Positions 1 to 64,000 of a stretch of 64,000 nucleotides of DNA are shown here, in pieces. Below the pieces are notes generated by a model. The model was not told the origin of the DNA, made no database searches, and was given only the letters and a program-made list of their open reading frames with translations. Position numbers and translations under genes: made by a program. Numbering within the stretch: the stretch's first letter is position 1; each line of letters opens with the position of its first letter. This DNA is from Candidatus Nitrosopumilus sediminis. GTDB taxonomy: Archaea > Thermoproteota > Nitrososphaeria > Nitrososphaerales > Nitrosopumilaceae. Location: the NCBI RefSeq assembly GCF_000299395.1, contig NC_018656.1, positions 1-64,000 of the forward strand, read 5' to 3'.

Positions 1-2966
1 TTTCCCTCTCCGAATCAATCTCACTATCTGACACTCTAACAAGAGACACACAAAGAGACCTCACCCGTTCCCTAACTGAATCAATCTCCATTACTGATTC
101 AGTAAATATCACAAAATTGTTGATTATGAAAACATCTGAAATAATTTCAGATACAACTATCAATGTAACATTCAATCAAAACCTAAATGCCGCAACAGTA
201 TCTGTATCTGACTTTACAATTCTTTCACCTTTAGGAAAAACTGTCACTGCAGTTTCAGTATCTGGTAATGTAGTTACATTAACTATATCTCCTCCTTTAG
301 GTGCATCAGAAGCTGCAACTATACAGCTCTCTTCTGGAGTATCTAGTACCTTAGGACAAGTGGCACTTACTCCACAGACTAGTACCGATCCTGATGGTGA
401 TAGTGTAGTAGTTGCACCAAAAATCACTTTGATTGCTACTAAGAACATACCATATACTGTGACTGGTACATCTGAATCCAATTCATCAATTGAAATCTAT
501 GATGGTGCCACTCTAAAAGGAACTGGAATTGCAAATAATACTGGAAGTTGGACTGTATCTATATCTGGATTATCTGACGGAACTCATTCAATTACTGCAA
601 AACAAACAGACACATCAGGTAATTTTGCAACTTCATCAGGCTATACTGTTATAGTTTCATCAACCAATCCAAACACTTTGGTAAATACCACCCCTGATAC
701 TGTTACAGTGCCGGTTCAAACATCTAATACCCAAATAATTCTCTTCCCAACATCAAATGTTAGTACAATTACCATTCCTCGTACTGCCACTCAAAATATT
801 ATTCTAGATTATTCTCAACTTGGAGGACCCGTCAATCAGGTTACAATTCCTCAAAAAGAAACTATTACTTTCTTTTCTCCACATCAACACGAAGATAATG
901 TTTTAGAAGATGACGCTGGAATAATTGTCATTGCAGATGGTACAATCATTACAGGACCTGGTACGTGGAATAAACTAGTCACAATAAACCCATCAAGTAC
1001 GGTATCATTACCTGATGAAACTTCGCAGTCAGGCTCAACTATTACCACTGTATCATATAGTGAAACTGCAGTATTTTCAGTAGGTCTTGATTCTGGTTCA
1101 CTACAACTCAGCAAGCCAGCAAGAATCGAATTCACAAATGATGCACTACCAGGATTTGTACCATTCTTTGTTGATTCCTCTGGCACCATCACATTCGTTT
1201 ATGCACTACCAGGATTTGTACCATTCTTTGTTGATTCCTCTGGCACCATCACATTCGTTTCTGTAACATGTGCTTCAGATGATCTTGCAACTGCATTGCC
1301 TGCTGGAATACACGAATGTTTCATTGTAATTGGAGATGATATTGTAGTTTACACTGACCACTTTACCAAATTCGGTGTTTCAAAGAAATCAACCTCACAC
1401 TCTTCAGTTACAGGTGGAGCAGGCACTGGTGGTAGTGGCAGGACTGGTGTCGGTCCTGGAGCAGCTGGTACATCTAGAGTAGGCGGATTTGGTGGACTAC
1501 TTGATACCCCCCTTACAATCAATGAGGTATCATATGACAAATGTAATGAGAACATGGCAAGAATTCTAGTCTCAAGTGATGCAGATACTCCACCAACAGT
1601 CAAAATATCTACTGCAAAATCCGGAGTCGTATATGCCACATTAGCACAAGTTCAGCCATATGAAGACATTAACAAATTCTCTACTATTGATAAATATCTC
1701 TATGAATTGCCAATATCATCTGACGAGTCATTCTTAATGATATCAGTTACAGAAGAAAAAGGAACTACAAACAATACTGTCCAGTCATCAATAAAATTAT
1801 TGTCATGTGAAGGAACTTCAGTGTTTGTCCCACTTCCTGAATATGAACTTCCAAAAGCCTCAGAATATGCTCCAAGAATATTTGATGCCAAAGTTCAGAT
1901 TGCTAACGGTACAACATATGATGCAAAAACAGAATCAAAATTCCTATACGTTGATGGCCAAGACTTGAGAGTCTCTGCAATAATTGATAGTGATACTTTG
2001 CTAAAACGTGTAGAACTCAGATCAATTGCTATGGGACAATCTGACGATCAATACATTTCAGTTGTAATGGATGTAGAATCTTTGTATGTTTCAGATTCTA
2101 TTAGCTTGGTTAGCGGATCAATCCCATCATTTTTGATGGTAGAGCCTGGTATGATCTATTGGTTACACATCACTGATGAGAATGATAATGTATCAGAATC
2201 TGCTCATTACAACATTGGTGTAAAGCCAAGCCAAGTATCTGATGTAGAAGTTGAAGTTGATATGCCAACGATTAGACCATCAGGCTCAACTATCAAACCA
2301 GAATTCTACATATTCAATGAGGATTCTCCATCATATGGAATTGTCTCACTAGTAATTAATGGACAAGTAGTATCAAAGAAATCCCAGCTATTTGGCACAG
2401 GACAAACTCATGTTGTCTTTAACTGGAATATTCCAAAATCTGATAGTTATGTTACATATGACTTTGAAGGAAAAGTAGATTTGTATGATAATGCAATTAT
2501 TACAGAATCTGCTCTAGTTTCTAGTCATCCAAAAACTATCTCTGTAGTAGCATCAGATATGCCTGCATTAAAAGTGATTAGTCAAGACGAACAAGTATTA
2601 GCTGATCCTGCTCTAGTCTATGCATCTGATGATAATACTGAATTAAGATTCAAAGTAACTGATCCTCAGGGACAGTGTATCATTGGTGCATCAACAGAAT
2701 GTCTAATCAAAGACAGTACATTTGGTAAACGTGGTGGACTAGAAAGCATTCCATATGGAGAACAGATACTCCGAGTAAAATATAGTGGAGCAGATAATAT
2801 ACTTGAAAGATTCTCAATTACTTCAGTTGATCCAATAATTGGTCAATGGAATGTATCACTTGTAGCTGATGATGGATTTGTACAAGAAGCACATGCATCA
2901 GAAGATCCAATTGTAAAAATAAAATACAGGTATCATTCAAAAACAATTACTGTAAAATCTAATTAA
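1..2966 (+). CDS. Large repetitive cell-surface protein, 3' part (cut by left window edge)
   Basis: The reading frame is open from the first bases of the window, so the gene begins upstream and the internal start codons near 117 are not real starts. The first 35 codons encode Ser/Thr-rich repeats of the SESIS-x-x-DS kind, typical of giant surface proteins. A SbsA/CopC-like Ig segment follows, then a bacterial Ig-like domain around bases 420-660. A Gly/Ser-rich linker lies near 1420-1500, with a long beta-rich C-terminal region after it. No C-terminal membrane helix or sorting signal is obvious, so the anchoring mode is unknown. An exact 60-bp tandem duplication lies at 1141-1260. It probably acts as an S-layer-associated or adhesion protein outside the cell, but this is inferred from architecture only. 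Confidence 0.8.
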   Translation, partial: SLSESISLSDTLTRDTQRDLTRSLTESISITDSVNITKLLIMKTSEIISDTTINVTFNQNLNAATVSVSDFTILSPLGKTVTAVSVSGNVVTLTISPPLGASEAATIQLSSGVSSTLGQVALTPQTSTDPDGDSVVVAPKITLIATKNIPYTVTGTSESNSSIEIYDGATLKGTGIANNTGSWTVSISGLSDGTHSITAKQTDTSGNFATSSGYTVIVSSTNPNTLVNTTPDTVTVPVQTSNTQIILFPTSNVSTITIPRTATQNIILDYSQLGGPVNQVTIPQKETITFFSPHQHEDNVLEDDAGIIVIADGTIITGPGTWNKLVTINPSSTVSLPDETSQSGSTITTVSYSETAVFSVGLDSGSLQLSKPARIEFTNDALPGFVPFFVDSSGTITFVYALPGFVPFFVDSSGTITFVSVTCASDDLATALPAGIHECFIVIGDDIVVYTDHFTKFGVSKKSTSHSSVTGGAGTGGSGRTGVGPGAAGTSRVGGFGGLLDTPLTINEVSYDKCNENMARILVSSDADTPPTVKISTAKSGVVYATLAQVQPYEDINKFSTIDKYLYELPISSDESFLMISVTEEKGTTNNTVQSSIKLLSCEGTSVFVPLPEYELPKASEYAPRIFDAKVQIANGTTYDAKTESKFLYVDGQDLRVSAIIDSDTLLKRVELRSIAMGQSDDQYISVVMDVESLYVSDSISLVSGSIPSFLMVEPGMIYWLHITDENDNVSESAHYNIGVKPSQVSDVEVEVDMPTIRPSGSTIKPEFYIFNEDSPSYGIVSLVINGQVVSKKSQLFGTGQTHVVFNWNIPKSDSYVTYDFEGKVDLYDNAIITESALVSSHPKTISVVASDMPALKVISQDEQVLADPALVYASDDNTELRFKVTDPQGQCIIGASTECLIKDSTFGKRGGLESIPYGEQILRVKYSGADNILERFSITSVDPIIGQWNVSLVADDGFVQEAHASEDPIVKIKYRYHSKTITVKSN
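1141..1260 (+). repeat. Exact 60-bp tandem duplication inside the surface-protein gene
   Basis: Bases 1141-1200 and 1201-1260 are identical. Because 60 is a multiple of three, the frame is kept and a 20-residue block (core ALPGFVPFFVDSSGTITFV) appears twice in succession. Identity stops sharply at both borders, so the duplication is recent or an assembly artefact. Confidence 0.97.
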
Positions 2967-2992
2967 TCATGTGATTGTTTTTTAAAATATTC

Positions 2993-4450
2993 TCAGGGAT
3001 ATGCAGTTGAACTTTGTAATATAGAATCCAATTCTGAAATGTTAATTCTATTTTGTTCCATAGAGTCTCTTTTTCTAATTGTTACTGTATTATCTTCTAA
3101 AGTTTGATGATCAATAGTAATGGCAAAGGGGGAACCAACTTCATCCAATCTTCTGTATCGCCTACCAATGGCACCAGAATGATCCAAGAATACATCGTAT
3201 CTTCTTTTAATTTGAAGGTAAATCTCGTCAGTTTTTTCTTTGAGGCCATCTTTTTTTACCAGTGACAAAATTCCTACATGTACAGGAGCAAGATATGGCT
3301 TTAGAGATAGTACAATTCTTTCATGTTCTTTATCATCTTTGAGGCTGTGCTCCAAAATTGTATAGAGGCTTCTATCAATTCCCATTGATATCTCAAATAC
3401 ATGTGGTAAAACTTTCTCATCTTCATCCATTATCTCAAATTTCTGCTTACTCTTTTTTTCATGACTGGACAAATCATAGTCAGATCTATAGTTACATGCA
3501 ACAAGTTCTAGCCATCCAATTGTAGTTTCCACTTCAAAATCAAATGCAACCTCGGCATAGAATGCCTTTTCCTTATCTCCTAATTTTCTAAATCTACTTT
3601 TTGTGATATCAATTCCTGTTTTCTCATAAAACTCTGTTAAAATTCCCAGATAATATGCAACAAACTTGTTTGGAACAACTCCTGATTCTACTGCTTCTTT
3701 GCATGTCATGGATACTGGATCCGAATCTGTTTGAACTCTGATAATGACGTCCTGAATCTCTGAAAACTTTTCAATCTCAAATAGCTTGTTTGGATTACAA
3801 AATACTTCAATTTCTGCCTGATAAAACTCCCTTAATCGAAGCAGGCTTTGTCTAGGTGCAATTTCATTTCTGAAACTCTTTCCTACTTGGGCAATCCCTA
3901 AAGGAAGTTTACCCCTCATAGTCTTGTATAGTCTGGGAAAATCTACAAAAATTGATTGGCATGTCTCAGGTCGCAGATATGCTTCTTCTTCTTCCGGACC
4001 AATACCGACTTTGAACATCATATTGAAATTCTTTGCTTTATCAAAATCCCCCTTACATTTTGGACATTTGATATTATTTTCAGAAATAGCTCTATCAAAC
4101 TCTTCCAAATCTGCACTCTCAGGAATTTCTATTTGTACAAGTTCTGCAATTGTTCTATCTGCTCTATATGTTGAATTACATTTTGTACATTTTATTATTG
4201 GATCAGCAAAATTTCCTAAATGACCTGATGCTTCAAAAACTGATTTTGACATTATCTGAGATCCATCAATCTCCAACATTCCATCTCTTCGGATTAATTC
4301 CCTTCTCCACAATTCAAGAAATTTATTTTTTAAGCTAACTCCAGATGGTCCATATTCCCAAAATCCCGCCTGTGCATCAGCATAAACTTCACAGCTAGGA
4401 AAGTAAAATCCACGCTCAAGTGCTAGTTTCATTACTGATTCATAATCCAT
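2993..4450 (-). CDS. glyS: Glycyl-tRNA synthetase (archaeal/eukaryotic dimeric class II type)
   Basis: Charges tRNA-Gly with glycine in the cytoplasm. The N-terminus (RGFYFPSCEVY, then GFWEYGPSGVSLKN) is the GlyRS signature. Two Cys pairs follow (CTKC, CPKC) in the insertion domain. The class II motif 2 region is FRNEIAPRQSLLRLREF, and motif 3 contains GIDRSLYTIL. The C-terminal third is the anticodon-binding domain. At about 485 residues it has the usual archaeal length. The longer frame starts on GTG at 4462; I prefer the ATG at 4450, which gives MDYESVMKLALERGF and fits the family N-terminus. It is convergent with the surface-protein gene, with a 26-bp gap. Confidence 0.96.
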   Translation of the reverse strand: MDYESVMKLALERGFYFPSCEVYADAQAGFWEYGPSGVSLKNKFLELWRRELIRRDGMLEIDGSQIMSKSVFEASGHLGNFADPIIKCTKCNSTYRADRTIAELVQIEIPESADLEEFDRAISENNIKCPKCKGDFDKAKNFNMMFKVGIGPEEEEAYLRPETCQSIFVDFPRLYKTMRGKLPLGIAQVGKSFRNEIAPRQSLLRLREFYQAEIEVFCNPNKLFEIEKFSEIQDVIIRVQTDSDPVSMTCKEAVESGVVPNKFVAYYLGILTEFYEKTGIDITKSRFRKLGDKEKAFYAEVAFDFEVETTIGWLELVACNYRSDYDLSSHEKKSKQKFEIMDEDEKVLPHVFEISMGIDRSLYTILEHSLKDDKEHERIVLSLKPYLAPVHVGILSLVKKDGLKEKTDEIYLQIKRRYDVFLDHSGAIGRRYRRLDEVGSPFAITIDHQTLEDNTVTIRKRDSMEQNRINISELDSILQSSTAYP

Positions 4451-4481
4451 TATAACATTCACTCACTCGTGAAATAAATTT

Positions 4482-5321
4482 CTACGCAAATCCTTTTGCA
4501 ACTCTAACATTTTCAAAGTCATCTCTATCATCATCTATTGGGGTCTCTAAAATTATGGGGATTTTTTTCTTATTGGCAAGTTTAACAACAGATGAAATTC
4601 CTTTCTCTCCAATTCCTCCTAATCCTAAATGATAATGTCTATCAAGATTACAACCAAGTTCCCCCTTTGCATCATTTAGATGAAGAATTTTCAAATTATC
4701 CATTCCAACATATTTATCAAATTCAGCAAAAGTCTTCTTCACATCACTTTCAGTCTTCAAATCATATCCTGCAACAAATGCATGACATGTGTCAAAACAT
4801 ATACCAAACTTTTTTGAAGGCTTTAGTTGTTTAAAAATTTCCCCCAATTGTTTAAAGTCTGAACCAACAGAATTTTTTTGTCCTGCAGTATTTTCTAATA
4901 AAATCATTACATCATTTTTTGTTTTCCCAGCTCTTGTTAATCCTTCAACTAGCCTCTTGATTCCAGCTTCATCACCAGTTCCTAAATGACTGCCAAGATG
5001 TGTTACTAAATATGGAATTCCTAACTGTGCACATCTTTGAACTTCATCAATCAAAGTTTTTACAGATTTTTCAAATCCATCATCTTTAGGAGTTGCAAGA
5101 TTTGGTAAATATGGCATATGTGCACACGTTGCAAATCTATCAATCTTACTTGCTTTTAGTTTTGATTTGAAATTATCAATGTCTTTCTTTGTCAGTTCTT
5201 TTGCATGCCAACCCCTTGGATTTCTTGTAAATATCTGAAATGCAGAGCATTCTCTTTCAACAGCATTATCTACTGATTTATCAATTGATCCAGATATTGA
5301 GACATGACATCCAACTTGCAT
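4482..5321 (-). CDS. nfo: Endonuclease IV (AP endonuclease, Nfo family)
   Basis: Cleaves DNA at abasic sites in base excision repair. It is a TIM-barrel enzyme with three metal ions. The metal ligands are visible in order: THLGSHLG, LLENTAGQ, CFDTCHAFVAGYD, LHLNDAKG, DRHYHLGLGGIG and IILETP. The start is placed at the ATG at 5321 because MQVGCHVSISGSIDKSV is the normal N-terminus. The frame extends to 5369, but the extra 16 residues have no counterpart in the family; an ATG three codons upstream (5330) is also possible. It lies 31 bp upstream of the glyS start on the same strand and may share its transcript. It is divergent from priL. Confidence 0.95.
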   Translation of the reverse strand: MQVGCHVSISGSIDKSVDNAVERECSAFQIFTRNPRGWHAKELTKKDIDNFKSKLKASKIDRFATCAHMPYLPNLATPKDDGFEKSVKTLIDEVQRCAQLGIPYLVTHLGSHLGTGDEAGIKRLVEGLTRAGKTKNDVMILLENTAGQKNSVGSDFKQLGEIFKQLKPSKKFGICFDTCHAFVAGYDLKTESDVKKTFAEFDKYVGMDNLKILHLNDAKGELGCNLDRHYHLGLGGIGEKGISSVVKLANKKKIPIILETPIDDDRDDFENVRVAKGFA

Positions 5322-5407
5322 ATACAACATTTTTCTCAAAACATAATTTAAACCAGCGACAATATTCAAAAAATCAGATTTTTAAGTAAACTCAGCAAAT
5401 TACTTTC

Positions 5408-6433
5408 ATGCTTGCACTAGGACAAGATGAAATTGCAAAATATCCATTCCTAGCAGATGCTGGACAATATCTAAAAGATCAGGGATTTTCACTTGAGCAG
5501 TTCGGTTCAGATCCTGACTTGAAACAGCTCATCGAAAAGGCATATGAAAGAATTCTAGTTGCAGCAGACGGTAAGATATACAAATCTGATCTGGATGGAG
5601 ATCATGTCTCAAAAGAAGCTGCTTTGCCAAGAGAAGTTTTTTCCTTTCTATTAGCTATTGTTTTATTGAAGCTAAGTGGAATGCATACTCTAATCAAGAG
5701 ATTTGCCCTAGCTGAGGCAAGACGTGCAGAAAAATATTTGGAAAAAGATCTTGCCAATATATCAGATGAATCAAAAAATCAACTTGCAATTAGAGTAATT
5801 GATGATCTTTTTTCAGTTCAAGTAGAAAAATCTGATGATTATTTTATAATTCCTGTTTCTGATTATCTGAAACATTCTATTAATTTTCATGAAAGAGAAT
5901 GGAAATTAATCAATCGTCATGTTGAAAATGGTCAAGTTTTCCTTTCTCCACATGAAACAGTCAGATTGATAAGAAAAGAATTAGGTACATACATCAATTC
6001 AAAAATTATTAATGCAAAAACACCTACAATGATTCCTGGATTTGAAGATTCTGTAAACAAACTAGTTTCGTTATCAAAAAAATTTACAATATATACTGTA
6101 ACAACTGGTGAATATCCACCATGTGTAAAACACGCAATTGACATACTTGAAAAAGGAGAAAATCTTCCCCACTCTGGACGATTCATGCTTGCAACATTTC
6201 TTTTATCAAAAGGACAAACAGTGCAACAAATTGCACCATTATTCAAAAATGCACCAGACTATAATGAACGTGTTACACTTTACCAACTTAATCACTTGGC
6301 TGGAACTTCAGGTAGTGGAACTCAATATTCATGCCCATCATGCGAGAAATTAAAAACACAAAATCTATGCTTTGCAACATCAGAGTGTGATAATATAATT
6401 AATCCCTTACAATTTGGAAGGAAGAAAAAATAA
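5408..6433 (+). CDS. priL: DNA primase large subunit PriL
   Basis: Regulatory subunit of the archaeal/eukaryotic-type primase, which makes RNA primers at replication forks with PriS. The N-terminal helical part starts LALGQDEIAKYPFLADA, as in other PriL proteins. The C-terminal part holds four cysteines (EYPPC, then CPSC and LC) that in the family bind a 4Fe-4S cluster. At 341 residues it is normal length. The stop codon overlaps the priS start by one base (TAATG), indicating translational coupling. A T/A-rich box about 25 bases before the ATG suggests a nearly leaderless transcript. Confidence 0.93.
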   Translation: MLALGQDEIAKYPFLADAGQYLKDQGFSLEQFGSDPDLKQLIEKAYERILVAADGKIYKSDLDGDHVSKEAALPREVFSFLLAIVLLKLSGMHTLIKRFALAEARRAEKYLEKDLANISDESKNQLAIRVIDDLFSVQVEKSDDYFIIPVSDYLKHSINFHEREWKLINRHVENGQVFLSPHETVRLIRKELGTYINSKIINAKTPTMIPGFEDSVNKLVSLSKKFTIYTVTTGEYPPCVKHAIDILEKGENLPHSGRFMLATFLLSKGQTVQQIAPLFKNAPDYNERVTLYQLNHLAGTSGSGTQYSCPSCEKLKTQNLCFATSECDNIINPLQFGRKKK

Positions 6434-7554
6434 TGCAAGAATCTGATATACAGTTTCTAGAAAATTCATTTAAAAAATACTATTTTGATCATTTTGATCA
6501 AATCAAAGTTCCCGAAAGAACTTCTGAAAGAGAATTTGGTTATCAAAAATTCAATTCTGGAATGACTCGTCATATAGCAATAAAAGATGATAAAGAATTA
6601 CACCTTATGTTAATTCAAAATATTCCATCTGATGTTTACTGCTCTAATGCATACTATACATTTCCAAATTTGCCTATGAATGAAAAAGATTGGAAAGAGG
6701 CAGATCTAATTTTTGATATAGATGCAAAAGATCTTAATTTATCATGTAGAAAAAGCCATACATTGTCAATTTGCAATGAATGTAGTGAAATTTCAAAAAA
6801 TTCCTCCCAATGTTCAAAATGTAATTCTACTAAGATAGAAAAAAAATCCCTACCATGCAAAAATTGTATTGATGCATCAAAAATAGAAGTCTCAAAATTG
6901 TCTGAAGTTTTAATTGACGATCTTGCTGTAAATAAAGAGAACATTCATGTTTATTTTTCTGGAAATGAAGGATTTCATGTTTATGTGTATAATTCACAAT
7001 TTCAAAAAATTGGATCAAGGGAAAGATCAGAATTAACAGATTATATCTCACTACGTGGAGCAATCCCTGAAACATTTGGAATGAAGAAACTAAAACAAGA
7101 CCGTGCATTATTTCCTGACTTTGATGAAAAAGGATGGAGGGGAAGATTTGCAAAACAAGTTTTTGGTTCAAAATCAAAACGCTCAAAAATAATTACAGAA
7201 TTACTTGCAAATGGTTATGCTTCTTTTCAAAAAACTCTTGATGATGTATCAGAAAATATTGGAGTGAAAATAGATCCTAATGTAACTATGGATATCCATA
7301 GAATTTTTAGATTACCTGGTTCCATTAACAGTAAAAGTGGTCTAACAAAAATTCAGTGTAATGATTTAACAAAATTTGATCCATACACTGAAGCATCTTT
7401 TATCAGTGATGATACGGTAGAGGTTTTTGCAAATTGTCCGATTGAATTTAAATTAAAAAATAAGAAATTTGGACCATACATTAACGAAAAAATAACAATC
7501 CCCACATTTGCAGCAGTTTACATGATTTGTAAAAAACTAGCTAGAATAGCTTGA
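6433..7554 (+). CDS. priS: DNA primase small (catalytic) subunit PriS
   Basis: Catalytic subunit that polymerises primers. The catalytic aspartates lie in ADLIFDIDAKDLN. The SGNEGFHVYV motif is the conserved nucleotide-binding His segment. A zinc-knob region with several Cys residues (CNECS, CSKCNS, CKNC) sits between them. The third acidic region, with MDIHRIFRLPGSINSKSG, is typical. At 373 residues it is normal length. It overlaps priL by one base, so the two subunits are made together. Confidence 0.95.
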   Translation: MQESDIQFLENSFKKYYFDHFDQIKVPERTSEREFGYQKFNSGMTRHIAIKDDKELHLMLIQNIPSDVYCSNAYYTFPNLPMNEKDWKEADLIFDIDAKDLNLSCRKSHTLSICNECSEISKNSSQCSKCNSTKIEKKSLPCKNCIDASKIEVSKLSEVLIDDLAVNKENIHVYFSGNEGFHVYVYNSQFQKIGSRERSELTDYISLRGAIPETFGMKKLKQDRALFPDFDEKGWRGRFAKQVFGSKSKRSKIITELLANGYASFQKTLDDVSENIGVKIDPNVTMDIHRIFRLPGSINSKSGLTKIQCNDLTKFDPYTEASFISDDTVEVFANCPIEFKLKNKKFGPYINEKITIPTFAAVYMICKKLARIA

Positions 7555-7601
7555 TTTTACTGGTAAGACATTAATTTACCAAATCTCAAGAAAATTTAGT
7601 T

Positions 7602-10457
7602 TTGTATAGCGCCTCTACTGACAAGCAAGCTCCACCTCCTGATGCTGGAAAATACATCAGATTGGGTATTGTTGCAATTATTGGAATTGTAATTTTCGCT
7701 ATGGTAGGCAATCAGGCAGTTATTTTATCCATGAATTTCACTGAATTTGGCGATCAATTTACCAAGCCTCTCTACTACACACTAATTTCTGCAATAATAC
7801 TATCTGCGATTGCTCTAGTTCGAGTAAACATTGCAGCAAGGTCTTCAATCTTCTGGTATGCAATTAGTACTGGAATTGGATTTCTAGGTGGTGGAGGACA
7901 ACAACCAATTTCAAATACCCTAAAAAGTTTTAGAGATTACAAACTATCATCACCACAATTTGTAATATGGCAAATGACCAAGATCCTTCTTTTCGGAGCT
8001 TTCTTTGCAAATATTATGTTTGGATTTGCAGCAATGTCATTTATTGATGGGAACACTTTGGGATTAGAGAATTTACCTTCGTTGTTTACTCTACCCTTTG
8101 TAACTCCTGATAACAATCCAAACTATGCATCAGAAAACGTCGTTCCTATGATTCCTGCCTTAGTAATTTTGATTCCACCATTACTTGCAGCAATTGGACT
8201 TCGTCTAGTTTTGTATGTTGGAATTCACAGAATAATTAATGTAATTACATCTTATCTCCAAGATTCTAATGAAGGCAAGCCACGATATCTAAATTATGTT
8301 TCAACCATTGAAGGAATAATTGGTATAGGTATCATTTGGGCCGGAATTAATTTATTTTTTACTGATCAAATTGATTACAATACACGATATGTAATTGGCG
8401 GTACTCTTGTTATTGGTTTTGCATTAATTGCATTTTCAATAATTGATAGAATTAGAGCACGTGTACTAACTCATATGTTTAAACGAGATGTGTATATTAG
8501 ATTTTTAACAATTGTTGCAATTGCAATTATAGTTACAGGAGTTGTATCAGTAAACAATAGTATTGCAGATGCAAAGAAGATTGAATATTTGGGACCATAC
8601 ACGGCTCAACAAATAGGAGTAAATCGTTATTTAGGTGAATTAAATGATGTTCAAGAAAATACTCATGATGTTCAATTAACATCAGTTTCTGCAAATAATA
8701 TTAAAAATTATGTAAAACAAAATAGTGATGTCCTTGATGTCATTCGAGTTTGGGACTGGGAAGCAGCTTTTGCAAAATTAAAACCTGAGATAGGTCTAAT
8801 TCCATATGTAGACTTTGAAGATAATGATATTCTTCGTTTTAACAATACTTTGTATTGGACAGCCTCAATGAAGCCAATTTTACCAACCTCTGTCAGCCTT
8901 GAAAATAGATGGTATAATGAACATCTAGTATACACTCACGTACCTGATGGATTTCTTACTTTAGAAGCAACTGATGGACAAATTGTCGATAGTGGCGAAT
9001 TCTTCAAACAAAGAGAAATTTACTATGGTGAGGGTGGATTATTTGAGCAAACTTGGTCTGGTTATCCTAAATCACGAGGTGATACTAGTGCAGAGCTTGG
9101 AGGAGTATCTTATTCAGGATTAGGTGGATTAGATGTTCCACCACCATTGAGCTGGATATTTGAGCCAAACTTTTTGCTTTCATTTCCAGGCGAACCAGTA
9201 CATATCATGAGATACAAAGATGTCCATGACAGAATGGAAACTCTGTATCCATACTTTCTATATGATTTGTTTGGAAAAGAATTGGATTCACTCCCTGTAA
9301 CTGATGGAGAAAATTCTTATTGGTTAATTCCATTAATTATTGGATTTGATACCGGTGATGTTCCATGGTCTGTTGGAAATCCATATTTGCGTTTGGTAGG
9401 TTATGCACTGGTTGATTCTTACAATGGTGATATTCAATTATTAAAAACTGGAGATGATTTCTTTACTGAAATGTTTGCTAGTCAATATTCTGAACAATTC
9501 AAACCTATGCCGGCATGGTTAGAAGAACAAATACGATATCCTGTTGAACTGTTCAATTGGAAAACCGAGATGTATAACATCTACCATGTAACTAATGTAG
9601 AGACATTTATTCAAGCTAACGAATTTTATGAAATACCTCGTGGACTTGACACCTATTATGTTGAAGCAAAACCTCCTGGATTTGATCAAACAGAATTCAT
9701 AGGATTGCTCTCATTGGAATTACGAGGTTCTCAAGGTAGAAATCTTGCAGGATATATGGTAGTAGAGAATGATCTTACTAATCTCGGAGACATGCAATTT
9801 TATGAAGTTCCATTAAACTCTACAACTAAATTAATTGGCCCTACAGCAGTTAGAGAAGCCCTTGATAGAGATCCAGAATTTGCTCAACTAAAGACCCTCT
9901 TGAGAAATCCAAGAATCGGTGATAATATTTTATACCGTGTAGGTGATCATGATATTTACTTTATTCCTGTTTATACTGCAGGTGCTGGTGGAGTTGTTGC
10001 TCAATTAGGAACAATTGCAGCAGTTGGTGCTGCATTTAATGGAGAATATTTCGTTGGATTAGGTGAAACTCAAGAAAAAGCATTTGAAGCGTATTTGAAG
10101 AAGGTTTCTGGTGTAGCATCTACAACAACTACAGCTGATGATAATTATGTAGAATTAATTAGAAGTGACAGAATTGATATTATCAAGTCATTATTTGAAA
10201 CAAACGGAATTTCTGTTTCTGAACCCACATCCATTCAAATTCCACTTTCATTTAATGAAGGAGAAATATTTTTCTTTACTGAAAGTGATCGTGCAGATGC
10301 CGAAGAATTCTTGCTTGAATTTATAGATGACTTTGTGAAACCACGTAGTGATAGAGTCTTCATGTGGCAAGAGGATACAAATCTCAATATTGGAACTGTG
10401 TTTGTAAAAGATGGACTTCCTGAGATACATTATGTCTCAATTGAGGTAGGCAACTAA
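7602..10457 (+). CDS. UPF0182 (COG1615) family large membrane protein
   Basis: Integral membrane protein of unknown function, 951 residues. The N-terminal third holds about seven hydrophobic segments (first at residues 21-41). A long extracytoplasmic part follows with family landmarks: VHIMRYKDVHDRMETLYPYF, a region ending in PAWLEEQIRYPVELFNWKTEMYNIYHVT, and a Gly/Ala-rich stretch near residues 790-805. Translation probably begins on TTG at 7602; no ATG lies before the first membrane segment. The stop codon directly abuts the TTG of the next gene, so the two are likely co-expressed. The family is widespread in actinobacteria and some archaea, and no activity is established to my knowledge. 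Confidence 0.85.
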   Translation: MYSASTDKQAPPPDAGKYIRLGIVAIIGIVIFAMVGNQAVILSMNFTEFGDQFTKPLYYTLISAIILSAIALVRVNIAARSSIFWYAISTGIGFLGGGGQQPISNTLKSFRDYKLSSPQFVIWQMTKILLFGAFFANIMFGFAAMSFIDGNTLGLENLPSLFTLPFVTPDNNPNYASENVVPMIPALVILIPPLLAAIGLRLVLYVGIHRIINVITSYLQDSNEGKPRYLNYVSTIEGIIGIGIIWAGINLFFTDQIDYNTRYVIGGTLVIGFALIAFSIIDRIRARVLTHMFKRDVYIRFLTIVAIAIIVTGVVSVNNSIADAKKIEYLGPYTAQQIGVNRYLGELNDVQENTHDVQLTSVSANNIKNYVKQNSDVLDVIRVWDWEAAFAKLKPEIGLIPYVDFEDNDILRFNNTLYWTASMKPILPTSVSLENRWYNEHLVYTHVPDGFLTLEATDGQIVDSGEFFKQREIYYGEGGLFEQTWSGYPKSRGDTSAELGGVSYSGLGGLDVPPPLSWIFEPNFLLSFPGEPVHIMRYKDVHDRMETLYPYFLYDLFGKELDSLPVTDGENSYWLIPLIIGFDTGDVPWSVGNPYLRLVGYALVDSYNGDIQLLKTGDDFFTEMFASQYSEQFKPMPAWLEEQIRYPVELFNWKTEMYNIYHVTNVETFIQANEFYEIPRGLDTYYVEAKPPGFDQTEFIGLLSLELRGSQGRNLAGYMVVENDLTNLGDMQFYEVPLNSTTKLIGPTAVREALDRDPEFAQLKTLLRNPRIGDNILYRVGDHDIYFIPVYTAGAGGVVAQLGTIAAVGAAFNGEYFVGLGETQEKAFEAYLKKVSGVASTTTTADDNYVELIRSDRIDIIKSLFETNGISVSEPTSIQIPLSFNEGEIFFFTESDRADAEEFLLEFIDDFVKPRSDRVFMWQEDTNLNIGTVFVKDGLPEIHYVSIEVGN

Positions 10458-11000
10458 TTGCTTCTTGTTGTTGATAATGGTTCCATTTATACAAAAAAAT
10501 TAACTGATTTTTTAACCCAAAAAAATATTTCATTTGAAAAGCAATCTCCGCAACTTCTAAACTTGGATTTACTCTCAAACTATGATTCTTTCATTATTTC
10601 TGGTAGGCGAAAAAATGAAAAAAAGATTAATGAAATCAATTCCAAAATCATTATACATTGTATTAAAAATAATAGCAAATTACTGGGAATTTGTTATGGT
10701 GCAGAGATTTTAGCCCTTACTTTAGGTGGCACGATTAGAAAAATTCCTTCTCTTCAAAAAGGAAATGAATCAATAGAAATTATAAGAGAAAATTCTATTT
10801 GTAAGAATTCCATAAATGTTTTTGAAAGTCACAGCTTTGAGATATCTAAATTACCTTCTATCTTAATTCCACTAGCAAAATCAAAGAATTGCAAATATGA
10901 AATTATTCAATATGAAAAAAAACCGATTTTTGGAACTCAATTTCATCCTGAAATGAGCAAAGATGGTAATGACTTAATTGAAAGTTTCTGTTTACTCTGA
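10458..11000 (+). CDS. Class I glutamine amidotransferase, GuaAa-like
   Basis: A stand-alone glutaminase domain of 180 residues. The nucleophile Cys sits in LLGICYGAEILAL, and the His-Glu pair in GTQFHPEM. The N-terminus (LLVVDNGSIYTKKL) resembles the separate amidotransferase subunit of archaeal GMP synthase. The oxyanion strand reads FIISGRRKNEKK rather than the usual SGGP, so GMP synthase membership is uncertain. The TTG start at 10458 follows the UPF0182 stop codon with no gap. No matching synthetase domain lies nearby, so the ammonia acceptor is unknown. Confidence 0.75.
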   Translation: MLLVVDNGSIYTKKLTDFLTQKNISFEKQSPQLLNLDLLSNYDSFIISGRRKNEKKINEINSKIIIHCIKNNSKLLGICYGAEILALTLGGTIRKIPSLQKGNESIEIIRENSICKNSINVFESHSFEISKLPSILIPLAKSKNCKYEIIQYEKKPIFGTQFHPEMSKDGNDLIESFCLL

Positions 11001-11034
11001 TTGATTTTAATAACTCTCCAAATTTCTTAATTTT

Positions 11035-11997
11035 ATGGAAGAAGAAAACCATGAATTGTTGTTACCCCTTGTAGATGATGAAAATATCTGCCTCCCATTA
11101 CCAATTAATGTAGTATCAAAATATTGGAATGTAGATTTACCTATGGCAGAAGCTATAGAATCCTCAAAAAAATATTCTGGATTTGATGGTAGTATTCTAA
11201 TTGAGGGAATAGAATTAGCAGAAAGACATGGATTAACATGCAAAATAATCCATTCATCATTATCTGAACTAAAAAAGATTATTGATTTAGGAATTCCTCC
11301 AATTGTAATTCTTCCAGGAATTCCAGAAATTACACAACACGCTTCTGTAATTACTGGCTATGATAAAGTGGAAAAAACAATTCTCCATTACATTCAAAAA
11401 GGAAATCAAGAGGGTGAACAACAGGAAGGTGCAATTCCTGAAGATATTTTTGATAAAGAATGGTCTGAAGAAGGAAGATTAATGATAATTTTGGCTCCAT
11501 CTGACATTTTATCTTCTGCAGAACTGAAAAATAATTCAAATGAAAAATCAAATCGACTGTGCCTCATTTCTGAAAAACAAAATATTTTAAAAAATGAAAC
11601 TGAAGCATTTGAATCATTAAAACGAGCTTTAGAACTTGATGGAAATAATCTAACAGCACTTTATCTATTTGGTGCAATGTTTAATGCTCAAAATTCTCCT
11701 GAATGCATAAAATATTATGAGAAATGCTTGCAAATCAACAATAACTCATATTTGACCTATAATGGTCTGGGAAATTTCTATCTTAAGACAGGTCAATTTG
11801 ATAAAGCAGAAAATTCTTACAATAAAGCAATTAAAATTAATCCAAAACGTTCTGCAAAAATATACAAAAATCGTGCTTTTCTTAGGGAAAAACAAAATAA
11901 GAATTCTGATGCAAAAGATGATCTTAAAAATTATTTAAAATATTATCCTAAAGCTCCTGATAGGGGTATAATAGAACAAGCAATTAGGGAATTATAA
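11035..11997 (+). CDS. C39-peptidase-like domain fused to TPR repeats
   Basis: Residues 1-150 resemble a C39-like papain fold. There is a candidate nucleophile Cys19 (ENICLPLPINVVSKYW) and a His102 in QHASVITGYD, the usual C39 His context. The normal Gln and CGP signature around the Cys is absent, so activity is doubtful. Residues 190-310 form about three TPR repeats (for example GNFYLKTGQFDKAENSYNKAIKINP). There is no signal peptide or membrane segment, so it is probably cytoplasmic. It lies 34 bp after the amidotransferase gene. It could be a protease, a non-catalytic peptide-binding protein or a scaffold. Confidence 0.65.
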   Translation: MEEENHELLLPLVDDENICLPLPINVVSKYWNVDLPMAEAIESSKKYSGFDGSILIEGIELAERHGLTCKIIHSSLSELKKIIDLGIPPIVILPGIPEITQHASVITGYDKVEKTILHYIQKGNQEGEQQEGAIPEDIFDKEWSEEGRLMIILAPSDILSSAELKNNSNEKSNRLCLISEKQNILKNETEAFESLKRALELDGNNLTALYLFGAMFNAQNSPECIKYYEKCLQINNNSYLTYNGLGNFYLKTGQFDKAENSYNKAIKINPKRSAKIYKNRAFLREKQNKNSDAKDDLKNYLKYYPKAPDRGIIEQAIREL

Positions 11998-12071
11998 TGC
12001 GGAGTGCGGGATTTGAACCCGCGGCCTTCAGCTTGGGAAGCTGACGTCATACCAGACTAAACTAACTCCGC
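11998..12071 (-). tRNA. tRNA-Gly(CCC)
   Basis: On the minus strand the acceptor stem is GCGGAGT/ACTCCGC, the T arm GCGGG-TTCAAAT-CCCGC, and the anticodon stem TCAGC/GCTGA with loop TTCCCAA. The anticodon is CCC, which reads GGG. The discriminator is A and CCA is not encoded. There is no intron. The 3' end abuts the stop codon of the TPR gene at 11997. Confidence 0.95.
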
Positions 12072-12095
12072 CTAGAAGAAATTCATTGACTATGA

Positions 12096-12103
12096 TTAAA
12101 TAT
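12096..12103. promoter_or_regulatory. TATA (box A)-like element shared by tRNA-Gly and the small zinc-ribbon gene
   Basis: TTAAATAT lies about 28 bases upstream of the tRNA-Gly 5' end on one side and about 24 bases before the ATG at 12124 on the other. Both distances suit an archaeal TATA box, and the reverse complement is also TATA-like. One element may therefore serve both directions, with a leaderless mRNA for the zinc-ribbon gene. This is inferred from spacing. Confidence 0.45.
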
Positions 12104-12123
12104 CTTAATTCATAAACAAAAAC

Positions 12124-12297
12124 ATGGATGCAAGATGTCCTGAATGTGAAAAGGTCGCAATACTAGATGATGATATCACTAATGTAAAATGCCCTCATTG
12201 TAACTTTGAAGCAGATTATGAATCATACCTTGAAATTATGAAAGATCAAGCTATTAACATGTCGTCTGATTATATTCCAGATAGACCTGGATTTTAA
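12124..12297 (+). CDS. Small zinc-ribbon protein, 57 aa
   Basis: Encodes 57 residues starting MDARCPECEKVAILDDD, with a second pair CPHCNFEADYESY. The two CxxC pairs form a one-ribbon zinc fold. A TATA-like box sits about 24 bases upstream of the ATG. Its stop codon is directly next to the stop codon of the convergent gene at 12298. Stand-alone ribbons of this kind often belong to transcription or translation factors, but I cannot assign this one. Confidence 0.75.
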   Translation: MDARCPECEKVAILDDDITNVKCPHCNFEADYESYLEIMKDQAINMSSDYIPDRPGF

Positions 12298-12420
12298 TTA
12301 CCAATAATTTCCTTTATCTGAGCAATCTAAATGAGCTCCACAATTAGGACAAAACATATGACATGCTTGCATATCTACCATCTTATTATCACATCTCGGA
12401 CATCTGATCTCTTCAGCCAT
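12298..12420 (-). CDS. Very small zinc-ribbon protein, 40 aa
   Basis: Encodes 40 residues starting MAEEIRCPRCDNKMVDMQ, with a second pair CPNCGAHLDC. The CxxC...CxxC arrangement indicates one zinc site. A TATA-like stretch (ATTTTTAAAT on the minus strand, near 12440-12450) lies upstream. It is convergent with the 57-aa zinc-ribbon gene with no gap. Function unknown. Confidence 0.7.
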   Translation of the reverse strand: MAEEIRCPRCDNKMVDMQACHMFCPNCGAHLDCSDKGNYW

Positions 12421-12494
12421 GCCTATCATTGTTAATCTTGATTTAAAAATAATGTCCAAAGGTTAATTAGTCGTTCAACTTTTTTTTGGAATAA

Positions 12495-12896
12495 TTGGCA
12501 AACTTCAAACTTACAATATCTGATATTAAGGGAAAGTCTGTTTCAAAAGAACTCAAAGACAGTGATGCTAATCCTCTATTAGGATTACAATTAGGAAATG
12601 AAACTGATGCATCAGTTGTTGGATTAACTGGAAAATTAAAACTTACTGGAGGTAGTGACAAATCTGGCGTTCCAATGAGAAACGATGTTCATGGTGCTGC
12701 AAGAAAAAAAGTTTTACTTTCTCGAGGTGTTGGTTTACAAGATGCAGAATATGGACAAAGAAAAAGAAAATTGATGCGTGGAAATACTATATCAGAAGAA
12801 ATCTATCAAGTAAATTGTAAATTTGATGGAGAATTACCAGCTGAAGCTCCTACTGAAGAAGCTGTAGAAGAAAAAACTGAAGATAAAAAAGAATAA
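12495..12896 (+). CDS. rps6e: 30S ribosomal protein S6e
   Basis: Archaeal/eukaryotic small-subunit protein. The core reads ANFKLTISDIKGKSVSKEL, then GLTGKLKLTGGSDKSGVPM and RKRKLMRGNTISEEIYQVN, which are S6e hallmarks. At 133 residues it is of archaeal length, with an acidic Glu/Lys-rich tail. Translation starts on TTG at 12495; no ATG is available before the conserved N-terminus. It is followed 31 bp later by the aIF2 gamma gene, a grouping common in archaea. Confidence 0.94.
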   Translation: MANFKLTISDIKGKSVSKELKDSDANPLLGLQLGNETDASVVGLTGKLKLTGGSDKSGVPMRNDVHGAARKKVLLSRGVGLQDAEYGQRKRKLMRGNTISEEIYQVNCKFDGELPAEAPTEEAVEEKTEDKKE

Positions 12897-12927
12897 CTTA
12901 ACATATACCGATTCTACTTTTTGACTC

Positions 12928-14190
12928 ATGCATTGGAGAGAAACCCTTCCTGATTGGTACATCAAAAAATACGGTCATCAACCATGTGTTAACATTGGTA
13001 CTGCTGGTCACGTAGATCATGGAAAAACAACTCTAATTCAGGCTTTAAGTGGCTCATGGACTAGTGTCCATAGTCAAGAACTAAAACGTGGAATTACTAT
13101 ACGCGTTGGTTATTCTGATGCAGCTTTTTACAAATGTAAAAAATGCGAAGAACCTCTAGGATATTCTACAACCCCAAAATGTAATAATTGTGGAAAAGAA
13201 AGTGAACTATCTCGAGTCGTTAGTTTTGTAGATAGTCCTGGACACGAAAGTCTTATGGCAAACATGCTTTCAGGTTCTGCATTAATGGATGGAGCTTTAC
13301 TCTTAGTTGCAGCAAATGAAAAAGTTCCTAGACCTCAAACAAAAGAACATCTTTTGGCTCTTCAAACACTTGGAATCCAACAAATTGTGGTTGTACAAAA
13401 TAAAGTTGATTTACTTTCTTACAATGAAGCTCTTAAAAATTATCAAGAAATTACAAAATTTGTAAAAGGAACACATGCCGCAAAGGCACCTGTAATCCCA
13501 ATCTCTGCACAATCTGGATTAAACATAGATGCATTAATTGGCGCTATTGAATCTACAATAAAAACTCCTGATAGAGATGAGAAAGCAGATGCTGTAATGC
13601 ATGTTTTACGTTCGTTTGATGTAAACAAACCTGGAATAAAATTAAAAGATATCAAAGGTGGTGTAATTGGTGGAAGTCTTACTCAAGGTGTTTTCAATAT
13701 TGGTGATGAAATTGAGATCAAACCTGGTATAATGAATGAAAAGAAAAAGACTTACGAACCACTTTTAACAGAAATTACTTCACTTGGAACAGCAGCAGGA
13801 ATTGTCGAATCTGTGAAACCAGGTGGTTTGGTTGCTATTGGTACAAAACTAGATCCTTCAATGACTAGAAGTGACTCATTCATTGGCTCAGTAATTGGTA
13901 AACCTGGAACACTACCTGAAAATTCCACTTTACTAAAACTAGAAGTAAACTTGTTTGATTCTGCAGTAGGTACAACTGAAGATGTAAAGGTTCAACCAAT
14001 CTCAGCTGGAGAATTACTTCGACTTAACATTGGTACTGCTCCAGTTTTAGGCAAAGTTACTAAGATTAAATCAAAAAATATTGAAATTGAACTAAGAAGA
14101 CCTGCATGTATATTTGAAGGTGGTAATGTAGCAATAAGTAGAAGAATTGCTGAAAGATGGAGACTTATCGGTGCAGGAATAGTTGGTTGA
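12928..14190 (+). CDS. eif2g: Translation initiation factor aIF2 subunit gamma
   Basis: GTPase subunit of aIF2, which brings initiator Met-tRNA to the small ribosomal subunit. Visible motifs are G1 GTAGHVDHGKTTL, a zinc knuckle (CKKC...CNNC), G3 DSPGHE, G4 NKVD and G5 SAQSG, followed by two beta-barrel domains. At 420 residues it is normal length. The alpha subunit is encoded at 17396-18193 on the other strand. The stop codon overlaps the start of the PIN gene. Confidence 0.97.
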   Translation: MHWRETLPDWYIKKYGHQPCVNIGTAGHVDHGKTTLIQALSGSWTSVHSQELKRGITIRVGYSDAAFYKCKKCEEPLGYSTTPKCNNCGKESELSRVVSFVDSPGHESLMANMLSGSALMDGALLLVAANEKVPRPQTKEHLLALQTLGIQQIVVVQNKVDLLSYNEALKNYQEITKFVKGTHAAKAPVIPISAQSGLNIDALIGAIESTIKTPDRDEKADAVMHVLRSFDVNKPGIKLKDIKGGVIGGSLTQGVFNIGDEIEIKPGIMNEKKKTYEPLLTEITSLGTAAGIVESVKPGGLVAIGTKLDPSMTRSDSFIGSVIGKPGTLPENSTLLKLEVNLFDSAVGTTEDVKVQPISAGELLRLNIGTAPVLGKVTKIKSKNIEIELRRPACIFEGGNVAISRRIAERWRLIGAGIVG

Positions 14191-14551
14191 AGTAATCTGT
14201 GACACAAATTTTTTAATTCATCTAGCAACTAAAAGAATCAAAAATTTAGATAATCTAGATGTAGAGATAGGCCAAGTTACATTTGTTGTACCCCAAGTTG
14301 TAAAAAATGAATTACTAGAATTAAAAAAAAAGCCTGAAAAGACACAAGATATTCAATCAACTCTAAATTATATCAGAAATTTCAAAATTATTCCCATACT
14401 TGGTTCATTTGCTGATAAAGAACTAATAGATTACGTTTCAAAAAATAGAGTAATTGTTGCTACAATGGATAAAGAATTAAAGAAGCAGATTAAAAATAAT
14501 GGAAGTTCAATTATGTCTTTTTCAAATGATAAAATAATTTTGGAATCTTAG
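14183..14551 (+). CDS. PIN-domain nuclease, Fcf1/Utp24-like
   Basis: A single PIN domain of 122 residues. Acidic catalytic residues are seen in VICDTNFLIHL, PQVVKNELLELKKK and VIVATMDKELKKQI. Probable TTG start at 14183, overlapping the aIF2 gamma stop by 8 bp, which implies coupled translation. No antitoxin gene is adjacent. In many archaea a PIN protein related to the rRNA-processing nuclease Fcf1/Utp24 sits directly after eif2g, so a role in rRNA maturation is more likely than a toxin role. That role is inferred from context. Confidence 0.82.
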   Translation: MVEVICDTNFLIHLATKRIKNLDNLDVEIGQVTFVVPQVVKNELLELKKKPEKTQDIQSTLNYIRNFKIIPILGSFADKELIDYVSKNRVIVATMDKELKKQIKNNGSSIMSFSNDKIILES

Positions 14552-14586
14552 AAATATTTAAGATTGAGTAGTTATCAATAATTTTT

Positions 14587-15039
14587 ATGACTTTGAGTTT
14601 AGAAAGTAAAGCATTTGAAAATGGTGGAGCTATTCCAAAAAAATATGGTTACAAACATGGAAACATTAGTCCTCCTTTAACAATAAATGAAATTCCAGAA
14701 AATACTGTCTCTCTTGTTTTGATAATGGATGATCCTGATGCTATGGGAGCTGTTGGGAAAGTTTGGGTGCATTGGGTTGTATGGAATATTGATCCTGAAA
14801 ATACTGAATTTAAAGAAAATTCGATTCCATCAGATTGTATAGAAGGTGAAACTGATTTTGGAGAAATTGGTTATGGGGGACCTGCTCCTCCCGACAAGGA
14901 ACATACCTATATTTTCAAATTATATGCATTAGATCAAAAATTAGATAATAAAACAGGTTCAAGTAAAAAAGAAATTGAATTAGCAATGAAAAATCATATA
15001 ATTGAAGAAACCTTACTCCAAGGTAGATACGCTCCATAA
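14587..15039 (+). CDS. PEBP / YbhB-YbcL family protein
   Basis: Phosphatidylethanolamine-binding-protein fold, 150 residues. Ligand-pocket motifs are present: LVLIMDDPDAMGAVGKVWVHWVVWNI and GYGGPAPPDKEHTYIF. Family members bind small anionic or lipid ligands, and the bacterial and archaeal cytoplasmic ones have no firm function. No signal peptide. It starts 35 bp after the PIN gene. Confidence 0.9.
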   Translation: MTLSLESKAFENGGAIPKKYGYKHGNISPPLTINEIPENTVSLVLIMDDPDAMGAVGKVWVHWVVWNIDPENTEFKENSIPSDCIEGETDFGEIGYGGPAPPDKEHTYIFKLYALDQKLDNKTGSSKKEIELAMKNHIIEETLLQGRYAP

Positions 15040-15103
15040 TTCAATGACAAATCTTCAATCTTTTATACAAAGAGTAATAAACAAAGTTTTTTGAAAATTA
15101 ATT

Positions 15104-17242
15104 ATGCTATCTAATACAAAACTTTTATCTGTTGGTACCTTTGACTTTAAATTAAATCATCTTTTAGTTATTGGAGTTTTAATTTTATCATTTAGCATAT
15201 CATTTTTACTTCGTTCACAACCTGCTGATTTTGGTTTTGAGTTAAATGAATTTGATCCTTTTTTTAATTATAGAGCAACACAATATGTAGTAGATAATGG
15301 ATTGAGTGATTATTTTGAATGGAGAGATAATCTTAGTTGGTATCCTGCAGGTAGAGATGTTTCAACAACTTCTCAAGTAATTCTTCACTTAACAGCTGCT
15401 TATACATATTGGATTTTTGGTGGAGGGATGAATCTATATGATTTCACAATTCTGCTTCCTGTAATATTTGCATCATTGTCAGCGATTGTAATTTTTGCTT
15501 TAGTTAGAGTAATTGGTGGTACAACTGCTGGATTATTTGCATCTCTTTTATTTTCTGTTTCAATTCCTCTATTAATCCGGAGTCCAATTGGATGGTTCAA
15601 ATCTGAACCTTTGGGGATATTTTTTAGCCTTTTAGCAGTATATTTTCTTCTAAGTGGAATTAATTCACAAAATAAAAAAATAGCAATTATAAAACTTGCA
15701 AGTGCTGGAATTTTTACTAGTTTTTCTATCTCTGCATGGGGAGGCAATCAATTCTTTATTATTCCAATTGGAATTTTCTTTCTTACACTACCTTTTTTGA
15801 GAACAGATCATAGATTCATAATATGGGCAATTCCTGTTTATACGGTTACAACAATTTTAGTATCATTAGGATTTGAAAGAGTTAGTTCAAATTTTATTTT
15901 TGGATTAGGAGGTATTTCTATTATAATACCTACAGTATTTTTAGTTTTTTGCATTTTCATTCAAAATAAAAGTTCAAACAACAAAACAAGAAATGGTTTG
16001 TTATTTTTACTTGCACTTTTAGTAATTGCACCTACTATACTGTTGATAAATTCTGACTCTCAATTTTTGCCTTTACCTAGTCATAGATATCTTAATGCAC
16101 TAAATCCATTTTTAACAACAACTGATGCATTAGTTGATTCTGTATCAGAGCATGCAACAACAACAATAGCACAATCATTTTTATTTCATTCTGTATTAAT
16201 GATTTTCTCATCTATTGGAATATGGTTACTTGTTAAAAATATTCAAATTAAAAATTTTGGTTTTATTAAAAATGATATGTTGTCATTTTCATTAATTTTA
16301 GGTCTTGTAGGAGTTTATGTAAGTTCAACTTTTCTTAGATTAGAAGTTTTTGCATCAATTGGAATAATAATTTTAGCATCTTTGGGATTAACTATGTTGA
16401 CAAAAGAATTTTTCAAAAACAGATCTACATCAACAAAACCGATTAATAGATTATTAAAATTATCTTATGTTACAGGAATAATAATTCTTTTGGTAATCCC
16501 AATGATTTATCCTATAGGATCAACACCATCAACTATTGCAAATATCCCTCCCACAATAATGAATGGAGGAACATCTTATCAAATTGCTACCAATGATTGG
16601 TTAGATGCTTTAGAATGGATAAAAGATAATACTCCTAAAGATGCTGTTGTTGCGGCATGGTGGGATTATGGTTATTGGATTTCTACAATGGGTGAAAGAG
16701 CAACATTGGCAGATAACTCTACAATTTATACACATATTATTGAAAATATTGCTAAAATGCTACTTAGTAATCCTGACACTGCTTGGAATGCTCTTAATGA
16801 AATGCAAGCTGATTATGTACTGATTTTCATATCTGGAGAAAAATTGAATATAGATACACCTGAGTCATATTACATTTTATCTGGAGGTGGTGATGAATCC
16901 AAAAAACAGTGGTTTATGAAAATTGCAGGCTATGATCTTTCAAAATATTTGGAATCAGATGGTATTAGTGGAACTGAATATTTTTGGAATGAAACTTTAC
17001 TTGGAAAAATGACTCCCTTTTCTCTATTAGGTTATGTTAATCCTAATAATCCTAATCAACAATCTTCTACACTTGTTCCAGGAATGATTGGTGTCTATGA
17101 AAAAGATATCAAATTACCTTCTGATGGAGATGGACCTTTAAGATTAGTCTATGCATCTTCAAGTTTTACTGAAGAAAAAGTTGGACCAATGCTTGGTATT
17201 TTTATTTATGAAGTAAACAAAGATTACAAACCTTTATCCTAA
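15104..17242 (+). CDS. aglB: Oligosaccharyltransferase AglB (STT3 family)
   Basis: Transfers lipid-linked glycans to Asn residues of exported proteins on the outer face of the membrane. The N-terminal two thirds contain roughly 12-13 membrane segments. The first external loop has the acidic motif NEFDPFFNYRATQYV, and the hallmark WWDYGYW is at about residue 519 in AAWWDYGYWISTMGERA. A soluble C-terminal domain follows. At 712 residues it is within the archaeal range. Its stop codon overlaps the convergent nop10 stop by 4 bp. It is the likely user of glycans made in islands such as 54.9-62.2 kb. Confidence 0.94.
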   Translation: MLSNTKLLSVGTFDFKLNHLLVIGVLILSFSISFLLRSQPADFGFELNEFDPFFNYRATQYVVDNGLSDYFEWRDNLSWYPAGRDVSTTSQVILHLTAAYTYWIFGGGMNLYDFTILLPVIFASLSAIVIFALVRVIGGTTAGLFASLLFSVSIPLLIRSPIGWFKSEPLGIFFSLLAVYFLLSGINSQNKKIAIIKLASAGIFTSFSISAWGGNQFFIIPIGIFFLTLPFLRTDHRFIIWAIPVYTVTTILVSLGFERVSSNFIFGLGGISIIIPTVFLVFCIFIQNKSSNNKTRNGLLFLLALLVIAPTILLINSDSQFLPLPSHRYLNALNPFLTTTDALVDSVSEHATTTIAQSFLFHSVLMIFSSIGIWLLVKNIQIKNFGFIKNDMLSFSLILGLVGVYVSSTFLRLEVFASIGIIILASLGLTMLTKEFFKNRSTSTKPINRLLKLSYVTGIIILLVIPMIYPIGSTPSTIANIPPTIMNGGTSYQIATNDWLDALEWIKDNTPKDAVVAAWWDYGYWISTMGERATLADNSTIYTHIIENIAKMLLSNPDTAWNALNEMQADYVLIFISGEKLNIDTPESYYILSGGGDESKKQWFMKIAGYDLSKYLESDGISGTEYFWNETLLGKMTPFSLLGYVNPNNPNQQSSTLVPGMIGVYEKDIKLPSDGDGPLRLVYASSSFTEEKVGPMLGIFIYEVNKDYKPLS

Positions 17243-17394
17243 GAATATCTTTCAGCTAATCTATATCTCATGTATTTATCATCTGGTGAAAATTTAGCAG
17301 GGTGTACTGAAACTGTTTCTTCACTACATTTGGGACATTTTTCCTTTAGTGTATAATGATAACATTTAGAACATTTTCTAAGCAAAAATCTCAT
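17239..17394 (-). CDS. nop10: Ribosome biogenesis protein Nop10 (H/ACA RNP)
   Basis: A 51-residue protein of the H/ACA pseudouridylation complex, acting with Cbf5, Gar1 and L7Ae. The sequence begins MRFLLRKCSKCYHYTLKEKC, continues with PKCSEET, and ends with HPAKFSPDDKYMRYRLAERYS. The zinc site (CSKC...CPKC) and the PAKFSPDDKY helix are the Nop10 signature. It starts one base after the stop codon of aIF2 alpha, the usual archaeal pairing. The tail overlaps the aglB stop by 4 bp. Confidence 0.93.
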   Translation of the reverse strand: MRFLLRKCSKCYHYTLKEKCPKCSEETVSVHPAKFSPDDKYMRYRLAERYS

Positions 17395-17395
17395 T

Positions 17396-18193
17396 TTAGT
17401 TCTCTCTAGTTTTCTTTGAATCTTCCCTAGTAAATTTGAATGTGCCTTTTTTCTTTTCTATATTGGTCTCAATCTCTTCAATAATTGGTTTTAATAATTT
17501 CTCGGCTGATTTAAAATCTTCAGAAGTAATTGACAATCTGTATTTTGGTGCTCCCAAATATGTGATATCTATAGTAGAATCCTTTTTTATTATATCTAGC
17601 AATGTTTTCTTGATTATTTCAACTCCGTCTGATTTACTATTTGTGATTTCCATAATTCCTCTAATCTCTACTGAAGGAAGTTTAATTTTTGAGCAAATAT
17701 CTTCAATTACAGTTGCTGTTTTTTTTGCAAATTTGAGTTCTTTTACAGATTCTATACCGTTTCTTGCAATAGATATGAAAGCATCATACACTGAATCAAA
17801 TTTTGAATAAATGCTATCTTCTAATTTCTCAATCTCTTCATCTGATAATTTAGCTTTTTCTTGAACATTTTGTAATAGTGTTTTGCCTTTTTCAAACTTT
17901 TTGACTTCTTTTAGTTTTTGTTTTTTCTGATCTTTTGATACTTGCTTTAAAGAGAGATCTATATCCCCCCGTTCTGCATTTACTTTTTTTACAAGAAGAA
18001 CTTTCTTTTCCCCATCTCTTACAAATCTATTTACTGATCTAATCCAACCTGGAGCAATTTCTGAAATATGTAAAAATCCTTGAATATCATCATATTCATC
18101 TAATGTGACATATGCCCCATGATCCATTACTTTGGTAATGGTTGCAAGAATAATCTCTCCTTGTTCAGGCATTTCTTGAATTTTAGTAGACAT
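17396..18193 (-). CDS. eif2a: Translation initiation factor aIF2 subunit alpha
   Basis: Alpha subunit of the aIF2 trimer. The N-terminal S1/OB domain reads PEQGEIILATITKVMDHGAYV, and the family segment LHISEIAPGWIRSVNRFVRDG follows. A helical domain and a C-terminal alpha-beta domain complete it (GAPKYRLSITSEDFKSAEKLL). At 265 residues it is normal length. It is directly followed by nop10. The usual upstream partners L44e and S27e are absent; a corrinoid adenosyltransferase gene lies 40 bp upstream on the same strand instead. Confidence 0.95.
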   Translation of the reverse strand: MSTKIQEMPEQGEIILATITKVMDHGAYVTLDEYDDIQGFLHISEIAPGWIRSVNRFVRDGEKKVLLVKKVNAERGDIDLSLKQVSKDQKKQKLKEVKKFEKGKTLLQNVQEKAKLSDEEIEKLEDSIYSKFDSVYDAFISIARNGIESVKELKFAKKTATVIEDICSKIKLPSVEIRGIMEITNSKSDGVEIIKKTLLDIIKKDSTIDITYLGAPKYRLSITSEDFKSAEKLLKPIIEEIETNIEKKKGTFKFTREDSKKTREN

Positions 18194-18233
18194 TTCTTCT
18201 AAAAATCCCTCATGCGTAAATTAATGTTGCTGG

Positions 18234-18785
18234 TTAGAAATCAATTCCTTTCTTTGCTTTGATTCCTACTTGAAATGGGTGTTTTATCTCTCTCATCTCT
18301 GTAACAAGATCAGCTTTTTCAATAACTTCGTCTTTGGCATAATTTCCTGTTAATATCAAGTCTATGTTTTTTGGCTTTGATTCAATTATGTCTAAGACAT
18401 CATCCACTGAAATTAAATTAAGATTTACAGCATAATTAATCTCATCCAAAATTACAATATCGTAGTTTCCTGATTGAATTTTTTCATTACTAATTCTAAT
18501 TGCTTCTTTTGCTACTTTTTCATGATCTTCTTTTGGGCTTTTATCATCAATTATTCCTACAAATCCTTTACCAACTGCTACCATTTCAAATTCAGGTTCT
18601 AGTCTTTTTGATGAATCCATTTCACCGTAATGCCACGAACCTTTAATGAATTGAATCATACAAGTTTTCTTTTCATATCCTGTTGCACGCAAAGCAATTC
18701 CTAAAGCTGCAGTTGTTTTTCCCTTACCTTTTCCAGTATAAACAATAGTTAAACCATCATTTTCCATAAATTGTACTTGATACAT
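18234..18785 (-). CDS. cobO: Corrinoid adenosyltransferase (CobA/CobO/BtuR type)
   Basis: Transfers the adenosyl group of ATP to cob(I)alamin or cob(I)yrinate. The P-loop is VYTGKGKGKTTAALG, and the family segment MIQFIKGSWHYGE follows. The Walker B-like DIVILDEINYAV and a C-terminal LVTEMREIKHPF also match. At 183 residues it fits the family. The start could be the Met at 18785 or the internal Met at residue 7. It is divergent from cbiA and belongs to the cobalamin block. It is oriented into eif2a, so read-through between the two is possible. Confidence 0.92.
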   Translation of the reverse strand: MYQVQFMENDGLTIVYTGKGKGKTTAALGIALRATGYEKKTCMIQFIKGSWHYGEMDSSKRLEPEFEMVAVGKGFVGIIDDKSPKEDHEKVAKEAIRISNEKIQSGNYDIVILDEINYAVNLNLISVDDVLDIIESKPKNIDLILTGNYAKDEVIEKADLVTEMREIKHPFQVGIKAKKGIDF

Positions 18786-18851
18786 CTGACTAAAAACATT
18801 GAGTATGTTTCGAATCTATCAATTTAAATAAAAAATGATCCTAGTCATGCA

Positions 18852-20207
18852 ATGAAAATCCCTAGAATTGTAATTGCAGGCGTTACTAGTGGAGTTGGAA
18901 AGACATCAATTACATGTTCGATTATTTATGCACTACAAAAACGTGGTTTATCTGTACAACCATTTAAGGTTGGACCTGACTATATTGATCCAGGATATCT
19001 TTCGAGTATTTCAAAAAATCAAACTTATAATCTTGATGCATGGTTAATGGGAAAAAATCAGCTTTTCAATAGCTTCACATCAAATTCTAAATCAAATGTA
19101 TCCGTCATTGAAGGCGTTATGGGATATTATGATGGATTTGGTGGAGATTCAAACTATGCAAGTACTCATCATGTAGCATCACTAACAGAGTCTCCTGTCT
19201 TACTAGTTTTAGATGCCAGCAAAACCTCTCGCTCTATTGCCGCTACTGCACTTGGATTTTTAAAATTTCATAAAAATTCTCGAATTGCTGGAATCATTTT
19301 AAACAAAATAGGTAGCAAAAAACATGAACTTTTGTGTAAAAATGCGCTTGAAAAAATCAAAATACCAATAGTAGGAATTATTCCAAAAAATCCTTCACTT
19401 AATATGCCTTCAAGACATCTAGGATTGGTTTCAACATTGGAAAGTAAAACTCTCAAAACAAAAATTGAAAAAATCTCAAAAATAATGTCAGAGTATTTTG
19501 ATATTGATCAAATTATTAAAATCGCAAAAAATTCTAGCGAACTGAAAAAAAAATTAAAACCTGCAAATAAAAAAATAAAAACTACTATTGCAGTTGCACT
19601 TGACACATCATTTAATTTCTATTATCAAGATAATCTAGAGGCATTACGTCGTGAAGGTGCAAATTTAAAATTTTTTAGTCCTGTAAAGGATAAAAGAATT
19701 CCAAAATGTGATGGACTTTACATTGGTGGTGGATTTCCTGAAATTTTGGGTGACCCACTTGAAAAAAATCAAATTATGAAAAAATTAATAAAGAAATTAT
19801 CTGAAGACAATCTTCCTATTTATGCTGAATGTGGAGGACTGATGTATCTCACAAAATCTATTTTGTCTGAAAATAAAAAATTTAAAATGATTGGTTTATT
19901 TGATGCCGAAACAAAAATGACAAAAAAAATGAGACTAAACTATACAAAGGGTAAAATCATTACCAAAAATCTAATTTCTGAAAAACTTCATGCTTTTCAA
20001 GGTCATGAATTTCATTATTCAGAATTAGATTCAGTCTCATCAGATTCAAAATTTGCTTATAGTTTAGAAATTGGTGAGGGAATCAAAGGACATCAGGATG
20101 GATTAATTCAAGATAATACTTTAGCTTCATACGGACATCTGTATTTTGACAGCTCAAACTATGCAGAAATTTTTGTTAAAAATTGCATTAATCATTCAAA
20201 AAGATGA
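18852..20207 (+). CDS. cbiA: Cobyrinate a,c-diamide synthase (CbiA/CobB)
   Basis: Amidates the a and c carboxylates of cobyrinate using glutamine and ATP. The N-terminal dethiobiotin-synthetase-like domain has the P-loop AGVTSGVGKTSI and PFKVGPDYIDPGY. VIEGVMGYYDGFGG is the CbiA signature. The C-terminal class I amidotransferase domain has the nucleophile in YAECGGLMYL and the His in HAFQGHEFHYSE. At 451 residues it is normal. It is the only plus-strand gene of the cobalamin block and overlaps the end of convergent cbiC by 12 bp. Confidence 0.96.
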   Translation: MKIPRIVIAGVTSGVGKTSITCSIIYALQKRGLSVQPFKVGPDYIDPGYLSSISKNQTYNLDAWLMGKNQLFNSFTSNSKSNVSVIEGVMGYYDGFGGDSNYASTHHVASLTESPVLLVLDASKTSRSIAATALGFLKFHKNSRIAGIILNKIGSKKHELLCKNALEKIKIPIVGIIPKNPSLNMPSRHLGLVSTLESKTLKTKIEKISKIMSEYFDIDQIIKIAKNSSELKKKLKPANKKIKTTIAVALDTSFNFYYQDNLEALRREGANLKFFSPVKDKRIPKCDGLYIGGGFPEILGDPLEKNQIMKKLIKKLSEDNLPIYAECGGLMYLTKSILSENKKFKMIGLFDAETKMTKKMRLNYTKGKIITKNLISEKLHAFQGHEFHYSELDSVSSDSKFAYSLEIGEGIKGHQDGLIQDNTLASYGHLYFDSSNYAEIFVKNCINHSKR

Positions 20208-20837
20208 TTCTGCCCTAATCAATTTAAAAATTGCATTAATTGTAGCAGATACTGAGGAACTGCCTCCCTTCCTGCCAATATTAGTGATAAATGGTGTATC
20301 TTTCAACTTTGATAATTCTTCTTTTGATTCTGCAGCACAAATGAATCCCACTGGAATTCCGATAATTAGAGCAGGTTTTACTATTCCCTCTTTAACCATC
20401 TGAATTACTTCTTGAAGTGCAGTTGGAGCATTTCCTATTGCCACCACCCCACCATCAATATCTGATGCAGCAGCTCTCATAGATACTTGTGAGCGTGTTT
20501 TACCTTCTTTTTTTGCCAATTCCATAATTTCTGGTTTTGAAATATTACAAACTATGTTATTTCCAAAATCTTTCGGATTTTGTTTATTCATTCCACCAAT
20601 AACTCCATTAACATCTACTACTATACTACAACCCCTTTTCAAAGCATTCATCCCACTTTCAATTGCATCTTTATGGAAAATTAACTTATTTTTATCTGCA
20701 AAATCAAAATCTGCTGTGGAGTGAATTATCCTTCTAACAATAGGCCATTCTTTTTCACTAAATTCATGAGTACCTATCTCATCTTCTATCATTTGCATAC
20801 TTGCATCTTCAATTGATTGACCTTTCTTAGTTTGCAT
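20196..20837 (-). CDS. cbiC: Cobalt-precorrin-8 methylmutase (CbiC)
   Basis: Moves a methyl group from C11 to C12 to form cobyrinate. The CbiC/CobH signature is seen: IVRRIIHSTADFDFA with the catalytic His, then IVVDVNGVIGGMNK and GNAPTALQEVIQM. Near the C-terminus are IGIPVGFICAAESKEEL and NIGRKGGSSSVSATINAI. At 213 residues it is normal. It overlaps cbiX by 11 bp and so is translationally coupled to it. It is last in the minus-strand operon cbiD-cbiG-cbiX-cbiC. Confidence 0.96.
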   Translation of the reverse strand: MQTKKGQSIEDASMQMIEDEIGTHEFSEKEWPIVRRIIHSTADFDFADKNKLIFHKDAIESGMNALKRGCSIVVDVNGVIGGMNKQNPKDFGNNIVCNISKPEIMELAKKEGKTRSQVSMRAAASDIDGGVVAIGNAPTALQEVIQMVKEGIVKPALIIGIPVGFICAAESKEELSKLKDTPFITNIGRKGGSSSVSATINAIFKLIRAESSF

Positions 20838-21579
20838 TTTCTACCTCTTTTGCTCTCTCTATTATCAAATCAATCATTTTTTGATCCGTTCCAATGTGTT
20901 TTGTGATGTAAGAATTTTTTATACTAGACTTCTCAAGTGCTGGAATCAAATCATTATTTATGTCTGTCTTTACATGGGCTCCTTCATGAAGGAAATAAAA
21001 AACAATTATCAAAACTTTGGGATTATCTTTTTCGCATTTTTTAATTCCCTCGAAAATATCTGGTTGTTCTATCTCCAACCAACATCTACTAACATTTCTA
21101 TACGAATCCTTTAATTCATTTACAATATAATCCAATGATCTTTGAGCATTAGGATCTTTACTGCCATGACCAATTATCATTACATCTATTTCGTTATTTA
21201 TTAAAGTGATGTTATTTTCTTTTAATGTTGCAGATATTCTATTTTCAACAACATCCACCATAGTCTTGTGCATACTCATTTGTTTTGTAACGACAAATTT
21301 TACTTTGGTATCTTTTTGAAATTTCATTACGTCTGTAACTGCATTTTTTACTTTTTTTCCAGGATACAAAAAATAAGGAACAATAGTCAAAGAATCAATA
21401 TCTTCTTTTAGACATTTGGAAATTCCATCTTCAATGTATGGTGGTTCTACCTCTAAAAAGCAAAAATCAGTAAAAACATAGTCACTTTTTGCCTTAATAC
21501 CTTGACAAATTATATCCAATTCTTCTGACGCTTCTCTTTCTCTACTTCCTCTATCAATTAGTAATAATCCTCTCTTCAA
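20827..21579 (-). CDS. cbiX: Sirohydrochlorin cobaltochelatase-like protein (two-domain CbiX)
   Basis: Inserts cobalt into sirohydrochlorin at the start of the anaerobic cobalamin route. Two CbiX-like halves are visible in 250 residues. The C-terminal half keeps both expected active-site histidines (IIGHGSKDPNAQ and FYFLHEGAHVKTDI). In the N-terminal half the matching positions read IDRGSRERE and PYFLYPGKKVKN, so His is replaced by Arg and Lys. The first half therefore looks degenerate or specialised for structure. It overlaps cbiG by 4 bp and cbiC by 11 bp. It could be a siroheme ferrochelatase, but the operon favours cobalt. Confidence 0.88.
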   Translation of the reverse strand: MKRGLLLIDRGSREREASEELDIICQGIKAKSDYVFTDFCFLEVEPPYIEDGISKCLKEDIDSLTIVPYFLYPGKKVKNAVTDVMKFQKDTKVKFVVTKQMSMHKTMVDVVENRISATLKENNITLINNEIDVMIIGHGSKDPNAQRSLDYIVNELKDSYRNVSRCWLEIEQPDIFEGIKKCEKDNPKVLIIVFYFLHEGAHVKTDINNDLIPALEKSSIKNSYITKHIGTDQKMIDLIIERAKEVENAN

Positions 21580-22634
21580 TCCACAATCCTCGCTATGGCT
21601 ATAGTCAGATTTGGTGGGAATTTCTGCTTTTCTACTATTAATTTACCTGCAGATACTTTGATGGCAGCAGCTTCAGATACACTTGCAGTTCCTTCAAAAG
21701 ATTTTACTGTTTCAGAAGGATTTGGAGCAGAGATTTCAGCTAAATCTTCTCTATTTACATATTCTACTGGAATCTTCATATCTTCTCCAAGTTCAATTAA
21801 CCCTTGTACATCTTGTGGTTTTTTTATTGAAACCAATTTTGCAATTGATTTTGAACTAAGTTTGAATTTCTCTAAGCAATGCTCTATCCCTTCTCTGATT
21901 GTCTCTTTTGTAGTATCCCAATGTAATCCAATCCCAATTACTAAACTTGGAGGACGGTATATCACAGATTTTTTTGATATCTCATCATCGATGATTCTAT
22001 CAGAAATTATTAGACATGCTTTAGAATTTGATTTTTTTAAATCATCTAGATTTTCATAAATCAAAACATTTTTTGGTAATTTTTTATACCAATTTTTTTT
22101 ACCTGTATCTTGGAAAACTCCAATGGGTTCTTCATTTACCATGTGTGCACTGATTTTGGTTACTGTAGAATCATCATCAATTTTCCAATTATATTCTCTG
22201 CCTACAAGATCTACTGCTATTGTCTTGTTTACATCTGCTGCAGTAGTAATTACAGATTGTGCTCCGATTTTTTCAGCTATTTCTTCAGTTAATTCATTAG
22301 CTCCTCCAATATGACCTGATAAAACACTAATCACAAAATTTTTCTTGTCATCAATTACAAGAACTGCAGGATCAGTTTTTTTATCTTTCAAATGTGGTGC
22401 AATTAATCTAATAACTGCTCCTAAAGAGAAAAGACAAATTAACGCACTATTGTTTTTGAAAAGTTCAACAATTTTATCTGTTGTAGGCTCAGAATACCAT
22501 CTAATCTGACTATTTTCATTTGACAGTTTTGATGGTGCAAATATACTCCAATCTGGAAATATTTTCTTTAATTCTTCTCCAATTTTTACTCCATTCTTTG
22601 TAATGGCAAGGACTGAAGTTTTTTCCATAATCAA
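21576..22634 (-). CDS. cbiG: Cobalt-precorrin-5A hydrolase (CbiG)
   Basis: Opens the delta-lactone and releases the C2 unit as acetaldehyde during ring contraction. The N-terminal domain has LICLFSLGAVIRLIAPHLKDKKTDPAV-type family sequence. The middle part has VLSGHIGGANELTEEIA and TTAADVNKTIAVD, and the C-terminal domain has VIGIGLHWDTTKE and SEAAAIKVSAG. At 352 residues it is full length. The start is MIMEK at 22634 or the second Met at 22628. It sits between cbiD (25-bp gap) and cbiX (4-bp overlap). Confidence 0.95.
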   Translation of the reverse strand: MIMEKTSVLAITKNGVKIGEELKKIFPDWSIFAPSKLSNENSQIRWYSEPTTDKIVELFKNNSALICLFSLGAVIRLIAPHLKDKKTDPAVLVIDDKKNFVISVLSGHIGGANELTEEIAEKIGAQSVITTAADVNKTIAVDLVGREYNWKIDDDSTVTKISAHMVNEEPIGVFQDTGKKNWYKKLPKNVLIYENLDDLKKSNSKACLIISDRIIDDEISKKSVIYRPPSLVIGIGLHWDTTKETIREGIEHCLEKFKLSSKSIAKLVSIKKPQDVQGLIELGEDMKIPVEYVNREDLAEISAPNPSETVKSFEGTASVSEAAAIKVSAGKLIVEKQKFPPNLTIAIARIVD

Positions 22635-22659
22635 AACCTTCTGACTTTAATAAAATACC

Positions 22660-23763
22660 TTACTCTTCAGATTTCCTAGCCAAAATTTTTCCTTCAAAAT
22701 CAAATAATATTACATCAATTGGAACTTTTTCTTCAGAATGTTTTCTCATATGTTTATACGTCTCACTGCAAATCAAGTCAAAAAATCCTTCAATCTTACT
22801 CTCTTGAATTATTTCTGAAACGTGTCTTGCGGTGTTTGCTTTTTTGATATTTTGGATTACACTTTCACTCGCCTTACATTTTTGAGCTAATTGAGCTAGA
22901 AAATTCATATCTACTTTAGATCCTTTCACGTGAGTTTGTTTAACCCCTGCTGCCATTTTTGCTAACTTTCCAATAAAACCTACAACATATGCTCTTTTGA
23001 TATTTTTTCTAGCACACTGTTGAATTGTATATCCAGAAAAATCTCCCATTTGAACAAAACAATGAACTGGTAAATCTACAATTTTCTTTGCAAAATCTTC
23101 ACTTCTTCCACCTGTTGTCAATACAACAGTATCATTACCTGCTGCAATTGCAACATCCAAATTTTGTCTTATTGATGCTGCATATGATGCTGTAGAAAAT
23201 GGAATTACAATTCCACTAGTTCCTAAAATTGAAATTCCATTTATAATACCTAGTCTTGGATTGTCTGTTTTAGGACCTAATTCTTTTCCTTTGGGAACTG
23301 AAATCACTACTCTGATTCCTTTTTCTAATAGAATTTCTTTTCCTACCTCTCTTAAATTCTCAATAATCATTTTTTTAGGAACTGGATTTATTGCAGGTTT
23401 GTTAATTTCTAAACCCAATCCTGGTTTAGTTACTATGCCTACTCCTTCTCCACCATCAATCTCTATTTCATTTATTTTTTCAGTAAATGACAAATCTACA
23501 ATAATTTCCGCACCATGAGTGACATCAGGATCATCCCCTCCATTTTTAATAACTGAGCATTTTGCTTTATCAGATTCAAAATGACATGAATGTATTGGAA
23601 TTTGAATATAGGATTTTTTTGGTAATAAAATTTCTACATTCTCGATTTTTTTATGATTAATTATTGATAATAATGCTGCTTTTGATGCTGCAGTTGCAGA
23701 ACTTCCTGTAGTATAACCTGTCTTTAATTTTGCCTTTTCTTCTTCCACATTAGTTGTATTCAT
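22660..23763 (-). CDS. cbiD: Cobalt-precorrin-5B C1-methyltransferase (CbiD)
   Basis: SAM-dependent C1 methylation in the anaerobic cobalamin route. Signature stretches are LKTGYTTGSSATAASKAAL near the N-terminus, KNGGDDPDVTHGAEI, and GITILGTSG-like GISILGTSGIVIPFS. AYVVGFIGKLAKMAAGVKQT and a Cys/His-rich tail region follow. At 367 residues it is normal. It is the first gene of the minus-strand operon. A TATA-like A+T-rich stretch precedes it at about 23780-23820, between it and the divergent SDR gene. Confidence 0.95.
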   Translation of the reverse strand: MNTTNVEEEKAKLKTGYTTGSSATAASKAALLSIINHKKIENVEILLPKKSYIQIPIHSCHFESDKAKCSVIKNGGDDPDVTHGAEIIVDLSFTEKINEIEIDGGEGVGIVTKPGLGLEINKPAINPVPKKMIIENLREVGKEILLEKGIRVVISVPKGKELGPKTDNPRLGIINGISILGTSGIVIPFSTASYAASIRQNLDVAIAAGNDTVVLTTGGRSEDFAKKIVDLPVHCFVQMGDFSGYTIQQCARKNIKRAYVVGFIGKLAKMAAGVKQTHVKGSKVDMNFLAQLAQKCKASESVIQNIKKANTARHVSEIIQESKIEGFFDLICSETYKHMRKHSEEKVPIDVILFDFEGKILARKSEE

Positions 23764-23842
23764 TTTATGGTATTAACTCTTATTTCATAATTTTTGAAAA
23801 TTATTCAAATAGATTTAAAATTAAAACAAACTTAGTTCTATT

Positions 23843-24712
23843 ATGGTAAAATCTCTAAAGATTGTTGTCACTGGAGCTAGTGGTTTTATTGCAAAAAATC
23901 TTCGAAAATATTTATCAGAAAAAAATGTTGATTTAATATCAATATCTAGAAATAATTTTAAGGATTTCAAATGTGAAACTAAAATTATTTCAAAAAATTA
24001 TGATGAAAAAAACATTTTAAAAAAAATTAGAAATTCAGATGCAATAATTCATCTAGTAGGAATTGGAAAACAGTCTATAAATGAAGACTATGATGTGATA
24101 AATACAGATTTAACAAAACATATTGTAAATCTTAGTAAAAAAGGAAAAATTAAAAAAATTATTTATTTAAGTGGCTTGGGTGTTTCTCCAAATACCTCGT
24201 TAGGCTATTTTATTTCAAAGTACAATGCAGAAAGATTAGTAATTAATTCTGGTTTAGACTTTACAATTTTTAGACCCTCCTACATTATTGGAAAAGATGA
24301 TCTGTTTTCAAAACATCTAAAAAAACAAATGAAATCTGGGGAGATTAAAATTCCTGGATCTGGAAAATATTCAATTCAGCCCATATTGATATCTGATGTT
24401 GTCAAAGTCATTTTTGAATCAACATATCAACCAAAATTTAATAATAAAATTGTTGATCTGGTCGGACCTGATTATGTCCCTTTTGAAAAATATGTTAAAC
24501 TCTTTTCTAAGGGAGTTAAAACCAAAATTAGAAAAATCAATCTGGAAGATGCGTATCATGATGCAATAATCAACTCAAAATCTGATTTTGGAATTGATGA
24601 TCTAAATATTTTAATTGGTGATTTTAAAGGAGATCACAAAAAATTATCTAAAATATCTGAAATTAAATTTCAATCTGTATTGGAGTTACTACAAACCGGC
24701 AGATTGCTTTAA
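23843..24712 (+). CDS. NAD(P)-dependent epimerase/dehydratase, SDR superfamily (NDUFA9-like)
   Basis: Extended short-chain dehydrogenase, 289 residues. The nucleotide-binding motif is [12 protein letters not shown], the catalytic Ser region [11 protein letters not shown], and the YxxxK motif [24 protein letters not shown] is typical of the NDUFA9-like group that acts on nucleotide sugars or serves as an electron-chain assembly factor. The substrate is not evident. It is divergent from cbiD; its last 24 bp overlap the 3' end of metK. Confidence 0.82.
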
Positions 24713-25855
24713 TATTTCAGCCTTGTCTGTTTTTTCCCAAGTAAATTCTGGCTCATTTCTTCCAAAATGACCATAAGATGCTGTTTTTTTGTATATTGGT
24801 CTCTTTAAATCTAATTGTGAAATAATTCCCGATGGTTTCATATCAAAATTCTTTCTCACTAATTCTTCAATTTGACTTTCAGCAATTTTACTTGTTCCAA
24901 ATGTATTGACATAAAGTGATACTGGTTCTGCAACTCCAATTGCATATGCAAGTTGCACTTCACATCTATCAGCTAATTCTGCTGCAACTAGATTTTTTGC
25001 AATATATCTGCACATATAGCATGCGGATCTATCTACTTTGGATGGATCCTTTCCTGAGAAAGCTCCTCCACCATGTCTTCCAAATCCACCATAACTATCA
25101 ACAATAATTTTTCTTCCAGTTAACCCTGCATCACCATGCGGACCACCTATTACAAATTTACCTGTAGGATTGATGTGAATTTTGATATCATCATTCCAAA
25201 GATTCCCTAAAACTGGTTTGATGACCTTGTCAATGATCTCTCTTGAGATTTCCTCTTGAGAAACTTCTGGTGCATGCTGTGTTGAAACCACTACTGTTTC
25301 AATTTTGGTTGGTTTATTGTCTTCATATCTAACAGAAACCTGTGTTTTCCCATCAGGTCTTGTCCAAGGAAGAACCTTATTTTTTCTAACTTCAGCTAAT
25401 TTTTGTGCGAGTTTTTGTGAAAGCAAAATTGGCATTGGCATAAGCTCCTTTGTTTCATTAGTAGCATATCCAAACATTAACCCTTGATCACCAGCACCCT
25501 GCTCCTTATCTTCAGTAGCTGTAACACCTTGACTAATATCTGGGCTTTGAGAATGTAGACGTAAAGTCACTTCACAAGATTCAGTGTCAAACATCAAGTC
25601 TTTGTTATCATATCCAATTTCTCTGATTGTTTTTCTAACCAATTCTTCTTGAGCTTTTTTATCGAAATTTGCTTTGGATGTTACTTCTCCAGCAACTGCT
25701 ACAAAATCAGTGGTAACCATTGTTTCAACGGCAACCCTTGAATCTGGATCTTGTCGTATATATTCGTCTAAGAACGCATCAGAAATATTGTCACATATCT
25801 TATCTGGATGACCTTCTGTAACTGATTCAGATGTAAATAGAAAATTATTGGCCAT
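24689..25855 (-). CDS. metK: S-adenosylmethionine synthetase, bacterial MetK type
   Basis: Makes SAM from ATP and methionine. The motifs are those of bacterial MetK, not of the divergent archaeal MAT family: [49 protein letters not shown], and [17 protein letters not shown]. At 388 residues it is bacterial length, and the tail [15 protein letters not shown] also fits. This implies ancient transfer into the lineage. The start Met is at 25855, 16 bp after the lsm stop on the same strand, so lsm and metK may be co-transcribed. The 3' end overlaps the convergent SDR gene by 24 bp. Confidence 0.96.
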
Positions 25856-25871
25856 ACAACCACATCGTTAA

Positions 25872-26117
25872 CTAGAGTTCGTTTTCAAGTTTGATAAATA
25901 ATACGTTATTGCCTCTTACGATAACTCTGCCATAATTTGCGATTGTTTTACCATCATGAAGCTCTTCAGCATCAGTCATAATCAAATTCATATAAGAATC
26001 AACATTATCCATTTTTCCTTTGTATTCAACTTCATTTTTCAGCCTTACTGTAACTTTCTTCTTAGTACTTTTTTGAAGAGTTGTTAGAGGTCGTTTTGCA
26101 CTGTTTGATTGGGACAC
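25872..26117 (-). CDS. lsm: Sm-like archaeal protein (Lsm/SmAP)
   Basis: RNA-binding protein that forms heptameric rings. Sm1 region: VTVRLKNEVEYKGKMDNVDSYMNLIMTDAEE; Sm2 region: YGRVIVRGNNVLFIKLE. At 81 residues it has a basic N-terminal extension. The start codon is GTG at 26117, the only start giving a complete Sm fold. It is divergent from the RadB-like gene, with 108 bp between them. Confidence 0.94.
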   Translation of the reverse strand: MSQSNSAKRPLTTLQKSTKKKVTVRLKNEVEYKGKMDNVDSYMNLIMTDAEELHDGKTIANYGRVIVRGNNVLFIKLENEL

Positions 26118-26225
26118 TAATTGTTCACTTGTTTTGCAACTTTGTTATCTGGCATAAAAGCCTTACCTCTTTTGCGAATATTGAAATTCCTTAAATTTTT
26201 TCTCGTTTTTCTAATAATTATACAA

Positions 26226-26885
26226 ATGATTTCTACTGGCTTACAAAAATTAGACGGATTCTTGTCTGGAGGAATTCCTGATAGTGTGATTGTAGATATT
26301 TTTGGTGGAGGTGGAACTGGAAAAACTCTACTATTGTTACAATTATTGATTAATTCAATTAAAAATGGTGGCAATATTTTGTATCTAGATACATCAGGTG
26401 GATTTAGACCTGAAAGGATCTTAGAAATTCAAAAAGAATCAGAAATAGATATTGACTTACTTGAAAAAATAACCGTATCTCGAATTACTAATACTTCAGA
26501 ACAAATCGAATCCATCAAAGACATTGAAAAAAATGATTATTCATTAATAGTAATTGATAATATTACTGATTTATTTTCTTATGAGTACCAAAATGATGAA
26601 TCTATTTTTGAAAAAAATTCATTATTTATGAAATACATGCATAAATTATCAAAATTTGCAATAACAAAAAAAATTCCAATTGTTGTCAGTAATATGATTA
26701 GAAATATCGAAGGTAAAGAAGTTGAAAATATGCAAAGTGCAATTGATCCTTTTACACATATCAAAATTCATCTTTTCAAGAATTCATCAAAATTTAATGG
26801 TGAAATCTATTGGGCATTAAAAAAAGAAACTTTTTCTTACACTATTACAAAAATTGGACTTGTTGATCGTACTGAAGATTTTTAA
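26226..26885 (+). CDS. radB: RadA/RadB-like RecA-family ATPase
   Basis: RecA-fold ATPase of 219 residues without the N-terminal HhH domain of RadA, as in RadB recombination mediators. It begins MISTGLQKLDGFLSGGIP. Walker A is GGGGTGKTLLL, and Walker B is LIVIDNITDLF. PIVVSNMIRN matches the L2-proximal segment of this group. The frame is open further upstream to 26121, but those residues are hydrophobic and unlike the family, so I start at the ATG at 26226. A role in homologous recombination is inferred; KaiC-like relatives are an alternative. Confidence 0.82.
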   Translation: MISTGLQKLDGFLSGGIPDSVIVDIFGGGGTGKTLLLLQLLINSIKNGGNILYLDTSGGFRPERILEIQKESEIDIDLLEKITVSRITNTSEQIESIKDIEKNDYSLIVIDNITDLFSYEYQNDESIFEKNSLFMKYMHKLSKFAITKKIPIVVSNMIRNIEGKEVENMQSAIDPFTHIKIHLFKNSSKFNGEIYWALKKETFSYTITKIGLVDRTEDF

Positions 26886-26907
26886 TGGTCTACCCTTAGG
26901 TTAAAGA

Positions 26908-27027
26908 ATGGCAGGAATTTTTGATTCAATACCAATTATCACTGTAGCTTTATTTGCACTTGGCTTAGTTGGTGTAATTGTTTATGAAAGAACAAGATCA
27001 AATGAACCAGTTGAATCCAACTCTTGA
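26908..27027 (+). CDS. Single-pass membrane microprotein, 39 aa
   Basis: Encodes MAGIFDSIPIITVALFALGL followed by VGVIVYERTRSNEPVESNS. It has one membrane segment (about residues 9-26), a short external head and a charged tail. An ATG with a purine-rich AAAG before it starts 22 bp after the RadB-like gene. The last 26 bp overlap the likely start of the lhr gene in another frame. No family is recognised. The hydrophobic core and start context make it likely real, but this is not proven. Confidence 0.55.
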   Translation: MAGIFDSIPIITVALFALGLVGVIVYERTRSNEPVESNS

Positions 27028-29732
27028 TTCTTTATTTGGAAAATTTGGATTTTCTAAACTAACTGAAATTCAGAAAAAAGCATCACCAATAATTTTACAA
27101 AAGAAAGATTGCCTTGTAATTGCACCAACGGGTTCCGGAAAAACTGAGTGCTCTATAATACCAATTTTTTCACTTTTAAAAAACTCTAAAAAAGATAAAA
27201 AAATTAAAGCTCTTTACATTACACCACTAAGGGCATTAAATAGAGATGTATTTAGAAGAATTACAAAATATGCACATGAAAATCAATTAACAATTGAAAT
27301 TCGCCACGGAGACACTAGTCAAAAAGATAGAAAAAAGATTACTGAGAATCCTCCGGATATTCTAATTACTACTCCTGAAACATTGGTGATTCTTTTAACA
27401 CAAGCCAAAATGCTAAATGCATTATCTGAGTTGGAATGGATTGTAATTGATGAAGTCCATGAATTATTATCTAGTGAGCGAGGTTCTCAACTGGCATTAA
27501 GTATTGAAAGGTTAGAATTAAACTCAAAATATCATCTCTCAAAAGTTGGATTATCTGCAACTGTTGGAAATTTTAATGAAGCAGGAAAATTTGTTGTAGG
27601 AACCAAGCGAAAATGTGAGATAATTAGAGATACTTCTGTAAGAAAATATGATGTGGAAATAAAATATGTTGATGGAACAATTTCAGATGTAGCAGAAAAA
27701 ATCATTGAACATGTAATGGAAATTGATTTAGATTCTCCTATTCTTCTTTTTACTAATACTAGAGGAGAAGCTGAATTCTTAGCATCAATATTAAAAGAAA
27801 AGTCATCCATTCCTGTTGAATTACATCATGGCTCTCTTTCAAAAGAAGTTAGAGAAGAAACAGAGCTAACTTTGCGTAAGGGAAAACATGGTATTGTCGT
27901 GTGTACCTCTTCACTAGAATTGGGATTAGATATTGGTTCAGTTGAATTAGTAATCCATTATGGATCTCCAAGACAAGTTTCAAAATTTGTACAAAGAATA
28001 GGTAGAAGTAAACATAATCGAGATGAATCAGCACAAGGTTTGATTATCACAAATAATCCTGATGATGAATTTGAAGCACGAGCAATTCTTGAACGAATTC
28101 AAGAAGGCTCTATTGAAGAACAAAAAATTCATGATGGTTCCCTTGATGTATTAGCGCATCATTTAGTTGGATTATCCATGCAAATTGGTGAAATTTCAGT
28201 AGACCAGGCTTTTGAATTAGTAACAAAAGCATATCCTTTTAGAAATTTAAAAATTAATGATCTAATAAATGTCTTGGATTTACTTGATTCGAACTATCTG
28301 ATATTTTTTGACAGAACAAAAATGACTTTTTGGAAAAAAGGCCGTTCATTCAAATACTATTTTGAAAATCTTTCAACCATCCCTGATATTCTTAAATTCA
28401 AAGTTTTTGATAGTGTCGGAAAAAAAATTATTGGATCTTTGGATCAAAGATTTGTAGGTGATTTTGGGGATTCTGGAAATATTTTTGTGTTAAAAGGCTC
28501 TCAATGGAGAATCCTTAATGTTGATGAAAAATCATTCAGTGTAAATGTTGAACCTTTCAGAGGAGGTGGAATCACTGTACCGTATTGGGAAGGAGAAAAT
28601 ATTCCAATTGACTATAAAACTGCGCGTAAAGTAGGAAATTTTCGTAGTAAAGTTAAGAATGGAAATTTTACACTAGTTAACAAAATTATTGAAAAATTAA
28701 ATTTTGATGTGATTCCTGATGAAAATAATATTGTAATTGAATCAAATAGATCCCAAGGTTCAATCGTAATTCATTCTTGTTTAGGAAGTAAAATCAATTC
28801 TACATTAGCGACATTACTCTCTTCAATGTTATCTTCAATGTTAGGCTCCATAATTGATTCCCGCTCTGATGGCTATAGAATTGTTTTATCTTCCAGAGCC
28901 AGAATTTCAGAAAAACTATTCATGGAAGTTCTAAAAGATGATTATGATTTACAATCTATAATCTATAATCAGTGCATCTTTAACGGGAACTCATAATGTT
29001 AATTGGAGAACATGGTGTGTTGCAAAAAAATTTGGTGTTGTTGGTCGAGGTGCAATATATGAAAGAAAATCTGCTCGATTTTTATATGAACGATATTCTA
29101 AAACAGCGCTTGTACATGAAGCTCTTCGTGAATTGTTTCATGACAAATATGATCTCAAAAATTCCGAAATAATTCTAAAAAAGATCAAAGATGATGAAAT
29201 TCATGTCACTTGGTTGGAAATTGATCAGTTTTCAAAATTAGCAGAGCCTATTTTAGATCATACTGCAAAATATTATTCCTCACCTGCAAATCTTGACAAA
29301 GGAATACTTGATCTAGTTAAAGCTAGACTTGAAAAAACAAAACATCGTCTGATTTGTGCTCGATGTGGAAAATGGGAACGTGTATTTCAAACATTTGAAG
29401 TAAAAAATTTACTAGTATGTCCATATTGTAAAGCGAGACAAATTACCGCAACATATTATTCTGATTACGATTTACCCAAAATTATAAGAAAAAAACATGA
29501 TGGAAAAAAACTATCTCCAGATGAAAAACATAAATTTGATCGTGCCTGGAAAGTTGCCTCTTTAGTTGAAAATTTCGGTAAAATTGCTATTACTGTAATA
29601 TCCGGATATGGTGTTGGTGCAGACACAGCAGCAAGAATCTTGAGAAATATGATTGATGAAGAGCATTTGTTCAAACAAATCTATGAGGCAGAAAGACAGT
29701 ATGTTGTAACTAGAGGTTTTTGGGATTCTTAG
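27002..29732 (+). pseudogene. lhr: Lhr-type superfamily 2 helicase, split by a 7-bp tandem duplication
   Basis: ATP-dependent helicase of the archaeal Lhr-core group, involved in DNA repair or RNA/DNA hybrid unwinding. The first frame (27002-28996) carries Walker A APTGSGKTE, Walker B box DEVHELLSSERGSQLA, motif III GLSATVG, and motif VI QRIGRSKHNRDES. The rest lies in the +1 frame from about 28962 to 29732. It starts SIISASLTGTHNVNWRTW and includes a C-terminal zinc ribbon (CARC...CPYC). Removing one 7-bp unit at 28953-28970 restores a single frame of 907 codons, the usual Lhr-core length. It may be a true pseudogene, a phase-variable gene or a sequence error. I use the ATG at 27002; ATGs at 26978 and 26984 are possible. 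Confidence 0.9.
28953..28970 (+). repeat. 7-bp tandem repeat that causes the lhr frame change
   Basis: AATCTATAATCTATAATC has period 7 (unit AATCTAT, about 2.6 copies). With one unit removed, the reading continues LQSIISASLTGTHNVNWR without a stop. With it, the first frame ends after LQSIIYNQCIFNGNS. Confidence 0.95.
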
Positions 29733-31126
29733 TTCTTCTTTGTAATTTTAGAGAATGGAGTAACAAATAATTCTATTCTACCTTCTAGTCCAGCTTTTGC
29801 ATTTAGCCCTGTAATGGAAATGATTTCTCCTAATTCGCATTTGTCAATTATTCTTGCTTGATTCCTCCAACCTTTAACCCAAATTTGCCCTGTATCATCT
29901 TCAACAAACATTTCTGAAAGTGCAATCGATTCTCCTGATTTTGTTTGAACTTCACGCCTTTCAGGAACTTTCAATACAATTGCTTCAATACAATAATTTC
30001 CATCAGCTTTAATTTCATTAATTTTTGTTCTGAGTTGAGATAATGAAGGTATTGATTCATCATTATCTAGTTTTCTAACAAAAGAATTTTCATCTAAGGT
30101 GATTGAATTTCCATAAACTTTTGATGGCATGCACTCTATTACATCTCCTTCCACACAGATACTAGTTGAGTTTGAAAAATCACTAATGTTAAACAAATTC
30201 TTTTTATTGTCAACAGCCAAAATTAGATTTTTACCGTTTTCTGTGGGTGACATGGATAGAATTCTGGTAATTACTGGTTCTGCTTCTTTGCCTCCTTCAA
30301 TTTCAATAATTGTTGCATCATTTCCATGAATTTCTAATCCTTGGTTTCCTGATTTTACTCTGACACCTAGTAACCTTACTTTGGCTGACTGTGAAATCAT
30401 ATTTGGTATAGATGATTCATCTTTACCCCATAACACTACTCTCATAGTACTTCCATCTTTTCCTTTTAATCTCATTCTTAGTGCTTTTCCAGGCATGCCA
30501 CGAGAATTTGTAAACTCCATTCCACTAATTACACCATCAATTGTTCCTGAAACGACCAAATCTTTTTGCCCTTCTTGAGTTTCGCTTACATCTTTTGTGA
30601 TGGTATCTATAGTGGGAATTTCACTTTTTGTATCTGTAGTTTCTATGTTTGATCCAGAACCAATGTTTATGGTTGGAGAGCCATCAAGATCTGATTTAAC
30701 ATAAGCCTTGATAATTTTAATTAAATCTCCTGGTTTTAGATTTTCAATTCCTGGAAGATTTGCTTTTTCATCCCATAATTTTACACTAGCTGTAGAATTT
30801 GTATCATAAACTGTCATTGTTCGAAGATAAAATGGAGAGCCATCTTTTCTAGAAAATTGTTTTGCAGGTGAGAGATTCAAAACTCTCGTTTCTAATGAGA
30901 TTTCTTTTGCACCTGCATATAGATCCTTTAAACTAATTTCTGTTTTTTGTGGCTCAGATAATGTAATTCCATAGTCTGAAGCAATTAAAAATAACGCACC
31001 TTGATCAGTCAAATATCCTGCACCAATTTTTGCTTTTTTCTGTTTAATCAGTTCTTCAAGTTGCTCTTTAGTTAATTCTGGTTTTTGTTCTAGAAATTTA
31101 TTAATAAGATTTTCAAATTCTGACAA
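29729..31126 (-). CDS. rpa: Replication protein A (ssDNA-binding, multi-OB-fold)
   Basis: Single-stranded DNA-binding protein for replication and repair, 465 residues. The N-terminal helical segment (MSEFENLINKFLEQKPELT, then IGAGYLTDQGALFLIASDYG) is the conserved archaeal RPA start. At least three OB folds follow, around residues 60-160, 185-280 and 360-460, each with the strand pattern ending in VKLW, VVLWG and IWVKGW. No Cys zinc finger is seen, unlike some euryarchaeal RPAs. The 3' end overlaps the lhr stop by 4 bp. Confidence 0.9.
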   Translation of the reverse strand: MSEFENLINKFLEQKPELTKEQLEELIKQKKAKIGAGYLTDQGALFLIASDYGITLSEPQKTEISLKDLYAGAKEISLETRVLNLSPAKQFSRKDGSPFYLRTMTVYDTNSTASVKLWDEKANLPGIENLKPGDLIKIIKAYVKSDLDGSPTINIGSGSNIETTDTKSEIPTIDTITKDVSETQEGQKDLVVSGTIDGVISGMEFTNSRGMPGKALRMRLKGKDGSTMRVVLWGKDESSIPNMISQSAKVRLLGVRVKSGNQGLEIHGNDATIIEIEGGKEAEPVITRILSMSPTENGKNLILAVDNKKNLFNISDFSNSTSICVEGDVIECMPSKVYGNSITLDENSFVRKLDNDESIPSLSQLRTKINEIKADGNYCIEAIVLKVPERREVQTKSGESIALSEMFVEDDTGQIWVKGWRNQARIIDKCELGEIISITGLNAKAGLEGRIELFVTPFSKITKKN

Positions 31127-31348
31127 TTCAGTTTTGCTAAACTTGTTTCTATTAATAAAAATTTCATTCTCTTGTTAATTTCATTTGATGAAAAAATGAT
31201 CGCTTAATAGACTATTTTCATATTTTTCAAAAAATGATATCATATTTTTGTTTAATCCCTACATGTTTTTTCATGATTAATTCAATTTTTCCAAAAATAT
31301 CTCCATTTACCTCACTAACTAAATTAATAGGAAGATCGCAGTCTTGCT

Positions 31349-32287
31349 ATGTCTTGTATTGATGTTGACCATCTTTCCAAATTTTATGGTTCAGTTAATG
31401 CAGTATCTGATCTTACCTTATCAGTAAAATCAGGTCAAGTTTTTGGATTTTTAGGTCCTAATGGAGCAGGAAAATCTACAACAATCAAACTTCTAACCAC
31501 TCTTATTCCGCCCACAAGCGGTTCGTTGTCTATTTTAGGTGTTGATGCTATCTTAAATCCCCTTAAAATTCGTCATAAAATTGGTGTAGTTTTACAGCAA
31601 CCTAGCTATGAGCCTACACTGTCAGTTGAAAAATCCCTTGAGAAATATGGCATGATGTGGAATGTTCCAAAACTTGAACGTAAAAAAAGAATGGAACAAC
31701 TCTTGAAAGACTTTGATCTAGCTGAAATACGTAAAAAAAGAAATGAAGATCTTTCAATCGGTCAAAGAAGGAGAGTTCAAGTTGCACGAGAATTTATGCA
31801 TGATATGGAACTATTATTTTTGGATGAACCTACTGTAGGATTAGATCCTAGTGCCAGAAGAAAATTATTAGATTATTTAAAAAATAAAGTCAAAACAGGT
31901 TTAACAATTTTTTACACAACACATATTCTATCTGAAGCAGAATATCTTTGTGATCAAATAGCAATTATTGATAAAGGCAAAATCGTAACTGTTGATTCTC
32001 CTGATGCATTAAAAAATAAATTTGGTAAAGAAAAAACCATTAAAATTCATTTGTTAGAAAAACAATCAGATGTGATTTCTCTTTTATCTGGAATACCTGA
32101 TTGTAAAATTAATTTTGAAACTGGAACTAATATAATAATTCATTCAGAACAATCTGAACTATTGTTGTTACAAATTTTGAAAATACTTTATGATAATAAA
32201 ATTGATATTGAAGATCTATCAGCTGTACCCACAAATCTTGAAGAAATCTTTCTGAATATGGTAAAAGAAAATGCATCCAATAATTAG
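31349..32287 (+). CDS. ABC transporter ATP-binding protein (DrrA/ABC-2 type)
   Basis: ATPase of an ABC-2 exporter. Walker A is GFLGPNGAGKST, the Q-loop VVLQQPS, the signature LSIGQRRRVQVAREFM, Walker B LLFLDEPTVGLDPSARR, and the H-loop YTTHILSEAEYL. A C-terminal 80-residue extension is typical of DrrA/CcmA-type subunits. At 312 residues it is normal. It overlaps the permease gene by 17 bp. The 220-bp region upstream (31127-31348) is A+T rich and holds no gene I can support. Confidence 0.94.
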   Translation: MSCIDVDHLSKFYGSVNAVSDLTLSVKSGQVFGFLGPNGAGKSTTIKLLTTLIPPTSGSLSILGVDAILNPLKIRHKIGVVLQQPSYEPTLSVEKSLEKYGMMWNVPKLERKKRMEQLLKDFDLAEIRKKRNEDLSIGQRRRVQVAREFMHDMELLFLDEPTVGLDPSARRKLLDYLKNKVKTGLTIFYTTHILSEAEYLCDQIAIIDKGKIVTVDSPDALKNKFGKEKTIKIHLLEKQSDVISLLSGIPDCKINFETGTNIIIHSEQSELLLLQILKILYDNKIDIEDLSAVPTNLEEIFLNMVKENASNN

Positions 32288-33032
32288 ATTAGTCAACAGA
32301 AATCTTACCATCTCTCTTAACCCTGGGTTTTTAATTTGGCAAGTAATTTTTCCTTTAATCTATATTTTTATAGCAGGATTTGCATATGCACCGTTAATCA
32401 ATGCAGTTCCATTTGGAAATAAAGATCTTGACTATCCTGCATTTTTAGCTTCAGGTATGATTGGATTCAATATTATGAATAGTACTTTAATTTCCGGCAT
32501 CATCATTTGGAATGATAGAAAACATGGAATGTTTGAACAAATTATGTCTGGTCCGTTTACTAGGAGTCACTATATACTTAGTAATATTTGCACAATTGGA
32601 ATTATTGGATTAATTAGTGCTACATTGATAGCAGTTGTTGGATATCCTGTATTTTTTGATTCTGTAGAATTTTCAATAGTAACAATTCCGATAATCATTT
32701 TTGGATCTGTTACTGGATCAATACTTTTTGGTTCACTAGCATCCATAATTTCCACTAGATTACGCTCAAGTGAAGGATTCAATGTAATAATTAACACTGT
32801 TTTTCTTTTCTTTGCTTTTGTTAGTACTGCATTTTATCCTGCAGACGGTGCACCTGAACCTTTACGAACAGCATTTTATCTAAATCCATTAACGTATCTA
32901 GTTGATGTGATTAGAGCAGGGATATTTGGGACTATAACTGAATTTATAATAGTTGAAATGATAATTCTTGTATGTATTGCATCAACATTATTTGTAATCG
33001 CTTCCAGACTTTTAACCAAATTAGATTTTTAG
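32271..33032 (+). CDS. ABC-2 type transporter permease
   Basis: Membrane subunit paired with the preceding ATPase, 253 residues with about six hydrophobic segments. The MIGFNIMNSTLISGIIIWNDRKHGMFEQIM stretch and the later NPLTYLVDVIRAGIFG are ABC-2 family landmarks (DrrB/NodJ-like). The exported substrate is not evident; drugs, lipids or polysaccharide intermediates are possible. The gene overlaps the ATPase by 17 bp and ends 9 bp before the convergent dehydrogenase-like gene. Confidence 0.92.
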   Translation: MHPIIRLVNRNLTISLNPGFLIWQVIFPLIYIFIAGFAYAPLINAVPFGNKDLDYPAFLASGMIGFNIMNSTLISGIIIWNDRKHGMFEQIMSGPFTRSHYILSNICTIGIIGLISATLIAVVGYPVFFDSVEFSIVTIPIIIFGSVTGSILFGSLASIISTRLRSSEGFNVIINTVFLFFAFVSTAFYPADGAPEPLRTAFYLNPLTYLVDVIRAGIFGTITEFIIVEMIILVCIASTLFVIASRLLTKLDF

Positions 33033-33041
33033 AATTGAATA

Positions 33042-33779
33042 TTATTTTTTAAATTTTTCATAAATTTCATTGATTTTTTTAATCATGTCAAGTTCTTCAT
33101 TATCTATTAAATTCAGATTAGGGATTACACAATGACCTCCAATAATTCCCGGAAACATTTTTGGTCTATTACCTAGGTTTTCATGTATTTCATCTGCAAA
33201 TTTCCACATTTCATCAAAATCAATTCCTTCTTTTTCACAAATCATTTTTGTTATTTGTGCATAGTTGATTAACCATCCATAATAAGTGGTATCAACAAGT
33301 ATTTTTGCTAATTCTGCAGTTTTTGTAGTTGACATCCAATCTACCTTTTCAAATCTTTTTTCTAAATCCACTTTTACTTTAGGATCTATATTTTTTTTAT
33401 CTGATGAAATAAATTTTGTATATTTTTTAATGTCATCTAAAAATCTTCTATGTACACCACGAATTGGTGAATATAAAACTAAAACTTCGGATTTTTCTTG
33501 AATCCTTTTTGTAGTTCCAGGCTTCACCGTTGAATGTACTAAAACACTTTTTAGCCCTTCCATCTTGTTGATCCAATCCAGAGTAACATCTACAAATTCT
33601 GACAGTTCTCCAGGTAAACAAACATGAAGATATTCAGGATTTTCAATTTTTTGACTTTTAGAATAATTCTTACATTTTGAAGTATCTGTATCAATTCCAA
33701 CACTATCAAAACCTCTTTCTTCAAGAAGGTGAAACAGTGTTTCCCCCACTTCTCCCATTCCTAATATTATATCAGTCAT
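33042..33779 (-). CDS. Short UDP-glucose/GDP-mannose dehydrogenase-like protein
   Basis: 245 residues, against roughly 430 for normal nucleotide-sugar 6-dehydrogenases. The Rossmann start is DIILGMGEVGETLFHLL. The second NAD-domain strand SVLVHSTVKPGTTKRI and the central-helix segment TTKTAELAKILVDTTYYGWLINYAQ also match. The active-site Cys occurs in FPGIIGGHCVIPN, similar to GxGGHCxP. The C-terminal UDP-binding domain is missing. It may oxidise a small substrate or act on a nucleotide sugar in a reduced form; neither is shown. Confidence 0.72.
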   Translation of the reverse strand: MTDIILGMGEVGETLFHLLEERGFDSVGIDTDTSKCKNYSKSQKIENPEYLHVCLPGELSEFVDVTLDWINKMEGLKSVLVHSTVKPGTTKRIQEKSEVLVLYSPIRGVHRRFLDDIKKYTKFISSDKKNIDPKVKVDLEKRFEKVDWMSTTKTAELAKILVDTTYYGWLINYAQITKMICEKEGIDFDEMWKFADEIHENLGNRPKMFPGIIGGHCVIPNLNLIDNEELDMIKKINEIYEKFKK

Positions 33780-33846
33780 GATACCTAATTTCAGGAAAAC
33801 TATCTATGTTATATTCGTGTTACAAAACTATTTTTTATTAAAAAAG

Positions 33847-33919
33847 TAGCCCGGCCCAGACTCGAACTGGGGTCAAAGGCTTCAAAGGCCTCTATGCTTG
33901 ACCGCTACACTACCGGGCT
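33847..33919 (-). tRNA. tRNA-Gln(TTG)
   Basis: On the minus strand the acceptor stem is AGCCCGG/CCGGGCT with discriminator A, the T arm CCCAG-TTCGAGT-CTGGG, and the anticodon stem GAGGC/GCCTT with loop CTTTGAA. The anticodon is TTG. The A1-T72 first pair is what archaeal GatDE-dependent tRNA-Gln shows. No intron and no encoded CCA. Confidence 0.94.
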
Positions 33920-33988
33920 GCTAAATCGAGCACTTTCATTCCCTTAATGAACTTTTTATTTGAATTTGACTAATAAAACAAAAATCCC

Positions 33989-35017
33989 CTATTCATTAAT
34001 TATTTTGATTAATTTTTGAATAGGATCTTCCATATATCTTCTAATTTTTCCTGCTCTTTTTAGACTCTGTTTATTATCTGATTCAAAAATTTTTTTTATC
34101 TGCATTGAAATCCTTTTTGGGTTTATTTCTCGTTTCACCAAACACTTCTTTACCAAGAAATTTTCAATTATGTTTGGAACTGCATTATATGAAATTGTTG
34201 GAATTCCCATTAATGCAGATTCTGCAGTCATTGTTCCACCTGAACCAATAAAAATATCTGTATTTTTTAACAAATATTTTCCATCATATGACATTTTTAC
34301 AATTTTTACTCTTTCACCTATTATTTTTTGTAAATTTTTAATTTGTTTAGAATATCTTCCTAAAACTACAACATTTTCATTTTCAAATTCACTTGCAACT
34401 TTTTTTATAATTGGAATAATTTTACTAGATTTTGATGTATATGATGCCTCTTCCTCCTCTACTCTAATCAAAATATTCTTTTTGTTGTTATTTTCGAATG
34501 GTAATTTTACACTTTGATTTATTTTCCTTTGTATTGTAACAAATGCATCAATTGCTTTGTATTGAATTATATTTTTTTCATCAATACCATACTTTGAAAA
34601 TTCTTTTTTTGATATAACACTTGGTATTAACAATCTTTGAATTAGTGGTAATGTCAATCGCATAACCGCATCAGCATGAGGTGAATCACAAAATGCTATG
34701 TGCTTTATTCCTAATCCAAATGATATTCTTGCTGCTTCTGGAGAACAAAAACTAATTACAATATCTGGTGAAAATGTCTCAATTTTTTTAGACAGCTTCT
34801 CTATTCTATCAATACTGGCTTTGAGTTTACTTTTCTTGTCTCCTCCACCATGTTTTCCAACAAAAACAAGGTCAAAATCACGTATTTTTGCCAATTTTGA
34901 AACTTCTTCATAATCTCTTGAAGTACACAAAAGATCATGTTTTTTCCCTAATTTTTCAATTATTGGTTCAGAAAACAATAATTGCTTTGGTGTTAGAATA
35001 TCTATCCAAATTTTCAA
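33989..35017 (-). CDS. DUF354 family protein (glycosyltransferase-like fold)
   Basis: 342 residues with the two-Rossmann GT-B-type layout of DUF354, related to UDP-GlcNAc 2-epimerases. The N-terminus is MKIWIDILTPKQLLFSEPII. FSPDIVISFCSPEAARISFGLG and HIAFCDSPHADAVMRL follow, then a C-terminal nucleotide-binding region with FIGSGGTMTAESALMGIPTISY. The SGGTMTAESALMG segment matches the sugar-nucleotide site of the superfamily. It is likely involved in surface-glycan metabolism; the substrate is unknown. Confidence 0.82.
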   Translation of the reverse strand: MKIWIDILTPKQLLFSEPIIEKLGKKHDLLCTSRDYEEVSKLAKIRDFDLVFVGKHGGGDKKSKLKASIDRIEKLSKKIETFSPDIVISFCSPEAARISFGLGIKHIAFCDSPHADAVMRLTLPLIQRLLIPSVISKKEFSKYGIDEKNIIQYKAIDAFVTIQRKINQSVKLPFENNNKKNILIRVEEEEASYTSKSSKIIPIIKKVASEFENENVVVLGRYSKQIKNLQKIIGERVKIVKMSYDGKYLLKNTDIFIGSGGTMTAESALMGIPTISYNAVPNIIENFLVKKCLVKREINPKRISMQIKKIFESDNKQSLKRAGKIRRYMEDPIQKLIKIINE

Positions 35018-35080
35018 GCAATTTCCTAATTATGGTAAGTTCAATAAGTTTTTCTTAGTCTAATACTAGCTGTAAATGTA

Positions 35081-36232
35081 ATGGGGGGAACAAAAGTAGT
35101 TGTTTATGGCCTTAGTACTGAAGGATATGCTATCGCATCCCAAATGGCAATCAAAGGTGCAGATGTCTACATTATTGATGAATCAACACCATCTGCAATT
35201 TCACTTAAAGCTGAAATTGCTAAAACATATCCAAATGTCTCATCTCTAAAAGAAGATGAACCATTATTAGCAATGGAACCAATTGATGTAGCAATTTCAA
35301 AAGCACAATATCTATTTTTTACTCCTAGAATTAGAAAAACTGGACAAGACATCAAAACTGAAATTCATTCAAAATTCAAGGATGCAGTTTCCTCGATGAA
35401 AAAGAATAGCTCAGTAATTTTCACTCTTCCAACCGGATTTGGTGGTAACAATGAAAATATTTCATTACTTGAACATGTAACCGGTCTTGAAACTGGAAAA
35501 CATATTTCATATTTTTATTATCCATTAGAAGATCTTAAAGAACAACCTAAAATTATAGGTTCATTTAATGGAAAAAAGGATACAGTATTGTCTGAACTTC
35601 TTACTGTAGGTAAAAAAGAGAAAAAATTTGTAGCAATTTCATCATCTGAACATTTTCATGCAATTGATGTTTTATCAAGATTTTCAAGTTTGTGTAGTGT
35701 TTTGGAAGTTTGTAAATATGCTCAAGACGAGGTTACCAAAAATGATCTTTCATCTGATGATTTTCAAGAAATATTTCTTGATAATATGGTTAGCGGATTA
35801 TTTGATTTAAAATCTTTGGGCTCGTCTTTTGAAGGTGCAAATACTCTCATGTACCTAATTAATGGAAGTGTTAAAGGTATTGATGGTTACATCAAACGAT
35901 TAATTGATGAAATTCGTTCCACTTTAAAGAAAAATGATCTCAAAGCAAGTAGAACAAAAATTGCATTATCTTGGACACTTGATCAACATGCAATGCGTGG
36001 AGATAAAATTGAGATGCTACAAAATTTGACATCAAGGCTACGTGATTACATAGGTGATGTGGAAGCTTATGAAGATCCAAACTTTGATCTATTCCATAGT
36101 GATAAAACCACTATAATAGTCGCATGTTCAAAATCTGATTTTGAAAATATAGAAAAAACCAAACAGGATTCTGATTTGATCATTGTCAAAGCCAATCCTT
36201 TATGTGAAACAATCAATAATAGTATAAATTAG
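35081..36232 (+). CDS. Rossmann-fold protein distantly like nucleotide-sugar dehydrogenases, function unknown
   Basis: 383 residues. It starts with GGTKVVVYGLSTEGYAIASQM, where GLSTEG replaces the usual GxGxxG. FFTPRIRKTGQDIKTEI and SVIFTLPTGFGGNNENI follow, in the order seen in UDP-sugar dehydrogenases. No Cys active-site motif is present. The C-terminal half is helical with a short alpha/beta end (TTIIVACSKSDFENIE). Divergent from DUF354 and ending 22 bp before grpE. I do not recognise a characterised family; a lineage-specific metabolic or chaperone-linked role is open. Confidence 0.6.
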   Translation: MGGTKVVVYGLSTEGYAIASQMAIKGADVYIIDESTPSAISLKAEIAKTYPNVSSLKEDEPLLAMEPIDVAISKAQYLFFTPRIRKTGQDIKTEIHSKFKDAVSSMKKNSSVIFTLPTGFGGNNENISLLEHVTGLETGKHISYFYYPLEDLKEQPKIIGSFNGKKDTVLSELLTVGKKEKKFVAISSSEHFHAIDVLSRFSSLCSVLEVCKYAQDEVTKNDLSSDDFQEIFLDNMVSGLFDLKSLGSSFEGANTLMYLINGSVKGIDGYIKRLIDEIRSTLKKNDLKASRTKIALSWTLDQHAMRGDKIEMLQNLTSRLRDYIGDVEAYEDPNFDLFHSDKTTIIVACSKSDFENIEKTKQDSDLIIVKANPLCETINNSIN

Positions 36233-36254
36233 CTAAATTATTATTTTCATTGAA

Positions 36255-36821
36255 ATGTCTAATGAATCCAACTCTGACGAAATTTCAGTTAATGTGGTAT
36301 CTGAAAATGAAATAGAAAATAATTCCTCTAAAACAGAATCAGAATCTAATATTGAAGAAATATCCAAATTATTATCTTTAGAAAAACAAAAATCATCTGA
36401 ATATGAAGAAAAATTAAAACTTGTGTTGGCAGACTTTCAAAATCTTAGTAGAAAGACTCAAACTGATATTGAAAATGGAGTAAATTCAAAAATTGATGAA
36501 TTCGTATTAGATTTTTTAAAAATTTATGATGATTTTGTTAGAGCAAAAGAAGTTTTTTCTGACAGTAAAATCAATTCTGAAGGATTGGATTCTATTTTGA
36601 AAAATATGGATTCTCTATTAAAAAAATATCACATTAAACCTATAGATGCATTAGGAGAAATTTTTGATCCAAATTTTCATGAAGCTATATCAATTATCAA
36701 TGATCCCGATTTAGATGACAATACAATTACAAAAGAGATCAGGAAAGGATATATTTCTCATGAGAGAGTTATAAGACCGACATTGGTTGAAATTTCAAAA
36801 AAGGATGATGATAAAATATGA
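36255..36821 (+). CDS. grpE: Co-chaperone GrpE (nucleotide exchange factor)
   Basis: Exchanges ADP for ATP on DnaK. The N-terminal acidic/Ser-rich region is followed by a long coiled-coil helix (residues about 38-75), then [18 protein letters not shown] and a C-terminal beta part with [25 protein letters not shown] and [19 protein letters not shown]. At 188 residues it is normal. It overlaps dnaK by 4 bp. The grpE-dnaK-dnaJ order suggests the operon entered archaea from bacteria as one unit. Confidence 0.95.
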
Positions 36822-38707
36822 CTAAAATAATTGGAATTGATTTAGGAACAAGTAACTCTGCAGCAGCAGTAGTTATGGGTGGAAAACCAACAATAATTCC
36901 AGCAGCTGAAGGTGCAACTGTTGCAGGTAAAGCATTTCCATCAGTTGTAGCATTTTCTAAAGATGGTGACCTTTTAGTAGGAGAACCAGCACGAAGGCAA
37001 GCAGTAACTAATCCTGATAGGACAATTGTTGCTGCCAAACGAAAGATGGGCTCAGATCATGTTTTTAAAATTCTTGATAAAGAATACAAACCTCAACAAA
37101 TTTCAGCATTTATTTTACAAAAAATCAAAAAAGACGCTGAAGCATTTGTAGGTGAACCTGTTCAAAAAGCAGTGATTACTGTTCCTGCATATTTTGATGA
37201 TAATCAACGTCAAGCAACTAAAGATGCTGGAACCATCGCTGGACTAGATGTTGTTAGAATAATTAATGAACCAACTGCTGCATCATTAGCATTTGGATTG
37301 GATAAATCAAAAGAAGACATGAAAATTCTTGTTTTTGATTTTGGTGGTGGTACATTAGATGTAACCATTATGGAAATGGGTGGAGGTGTTTTTGAAGTTC
37401 TTAGTACATCTGGTGATACTCAATTGGGCGGTACAGATATGGATAAAGTTCTAATTGATTTTATTGTTGATGAATTCAAGAAAAAAGAAGGAGTTGATCT
37501 CTCTCAAGATTCGACTGCAATGACAAGAATTAGAGAAGCTGCTGAGAAAGCAAAAATTGAATTATCTACAGTTATGGAAACTGATGTTAATTTACCATTT
37601 ATTGCACATGATCCATCAACTGGTGCTAAAAATTTAGAGTTAAGAATTACAAGAGCAAAACTAGACGAATTAATTGGACCTATTGTTGAACGATGTAAAC
37701 CTTCGGTACTCAAAGCATTAGAAGATGCAAAATTATCAAATTCTGATATCAATAAAATAGTCATGGTTGGTGGACCGACAAGAATACCTCTAGTGAAAAA
37801 GTTTGTTAGTGAATTAGTTGGTCAAGAATCTGAATCTGGTGTAGATCCTATGGAAGCTGTAGCAATGGGAGCAGCAATTCAGGCAGGAATTATAGCTGGA
37901 GATGTTAGCAGCGATATTGTTTTACTCGATGTTACTCCACTAACATTAGGAATTGAAACTTTAGGTGGTGTAAGAGAACCATTAATTGAAAGAAATACTA
38001 CTATACCTACTTCTAAGAGTAAAGTTTTCACTACAGCAGCTGATAATCAAACAGCAGTTACGATTCATGTTGTTCAAGGTGAAAGACCAATGGCAACAGA
38101 CAATGTGTCTTTAGGAAGCTTTAATCTTACTGATTTACCACCAGCACCAAGAGGGGTTCCTCAAATTGAAGTAAAATTTGACATTGATGCAAATGGAATA
38201 ATTAATGTTACAGCAAAAGATCTTGGAACACAAAAAGAAGCTAAAATTACAATTGAATCAACATCAAAATTGTCTAAAGAAGAAATTGAAAAACTCAAGG
38301 AAGATGCAGAAAAATTCTCTGATGAAGATAAAAAGAAGAAAGAAAAAATTGACTTGAGAAATGAAGCAGAAAGTTATATCTACACTACAGAAAAATTAGT
38401 TAATCATGATCTTAAAGATAAAATTTCACAAGAACAAGGTATCAAAATTACCGATGCTGTGAAAGAAGTTAGAGAAGTTTTAGATAAAGAACCAGATGAA
38501 TTGAAACCTAAACTTGAGACATTACAAACATTGGTAAATGAAGTTACTACAGAACTTTACAAAAATGCTTCACCTCCGCCTGGCGCAGATGGACAACAAG
38601 GCGCAGATGGACAACAAGGCGCAGATGGACAACAAGGCGCAGATGGACAACAAGGCGCAGATGAATCTTCTAAATCATCTCAAACTAATGAAACAAAATC
38701 TAACTGA
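36818..38707 (+). CDS. dnaK: Chaperone DnaK (Hsp70)
   Basis: ATP-dependent folding chaperone. The ATPase domain begins [17 protein letters not shown], with phosphate motif [14 protein letters not shown] and adenosine motif [15 protein letters not shown]. The substrate-binding domain starts near residue 375 ([14 protein letters not shown]). At 629 residues it is full length. The usual 24-28 residue insertion in the ATPase N-terminal lobe of Gram-negative DnaK is absent here. The acidic EEVD-like tail of other Hsp70s is replaced by a run of GADGQQ repeats and [13 protein letters not shown]. Confidence 0.97.
38582..38662 (+). repeat. 18-bp tandem repeat encoding GADGQQ at the DnaK C-terminus
   Basis: The unit GGCGCAGATGGACAACAA occurs four times perfectly (38582-38653), then half a unit. 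All copies are identical at synonymous positions, which points to recent slippage expansion. Each copy adds six residues to the flexible tail, so length variation between strains is expected. Confidence 0.95.
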
Positions 38708-38755
38708 TATTACAATTCAATCATTTATACTGTAATTATGATAAAGGTATGATTC

Positions 38756-39814
38756 ATGGCTGCAAAACGAGATTATTATGAAGTTTTAGGTGTCACAAAA
38801 ACATCATCACCAGATGAAATTAAACAACAATATAGGAAATTAGCACTGAAATTCCACCCTGACCGTAACAAATCTTCAGAAGCAGCCGAACATTTCAAAG
38901 AAATTTCTGAAGCATATGCAGTAATTTCAGATCCGGAAAAAAAGCAAATCTATGATCAACATGGACATGCAGGTGTTGATGGCAGGTACTCCACAGAGGA
39001 TATTTTCCAAGGAGGACAAGGTGGAGGATTCGATTCCATTTTTGAATCTATTTTTGGTCGTGGAGGTGGTGGATTTGGGTTTAATCAACAACAACGAGGT
39101 TCAGATATTCTATATCAAACATCTGTAACTTTAGAAGATGTCCTTCATGGTAAAAAAATGGAAATCAATTTACAAAAACAAATTCTATGTGATGTTTGTA
39201 ATGGTTCTGGTGCTAAACCTGGTACTCATAAAAAAACATGTACAACATGTAATGGTCAAGGACAAGTTAGACAAACTCGAAATATGGGATTTGCTTCATT
39301 TGTAACTGCTGCACCATGTTCTGCTTGTAGAGGACAAGGATCAATAATTGAAACCCCTTGTAATGAATGTAAAGGACAAGGAAAGAAAAAGGGAACAAAA
39401 ACAGTAACCTTTGATATTCCTCCAGGAATTGATTCAGGTGATTACACAGTTCCTGATGAAGGAAATGAAATTCCTGATGGAGTTAATGGTGATTTAATAA
39501 TTAGAGTAAGAGTTCAGCCTCATCCCAAATTCAATAGAGATGGAAAAGATATTTTTTATGATCATGATATTTCTATGATTGATGCTGCCTTAGGATGTGA
39601 AATTATGGTTCCTACATTAGAGGGAACAGAAAAAATTAAAGTTGATTCTGGCAGTCAACCAAATACAATTATCAAACTAAAAGGAAAAGGCGTTCCACAC
39701 ATCAATTCCAGAGGGAAAGGTGATCAATTTGTTAGAATTGTGGTCAATGTACCTAAAAAACTCAATAAACACCAAAAAAATCTCTTAGATGAATTTAGAA
39801 AAACAAGTGAATAA
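38756..39814 (+). CDS. dnaJ: Chaperone DnaJ (Hsp40, type I)
   Basis: Stimulates DnaK ATP hydrolysis. The J domain at the N-terminus includes the HPD motif ([13 protein letters not shown]). A Gly/Phe region at about residues 80-110 follows. Four CxxCxGxG zinc repeats lie at about residues 143-205 ([32 protein letters not shown]). The C-terminal peptide-binding domains include [12 protein letters not shown] and [20 protein letters not shown]. At 352 residues it is normal. The stop codon is directly followed by the ATG of the next gene. Confidence 0.97.
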
Positions 39815-40363
39815 ATGACTAAAATAAAAATTGCATTAGATGTTGATGGCGTACTTGCAGATGTAATCATATCGTGGATGAATTTTAGTAATTCTATTAG
39901 ACCAAAAATTACTAAAAATCAAATCACAAATTGGGAATTTTGGAAAGAATTCCAAATAGATCCTTTTGATTTTTATGCTGAACTTAGCTCATGTTGGGAA
40001 AATTGGATGTCAATACCTACTACGGAAAAAAATTTGTCATCAATCACAAAATCTTTGTCTGCTATTGGTCAAGTAGATGTTGTTACAGCAAGAGAGATCT
40101 CTACTGATTCATTTGTAAAATCTTGGTTAGATTATCATGATATATCATACGATAATTATGTATCAGTAATTGATGGTCCTATGAAAGCAGATTTGAATTA
40201 TGATGTATTTATTGATGATTCACCCTTAAATGCCGAAAAATTTCTCAAAAATAATAAAAAGGTGATTTTATATTCACAACCTTGGAATCAACATGTTTCT
40301 GACAATCGAATTGATCGAATTTCAAATCTTTTTGAAGCAGTTGAAAAAATCAAACTCATTTAA
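39815..40363 (+). CDS. HAD-superfamily phosphatase, 5'(3')-deoxyribonucleotidase-like (NT5C)
   Basis: HAD hydrolase, 182 residues. Motif I is IALDVDGVLADVI with two catalytic Asp residues, motif II VVTAREIS, and motif IV region YDVFIDDSPLNAEKF. The small cap insertion (residues 20-75) fits the NT5C/YorS deoxyribonucleotidase group. It starts with zero spacing after dnaJ and is probably the last gene of the chaperone operon. The stop codon overlaps the convergent 54-aa gene by 4 bp. The substrate is inferred from family resemblance only. Confidence 0.82.
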   Translation: MTKIKIALDVDGVLADVIISWMNFSNSIRPKITKNQITNWEFWKEFQIDPFDFYAELSSCWENWMSIPTTEKNLSSITKSLSAIGQVDVVTAREISTDSFVKSWLDYHDISYDNYVSVIDGPMKADLNYDVFIDDSPLNAEKFLKNNKKVILYSQPWNQHVSDNRIDRISNLFEAVEKIKLI

Positions 40364-40524
40364 TTTTTCTCAAATTTTCGAATGTTAACTTGATGGCCAT
40401 TTCTAATATGTGTAGAATGCGATGTATTTACTAATTCACCAATCTTGTCCTCATTATAGAATTTAGTATTATATCGTCCTAGTACTTTTTTACAATTTGA
40501 GCAATAAACTTCTCTAAATTCCAT
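40360..40524 (-). CDS. Small CxxC protein, 54 aa
   Basis: Encodes 54 residues beginning MEFREVYCSNCKKVLGRYNT. One CxxC pair is followed by two His residues (SHSTHIRNGHQV) that could complete a zinc site. The TAA stop overlaps the stop of the HAD gene by 4 bp (TTAA). Function unknown. The length, CxxC motif and tight packing support it as a gene. Confidence 0.65.
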   Translation of the reverse strand: MEFREVYCSNCKKVLGRYNTKFYNEDKIGELVNTSHSTHIRNGHQVNIRKFEKN

Positions 40525-40602
40525 TTTATCTCTTAATTAATTTTGTATGATTGTCTCATAGTATAATAAAGAAACTTATTCTAGAATTCAAATTTTTTTA
40601 AT

Positions 40603-40687
40603 GCGGGAGTCACCCAGCCTGGTCAACGGTGTAAGGTTCAGATCCTTATCTTCTAGGAGTTCGTGGGTTCAAATCCCACTTCCCGCA
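40603..40687 (+). tRNA. tRNA-Leu(CAG)
   Basis: Acceptor stem GCGGGAG/TTCCCGC with discriminator A, T arm GTGGG-TTCAAAT-CCCAC, anticodon stem TAAGG/CCTTA with loop TTCAGAT. The anticodon is CAG, which reads CTG. The long variable arm (around 40650-40663) is typical of class II tRNA-Leu. No intron; CCA not encoded. Confidence 0.95.
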
Positions 40688-40692
40688 CTTCT

Positions 40693-42604
40693 TTAGGTCA
40701 TATTTTCTATTTTCTTCTTGATGTTTTTTAAAAGAATATTGTTAATTGTTTCACCAGAAGCCTTACCTCTTAATTCTTTCATAACAATTCCCATTAATGG
40801 TCCAATAGCTCTTTCCTTTTGATTTTTAATAATTTCATTATTATTTTCTACAATATCTCCAATAATTTTTTCTAGATCATCTTCATTCACAGATTGAATT
40901 GAAGTATTTTTTATAGCTTGTTCTACCGTCTTTGATTTCCCAGCCATTATGTTTTCAAATATTATTTCAATAGATTCTTTTGCAATTTTCCCTTCTTCCA
41001 ATAACTGAAACAATTTGAAAATTTCTTGATTCTTTAATAAATTTGGATCTAGTCCACTTCTTTCCAAATTTGTAATTGATGAACAAAGTATTGATGCAAC
41101 AAATGTAGGATTGATGTTAATATCTTCAATAATTTTTTCAAATAGTTCAATATATCGTGAATCAAAAATTTGTTCTGCAAGTTGAGGATTAATTTTATAT
41201 TTTGTTTCCAGTTCTTTTATAGAATCATCCCAAGATTTTGGTATTTTATTTTCAGCTTCTGATAATTCTTCTTTCGTAATAATTATTGGTGGAATATCTG
41301 TTTCAGGATACATTCTTGCAGCTCCTGGTCTTGGTCGAAGAAATTTTGTTTCTCCTGATTGAGTAGCTAATCTGGTATCAATTGGAATGCCTTTATCTCT
41401 AATATGTTCAATTCTTAAAATAATTTGTTCTACAATTGTATGCATTTTTTCTTGAGGTGATGCCAAAATTAAAAATGCATCATTTTCTTTGATTTCTGCA
41501 AATTTCTTCAATTTTTCTAAATCTGATTCCTCAATTCCATAATTGGGTAATTCATCTGAATGAAATACTCCACCTATTCCAAAAAATCTTACCAATTCTG
41601 CTACTTCCTTTCCTAATCTGATGCCTTCATAAGGTGAAAATCCGAACATTCCAGCCATGTTTTTAAAAGACACTGCAAGAATTTTCTGATTTTTCTTTAT
41701 GGCATTTTGAATAATTTTTGATTTACATTTTGAAAATAACTCTGTAATGTCTTTTTTGTCTTCATTAGTAAATTTCCAATCTTTTTCTTGAATTTTTTTT
41801 GAAATTACTAACAAACCATGCTGTCTTTTAGCTTCATATTCAACAACTTTTTCTAATTGATCTAATTGCTGTACTCCTTTTACTTCAATTACTATGCCCC
41901 CCTCCATCTTTAATTGAAACATTAACATCTTGTCTAATTGATCCTAAACCTCGTTTTACTTTTTTTGTACTTCTCAAAATTCTTCCTAAAGATAATGCAA
42001 TTTTTTTAATCTCTGTTAATTCTGCTTCAAAAGGTTCTGTTGCAATTTCAACTAATGGGACCCCCAATCGTTCTAGACCAAATTTTCTAATTGATCCTTC
42101 TTCACCCAATATTTTTGCAGCATCTTCTTCTAGACAAATTGACTGAATTCCTATCTTTACATCTCCTACATTATAAAATCCACCTTGTGAAATTAACATA
42201 GTTCGTTGAAATCCAGTTGTATTGGAACCATCAATTACTGTTTTTCTCATAGGATAGATTTCACTGAAAACATTTGATTTTAAAGCAGAAGAAATTATTA
42301 AAGCAATTCTTCTTGCATCTTTATCCAATTCATGTGGAGGTTCTTCATCTTGTTCTACTAAACAACTGCTTTCATGATTTGCATAATACATTATTGTTTT
42401 AGATTTTGTACTTTCAAATAATGCAGCAGGATCAAATTCTCCTAATTCACTTTTAGATGCTCGTAATTTTCTTTGGAATTTAGTCGAATACTCATCTGAT
42501 TCAATAGGTGTACAATTACAAAATAATTTTTTATTGGTTGCAAGCTGTTGATGAATTTCTAATCCTACTTTAACACCTACATCTTTAATTGAAAATTCCT
42601 TCAT
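40693..42604 (-). pseudogene. gatE: Glutamyl-tRNA(Gln) amidotransferase subunit E, interrupted by a one-base frameshift
   Basis: GatE binds Glu-tRNA(Gln) and phosphorylates the glutamate for amidation with ammonia from GatD. The N-terminal part (42604 to 41885) has GVKVGLEIHQQLATNKKLFC and reaches SIRQDVNVSIKDGGG. The C-terminal part continues in the +1 frame (IEVKGVQQLDQLEKVVEYEA onward) with the AspRS-like insert and helical tail. The break is in six Gs on the coding strand (C tract at 41897-41902). With five Gs the frame runs 636 codons, normal for GatE. Archaea depend on GatDE for Gln-tRNA, so a true loss is unlikely. A sequence error or ribosomal slippage is the better explanation. Confidence 0.93.
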
Positions 42605-42616
42605 ATTGATCCCTGA

Positions 42617-43906
42617 TTATATTGAAAATTCAGATGCAATTCTATTAAGCATGATTTCTTTAATTTCATCAAGATTTTCAGTGTTTCCAGTAACCCACAT
42701 TGCTTTGACTAATGCGACTTCTGGAATCATGTTTTCTAAAGGAATTATGCCTAAATCGAGTAAATCTCTACCACTTTCATAAACTGTCATTCTTACTCTG
42801 CCATCAATACATTGAGAAGTCATTCCCATAAAGATGCCTTTTTCATTTGCAATTTTTACTACTGAATACATATTTTTTCCAATATGTCCTAATCCTGTAC
42901 CTTCAAAAATTATTGCTTTATAATTAGAATCTATGATATTTTTTAACAAAGATGGATTATATCCTGGATGATACTTTACTAATGCAACTTTTTCATTTAT
43001 TTTTATTTTAGGTTTAAATTCTGTAGTTGTAAAAAAATCTTCTTTCATATTTTTATAAATTTCATTATTAACAATTAAAAATGCAGGATCATCTCCGACT
43101 GTTTGGAATGCCCCTCTTTTACTTGTATGATTTTTTCTTACTCTTGTACCTATATGACATGCAATCGTTTCATCATTTTCATCTTGATGCATAACAACGT
43201 AGATGCCATTTGTTTTACATTCAGTTAGAAATTTTGTAGCTCCAATTAGATTTAATGCTGCATCTGACGATGCCCGATCTGATGATCTTTGTGAACCTAC
43301 TAATGCTATTGGTATTGGAAAACCTGAAAGTGAAAAAGAAAGATAAGATGATGTATAATGCATGGTATCTGTTCCATGTGCAATAATAATTCCCGAATAC
43401 TCTGATTTAGAATATTCTTTTATTGTTTCAGCAATTTTCAACCAATGTTCAGGCATTATGTTTTCTGAATATTCTGAAAATAGTACTTTTGTGTCTATGT
43501 TTGCAATTTTTGCAAGTTCTGGAACAGACGAATTCAATTCTTCAGCAGTTAATATTGGCGTAACTGCACCCGTTCTATAATCAATTTTACTTGCAATTGT
43601 ACCTCCTGTTGACAATAGTAGGATATTTGGCAAGGCCTTGTCTTTTTCAACCCTTTCATTTTTTTCTATTATTTTTTCTAAAGATGGATTTTTTTCAATC
43701 TTTTCAATTTTTGTAATTTCTAAACCAATATTGTATCCGCTCTTTAATTTTAAAACAATATGTTTGTCATCACCGTGTTCATATCTGGGCATAATTATGC
43801 CTGAATATGTGATATCAGCTAAAATTTTTACAGAATCCCCGACTGAAACTTGGTTAGTTTTAAGAAATTCTAATGATTTTCCAACGTAGCCTGTATATTC
43901 TGACAT
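42617..43906 (-). CDS. gatD: Glutamyl-tRNA(Gln) amidotransferase subunit D
   Basis: Asparaginase-like subunit that supplies ammonia to GatE. The N-terminal small barrel domain is followed by the asparaginase core with LLLSTGGTIASKIDYRTGAV (catalytic Thr), a second Thr/Asp motif IIIAHGTDTMHYTSSY, and VGSQRSSDRASSDAALNL. At 429 residues it is normal. It lies 12 bp upstream of gatE on the same strand, so the two subunits form an operon. Confidence 0.96.
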   Translation of the reverse strand: MSEYTGYVGKSLEFLKTNQVSVGDSVKILADITYSGIIMPRYEHGDDKHIVLKLKSGYNIGLEITKIEKIEKNPSLEKIIEKNERVEKDKALPNILLLSTGGTIASKIDYRTGAVTPILTAEELNSSVPELAKIANIDTKVLFSEYSENIMPEHWLKIAETIKEYSKSEYSGIIIAHGTDTMHYTSSYLSFSLSGFPIPIALVGSQRSSDRASSDAALNLIGATKFLTECKTNGIYVVMHQDENDETIACHIGTRVRKNHTSKRGAFQTVGDDPAFLIVNNEIYKNMKEDFFTTTEFKPKIKINEKVALVKYHPGYNPSLLKNIIDSNYKAIIFEGTGLGHIGKNMYSVVKIANEKGIFMGMTSQCIDGRVRMTVYESGRDLLDLGIIPLENMIPEVALVKAMWVTGNTENLDEIKEIMLNRIASEFSI

Positions 43907-43938
43907 TTATGAGAATTAGATTTCTTATTTAATTAAAA

Positions 43939-46125
43939 CTACCTGTAATAGGAAGCTACCAATTTTTCTCCAAGCTTGAGATCTTTTTGTTCTCTAACTT
44001 TCTTTACTGCTTCTTCAAAGTGCTTCATAGTTACTTTGGCATCAACATCACTTTTTTCAATATCTTTTACATCTGGATGTGAGTCTAAGAATTCATGAAT
44101 TACCAAAGATACTGCTGTATTTGCAATGGATGCTGTATCTGCACCACTTAACCCGTCTGTTAATTCTGAAAGCTTTTCAAAGTCAATATGTTGAGGATCT
44201 TTTTCATCACTAACTGTTGGAATTTTCTCTGCATTAATTTTCAATATACTCTTTCTACTTTCCTTATCTGGAAGTGGAATCTGAATAATTTTATCAAATC
44301 TTCCTGGTCTTAATAGTGCAGGATCAATCATATCTGCTCTATTTGTTGCAGCTAATACAATGACTCCGTGCATATTCTCCATTCCATCTAATTCTGTTAA
44401 TAATTGACTGACAACTCTTTCGGTAACTGCTGTTTCCCCACCAGCTCCTCTGATTGGAGCAATAGAATCAATCTCATCAAAGAATACAACACATGGTGCA
44501 GATTGACGTGCACGTTTGAAGATCTCTCTTATTCCTCTTTCTGATTCACCTACCCATTTTGATAAGAGTTCAGGGCCTCTAACTGAAACAAAGTTAGCTT
44601 CACTTTGAGTAGCTACTGCTTTTGCAAGTAACGTTTTACCAGTACCGCTTGGACCGTGAAGTAAGATTCCTCTTGGCATGTTGTGACCTAATTTATCATA
44701 AAGACCTGGATATTTCATTGGCCATTCTACAGCTTCTTGTAGTTCTCGTTTAACATCTTCTAATCCTCCTACATCATCCCATTTCACATCTGGATTTTCA
44801 ATGAATACTTCTCGCATTCCAGATGGTGTCACCTCGATCAATGCTTTCTGGAAATCTTCATGATTTACAATCAGTTTATCTAAAGTTTCAGGAGGAAGCT
44901 TTTCTTCTTCTAAATTCAAAACTGGCAGTAGTCTTCTCAAACATTTCATTGCAGCCTCTTTACAAAGATATTCTAAATCTGCACCAACGTATCCGTGACT
45001 GACTGAAGATATTTTTTCCATGTTGACATCATCTGATAACGGCATGTTTCTGCTATGAATTGCAAGAATGTCTTTCCTTCCTTTCTTATCTGGAACCTTA
45101 ATTTCAATTTCTCTATCAAATCTTCCTGGTCTTCTAAGTGCGGGGTCAATTGCATTTGGTCTATTTGTTGCAGAGATAACAATTACCTTGCCCCTTGCCT
45201 CTAGTCCATCCATTAAGGATAGCATTTGAGAAACAACTCTTCTTTCAACTTCTCCAGTAACTTCTTCTCTTTTTGGAGCAATAGAATCAATTTCGTCAAC
45301 AAAGATAATTGATGGAGCTTTTTCTCTTGCTTCTTTGAAAATTTCTCTTAATCTAGCTTCACTTTCACCATAGAACTTACTCATAATTTCTGGACCTGAA
45401 ATACTGATGAAATGTGCATTACTTTCATTTGCAACTGCTTTTGCAAGTAATGTTTTACCAGTACCTGGAGGACCATACAACAATACTCCTTTTGGTGCTT
45501 CAATTCCTAATTTTTCAAAAATTTCTGGATGTCTTAATGGAAGCTCAATCATCTCTCTTACTTTTTTAATCTCATTTGAAATACCTCCAATATCTTCATA
45601 GGTTACTTGTGGAACACCACGTAATGTTTCTCCCTTCTCTGCAATATGGAAAACTGTTTTTTGAGTTACCAAAACAGCATCAGCTGCTGGATTTACTCCG
45701 ATTACTTGGAAAGTTAAACGTCCACCAAAGTATGGAACCATTACATTATCTCCTTTAATCAAAGGAACACTTTCTAACGCATCTGCAAGATATCTTTCAT
45801 CTATTGGAGGAATTGCTTCTAGTGGTGCAACTACTACTTTCTCTGCAGCTACTGCTTTTATTTTTCTAACAGAAATTGTATCACCAATCGCAATTCCTGA
45901 ATTATTTCTACCTAATCCATCAATCCTGATAATCCCCTTTCCTTCATCTGAAGGATACAGTGGTAGACATTTTGCCACTGTTCTTCGTTTACCTTTAATT
46001 TCAATAACATCACCTGTAGAGGCATTTAATGTATCCATTGAATCATAATCGATTCTTGCTACTCCTCTTCCAACATCTCTCGTATATGCTTCAAGAACTT
46101 TGAGAGAAAGAGCATTTTGACTCAT
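43939..46125 (-). CDS. cdc48: AAA+ ATPase Cdc48 / VAT
   Basis: Unfoldase that extracts and unfolds proteins, often ahead of the proteasome. The N-terminal double-psi barrel domain is residues 1-180. The D1 ATPase has [18 protein letters not shown] and [14 protein letters not shown]. The D2 ATPase has [18 protein letters not shown] and [15 protein letters not shown]. The D2 P-loop has Ser in place of the usual Pro. The C-terminal tail ends in YYR, resembling the HbYX-type proteasome-docking end. I start at [17 protein letters not shown] (46125); the frame extends five codons further. It is divergent from rpl2. Confidence 0.95.
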
Positions 46126-46230
46126 ACTCAATGGCCTCAATTCTAATTTTTATACCTTTGTGGTAATTTCTCTAACTTACAGCAAGAATACCACAAGCTT
46201 AAAATTCTCTTTAGGTAGGAAACGATCAAC

Positions 46231-46965
46231 TTGGGTAAGAGACCATTAGTTCGAAGACGGGGCCGAGGAGGCAATCAGTTTAGATCTACTTCTACTGGTA
46301 AAGTAGGAGTAAAAGCCAATTATCCACGTTTTCCACTAGCAGAACAACATGAGGGTGAAATTATTGATCTTGTCCACGAGCGTGGTAGAGAAGCACCCTT
46401 AGCTAAAGTTAGATTTGAAGATGGTTCTGTCTCATTTGTACCTGCAGTTCTTGGAACTACAGTTGGTACAACTTTACAATTTGGATTAAAATCACAAATA
46501 GAAAAAGGAAATGTCATCAGCGTTCAAAACATTCCTGATGGTACAATTGTATGTAATATTGAAAAGCACTTCGGAGATGGTGGTGCTATTGTTAAATCAG
46601 CAGGCACTGATGCAACAGTTTTCTCACATGGGGATGATGGTGTTACTGTTAAACTTCCATCAGGAAAATTTACCACTCTTAATCCTAAAAATAGAGCAAT
46701 GATTGGCACTCTTGCTGGCGGTGGAGCTAGTGAAAGACATTTTATGAGTGCAGGTAACAAGTGGCGTAGTTTTAAAGCTAAAGGAAAGAAATATCCAATT
46801 GTTAGAGGTGTTGCTCAAGCAGCTTATGTACACCCACATGGTGGTGGCCGTCATCAACACGTTGGACAAAGTTCCACAGTCTCAAGAGATGCTCCTCCTG
46901 GTGCAAAGGTAGGTAGCATTGCTGCAAGAAAGACTGGTAGAGCTAGAATTAAAGAAAGAAAGTAG
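46231..46965 (+). CDS. rpl2: 50S ribosomal protein L2
   Basis: Core large-subunit protein near the peptidyl-transferase centre. Family stretches are GKRPLVRRRGRGGNQF at the start, ALLPLGNIP-equivalent VISVQNIPDGTIVCNIE, and the HPHGGGRHQHVG motif with the conserved His. At 244 residues it has archaeal length. The start codon is TTG at 46231. Neighbouring genes are cdc48 and acylphosphatase, so this copy is separated from an S10-type ribosomal cluster. Confidence 0.95.
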   Translation: MGKRPLVRRRGRGGNQFRSTSTGKVGVKANYPRFPLAEQHEGEIIDLVHERGREAPLAKVRFEDGSVSFVPAVLGTTVGTTLQFGLKSQIEKGNVISVQNIPDGTIVCNIEKHFGDGGAIVKSAGTDATVFSHGDDGVTVKLPSGKFTTLNPKNRAMIGTLAGGGASERHFMSAGNKWRSFKAKGKKYPIVRGVAQAAYVHPHGGGRHQHVGQSSTVSRDAPPGAKVGSIAARKTGRARIKERK

Positions 46966-47015
46966 TTTTTAGTTTAACCTAAAACTGATTAATAGCTCAA
47001 TAAAATATCCATGTA

Positions 47016-47294
47016 GTGTCAAATTACAGAGTTCGGCTTTTTGTAACTGGAAAAGTACAGGGCGTTTTTTTCCGCCAATCACTAAAAGTCATGGCAAAAA
47101 AAAATAATGTTTTTGGTTGGGTAAAAAATCTCAAAGATGGCAGAGTTGAAGCTATTCTAGAAGGAAATGAAGAAAATGTAAGTAGATTGGTTGAATGGGC
47201 GCATGGTGGTCCTGCAAATGCAAGAGTCGAAGATGTAGATATTCGTAATGAAAAATTTACTGGGGAGTTTTCTAAATTTGATGTATTGTATTAG
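47016..47294 (+). CDS. acyP: Acylphosphatase
   Basis: Hydrolyses acyl phosphates. The loop VTGKVQGVFFRQSLKVMAKK contains the catalytic Arg, and VFGWVKNLKDGRVEAILEG holds the catalytic Asn. At 92 residues it is the full fold. The start is GTG at 47016. The stop overlaps the convergent DUF5655-like gene by 4 bp (TTAG). Confidence 0.93.
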   Translation: MSNYRVRLFVTGKVQGVFFRQSLKVMAKKNNVFGWVKNLKDGRVEAILEGNEENVSRLVEWAHGGPANARVEDVDIRNEKFTGEFSKFDVLY

Positions 47295-47623
47295 TGAATT
47301 TCCTCAAATGCGCTTTTAATAATTTGCGTATATTCTGAAATTCCCTGATCTTTTTTAATCTGAATAACCTGAATGGGATCTTTTCTTCTTTTCTGAATTT
47401 TAATTATAACCCCTTCTCTTTCAGGTTCTACATCTGCAAACCATCTAAATGTCATTGATTTGCAAAAAACTATTCTGTGCATTCTGACATCTTCAATTAC
47501 TTTATCCCCTAATGAGAAACAAAATTCTCTAATTGAATCAAATAATGGTAATACAGGACTAGGAATTTGTTTCTTAAAGTCTTCATAACTTCTTTTATTA
47601 CCAAATGAGATAATTCCTTCCAC
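47291..47623 (-). CDS. DUF5655-like small protein
   Basis: 110 residues, no membrane segment. The pattern LFDSIREFCFSLGDKVIEDVRMHRIVFCKSMTFRWFADVEPEREGVIIKIQ resembles the DUF5655 domain seen at the end of some DNA-associated and transport proteins, with helices followed by a strand-rich half. No catalytic motif is evident. It lies just downstream of the SRP RNA gene in the same direction. Confidence 0.6.
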   Translation of the reverse strand: MEGIISFGNKRSYEDFKKQIPSPVLPLFDSIREFCFSLGDKVIEDVRMHRIVFCKSMTFRWFADVEPEREGVIIKIQKRRKDPIQVIQIKKDQGISEYTQIIKSAFEEIH

Positions 47624-47652
47624 AATCTTAAAAATTTGATTTTAATTATAAA

Positions 47653-47968
47653 GGTAGTAGATCTGCTGGCTCCAGTCTAGACGAATAGCCCCATTTCAAG
47701 GCATACAAGATCCGCCACGTTGACGAGGAAGCGTGGATGCTCCACCTTAGGATTGCTCCCTCCCGGACCTCATCCCTTTCGATGGTTCGGTCTTAGAAGT
47801 TATCCCTTCGGATATTTCTAGTCCTGCAACCACCCGCCTCGGCGTGATTTCATTTCCGCACACCAAGCGGGAATTACCCATCTAGAGATTTACCCAACAG
47901 TTGCTGATCTCTGCATATAGCCGGTTTCAGAATAGGGCACGGCTGGCACCCTGATCCTACCTACTACC
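47653..47968 (-). ncRNA. Signal recognition particle RNA (archaeal 7S/SRP RNA)
   Basis: RNA of the SRP, which directs membrane and secreted proteins to the membrane together with SRP54 and SRP19. On the minus strand the molecule starts GGTAGTAG and ends CTACTACC, which pair as the closing helix. The domain IV hallmark GGTCCGGGAGGGAGCAATCC lies at about 47751-47770 and corresponds to the SRP54-binding asymmetric loop. Long complementary arms fill the rest. At about 316 nt it is the expected archaeal size. A TATA-like box lies about 24 nt upstream and a T-rich stretch follows the 3' end. It explains the otherwise gene-free, G+C-richer stretch between 47624 and 47999. Confidence 0.93.
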
Positions 47969-47988
47969 ATTTTTCCTAAGAAAGTATG

Positions 47989-47996
47989 TTATATTT
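47989..47996 (-). promoter_or_regulatory. TATA (box A) element of the SRP RNA gene
   Basis: On the minus strand AAATATAA is centred about 24 bases before the first base of the SRP RNA. That is the expected TATA-to-start distance in archaea. The 3' end of the thiolase gene lies only four bases further upstream, so the promoter nearly touches that gene. Confidence 0.6.
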
Positions 47997-47999
47997 GCA

Positions 48000-48914
48000 T
48001 TAGGTTTGATTTTCTTTTAGTTTTAAAACTACACTACAAACTGAGCATACATTACCTGTACAATCGTTTCCACATTTTTCACACTTCATCTTTTCTTTTG
48101 AATTAGAATTCTTTACAGTCTGTGAAATTTTGAGAATTGATTGATAAAAATTATTTTTAATTCCATTATGTTGATTTTCTAATGAATTAAGAAATTCACG
48201 AATTTCTGTTCTTATTCCCTCATGCATATGTGGACACGGTTCTGATTGAAATGGCATATCATTTGTAAAAGCATAAAATACAATTTCTGATTCATAAATC
48301 TCACAAAATGGTTTTATTTTTCTTAAATCATTTTCAGATGTATCAGGATCCATCCAACCAACCTTTGTGGTATCTCCTGAAAGCATGTTAATCACAAACG
48401 TTTGTAATGTATCATCTAAATTATGTCCTGTGGCAATTACATCTGCACCTATATCTTTAGCTGCATGATCAATTGCCCTTCTTCTTAATGTGCCACAAAT
48501 TGAACATGATGATGTTTTTTCATTCTCTCTTAAATCTAATGCTTCATCAAGTGTTAATTCAAAGAGATCCTTGTAAGAGTAAATCTTGTGTTCTACATTA
48601 AGTTCAGTACAAAACTTTTCAACTATCTCTAATGCCTCATCCCTATATCCTGGAATACCTTCATCGATAGTAATTGCGATAATTCTAAAATTATGAGTTA
48701 ATGCCATTTCATTAATTATTTTTAATAATACTAGGGAATCTTTTCCTCCTGACACTGCTACAGCAACTAATTCATTATGCTTGATCATGTTATATTTTGA
48801 AATGGTTTTTGCAGTTTTTCTTACAATTGACTTTGAGAAACATTGTGAACAAAGTTTTTCACCAGAATATTTTCTTGTATATGCTGGAGGGTTCTCACAT
48901 CTGTCACATTTCAT
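48000..48914 (-). CDS. ncsA: tRNA 2-thiouridine-type sulfurtransferase (TtuA/NcsA/Ctu1 family)
   Basis: PP-loop ATPase that adenylates and thiolates tRNA uridine, using a ubiquitin-like sulfur carrier (SAMP/Urm1 type) in archaea. The N-terminal zinc finger is CDRC...CSQC, and the PP-loop VAVSGGKDSLVLL. The Fe-S/catalytic Cys region is CSICGTLRRRAID with GHNLDDTLQTF. The EPCPH segment carries a further Cys, and the C-terminal zinc finger is CEKC...CSVC. At 304 residues it is normal. The exact target (U34 or U54) cannot be told from the sequence. Confidence 0.9.
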   Translation of the reverse strand: MKCDRCENPPAYTRKYSGEKLCSQCFSKSIVRKTAKTISKYNMIKHNELVAVAVSGGKDSLVLLKIINEMALTHNFRIIAITIDEGIPGYRDEALEIVEKFCTELNVEHKIYSYKDLFELTLDEALDLRENEKTSSCSICGTLRRRAIDHAAKDIGADVIATGHNLDDTLQTFVINMLSGDTTKVGWMDPDTSENDLRKIKPFCEIYESEIVFYAFTNDMPFQSEPCPHMHEGIRTEIREFLNSLENQHNGIKNNFYQSILKISQTVKNSNSKEKMKCEKCGNDCTGNVCSVCSVVLKLKENQT

Positions 48915-48956
48915 GAAATCATCTAGACTTTTTCATTAATGATTCTTTAGGTGATT

Positions 48957-50153
48957 TTAGATTGTAAACCATCCAGATTTCAAATATGATAAGGCAATAT
49001 TGAGGCCAAATAGCACAAAGGTGAATGCATAGATTCCCCACATTACAATATTGACTGATTTATCTGAAATTCTTTTATCAATAATTGTATGAATGAATTT
49101 TCCTCCATCTAAAATTGGTAAAGGAAGCATGTTGATAATCCCGATGAAAAACGAAATCATCCAAAGCCATAACAAAAACATTGAAACATTTGGATCATTC
49201 CATTCAATGAAATTCATCACTGGTTTGTATGCAAATGAATTGTCCCTCATAATTCCAATTAATCCTCTTTCTGCATCTTCAGGTGCAGGCATAATCTCTA
49301 CTCCGAAGTGTAGTGTTTGACCGTCTCTAATTACTGAAACACTTGCAGTATCTCCCGGACTAAGTACAGGAAAGTCAACCGGACTGTATATCGGTATACC
49401 ATTAATTGACGTGATTATATCATTTGCAAGCAATCCTGCTTGTTCAGCACCAGAATTTTCTATGATAGAAAGTATCAAGACTCCTTCAGGAAGTTCATAA
49501 AATACACTTAGGAGGGGTTCAGGTAAAACCATTGCAAAAAATGGATTTGTTAATAAAATAGCACCTAAAACAAATGCAAACATTACATTTGATGTGGCGC
49601 CTGCACCAATCACTCTTAATTTTGAAATCTTTTTCGCTTTTTCAAATTCTTCTTCATCGGGTTCGACAAATCCAGCAAACATTGCAACAAATATTGCAAA
49701 TCCACCGGTTTTGATTTTAATTTTTTCAAGAGCAGCTACTATACCATGTGCACCTTCATGAATTACAAGCACAATTGGAATAGATAGTAAAAAGTATGTA
49801 ATTGATGATGCTGATGTTAATGTGATACCTGGAATTAGTACAGTTAGTTCTGAAAATTCTGATTGTGCAACAAAAAAGTTTGAAACATTATTTAGCAAAA
49901 ACCAAAATGCAAATGCCATCATAATAAAACCTGCAATTACACTTGTATCTGCAAAAACTCGTATACCTCTTTTTGTTCGACTTAATACTTTTAAGAGAAC
50001 TTCATTTACTCCCTTATTTTTGTATACGAGACTGTATGCTTTGATCTCAAAACCATACTTTTCAAATTTTAGAGCTTTTGCAACTATTACAATAACTGCC
50101 CATGCCATTAAGACATAGATTATCGAATTCTGAGTAATAAAATCAAGTTCCAA
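48957..50153 (-). CDS. Site-2 protease, M50 family with PDZ domain
   Basis: Intramembrane zinc metalloprotease. The metal site is LVIHEGAHGIVAALE (HExxH) within a membrane helix, and the second motif NMLPLPILDGGKF supplies the Asp ligand. A PDZ domain sits between them (residues about 228-300, with LLANDIITSINGIPIYSP). Six or more hydrophobic segments are visible. At 398 residues it is complete. The start is probably TTG at 50153. In other organisms it releases membrane-bound regulators; no substrate is evident here. Confidence 0.9.
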   Translation of the reverse strand: MELDFITQNSIIYVLMAWAVIVIVAKALKFEKYGFEIKAYSLVYKNKGVNEVLLKVLSRTKRGIRVFADTSVIAGFIMMAFAFWFLLNNVSNFFVAQSEFSELTVLIPGITLTSASSITYFLLSIPIVLVIHEGAHGIVAALEKIKIKTGGFAIFVAMFAGFVEPDEEEFEKAKKISKLRVIGAGATSNVMFAFVLGAILLTNPFFAMVLPEPLLSVFYELPEGVLILSIIENSGAEQAGLLANDIITSINGIPIYSPVDFPVLSPGDTASVSVIRDGQTLHFGVEIMPAPEDAERGLIGIMRDNSFAYKPVMNFIEWNDPNVSMFLLWLWMISFFIGIINMLPLPILDGGKFIHTIIDKRISDKSVNIVMWGIYAFTFVLFGLNIALSYLKSGWFTI

Positions 50154-50194
50154 ACTAATTGTTAATTTTTTAAGGTACGGCCATTTATCGTTTA

Positions 50195-50629
50195 CTATGA
50201 AACCAGTAATAAACTTGTATCAATTGCAACCAAAACAAAACTGACTTGATTGTTACTTGATTCTAAAAGTTTTTTTTCAATTGGTAGCCATTTCTTCTTT
50301 GAAATTGTAATTCCATCGTTTAGTTTTATAATAAATGAATGATGTGATCCGTGTGGTACTGATTCATTACTTGATTCAGAAATTGTACCTCCAACTCTTA
50401 ATCTATCCAAGACACCGTCAAGTGAAATTTTTTCTACGGTTAATGCAATTCTGATTTTGATTCTTTCTCCTTTATCTGGTCTAGAGTAATCTTTGTCTTG
50501 TTTTAATACTCTTGTTGTATCTCCAATTACTTTATCATTTTCTTTGATTATGCGGCGTAAATTCAAAAGATCTTCAGAGTCTTCAGGTATGACTGAAATT
50601 GAATTCTCATCAATTGGCTTTGTAATCAT
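50195..50629 (-). CDS. Solitary Pelota/Dom34 N-terminal-domain protein
   Basis: 144 residues that match only the first domain of archaeal Pelota (eRF1_1 type), a ribosome-rescue factor. Family landmarks are ISVIPEDSEDLLNLRRIIKE, GERIKIRIALTVEKI, LRVGGTISE and VPHGSHHSFII. The frame stops after FVLVAIDTSLLLVS, at the start of what would be the central domain. The next 42 bp and the neighbouring genes do not encode the missing two domains in any frame I can see. Either the lineage keeps a separate N-terminal module, or the gene has been truncated. Confidence 0.78.
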   Translation of the reverse strand: MITKPIDENSISVIPEDSEDLLNLRRIIKENDKVIGDTTRVLKQDKDYSRPDKGERIKIRIALTVEKISLDGVLDRLRVGGTISESSNESVPHGSHHSFIIKLNDGITISKKKWLPIEKKLLESSNNQVSFVLVAIDTSLLLVS

Positions 50630-50661
50630 GATATTATTCTAATTTACAGAAAGAAAAGAGT

Positions 50662-51078
50662 TTAACTTGCTGGTTCTTCAGTTTTTGTTTCTTGAGATTT
50701 CTTTTTTAGATAATTTTCAACCCATTCTAAAGTAAGAACACCTGATTCAGACAAATTTGTTAAAGAATTTGCAGATGCTTCTCCAGTAACTTTGCCATTA
50801 TTTCTTCTAAGTTGTCTCCACTTTAGAGACGTGTTTCCACTTTTTGAATTATAGATTATTCCCAAAACATCTTTTCCATTTACAAATGTGATATCTCTAA
50901 TTTTTTTCAAAGTAACTTTATCGGCTGCTTCGACATAGATGGCACCTAAGCTGTCTTCTCTTTCTGCAAAAACCTCAGAATCCTCCAAATATGCTCTTGG
51001 TGCATATGATTTACAGGTACTTGAAATGACAAATCTTCTGAAACTTTCCAATGAAGCAGGAGTGTCTATTGTAACCAT
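50662..51078 (-). CDS. Conserved-looking hypothetical protein, 138 aa
   Basis: I do not recognise a family. The protein is soluble, with alternating strands and helices (SLGAIYVEAADKVTLKKIRDITFVNG) and a C-terminal helix before a Lys/Glu-rich tail (LEWVENYLKKKSQ). No Cys zinc motif or catalytic signature. It is 32 bp upstream of the Pelota-domain gene on the same strand, so the two are probably co-expressed. A role in RNA or ribosome quality control would be guesswork. Confidence 0.6.
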   Translation of the reverse strand: MVTIDTPASLESFRRFVISSTCKSYAPRAYLEDSEVFAEREDSLGAIYVEAADKVTLKKIRDITFVNGKDVLGIIYNSKSGNTSLKWRQLRRNNGKVTGEASANSLTNLSESGVLTLEWVENYLKKKSQETKTEEPAS

Positions 51079-51155
51079 TTTGAATGAATAAACTATTGGC
51101 CATTTATCAAGCTTCTTGAAAGACTCAATAGGAATCTGCTTGAAATATGACTTGC

Positions 51156-51215
51156 GGGCAGTGATGTACCTATCCCTTTGATTGATGATGAGGATCTTGA
51201 GTTCTGAGCCTGCCT
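51156..51215 (+). ncRNA. Candidate C/D-box guide sRNA
   Basis: In order: a short closing stem GGGC (51156-51159) pairing with GCCT (51208-51211), a C box GTGATGT (51161-51167, one mismatch to RTGATGA), and a D'-like TTGA (51178-51181). Then come a C' box TGATGAT or TGATGAG (51183-51192) and a perfect D box CTGA (51204-51207). Spacers of about 10-14 nt before D' and D are in the range for archaeal 2'-O-methylation guides. It lies in the gap between divergent genes. No promoter is clear, and targets were not determined. Confidence 0.45.
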
Positions 51216-51249
51216 TAGGATTTTAATGGATGACATTTAATTAAAAATC

Positions 51250-51669
51250 ATGAAATCTCTGACTGAATATTTGATATTTGAAGTTAAAACAAGAAGAGCT
51301 TTTGTCAACATTACATCTGATGTGAAAAAATTGGTAACAAAAAGCAAAGTTCAGGAAGGACTTTGTCTTGTAAATGCAATGCATATCACAGCAAGTGTTT
51401 TCATTAATGATAATGAAGGTGGATTACTACATGATTATGAAAAATGGTTAGAAGGATTGGCTCCTCATGCTCCAACTACACAATATGATCATAACAAAAC
51501 AGGTGAAGACAATGCAGATGCACATCTAAAACGTCAAGTGATGGGACGAGAAGTCGTTATTGCTATAACAAATGGAGAATTAGATTTTGGACCATGGGAA
51601 GAAATTTTCTATGGTGAATTTGATGGAAAAAGACCAAAAAGAGTTTTAGTTAAAATTATTGGCGAATAA
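51250..51669 (+). CDS. YjbQ / UPF0047 family protein
   Basis: 139 residues. Family motifs: [31 protein letters not shown], with conserved His, and later [40 protein letters not shown]. The His cluster suggests a metal or phosphate site. Some members show weak thiamine-phosphate synthase activity, but the physiological role is uncertain. It abuts the convergent 54-aa zinc gene. Confidence 0.93.
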
Positions 51670-51834
51670 TTATCCAAAGTCTGCATCACGTTTTTGACTC
51701 TGTGATTCATTCTTCCTTGCCGCATCTCTGAATTCGTCATTATGATTTTGAGGCCCATGTCCACATTTTACACATGCAATTTTGAAACCATCCTCATTTT
51801 TTTCATATGTCTCACAGCCACAGAAACATGCCAT
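51670..51834 (-). CDS. Small Cys-rich zinc-binding protein, 54 aa
   Basis: Encodes 54 residues beginning MACFCGCETYEKNEDGFKIA and then CVKCGHGPQNHNDEF. The CFCGC and CVKC groups suggest one zinc site. The tail is charged and Gln-rich. It has no gap to the convergent yjbQ stop, and lies 49 bp downstream of the dtxR gene on the same strand. Function unknown. Confidence 0.65.
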   Translation of the reverse strand: MACFCGCETYEKNEDGFKIACVKCGHGPQNHNDEFRDAARKNESQSQKRDADFG

Positions 51835-51883
51835 GATTCAATATAATTTCTGAGATGATATATCTTTTGGGTTGTAATTTCAG

Positions 51884-52330
51884 TTATGCTGATTTACAAC
51901 ATTCGCCCATTGGAATTTCATGATCATGTGGACACTTTCTTGGATGCTTTAGCATAACACAAAGAGCATCTGTGAATTGTTTATTCATGTGATGCTCAAT
52001 TCCACAAACCATCTCTTCATCAATTTCAACTTTGAGTGCACTATCCATTAAAACTTCTAGTAATCTACTATTTCGCATCATGCTTGCACCTATTCTTTCT
52101 CCATCTTCAGTTAATCTTACACCTGCTTTATTGTAATTTACAAGATTTTTACCATTCAATTTCTTTAACATTTGAACAACGCTTGGCTGTCTTACATTGA
52201 GCATCTTTGCAATTGTGCTAATTTTAACATCCTCTCCTCGTTCTTTGATGTGCCAAATTGCTTTAAGATACATTTCTACATGTTCTGCTTCTGCAGTTCC
52301 TACGAATAATGCTTCATCTAATTCTTCCAT
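51884..52330 (-). CDS. DtxR/MntR-type metal-dependent transcription regulator
   Basis: 148 residues. The N-terminal winged helix (AEHVEMYLKAIWHIKERGEDVKISTIAKMLNVRQPSVVQMLKKL) is followed by the DtxR metal-binding and dimerisation domain with VCGIEHHMNKQFTDALCVML. His, Glu and Cys ligand candidates are present (EEMVCGIEHH, KCPHDHEIP). It likely represses metal-uptake genes when Fe(II) or Mn(II) is bound. It starts one base after the TrmB-like stop, so the two regulators are co-transcribed. Confidence 0.92.
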   Translation of the reverse strand: MEELDEALFVGTAEAEHVEMYLKAIWHIKERGEDVKISTIAKMLNVRQPSVVQMLKKLNGKNLVNYNKAGVRLTEDGERIGASMMRNSRLLEVLMDSALKVEIDEEMVCGIEHHMNKQFTDALCVMLKHPRKCPHDHEIPMGECCKSA

Positions 52331-52331
52331 A

Positions 52332-53099
52332 TCATACCTTCTTTGAATCTTTTAATAAATATTCAAAGTATTGACGTGCAAATCCTGCCAATCCTGCATG
52401 ATCTGCCCAAATTGCAACAACCTCTGAAGAATTTACTCCTCCTATTTCTGGACCTAATAGAATAACGACATATCTTTTATCTGAAATTATACCTCCTCCA
52501 AAGAGCCCCTTCTTGATTGTTACAGTAGCAACTCTTTTGATTGCTTTAATTGATTCTTTATCCATCTTATCTGATGTTAGAATTGTAATGTCTACTCCTT
52601 TGTCATGAAGTGATCTTAATTTTGGTAATGCTTGTTTCACTAAATCTACTCCAGCTTCAGGTAATGCAATCATTACTTCATTCCTACACGTCTCTACCAT
52701 TTCTAAAATTTTAGCTGCAATGTTTACTGCACCTGATAGTACCCAAATATCTGGTCTTTCACTAGTTCCACTTTTCTCATACAATGGTACTAATTCATTT
52801 AAGATAACATTTTGATTCTGTGAAAAATCAGTTTCCATTTTTTGTTTTGTAGTTTCCAAACCTGTAGATGGTGACTTTGCAAAATATTTTGTTGGTCTTG
52901 AGTCATCTGAACCAATCCAACCTTTTTCTTCCAATGTTCCTAGCACTTCGTAAATTTTTGAGTATGGCACTCCTGATTTTTGACTAAGATCAGATGCTGT
53001 TAGTTCTCCTGATTTGAGCAATGCTGAAAATGTTCTAATCTCATAACTGGTAAGACCAATCTTTTCTAATGCCTTTCGTGTTTTATCTGATATGCTCAT
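52332..53099 (-). CDS. TrmB-family transcription regulator
   Basis: 255 residues. The N-terminal winged HTH reads LTSYEIRTFSALLKSGELTASDLSQ, then SGVPYSKIYEVLGTLEEKGWI, the TrmB pattern. A phospholipase D-like effector domain follows (VMIALPEAGVDLVKQALPKLRSLHDKGVDITILTS). TrmB relatives sense sugars or other ligands; the ligand is unknown. It is divergent from the Tes-like radical SAM gene, with an inverted-repeat element in the shared 118-bp gap, so autoregulation or control of that gene is plausible. Confidence 0.9.
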   Translation of the reverse strand: MSISDKTRKALEKIGLTSYEIRTFSALLKSGELTASDLSQKSGVPYSKIYEVLGTLEEKGWIGSDDSRPTKYFAKSPSTGLETTKQKMETDFSQNQNVILNELVPLYEKSGTSERPDIWVLSGAVNIAAKILEMVETCRNEVMIALPEAGVDLVKQALPKLRSLHDKGVDITILTSDKMDKESIKAIKRVATVTIKKGLFGGGIISDKRYVVILLGPEIGGVNSSEVVAIWADHAGLAGFARQYFEYLLKDSKKV

Positions 53100-53148
53100 C
53101 TGCGATCTAGTCGATCAGTTTTGATATTTAAATCAGGTATGCCTGCCT

Positions 53149-53175
53149 CCTAAATTCCCCACGGGGGCAAGTAGG
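53149..53175. promoter_or_regulatory. Candidate operator dyad upstream of the Tes-like gene
   Basis: CCTA-4 nt-CCCC-ACG-GGGG-4 nt-TAGG is symmetric: 9 of 12 positions in each arm are complementary. It lies 7 bp upstream of the TATA box at 53183-53190, where a bound regulator would block TFB/TBP recruitment or activate it. The short G+C-rich core stands out in A+T-rich DNA. Confidence 0.5.
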
Positions 53176-53182
53176 AAATGCA

Positions 53183-53190
53183 TTATATAT
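53183..53190 (+). promoter_or_regulatory. TATA box of the Tes-like radical SAM gene
   Basis: TTATATAT is centred about 31 bases before the ATG at 53218. This predicts a transcript with only a few untranslated bases. It is one of the strongest TATA-like matches in the window, consistent with high expression of the gene. Confidence 0.65.
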
Positions 53191-53217
53191 CATCTCAGAA
53201 AAGTCAACCTTGTAGGT

Positions 53218-54882
53218 ATGGCACTAATTCAGATATCCAATCAATCGACTAAAAATTTAGGAAAGAAATCCACTATTAGATTCACTCAAAGTATCTGTCC
53301 AGACTGTAACATGATTCTAGATGCTGAAGTCTTTGAAAGAGATAATCAGGTATTCATGTCAAAAGTTTGTCCAACTCACGGTGAATGTGAGGAATTATAC
53401 TTTGGTTCTTATGAAATGTACAAAAAATTCAGTACATACTGGATGGATGGCAAAGGTGCTCATTCTCCAAACGTAATGATTGACAAATGCTCATGCCCAA
53501 ACAACTGTGGATTGTGCTCAAACCATTTGTCTCACAGCGGATTGGCAAACATGATTGTAACTAATAGATGTGATTTAACATGCTGGTACTGTTTCTTTTA
53601 TGTAAAGAAAGGCCTTGAAGGCGCTTACATGTATGAGCCAGACCATACTCAAATTAGAGGCATGATGAAGACTCTTAGAGCTGAGAGACCAATTCCAGGT
53701 AACTCCATGCAAATTACTGGTGGTGAACCAATGCTTAGAGAAGATATTGCTGATGTTATCAAAATTATGAAAGAAGAAGGTGTTGACCATATTCAGATGA
53801 ACACCAATGGTATTAGACATGCAATGGATCCTGAAGCTGCAAGAGAAGTAAGATTAGCTGGATGTAACAACTTGTATCTTTCATTTGACGGTGTAACTGC
53901 AAGAACAAACCCCAAGAACCACTGGGAGATTCCATATGCCCTTGATAGTTGCAGAAAAACAGGTACTACAGTAGTCTTTGTTCCAACAGTAATCAAATCA
54001 ATTAACGACCACGAGTTAGGTGGAATTATCAGATATGCACAAAAGAACATGGATGTAGTTCATGCAGTAAATTTCCAACCAGTATCATTAACAGGAAGAA
54101 TGGGTAAATCCGAACGTGAAAAATACAGAATCACAGTTCCTGATTGTGTTCAAAGAATTGAAGAACAGACAAACGGTGAAGTAACTGTAGATGACTGGTT
54201 CCCAGTTCCAAGTTGTATGCCACTAACTAATGTAATTGAAGCATTCTCAAGCAAACCAAAATATGAATTGTCAATTCACTTTGCTTGTGGTGCAGGAACA
54301 TACATCTTTGAAGATGCAGACACAAAGAAGTTTGTCCCACTAACAAAATTCTGTGACATTCAAGGAATGTTAGAATTATTTGAAGATAAAGCAGAAGAAA
54401 TCCGTTCTGGTAAAAACAAGTACTTTACAATGCTTGAAGTTGTAAGAAAACTCAAAGGCTTTGTTGATACAAAGAAACAACCTGCAGGATTAGACCTTGC
54501 AAAGATGTTTGGTAACATACTCATGAAGAGATCATTTGATTCAGTTGGTTCATGGCATGTCAAAGGATTGTTCCTTGGTATGATGCACTTCCAAGACAAA
54601 TACAATGAGGATCTTGAAAGATTACAAAGATGTGATATTCACTATGTAACTCCAGATCTCAGAATAGTTCCATTCTGTGCATTCAATGTAATCCCAGAAT
54701 GGTATAGAGATAGAATCCAAAAGAAATACTCGATTACTGTAGAGGAATGGGAAGAAAGAGAAGGTGTCAAACTCGAAGACGGTCTATACAGAGGTCTTAT
54801 GAGACGTGGAGCTGGTGATGAACTTGCTGCTGGATGCGCCAAGAGTCAGATGTTCCATGATGCTGCTCAAGCAACAATGTAA
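53218..54882 (+). CDS. Radical SAM protein, tetraether lipid synthase (Tes)-like
   Basis: 554 residues. The N-terminal part has Cys pairs (ICPDCNM, VCPTHGEC) and CSCPNNCGLCSNH. The radical SAM cluster motif CDLTCWYC gives Cys118, Cys122 and Cys125, followed by MQITGGEPMLRED for SAM binding. A further Cys set lies toward the C-terminus (SIHFACGAGTYIF, KFCDIQGM, RCDIHYV, VPFCAFN). This layout matches the MJ0619/Tes family, whose members join archaeol tails to make tetraether lipids; thaumarchaea make such membranes. Assignment rests on motif order, so another radical SAM chemistry is possible. It uses more C-ending codons than its neighbours, as highly expressed genes often do. Confidence 0.72.
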   Translation: MALIQISNQSTKNLGKKSTIRFTQSICPDCNMILDAEVFERDNQVFMSKVCPTHGECEELYFGSYEMYKKFSTYWMDGKGAHSPNVMIDKCSCPNNCGLCSNHLSHSGLANMIVTNRCDLTCWYCFFYVKKGLEGAYMYEPDHTQIRGMMKTLRAERPIPGNSMQITGGEPMLREDIADVIKIMKEEGVDHIQMNTNGIRHAMDPEAAREVRLAGCNNLYLSFDGVTARTNPKNHWEIPYALDSCRKTGTTVVFVPTVIKSINDHELGGIIRYAQKNMDVVHAVNFQPVSLTGRMGKSEREKYRITVPDCVQRIEEQTNGEVTVDDWFPVPSCMPLTNVIEAFSSKPKYELSIHFACGAGTYIFEDADTKKFVPLTKFCDIQGMLELFEDKAEEIRSGKNKYFTMLEVVRKLKGFVDTKKQPAGLDLAKMFGNILMKRSFDSVGSWHVKGLFLGMMHFQDKYNEDLERLQRCDIHYVTPDLRIVPFCAFNVIPEWYRDRIQKKYSITVEEWEEREGVKLEDGLYRGLMRRGAGDELAAGCAKSQMFHDAAQATM

Positions 54883-54932
54883 TAGAGTTTTTTAATCCAA
54901 TCCCTTAAAACCTCATTTTCATTTTCCATATT

Positions 54933-56008
54933 ATGAATATCGGAATTATTCATGGATTTGTTGGTGGAGGAGGTGGAATAGAAAAAACTTTAGATGCAAT
55001 TCTTACTTCTTTAGAAAACACTAAACATGAAATCACTCTGTACACATTTTCAAAACCAAAACTATCATCTAAAAATATTCAGATAAAAAGCCTACTTCCA
55101 ATATCTATTTCATCATTCGGCTTATATCAGAGACTAATGGAATCAAAATTAATCTTAAAAGCAAAAAATGAGGATATTTTAATTCAAGCCTCTGGTGGTC
55201 TTGGAATTCCCCACAACAAAAATCAAAAAATTATTGTGTACTGTCAAAGTGATTTTTCAAACGAATTAGATAATCCCTCCACAAAATATACAGGATTATG
55301 GTCATTATATTACAAATTATATTATAAAAAATAAAAAAATTTGTAAATAATATTTCAAATCCTAATGTTTTTCTAATAAGCAATTCAAAATTTATTCATA
55401 ATTCAATTAAATCCAAATATAATAAAGATTCTCAAATTATTTATCCTCCAGTTAATATACATGAATTCAATCCTAAAAATAAAAAAACTCAAGTTATTTC
55501 AATAGGAAGATTTTCGGAAGAAAAAAATCTTGAATTTGGAATTAATGTTATATCTAAATTAAATTTTCCATATCATATAATTGGAAATACAAAAACAAAA
55601 TCAAATATTTTATATTTTGAAAAACTAGAATCTAAAATAAAAAAACTTGAGTTAAAATCAAAAATTAATCTTTTAAAAAACATTGATAGACATAAACTAG
55701 TAGATTACATGAATAATTCAAAAGTATATTTTCATTGTTCTAATGAAACCTTTGGAATTTCTGTTGTTGAAAGTATAGCTGCTGGATGTATCCCGATAGT
55801 TCCTAATACAACTGCACATAAAGAAACAGTTCCCAAAGATGATTTAAGGTATAAAGAAAATGATGAAAATGATGCTAAAATGAAAATTGAGGCAGCATTG
55901 CGAGGTGATTTTGATAAATATCTGCACGAATTGCAAGAGCATATAAAAAAATTCTCTGAAGAAAATTTTCATCAATCATTTTTAAAAATAGTTGAAAGTC
56001 TTAACTAG
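54933..56008 (+). pseudogene. GT4-family glycosyltransferase, broken by a one-base deletion
   Basis: The first frame (54933-55334) gives a GT-B N-terminal half: MNIGIIHGFVGGGGGIEKTL through IIVYCQSDFSNELDNPSTKY. The C-terminal half continues in the -1 frame from about 55328 to 56008 (KKFVNNISNPNVFLISNSKF, RFSEEKNLEFG, ETFGISVVESIAAGCIPIVP). The break falls in a run of six As at 55326-55331; seven As would restore one frame of 358 residues. That is exactly the length of the GT4 paralogue at 61109-62185. The E(x7)E motif SNETFGISVVE is intact. The 3' end overlaps the RmlD-like gene by 4 bp. Confidence 0.88.
55850..55900 (+). repeat. 51-bp segment identical (inverted) to 61223-61273
   Basis: This part of the first GT4 gene is identical to the reverse complement of 61223-61273 in the second. 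Similarity continues on both sides with a few differences. It encodes YKENDENDAKMKIEAAL. Together the copies form inverted repeats bracketing the glycan island. Confidence 0.93.
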
Positions 56009-56736
56009 TTTTTTGATATCTTATATTTTTTCCATTTTTTTGAATCTAAACTCATATCCATAGTTAGTTTTGGTCCAGAATAATCCTTAATTGTCATAGG
56101 CTGTATGTCAGGTGTTGTAATTCTTGCTAGCTCTAACATGGAAATTTTCTCATCTCCAACAATATGAATAATTCCTCTTTTATTGGAATTTATAACATCG
56201 ACAATTCCAGTTGCAACATCGTCTGCAAAGAGATATGTGCCAAATCTATCTGAAAATGCTTTAGGATATGGCCATTTTTTTCTAGCAGCAAAATTTGTTC
56301 TAATGATTAAATAATTTGGTATTTTTTTAACCTCTTGCTCTCCTAATAATTTTGACAAAGCATAGAAATTTTCTGGATATGGGATAGATGACTCATCATA
56401 CATTCCTGTGTTGCCATCAAAAACACACGCAGTACTTACATAAACAAATTTTCCATTCGGATTTGTTTTCATTAATCCATCAATGAGATTTATTGTTCCA
56501 TCCACATTTGTTTTCCATGTTAATTCCCTTTCTTCTTCACATTTTCGTATACTCGTAATTGCAGCTGTGTGTATTACAATGTCAATTTTTTCTCTATTGA
56601 AGAAATTGGTTACTTGTTCTTTATTTGTAATATCTAATTCTTTATGATTTGGAGTTATTGCATCAGGAAATTTTTTCTTTAACTCAGAACCAAGAGCACC
56701 TGAAGAGCCAGTAATCAAAATTTTCAAATTATTCAT
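56005..56736 (-). CDS. RmlD-like NAD(P)-dependent sugar reductase (SDR)
   Basis: 243 residues. The nucleotide site is ILITGSSGALGSEL. The substrate region includes DIVIHTAAITSIRKCEEE, VYVSTACVFDGNTG (catalytic Thr/Ser) and YALSKLLGEQEV (YxxxK). This fits dTDP-4-dehydrorhamnose-reductase-type 4-ketoreductases. It lies 8 bp downstream of the wecB-like gene on the same strand. With that gene and the dehydratase at 57962 it forms the set used for UDP-L-QuiNAc or UDP-L-FucNAc. Its RmlD-type sequence, without a cupin domain, favours the WbvR-like role. The product is inferred. Confidence 0.85.
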   Translation of the reverse strand: MNNLKILITGSSGALGSELKKKFPDAITPNHKELDITNKEQVTNFFNREKIDIVIHTAAITSIRKCEEERELTWKTNVDGTINLIDGLMKTNPNGKFVYVSTACVFDGNTGMYDESSIPYPENFYALSKLLGEQEVKKIPNYLIIRTNFAARKKWPYPKAFSDRFGTYLFADDVATGIVDVINSNKRGIIHIVGDEKISMLELARITTPDIQPMTIKDYSGPKLTMDMSLDSKKWKKYKISKN

Positions 56737-56744
56737 AATATTTA

Positions 56745-57827
56745 CTAAAATTTTTGTCTCTCAATTTTACCACTTAGTATATTTGCTACTCTATCAGAGG
56801 TCTTGTTATCTCCTAAAGAATTAATCCATTCTAATTTATTTTTTGATGAAGTAATTAATTTAACAGATTTCACAAGATTATCAGGTTCTAACCCTGAAAG
56901 TATATTTCCACCGGCTTCGATGTATTCTGGGCGTTCTGTACTTTCTCTAATAGTAACACATGGAACCCCAAAAAACAATGCCTCTTCTGGAACAGTTCCT
57001 GAATCTGTAATTATGCAAAACGCATTTTTTTCTAATTTAGTAAAATCAAAAAATCCTAGAGGCTTAATACATTCTATGCATTTGGGAATTTTTTTCTTAA
57101 TTTTACTAAGAGTTCTTGGATGTATGGGGTAGATTATTCTTTTCTTAAATTTTAAATGAATCTTTTCTAAACCTGAAAATATTTTTTCTAAACTCTTTGG
57201 ATCATCAACATTTTCACTTCTATGAGCAGTTATCAAAAAATAATCTTTTGTACCAAGTTTCATTTTTTCCAATACAGAACTATTCTCAATTTGTTTTGTA
57301 AAATAATTAATCACTTCAATTATTGGATTTCCAACAACATAGATTTTACTAGTATGGATATTTTCCCTTATCAGATTCTCTCTTGAATAATTTGTATATG
57401 GTAAAAGAACTGATGAGAGATGATCTATCAAAACACGATTTTTTTCTTCTGGCATTCGAAAATCATATGCTCTCATACCAGCTTCTAAATGCACAATCTT
57501 TATTCCATGATGTGAGGCTGGAATAGCTGCTAATCCACTATTTGTATCACCTAAAATGAGTAAAACATCTGGTTTTTCTTTTAAAATAATTTTTTCACTT
57601 TTTTCTATAATTTCCCCAATTTCTTTTCCATAATTTCCTGTATTGACTTTTAGATTATAATCTGGCTTTCTAATTTTTAGATCTTTAAAGAATATTCGAT
57701 TTAACTCTGGTGTGAAATTTTGATTGGTGTTAACCATAATATGTTCAAAATTAGTTTCTAATTTGGCAAAAATTCTACTTAATCTTATTATTTCAGGCCT
57801 AGTTCCAAAAATTGACATAACTTTCAT
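56745..57827 (-). CDS. wecB: UDP-N-acetylglucosamine 2-epimerase (WecB) family
   Basis: 360 residues. It starts MKVMSIFGTRPEIIRLSRI. The active-site segments are VLILGDTNSGLAAI, KIVHLEAGMRAYDFRMPEEKNR, ITAHRSENVDD and CIITDSGTVPEEALFFGVPCVTIRESTERPE. It inverts C2 of a UDP-amino sugar. In the L-FucNAc/L-QuiNAc pathways the homologue acts last. It precedes the RmlD-like gene by 8 bp and is divergent from the dehydratase gene. Confidence 0.93.
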   Translation of the reverse strand: MKVMSIFGTRPEIIRLSRIFAKLETNFEHIMVNTNQNFTPELNRIFFKDLKIRKPDYNLKVNTGNYGKEIGEIIEKSEKIILKEKPDVLLILGDTNSGLAAIPASHHGIKIVHLEAGMRAYDFRMPEEKNRVLIDHLSSVLLPYTNYSRENLIRENIHTSKIYVVGNPIIEVINYFTKQIENSSVLEKMKLGTKDYFLITAHRSENVDDPKSLEKIFSGLEKIHLKFKKRIIYPIHPRTLSKIKKKIPKCIECIKPLGFFDFTKLEKNAFCIITDSGTVPEEALFFGVPCVTIRESTERPEYIEAGGNILSGLEPDNLVKSVKLITSSKNKLEWINSLGDNKTSDRVANILSGKIERQKF

Positions 57828-57961
57828 ATTTTTCTTTGATTCTGTAGATGAATTAAAACTTTCAATAGTTTTTACAGCCTAAATGCTGAAATAGATTCTA
57901 AAATAATTATTCGAATTGAATACGACTAATTTATTAATTCATAATTTTAAATCAGTTTGAT

Positions 57962-58966
57962 TTGAAATATTCTAATGTTTTGAATAACAAAAATATCTTG
58001 ATAACTGGAGGTACGGGTAGTTTTGGACATCAAATGATTAAAGAATTAATGCCTTACAAACCTAAAACTGTTAGAATTTTTAGTCGAGATGAAGATAAAC
58101 AGCATTCAATGAAAATGGAATTAGAAAAGGAACCTATCTTTAAAAAAATAGAATTCGTTATTGGTGATGTTCGTGATTATGATAGAATGTATACTGTTAC
58201 AAAAGATATTGATATAGTTTTTCATGCTGCTGCTCTTAAACAAGTACCTACTGTGGAATCACATCCATATGAAGCTGTAAAAACAAATATTTTTGGAGCA
58301 TATAATGTTGTTAAAGCCTCTGTAGTAAGAAAAGTCAAAAATGTTATTGCGGTTAGTACTGACAAAGCAGTTAAACCAGTAAATGCTATGGGAATGACTA
58401 AAGCCTTACAAGAAAAAATTATTCTTTCTGATGATTTATCAAAAGATGGAACAAAATTTTGTTGTGTAAGATATGGAAATGTTCTTGGAAGTAGAGGAAG
58501 CGTAATCCCATTATGGAATTCAAAAATAGAAGCAAAACAACCTTTGCCAATAACTCATAAAGAAATGACTCGATTTTTACTTACATTATCTGATGCCATA
58601 GATTTAGTATTTTATTCTCTTAAACATGGAAAAGGTGGGGAAATTTTTGTTAAAAAAGCTCCAGCTGCAAAAATGACTGATCTTGCATTAGCATATGCTG
58701 AATTGAAAACAGGAAAGAAAGACTATCCTCTAGAATTTATTGGTGTAAGAGCTGGAGAAAAAATTGATGAAGTACTTGTTTCTCATGAAGAGATGAGACG
58801 TGCTCAAGAAAGGAAAGATCATTTTGTTATTAATCGAGAAAATGATTTTGATATAACATCTTTAAAGAAATCTCTAAAAAATATTGAATATGATTCAAGC
58901 AATGCAAATCATTTGAGTATAAAAGAACTAAAAGAAATTATGAAAAAACTCAATTGGGTTTTGTAA
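57962..58966 (+). CDS. UDP-GlcNAc 4,6-dehydratase/5-epimerase-like (FlaA1/CapE/WbjB family)
   Basis: 334 residues. ILITGGTGSFGHQMI binds NAD(P). HAAALKQVPTVESHP and VIAVSTDKAVKPVNAMGMTK follow. At the usual YxxxK position the Tyr is replaced by Met, as in soluble FlaA1/CapE-type enzymes. It is the first step to several 6-deoxy amino sugars. The start is TTG at 57962; no ATG lies before the nucleotide-binding strand. The 134-bp gap to wecB is A+T rich and probably holds both promoters. Confidence 0.92.
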   Translation: MKYSNVLNNKNILITGGTGSFGHQMIKELMPYKPKTVRIFSRDEDKQHSMKMELEKEPIFKKIEFVIGDVRDYDRMYTVTKDIDIVFHAAALKQVPTVESHPYEAVKTNIFGAYNVVKASVVRKVKNVIAVSTDKAVKPVNAMGMTKALQEKIILSDDLSKDGTKFCCVRYGNVLGSRGSVIPLWNSKIEAKQPLPITHKEMTRFLLTLSDAIDLVFYSLKHGKGGEIFVKKAPAAKMTDLALAYAELKTGKKDYPLEFIGVRAGEKIDEVLVSHEEMRRAQERKDHFVINRENDFDITSLKKSLKNIEYDSSNANHLSIKELKEIMKKLNWVL

Positions 58967-58980
58967 GTTTACATTTTTGA

Positions 58981-59853
58981 TTATTTTTTAATTGTATTAA
59001 AATAAATTTTAAATATATTATCTGTGATTGATTTTGGCAATTTTTTTACTATTTTGTCTCTTATCAAATGTCTAATTTTAATTGATATTGGTTTTCTTCT
59101 TACCTTTTCTTTTAATGCATTTTGATATTTTTCTCGTTCTTTCAATTCTAATTTATCAAGAATCATTTTTCTAATACTATTTGCTTTATCTAACGATTCT
59201 CCAATTTTTGATTGGGTAAGTTGTTCCTCATGAACTCTGTATTTTGCTAGAATTTTTGGAATTAAATGCAATCTACATCCATAAATAACACAAAACCTTA
59301 ACCACAATTCATAATCTTCAGCATAACCAATTGTTTCATTAAATCCTCCATATCGTTCTAATGCTGATTTGTGAATTAAACTTGTAATTCCATTACCAAT
59401 ATGATGATCTAATAAAATAATATTAAAATCAAATAGATCTAGATTATTGTAATTTGGCTCAATAAATTGTTTGATTGTTTTACTATTTGAATCAATTATG
59501 TCGTAATTAGAGTATAGTATCGTATTTTGTTTATTTTCAATTTTTTCAGACTCTGTTATTAATTCCTCAACTGCATTAGGATATAATACATCATCTGCAC
59601 TCATCCATTTAAACCAGTCTCCTGTCATTTTTTCTATTGCTAAATTAAATGCAGATGCTGTCCCTCCATTTAATTTTGAAATTATTTTAATTCTATCCGA
59701 ATACTCTTTTAGAATTTCTAAAGAGTTATCTGTTGAACCATCATTAACTGCAATTATTTCAATATTCTTGTATGTTTGATTTAAAACAGATTCAATACAT
59801 TCTTTTAAATATTTTTCAGCATTATAAACTGGAATAATGATTGAAACTTTCAT
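58981..59853 (-). CDS. Glycosyltransferase family 2
   Basis: 290 residues. It starts VSIIPVYNAEKYLKECIESV. The sugar-nucleotide site includes IEIIAVNDGSTDNSLEIL, and the DxD region is WMSADDVLYPNAVEEL. YAEDYELWLRFC supplies the typical ED acid. The C-terminal 70 residues are basic and may contact the membrane. It probably adds a sugar to a lipid-linked glycan on the cytoplasmic side. It is downstream of the 2-TM protein gene on the same strand, separated by 6 bp. Confidence 0.93.
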   Translation of the reverse strand: MKVSIIIPVYNAEKYLKECIESVLNQTYKNIEIIAVNDGSTDNSLEILKEYSDRIKIISKLNGGTASAFNLAIEKMTGDWFKWMSADDVLYPNAVEELITESEKIENKQNTILYSNYDIIDSNSKTIKQFIEPNYNNLDLFDFNIILLDHHIGNGITSLIHKSALERYGGFNETIGYAEDYELWLRFCVIYGCRLHLIPKILAKYRVHEEQLTQSKIGESLDKANSIRKMILDKLELKEREKYQNALKEKVRRKPISIKIRHLIRDKIVKKLPKSITDNIFKIYFNTIKK

Positions 59854-59859
59854 TTTTGA

Positions 59860-60333
59860 TTATTTTTTTTCTGGAAAACTATGACCTTTAATTAATAGAT
59901 CTAATTTCCTTTCAATTTCTTTGATTCTTTTAATATCCTCTTCTGATAATTTCTCATTTTGAAGAATTTTAACATTTGTTCTCAAAAGTTCTACATACAG
60001 TGGAGCAAACACTTCTTTCCAAAAGCCAGGAGGTAATCTATAGAAATATGGATTTATTTCTGTTTCAACTTCTATTTGAGATCTCTGAGCTCTACTTCGT
60101 TTAACATGCCAATATCCCATACTGATACTTAGAGGTACCGCAATCGCCATTACGACAATTATCCATTCTGTAAAACCAGGAAATATATTCTTTAGAGTAG
60201 GAATGTTTTGAACAGCTAAATAATATGTGGTAACCATCATGTTTGCAACTGCTATCACAAAAACAAGATACATCGAGTATCCCTGCCTTAAGTAATACCA
60301 TACTCTAAAAGGATTAACCTTCTTTACATTCAT
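59860..60333 (-). CDS. Two-helix membrane protein of unknown function, 157 aa
   Basis: Two hydrophobic segments lie at about residues 20-42 and 54-75, with a short loop between them. A cytoplasmic-looking tail of about 80 residues follows, ending in a coiled-coil-prone helix (LSEEDIKRIKEIERKLDLLI). Basic residues precede the first helix. I recognise no family. It sits between GT2 and a methyltransferase in the glycan island, so a scaffold or assembly role is conceivable. Confidence 0.7.
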   Translation of the reverse strand: MNVKKVNPFRVWYYLRQGYSMYLVFVIAVANMMVTTYYLAVQNIPTLKNIFPGFTEWIIVVMAIAVPLSISMGYWHVKRSRAQRSQIEVETEINPYFYRLPPGFWKEVFAPLYVELLRTNVKILQNEKLSEEDIKRIKEIERKLDLLIKGHSFPEKK

Positions 60334-60406
60334 GATCGATTTCTCCTAAACACTCTCATTTTACTCTTTTATCCTATTTATGTAAACTTAAATAACAATT
60401 ATCTGT

Positions 60407-60976
60407 TTATGAAATTTCTTTAATTGCCAAAGTATTTTTATCTGGTTCTGGAAATGTGACATTATATCCTCGTTTTTCAAAAATTTCTGGCTTAATGAGA
60501 GATTTATGTAATTGATAAGGATTTTTGCCCATTCCCCATGCATCCTCTTCATTTTTCTCATTTAATTCAAATTGTTTAGGTGTGTATATAATCACTTTTC
60601 TTCTTGATATCCTTTCCATTTCATCAAGAAGCTTTAAACTTGTTTCTTCATTCATATGTTCTAAAACATCTAGAGAAATAACTATATCAAAACTATTATC
60701 TAAAAAAATCTCTGTATTTTCCACATTTGATTTTAAAACAATATATCGCTCTTTGTTTTTTTCTAGATATTTTTCCCAAATATCTACCCCTACTATCATT
60801 TTGCAATTAAGATTGGCAGGAATTGATTTTTTACCTTTTAATCTTTCTAATGTGGATAATTCTGGATGTTTTTCAATGGAATCTGTAGTTGCCTGCATAA
60901 TTCCACATCCTAAATCTAAAACAATATCTGAACTATTAACATGATTCTGAATAATCTCTCCTAACCAATTCATCAC
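60407..60976 (-). CDS. Class I SAM-dependent methyltransferase
   Basis: 189 residues. The SAM motif I is DIVLDLGCGIMQATTDS, and the acidic motif II is MIVGVDIWEKYLEKNK. Motif IV is FDIVISLDVLEHMNEET and the post-motif is VIIYTPKQFELNEKN. The sequence is like that of sugar or lipid methyltransferases of the Methyltransf_11 group. Placement in the glycan island suggests methylation of a surface sugar, but this is inference. Confidence 0.88.
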   Translation of the reverse strand: MMNWLGEIIQNHVNSSDIVLDLGCGIMQATTDSIEKHPELSTLERLKGKKSIPANLNCKMIVGVDIWEKYLEKNKERYIVLKSNVENTEIFLDNSFDIVISLDVLEHMNEETSLKLLDEMERISRRKVIIYTPKQFELNEKNEEDAWGMGKNPYQLHKSLIKPEIFEKRGYNVTFPEPDKNTLAIKEIS

Positions 60977-61108
60977 ATTTAGTTAATACTAGTAATAATA
61001 ATTGTTTTCTCAAACATATTGAAATATTACAAGATATATTAAAATTAGTTTGAAAATGTCTATTGCAATTCTAGGTCAGAATTAAAAAGATTATTTCTTA
61101 TATGATGA

Positions 61109-62185
61109 TTAAGTAATCATAATCTCTTCAATAAATTCAAGTATATTTCTTTGAAATTTTTTGGTTTGAAATTTTTCTATATGTCTTTTTAATTCTGGCA
61201 GATATTTGTCAAAATCTCCTCTCAATGCTGCCTCAATTTTCATTTTAGCATCATTTTCATCATTTTCTTTATAACGTAATTCTTCAAATGGGACTGTCTC
61301 TTTATGTGCAGAATTATCAGGAACAATTGGTATGCATCCTGATGCTATACTTTCTACAACGGAAATCCCAAAAGTCTCTATGGATGGATGAAAGTATACC
61401 TTTGATGAAAACAATATTTCTATCAGACTTTTTTGTGAAATATTATTATAAAGATGGATGTTTTTATAATTTTCTAGTTGTTTTTTTAGATCATCATAAA
61501 ATTCAATTTGTTTAAGCTTTGAATTTCCAATAACGCTAAAATCTACTTCACAGCATTTTAATATTTTACTAAAAAAAGTAAAATTCTTTTCAGGAGCATA
61601 TCTTGTAATTGAAACCACTTTCTCTGTTTTCACTATCTTATTTGAAAATAATTCTAAATTGACTGGAGGATAAATAATCTTAGAATCTACACCAAATAAT
61701 TTTTTAATACTATTTTTTGTAAACTCTGAATTTGATATTAAATGAATATTTTCTTCGTTAAAATGTTTGAGATTATTTTTTATGTCATTTTGTACAATCT
61801 TATATAATATACCGCGCCAACCTGGAATTTTTTGATCAATAAATTTTTTTTCATACTCAAATGTACTATGACAATAAAGAATAATTTTTTTTCTTGGTAA
61901 AAACCTGAACCCAAATCCTCCATCCATCACAATAATTAAATCTTGATCATTTACTTTTGAATAAATTTTTTTATTTTCAATCTGTTTTTTTAACTTCCAT
62001 AGATATGGCATGGTAGAATTAATTTTCTTAATTTCAAATTTTTTTGATTTTTCAAATTCAGTGTCAGTAGAAGTGTATAAAGTGATATCATGATTTGTTT
62101 TTTTTAATGCATCAATTAATGCAGAAGTTGTCCTCTCAGCTCCCCCTAATAGATCTAGAAATTGATGAATTATCCCAATTTTCAT
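61109..62185 (-). CDS. GT4-family glycosyltransferase, intact paralogue of 54933-56008
   Basis: 358 residues with the GT-B fold. It starts MKIGIIHQFLDLLGGAERTT. The donor-binding half has VVSITRYAPEKNFTFF and the E(x7)E motif SIETFGISVVESIASGCIPIVP. The C-terminal region shares long identical runs with the broken GT4 gene at the other end of the island, in opposite orientation. It probably transfers a hexose or amino sugar in surface-glycan assembly. Confidence 0.94.
   Translation of the reverse strand: MKIGIIHQFLDLLGGAERTTSALIDALKKTNHDITLYTSTDTEFEKSKKFEIKKINSTMPYLWKLKKQIENKKIYSKVNDQDLIIVMDGGFGFRFLPRKKIILYCHSTFEYEKKFIDQKIPGWRGILYKIVQNDIKNNLKHFNEENIHLISNSEFTKNSIKKLFGVDSKIIYPPVNLELFSNKIVKTEKVVSITRYAPEKNFTFFSKILKCCEVDFSVIGNSKLKQIEFYDDLKKQLENYKNIHLYNNISQKSLIEILFSSKVYFHPSIETFGISVVESIASGCIPIVPDNSAHKETVPFEELRYKENDENDAKMKIEAALRGDFDKYLPELKRHIEKFQTKKFQRNILEFIEEIMIT
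61223..61273 (-). repeat. 51-bp inverted copy of 55850-55900
   Basis: Reverse complement identical over 51 bases to the first GT4 gene, within a longer similar region. See the paired entry at 55850-55900. Confidence 0.93.
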
Positions 62186-62289
62186 TATATATCTTCAAAA
62201 TTATCTAGAATATAATTTGAATATTGTTGAAAACAATTCAATTGGATAAAAACTAATTATTTTAAATATGGATGAAAAATTTCTAATTT

Positions 62290-63351
62290 ATGGATGACAA
62301 AACCATAATAGATTCATCACTTCGAACAGTAGAATGGAAAGACAACAAAGTGATTATGATTGACCAGACCCAATTACCGAATGAACTAGTATTTGTAGAA
62401 TATGACGATTTTAACCAAGTTGCAAATGCCATCAAAACTTTGATAGTCAGAGGTGCACCTGCAATTGGTGTATCTGGTGCATTTGGTTTAGCATTAGCCT
62501 CTTTACAAAGCAAAGCAACAACAAAAGAAGAATTACTATCTGATTTGAAGAATGCAAGAAAAATTCTCTTTGCAACAAGACCCACTGCAGTAAATCTGGG
62601 ATGGGGATTGGAAAAAATTATGAATATCGCTAAAACTGGTGAAACAGTTGAACAAATTAAAGATCTAGTAATCTCTACTGCTAAAAAAATGGCAGATGAA
62701 GATATAGAAATAAACAAAGCTATGGGAAAGAATGGTTCTGTTTTATTTGATGATAATGATACAATAATGACTCACTGCAATGCTGGTGCTCTAGCTACTG
62801 TTGCATATGGAACAGCATTAGGTGTAATTAGAGCAGCCAGAGAAAGTGGAAAAAATGTCAAGGTTATAGCAACTGAGACCAGACCGATTCAACAAGGATC
62901 ACGATTAACAGCATTTGAGTTAAAACATGATGGATTTGATGTTAGTTTGGTTCCTGACACTGCAGTAGGATATTCGATGGCAAATGGATTAGTAAACAAA
63001 GTTGTAGTCGGAGCTGATAGAATTGTAAAGACAGGCCATGTCTTTAACAAAATTGGCACATATCAGGTAGCAACAATGGCCAAACAACACGGAATTCCAT
63101 TTTATGTTGCAGCCCCATTATCAACAATTGATCTAAAAACAAAGGCTGAAGATGTCATTATTGAAATGCGTAATGGGACAGAAGTTACAGGAATTGGTGA
63201 AAAAAAAACAGCCCCCGATGATATTGGAGTTATTAATCCTGCATTTGATATGACTCCCCCAGAATTAATTTCTGGAATAATTACTGAAAAAGGTGTGGCT
63301 ACAGCCCCTTATGAGGAATCAATCCCAAAATTATTTGAAGCTAATAATTAG
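62290..63351 (+). CDS. mtnA: S-methyl-5-thioribose-1-phosphate isomerase (MtnA)
   Basis: Isomerises methylthioribose-1-phosphate in the methionine salvage pathway. Signature segments are VRGAPAIGVSGAFGLALA, FATRPTAVNLGW, MTHCNAGALATVAYGTALG with the active-site Cys, and VIATETRPIQQGSRLTAFEL. GADRIVKTGHVFNKIGTY holds the catalytic Asp. At 353 residues it is normal. Relatives such as aIF2B-like and ribose-1,5-bisphosphate isomerases are less similar at the RPTAVNL segment. It may recycle methylthioadenosine produced from SAM. Confidence 0.92.
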   Translation: MDDKTIIDSSLRTVEWKDNKVIMIDQTQLPNELVFVEYDDFNQVANAIKTLIVRGAPAIGVSGAFGLALASLQSKATTKEELLSDLKNARKILFATRPTAVNLGWGLEKIMNIAKTGETVEQIKDLVISTAKKMADEDIEINKAMGKNGSVLFDDNDTIMTHCNAGALATVAYGTALGVIRAARESGKNVKVIATETRPIQQGSRLTAFELKHDGFDVSLVPDTAVGYSMANGLVNKVVVGADRIVKTGHVFNKIGTYQVATMAKQHGIPFYVAAPLSTIDLKTKAEDVIIEMRNGTEVTGIGEKKTAPDDIGVINPAFDMTPPELISGIITEKGVATAPYEESIPKLFEANN

Positions 63352-63387
63352 AAAGTTTTTATTGTTTTTCAAACTGCCCTATACAAT

Positions 63388-64000
63388 ATGAGTACTGTTT
63401 CTGCACAGGCAATTGAGGATTCACTAAAACAATGCATGGATCCTGAAGTTCCACTAAATATTGTAGAAATGGGATTGATCTATGGAATTGATGTTACTGA
63501 AAACAATGATGTTAATATCAAAATGACAATGACCACACAAGGATGTCCTTTACATGAGACTTTAATTCAAGATGCAACAAGATACGCAAAAAAAGTTCCA
63601 GGAGTAAATAATGTGAAAATAGACATTGTATGGGAGCCTGCATGGTCAATGGATAAAATGACTGAAGAGGGAAAATTAAAAATCAAAAACATGGGTGCTG
63701 CAATGAATACTCCTGCTCCAATTAATTATGAAACTGCATTACCTCAAGGAGTTGGAAAACTAGTACAACAAGAAGACGGCTCTATGGTTTTGGCAAATGA
63801 GCATGAACAAGGATTTATGGTTAATCAAGCAATTGTTGACTTTTGGAAGTCTTGTAATGGACAACGTAAAGTCACCGAACTGGTTGAAGTGTTTGCTCAA
63901 CAGACAGGACTACAAAGAAAGCAAGTTGAAAAAGAAGTCATGCAGTTATTACAACAACTACGTGAGGGTGGATTGATTGCAATTGCAGGTCAGCCAGACT
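63388..64000 (+). CDS. MIP18/SufT-like domain fused to a PqqD-like domain (cut by right window edge)
   Basis: Residues 1-105 match the MIP18 (DUF59) family that helps load Fe-S clusters: ALKQCMDPEVP-type LKQCMDPEVPLNIVEMGLIYG and MTMTTQGCPLHETLI with the conserved Cys. Residues about 135-204 match a PqqD-like peptide-chaperone domain: MVLANEHEQGFMVNQAIVDFW, then KVTELVEVFAQQTGLQRKQVE. The frame remains open at base 64000, so more sequence follows. PqqD domains usually present peptides to radical SAM enzymes. The start is ATG at 63388, 36 bp after mtnA. Confidence 0.8.
   Translation, partial: MSTVSAQAIEDSLKQCMDPEVPLNIVEMGLIYGIDVTENNDVNIKMTMTTQGCPLHETLIQDATRYAKKVPGVNNVKIDIVWEPAWSMDKMTEEGKLKIKNMGAAMNTPAPINYETALPQGVGKLVQQEDGSMVLANEHEQGFMVNQAIVDFWKSCNGQRKVTELVEVFAQQTGLQRKQVEKEVMQLLQQLREGGLIAIAGQPD

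Follow-up and report, generated by a model that had tools for sequence, protein, structure and literature searches.

The gatE frame break

The question raised by this locus is whether gatE, which lies in two reading frames in the deposited genome of Candidatus Nitrosopumilus sediminis, is broken in the living organism or only in its assembled sequence. The gene occupies the minus strand (42604-40693) in the window, the stretch of 64,000 nucleotides at the start of contig NC_018656.1 that was analysed, and its frame switches at a tract of exactly six Gs (41902-41897; plus-strand C6). The 5' part, up to a premature stop (41885..42604), has 239 amino acids, ends in ...VNVSIKDGGGHSN and is GatE-like to about residue 236 (positions 2-235 of NF003107 in a model scan). 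The 3' part (40693..41913) is in another frame, within an open reading frame (41928-40693) that matches GatE over its last ~400 codons and has an in-frame ATG at 41928. Directly upstream of the gatE start at 42604 is an intact open reading frame of 429 amino acids (42617..43906, minus strand), which is gatD to judge from its own sequence and the gatDE gene order rather than from a family-library scan.

The minus strand reads AAA GAT GGA GGG GGG CAT AGT AAT TGA across the break, with the stop at 41885. Together, the two pieces cover the GatE model TIGR00134 from end to end, with 286.6 bits for model positions 4-233 and 334.2 bits for positions 230-621, the latter exceeding the cut-off of 319.55. 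The match is thus whole-length, divided between two frames in place of a single open reading frame, and nothing is absent except the frame. Skipping one base joins the halves through DGGGIVIEVKG, and a nucleotide alignment to two relatives has a lone inserted base, at the G tract. The skipped base may be one of the Gs or the next C, as GGG and GGC both encode glycine and the protein is the same; which of them is the extra base is therefore not decidable from the sequence alone. The sequence, the model match and the alignment all agree with the first-pass annotation that both halves are present and that one extra base stands at the G6 tract. The gene has the features of the GatE of archaeal GatDE (TIGR00134/NF003107), that is, the end-to-end match, an adjoining gatD, and an archaeal glutamyl-tRNA synthetase (GluRS) and tRNA-Gln in the genome, and differs only in the one-base break of the deposited sequence.

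gatE in related genomes

Most of the 60 relatives have a single intact gatE. In all 30 of those in which the codons were read directly, the gene is in frame at the site of the G tract and the codons vary, and no conserved slippery tract was found there in these 30 other genomes. None of the relatives has gatE split at the G tract, partial matches having been checked: the gene lacks an internal stretch in G019 and runs off contig ends in G016 and G020, and a frame-broken gatE occurs in a single relative, the Nitrosopumilus assembly G023 (C3:170501-172800), where the break is further downstream, at the A7 run in ATCTCAAAAAAATACAAG. The break studied here falls within the conserved motif QDVNVSI..GG..VEVKG. 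The 3' half is 87% identical to the GatE of G007 over 41913-40699. A search of genome contigs gave matches in other species only, with 87% protein identity at best in the 3' half and none from another assembly of the strain, and the gatE flanks with a different G count had no match in viral contigs.

These comparisons bear on the idea that the tract is real and that ribosomes produce GatE by slipping +1 on GGG-GGG-C, with tRNA-Gly(CCC) in the P site, or from transcripts lacking one G. The heptamer would permit re-pairing of that tRNA one base on, and the tRNA is encoded at 11998-12071, as had been reported earlier. As in programmed +1 frameshifting (e.g., bacterial prfB) or transcriptional slippage, the junction has a repeated base, and a shift of frame would yield a single polypeptide. 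In contrast to those systems, the gatE site is not conserved, and relatives have varied in-frame codons there. A six-base G run is also short for transcriptional slippage. Neither programmed frameshifting nor transcript slippage gained any positive support at gatE, and we regard both as very improbable; a +1 recoding peculiar to this strain, ribosomal or transcriptional, that sustains an essential amidotransferase subunit is just as hard to credit.

Essentiality and possible backup enzymes

The genome is a single contig of 1,690,905 bases, assigned to Nitrosopumilus and 99.6% complete. A genome-wide scan with TIGR00134 found no second gatE, the sole further matches being to GatB, and no glutaminyl-tRNA synthetase (GlnRS) scored over its model cut-off anywhere in the genome, whereas one archaeal GluRS did. 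A tRNA-Gln is present at 33846-33919. All known archaea are without GlnRS and make Gln-tRNA by way of GatDE, and the archaeal GatCAB is specific for Asp-tRNA(Asn) and does not serve Glu-tRNA(Gln) (PMC9499178). Loss of gatE should therefore be lethal, and the essentiality argument of the first-pass annotation, which would have been changed by a second gatE or a GlnRS elsewhere, stands as it was. The failure to find an alternative amidotransferase source for Glu-tRNA(Gln) in the genome also speaks for slippage.

The same facts weigh on the possibility that gatE is a true, recent pseudogene, or that its two pieces are separately translated and work together. Both pieces are long, well-conserved open frames, and the 3' frame offers an ATG at 41928; but the break is inside a conserved motif, no relative is split at the site, no replacement enzyme was found, GatCAB does not act on Glu-tRNA(Gln) (PMC9499178), and gatB is broken too. 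In gatB, codons 1-58 and the other 417 are in different frames, with an A7 run between them where G007 has A6. No asparaginyl-tRNA synthetase (AsnRS) over the cut-off was found in the genome either, the two AsnRS-like matches both scoring as aspartate--tRNA(Asn) ligase. With gatB and gatE both broken and no GlnRS or AsnRS over the cut-off, true loss would block the synthesis of both Gln-tRNA and Asn-tRNA and leave no known route to either. That gatB is broken alike makes true loss of gatE still less likely, and a pseudogene or a two-piece enzyme is accordingly given very little credence.

The two genes that score as aspartate--tRNA(Asn) ligase, of the non-discriminating type, lie at genome positions 1031441-1032685 and 792145-793386, and one of them may serve another role.

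Frame breaks elsewhere in the assembly

The open frames of two relatives, G036 and G007, each a single contig, were compared by tblastn with this genome, using about 584 kb of it and about 540 kb from each relative. Some 357 orthologues were found, covering about 275 kb of coding sequence, and seven of these (2.0%) are clearly frame-broken, which extrapolates, very roughly, to 40 genes genome-wide. The broken genes were named by scanning their pieces, or the proteins of the relatives, against NCBIfam. Besides the extra base in gatE, there is an extra base in gatB (A7, genome 788128) and in a gene for an acetate-CoA-ligase-like enzyme (beside A7, genome 784957), and a missing base in genes for a sensor histidine kinase (A7, genome 949131), a Hef-type helicase (A7, genome 884460) and a type II GAPDH (A8, genome 745968). 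The seventh gene, on the plus strand of the window (26984..29729), encodes a Lhr-type ATP-dependent helicase (NF010338) and is broken at about 28955, as seen by tblastn and alignment with two relatives. Both references flagged six of these breaks; that in gatB was picked up with only one of them, and nucleotide alignment with each of the two then confirmed it.

Six of the seven breaks are thus in or beside homopolymers of six to eight bases, and their signs are mixed (three extra, three missing). As a control, G036 and G007 were compared with each other, which gave one reproducible break per genome over about 303 kb, none of them at a long homopolymer; the excess over these related assemblies (seven vs one and one) has a one-sided p of ~0.006. 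Only some 6.8% of bases are within 5 nt of a run of six or more, so that six of seven breaks there, in a set chosen by judgement, corresponds to a binomial p of ~7e-7, and adding three weaker candidates as non-homopolymer cases (six of ten) gives ~2e-5. Mixed signs with a homopolymer excess is the pattern of homopolymer miscalling. It is not what would be expected from the decay of dispensable genes or from a single slippage mechanism, which would not explain why five or more unrelated genes are broken at A runs, some by an extra and others by a missing base. Not all tracts of the gatE kind are misread in the assembly, since three further G/C runs of this length in the window sit inside long open frames.

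A third alternative is that the population is mixed at the tract, with five and six Gs, and that the allele with the broken frame went into the consensus. Homopolymers are prone to mutation and the DNA came from an enrichment rather than a clonal culture, but the breaks at homopolymers in further housekeeping genes would be left unexplained, and this seems the least probable of the alternatives.

Sequencing source and the most probable explanation

The AR enrichment culture was sequenced on the 454 GS-FLX Titanium platform to about 34x and assembled with Newbler 2.3 (PMC4010524). We infer from the genus and the urease gene that this is Ca. Nitrosopumilus sediminis AR2, and take its deposited sequence to derive from those 454/Newbler data. 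The urease alpha subunit gene is intact in the genome; a urease operon has been described for AR2 (PMC4010524), which has also been noted, along with one other genome, for carrying genes for N-methylhydantoinase as well as urease (PMC7848895). Direct comparison of a 454 assembly revealed homopolymer errors in 2.13-2.78% of genes, mostly in A/T rather than G/C runs and more commonly in low-G+C DNA (PMC3277595), and the rate of about 2.0% seen here matches. The likeness to these published errors extends to the one-base indels of both signs, the prevalence of A/T runs and the low G+C of the genome. The gatE insertion is itself a one-base indel in a homopolymer by alignment with two relatives. It differs in affecting a G tract, whereas published 454 errors favour A/T runs, and is to that extent of a less common kind.

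With other conserved genes broken alike at homopolymers and the relatives unbroken at the site, the gatE frameshift is, with high confidence, a one-base homopolymer error of the assembly. A G5 tract would have been overcalled as G6, or a base at the edge of the tract miscalled, and in the living organism gatE is most likely a normal gene of about 637 codons without interruption, downstream of gatD, the predicted product being the GatDE subunit that amidates Glu-tRNA(Gln). The earlier preference for a base-calling error over slippage is thus borne out by the further homopolymer breaks, the 454-like rate and the relatives without a slippery site. The break is almost certainly ordinary and not a real feature, and its only importance is as a warning: in a genome that serves as a species reference, several housekeeping genes appear broken through homopolymer errors, and this assembly by itself should not be relied on for claims that a gene is lost or recoded.

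Some further observations were made in the survey of frame breaks. Apparent breaks near 149365 and 137057 were dropped for weak alignment, each with one reference only, as was a 131-aa "broken" open reading frame (952631-953025) that, on reading the sequence, lies antisense over the 3' end of the 16S rRNA and the next spacer. The breaks in gatB and in the gene for the acetate-CoA-ligase-like enzyme are about 3.2 kb apart (10119-10138 and 6950-6965 within genome 778001-798000). The break in the Lhr-type helicase gene is a 7-base tandem repeat, TCTATAA x2 (plus strand, window 28950-28963), in place of which two relatives have no repeat; it is atypical of a homopolymer error, and either a genuine slippage mutation or a fault of the assembly could account for it.
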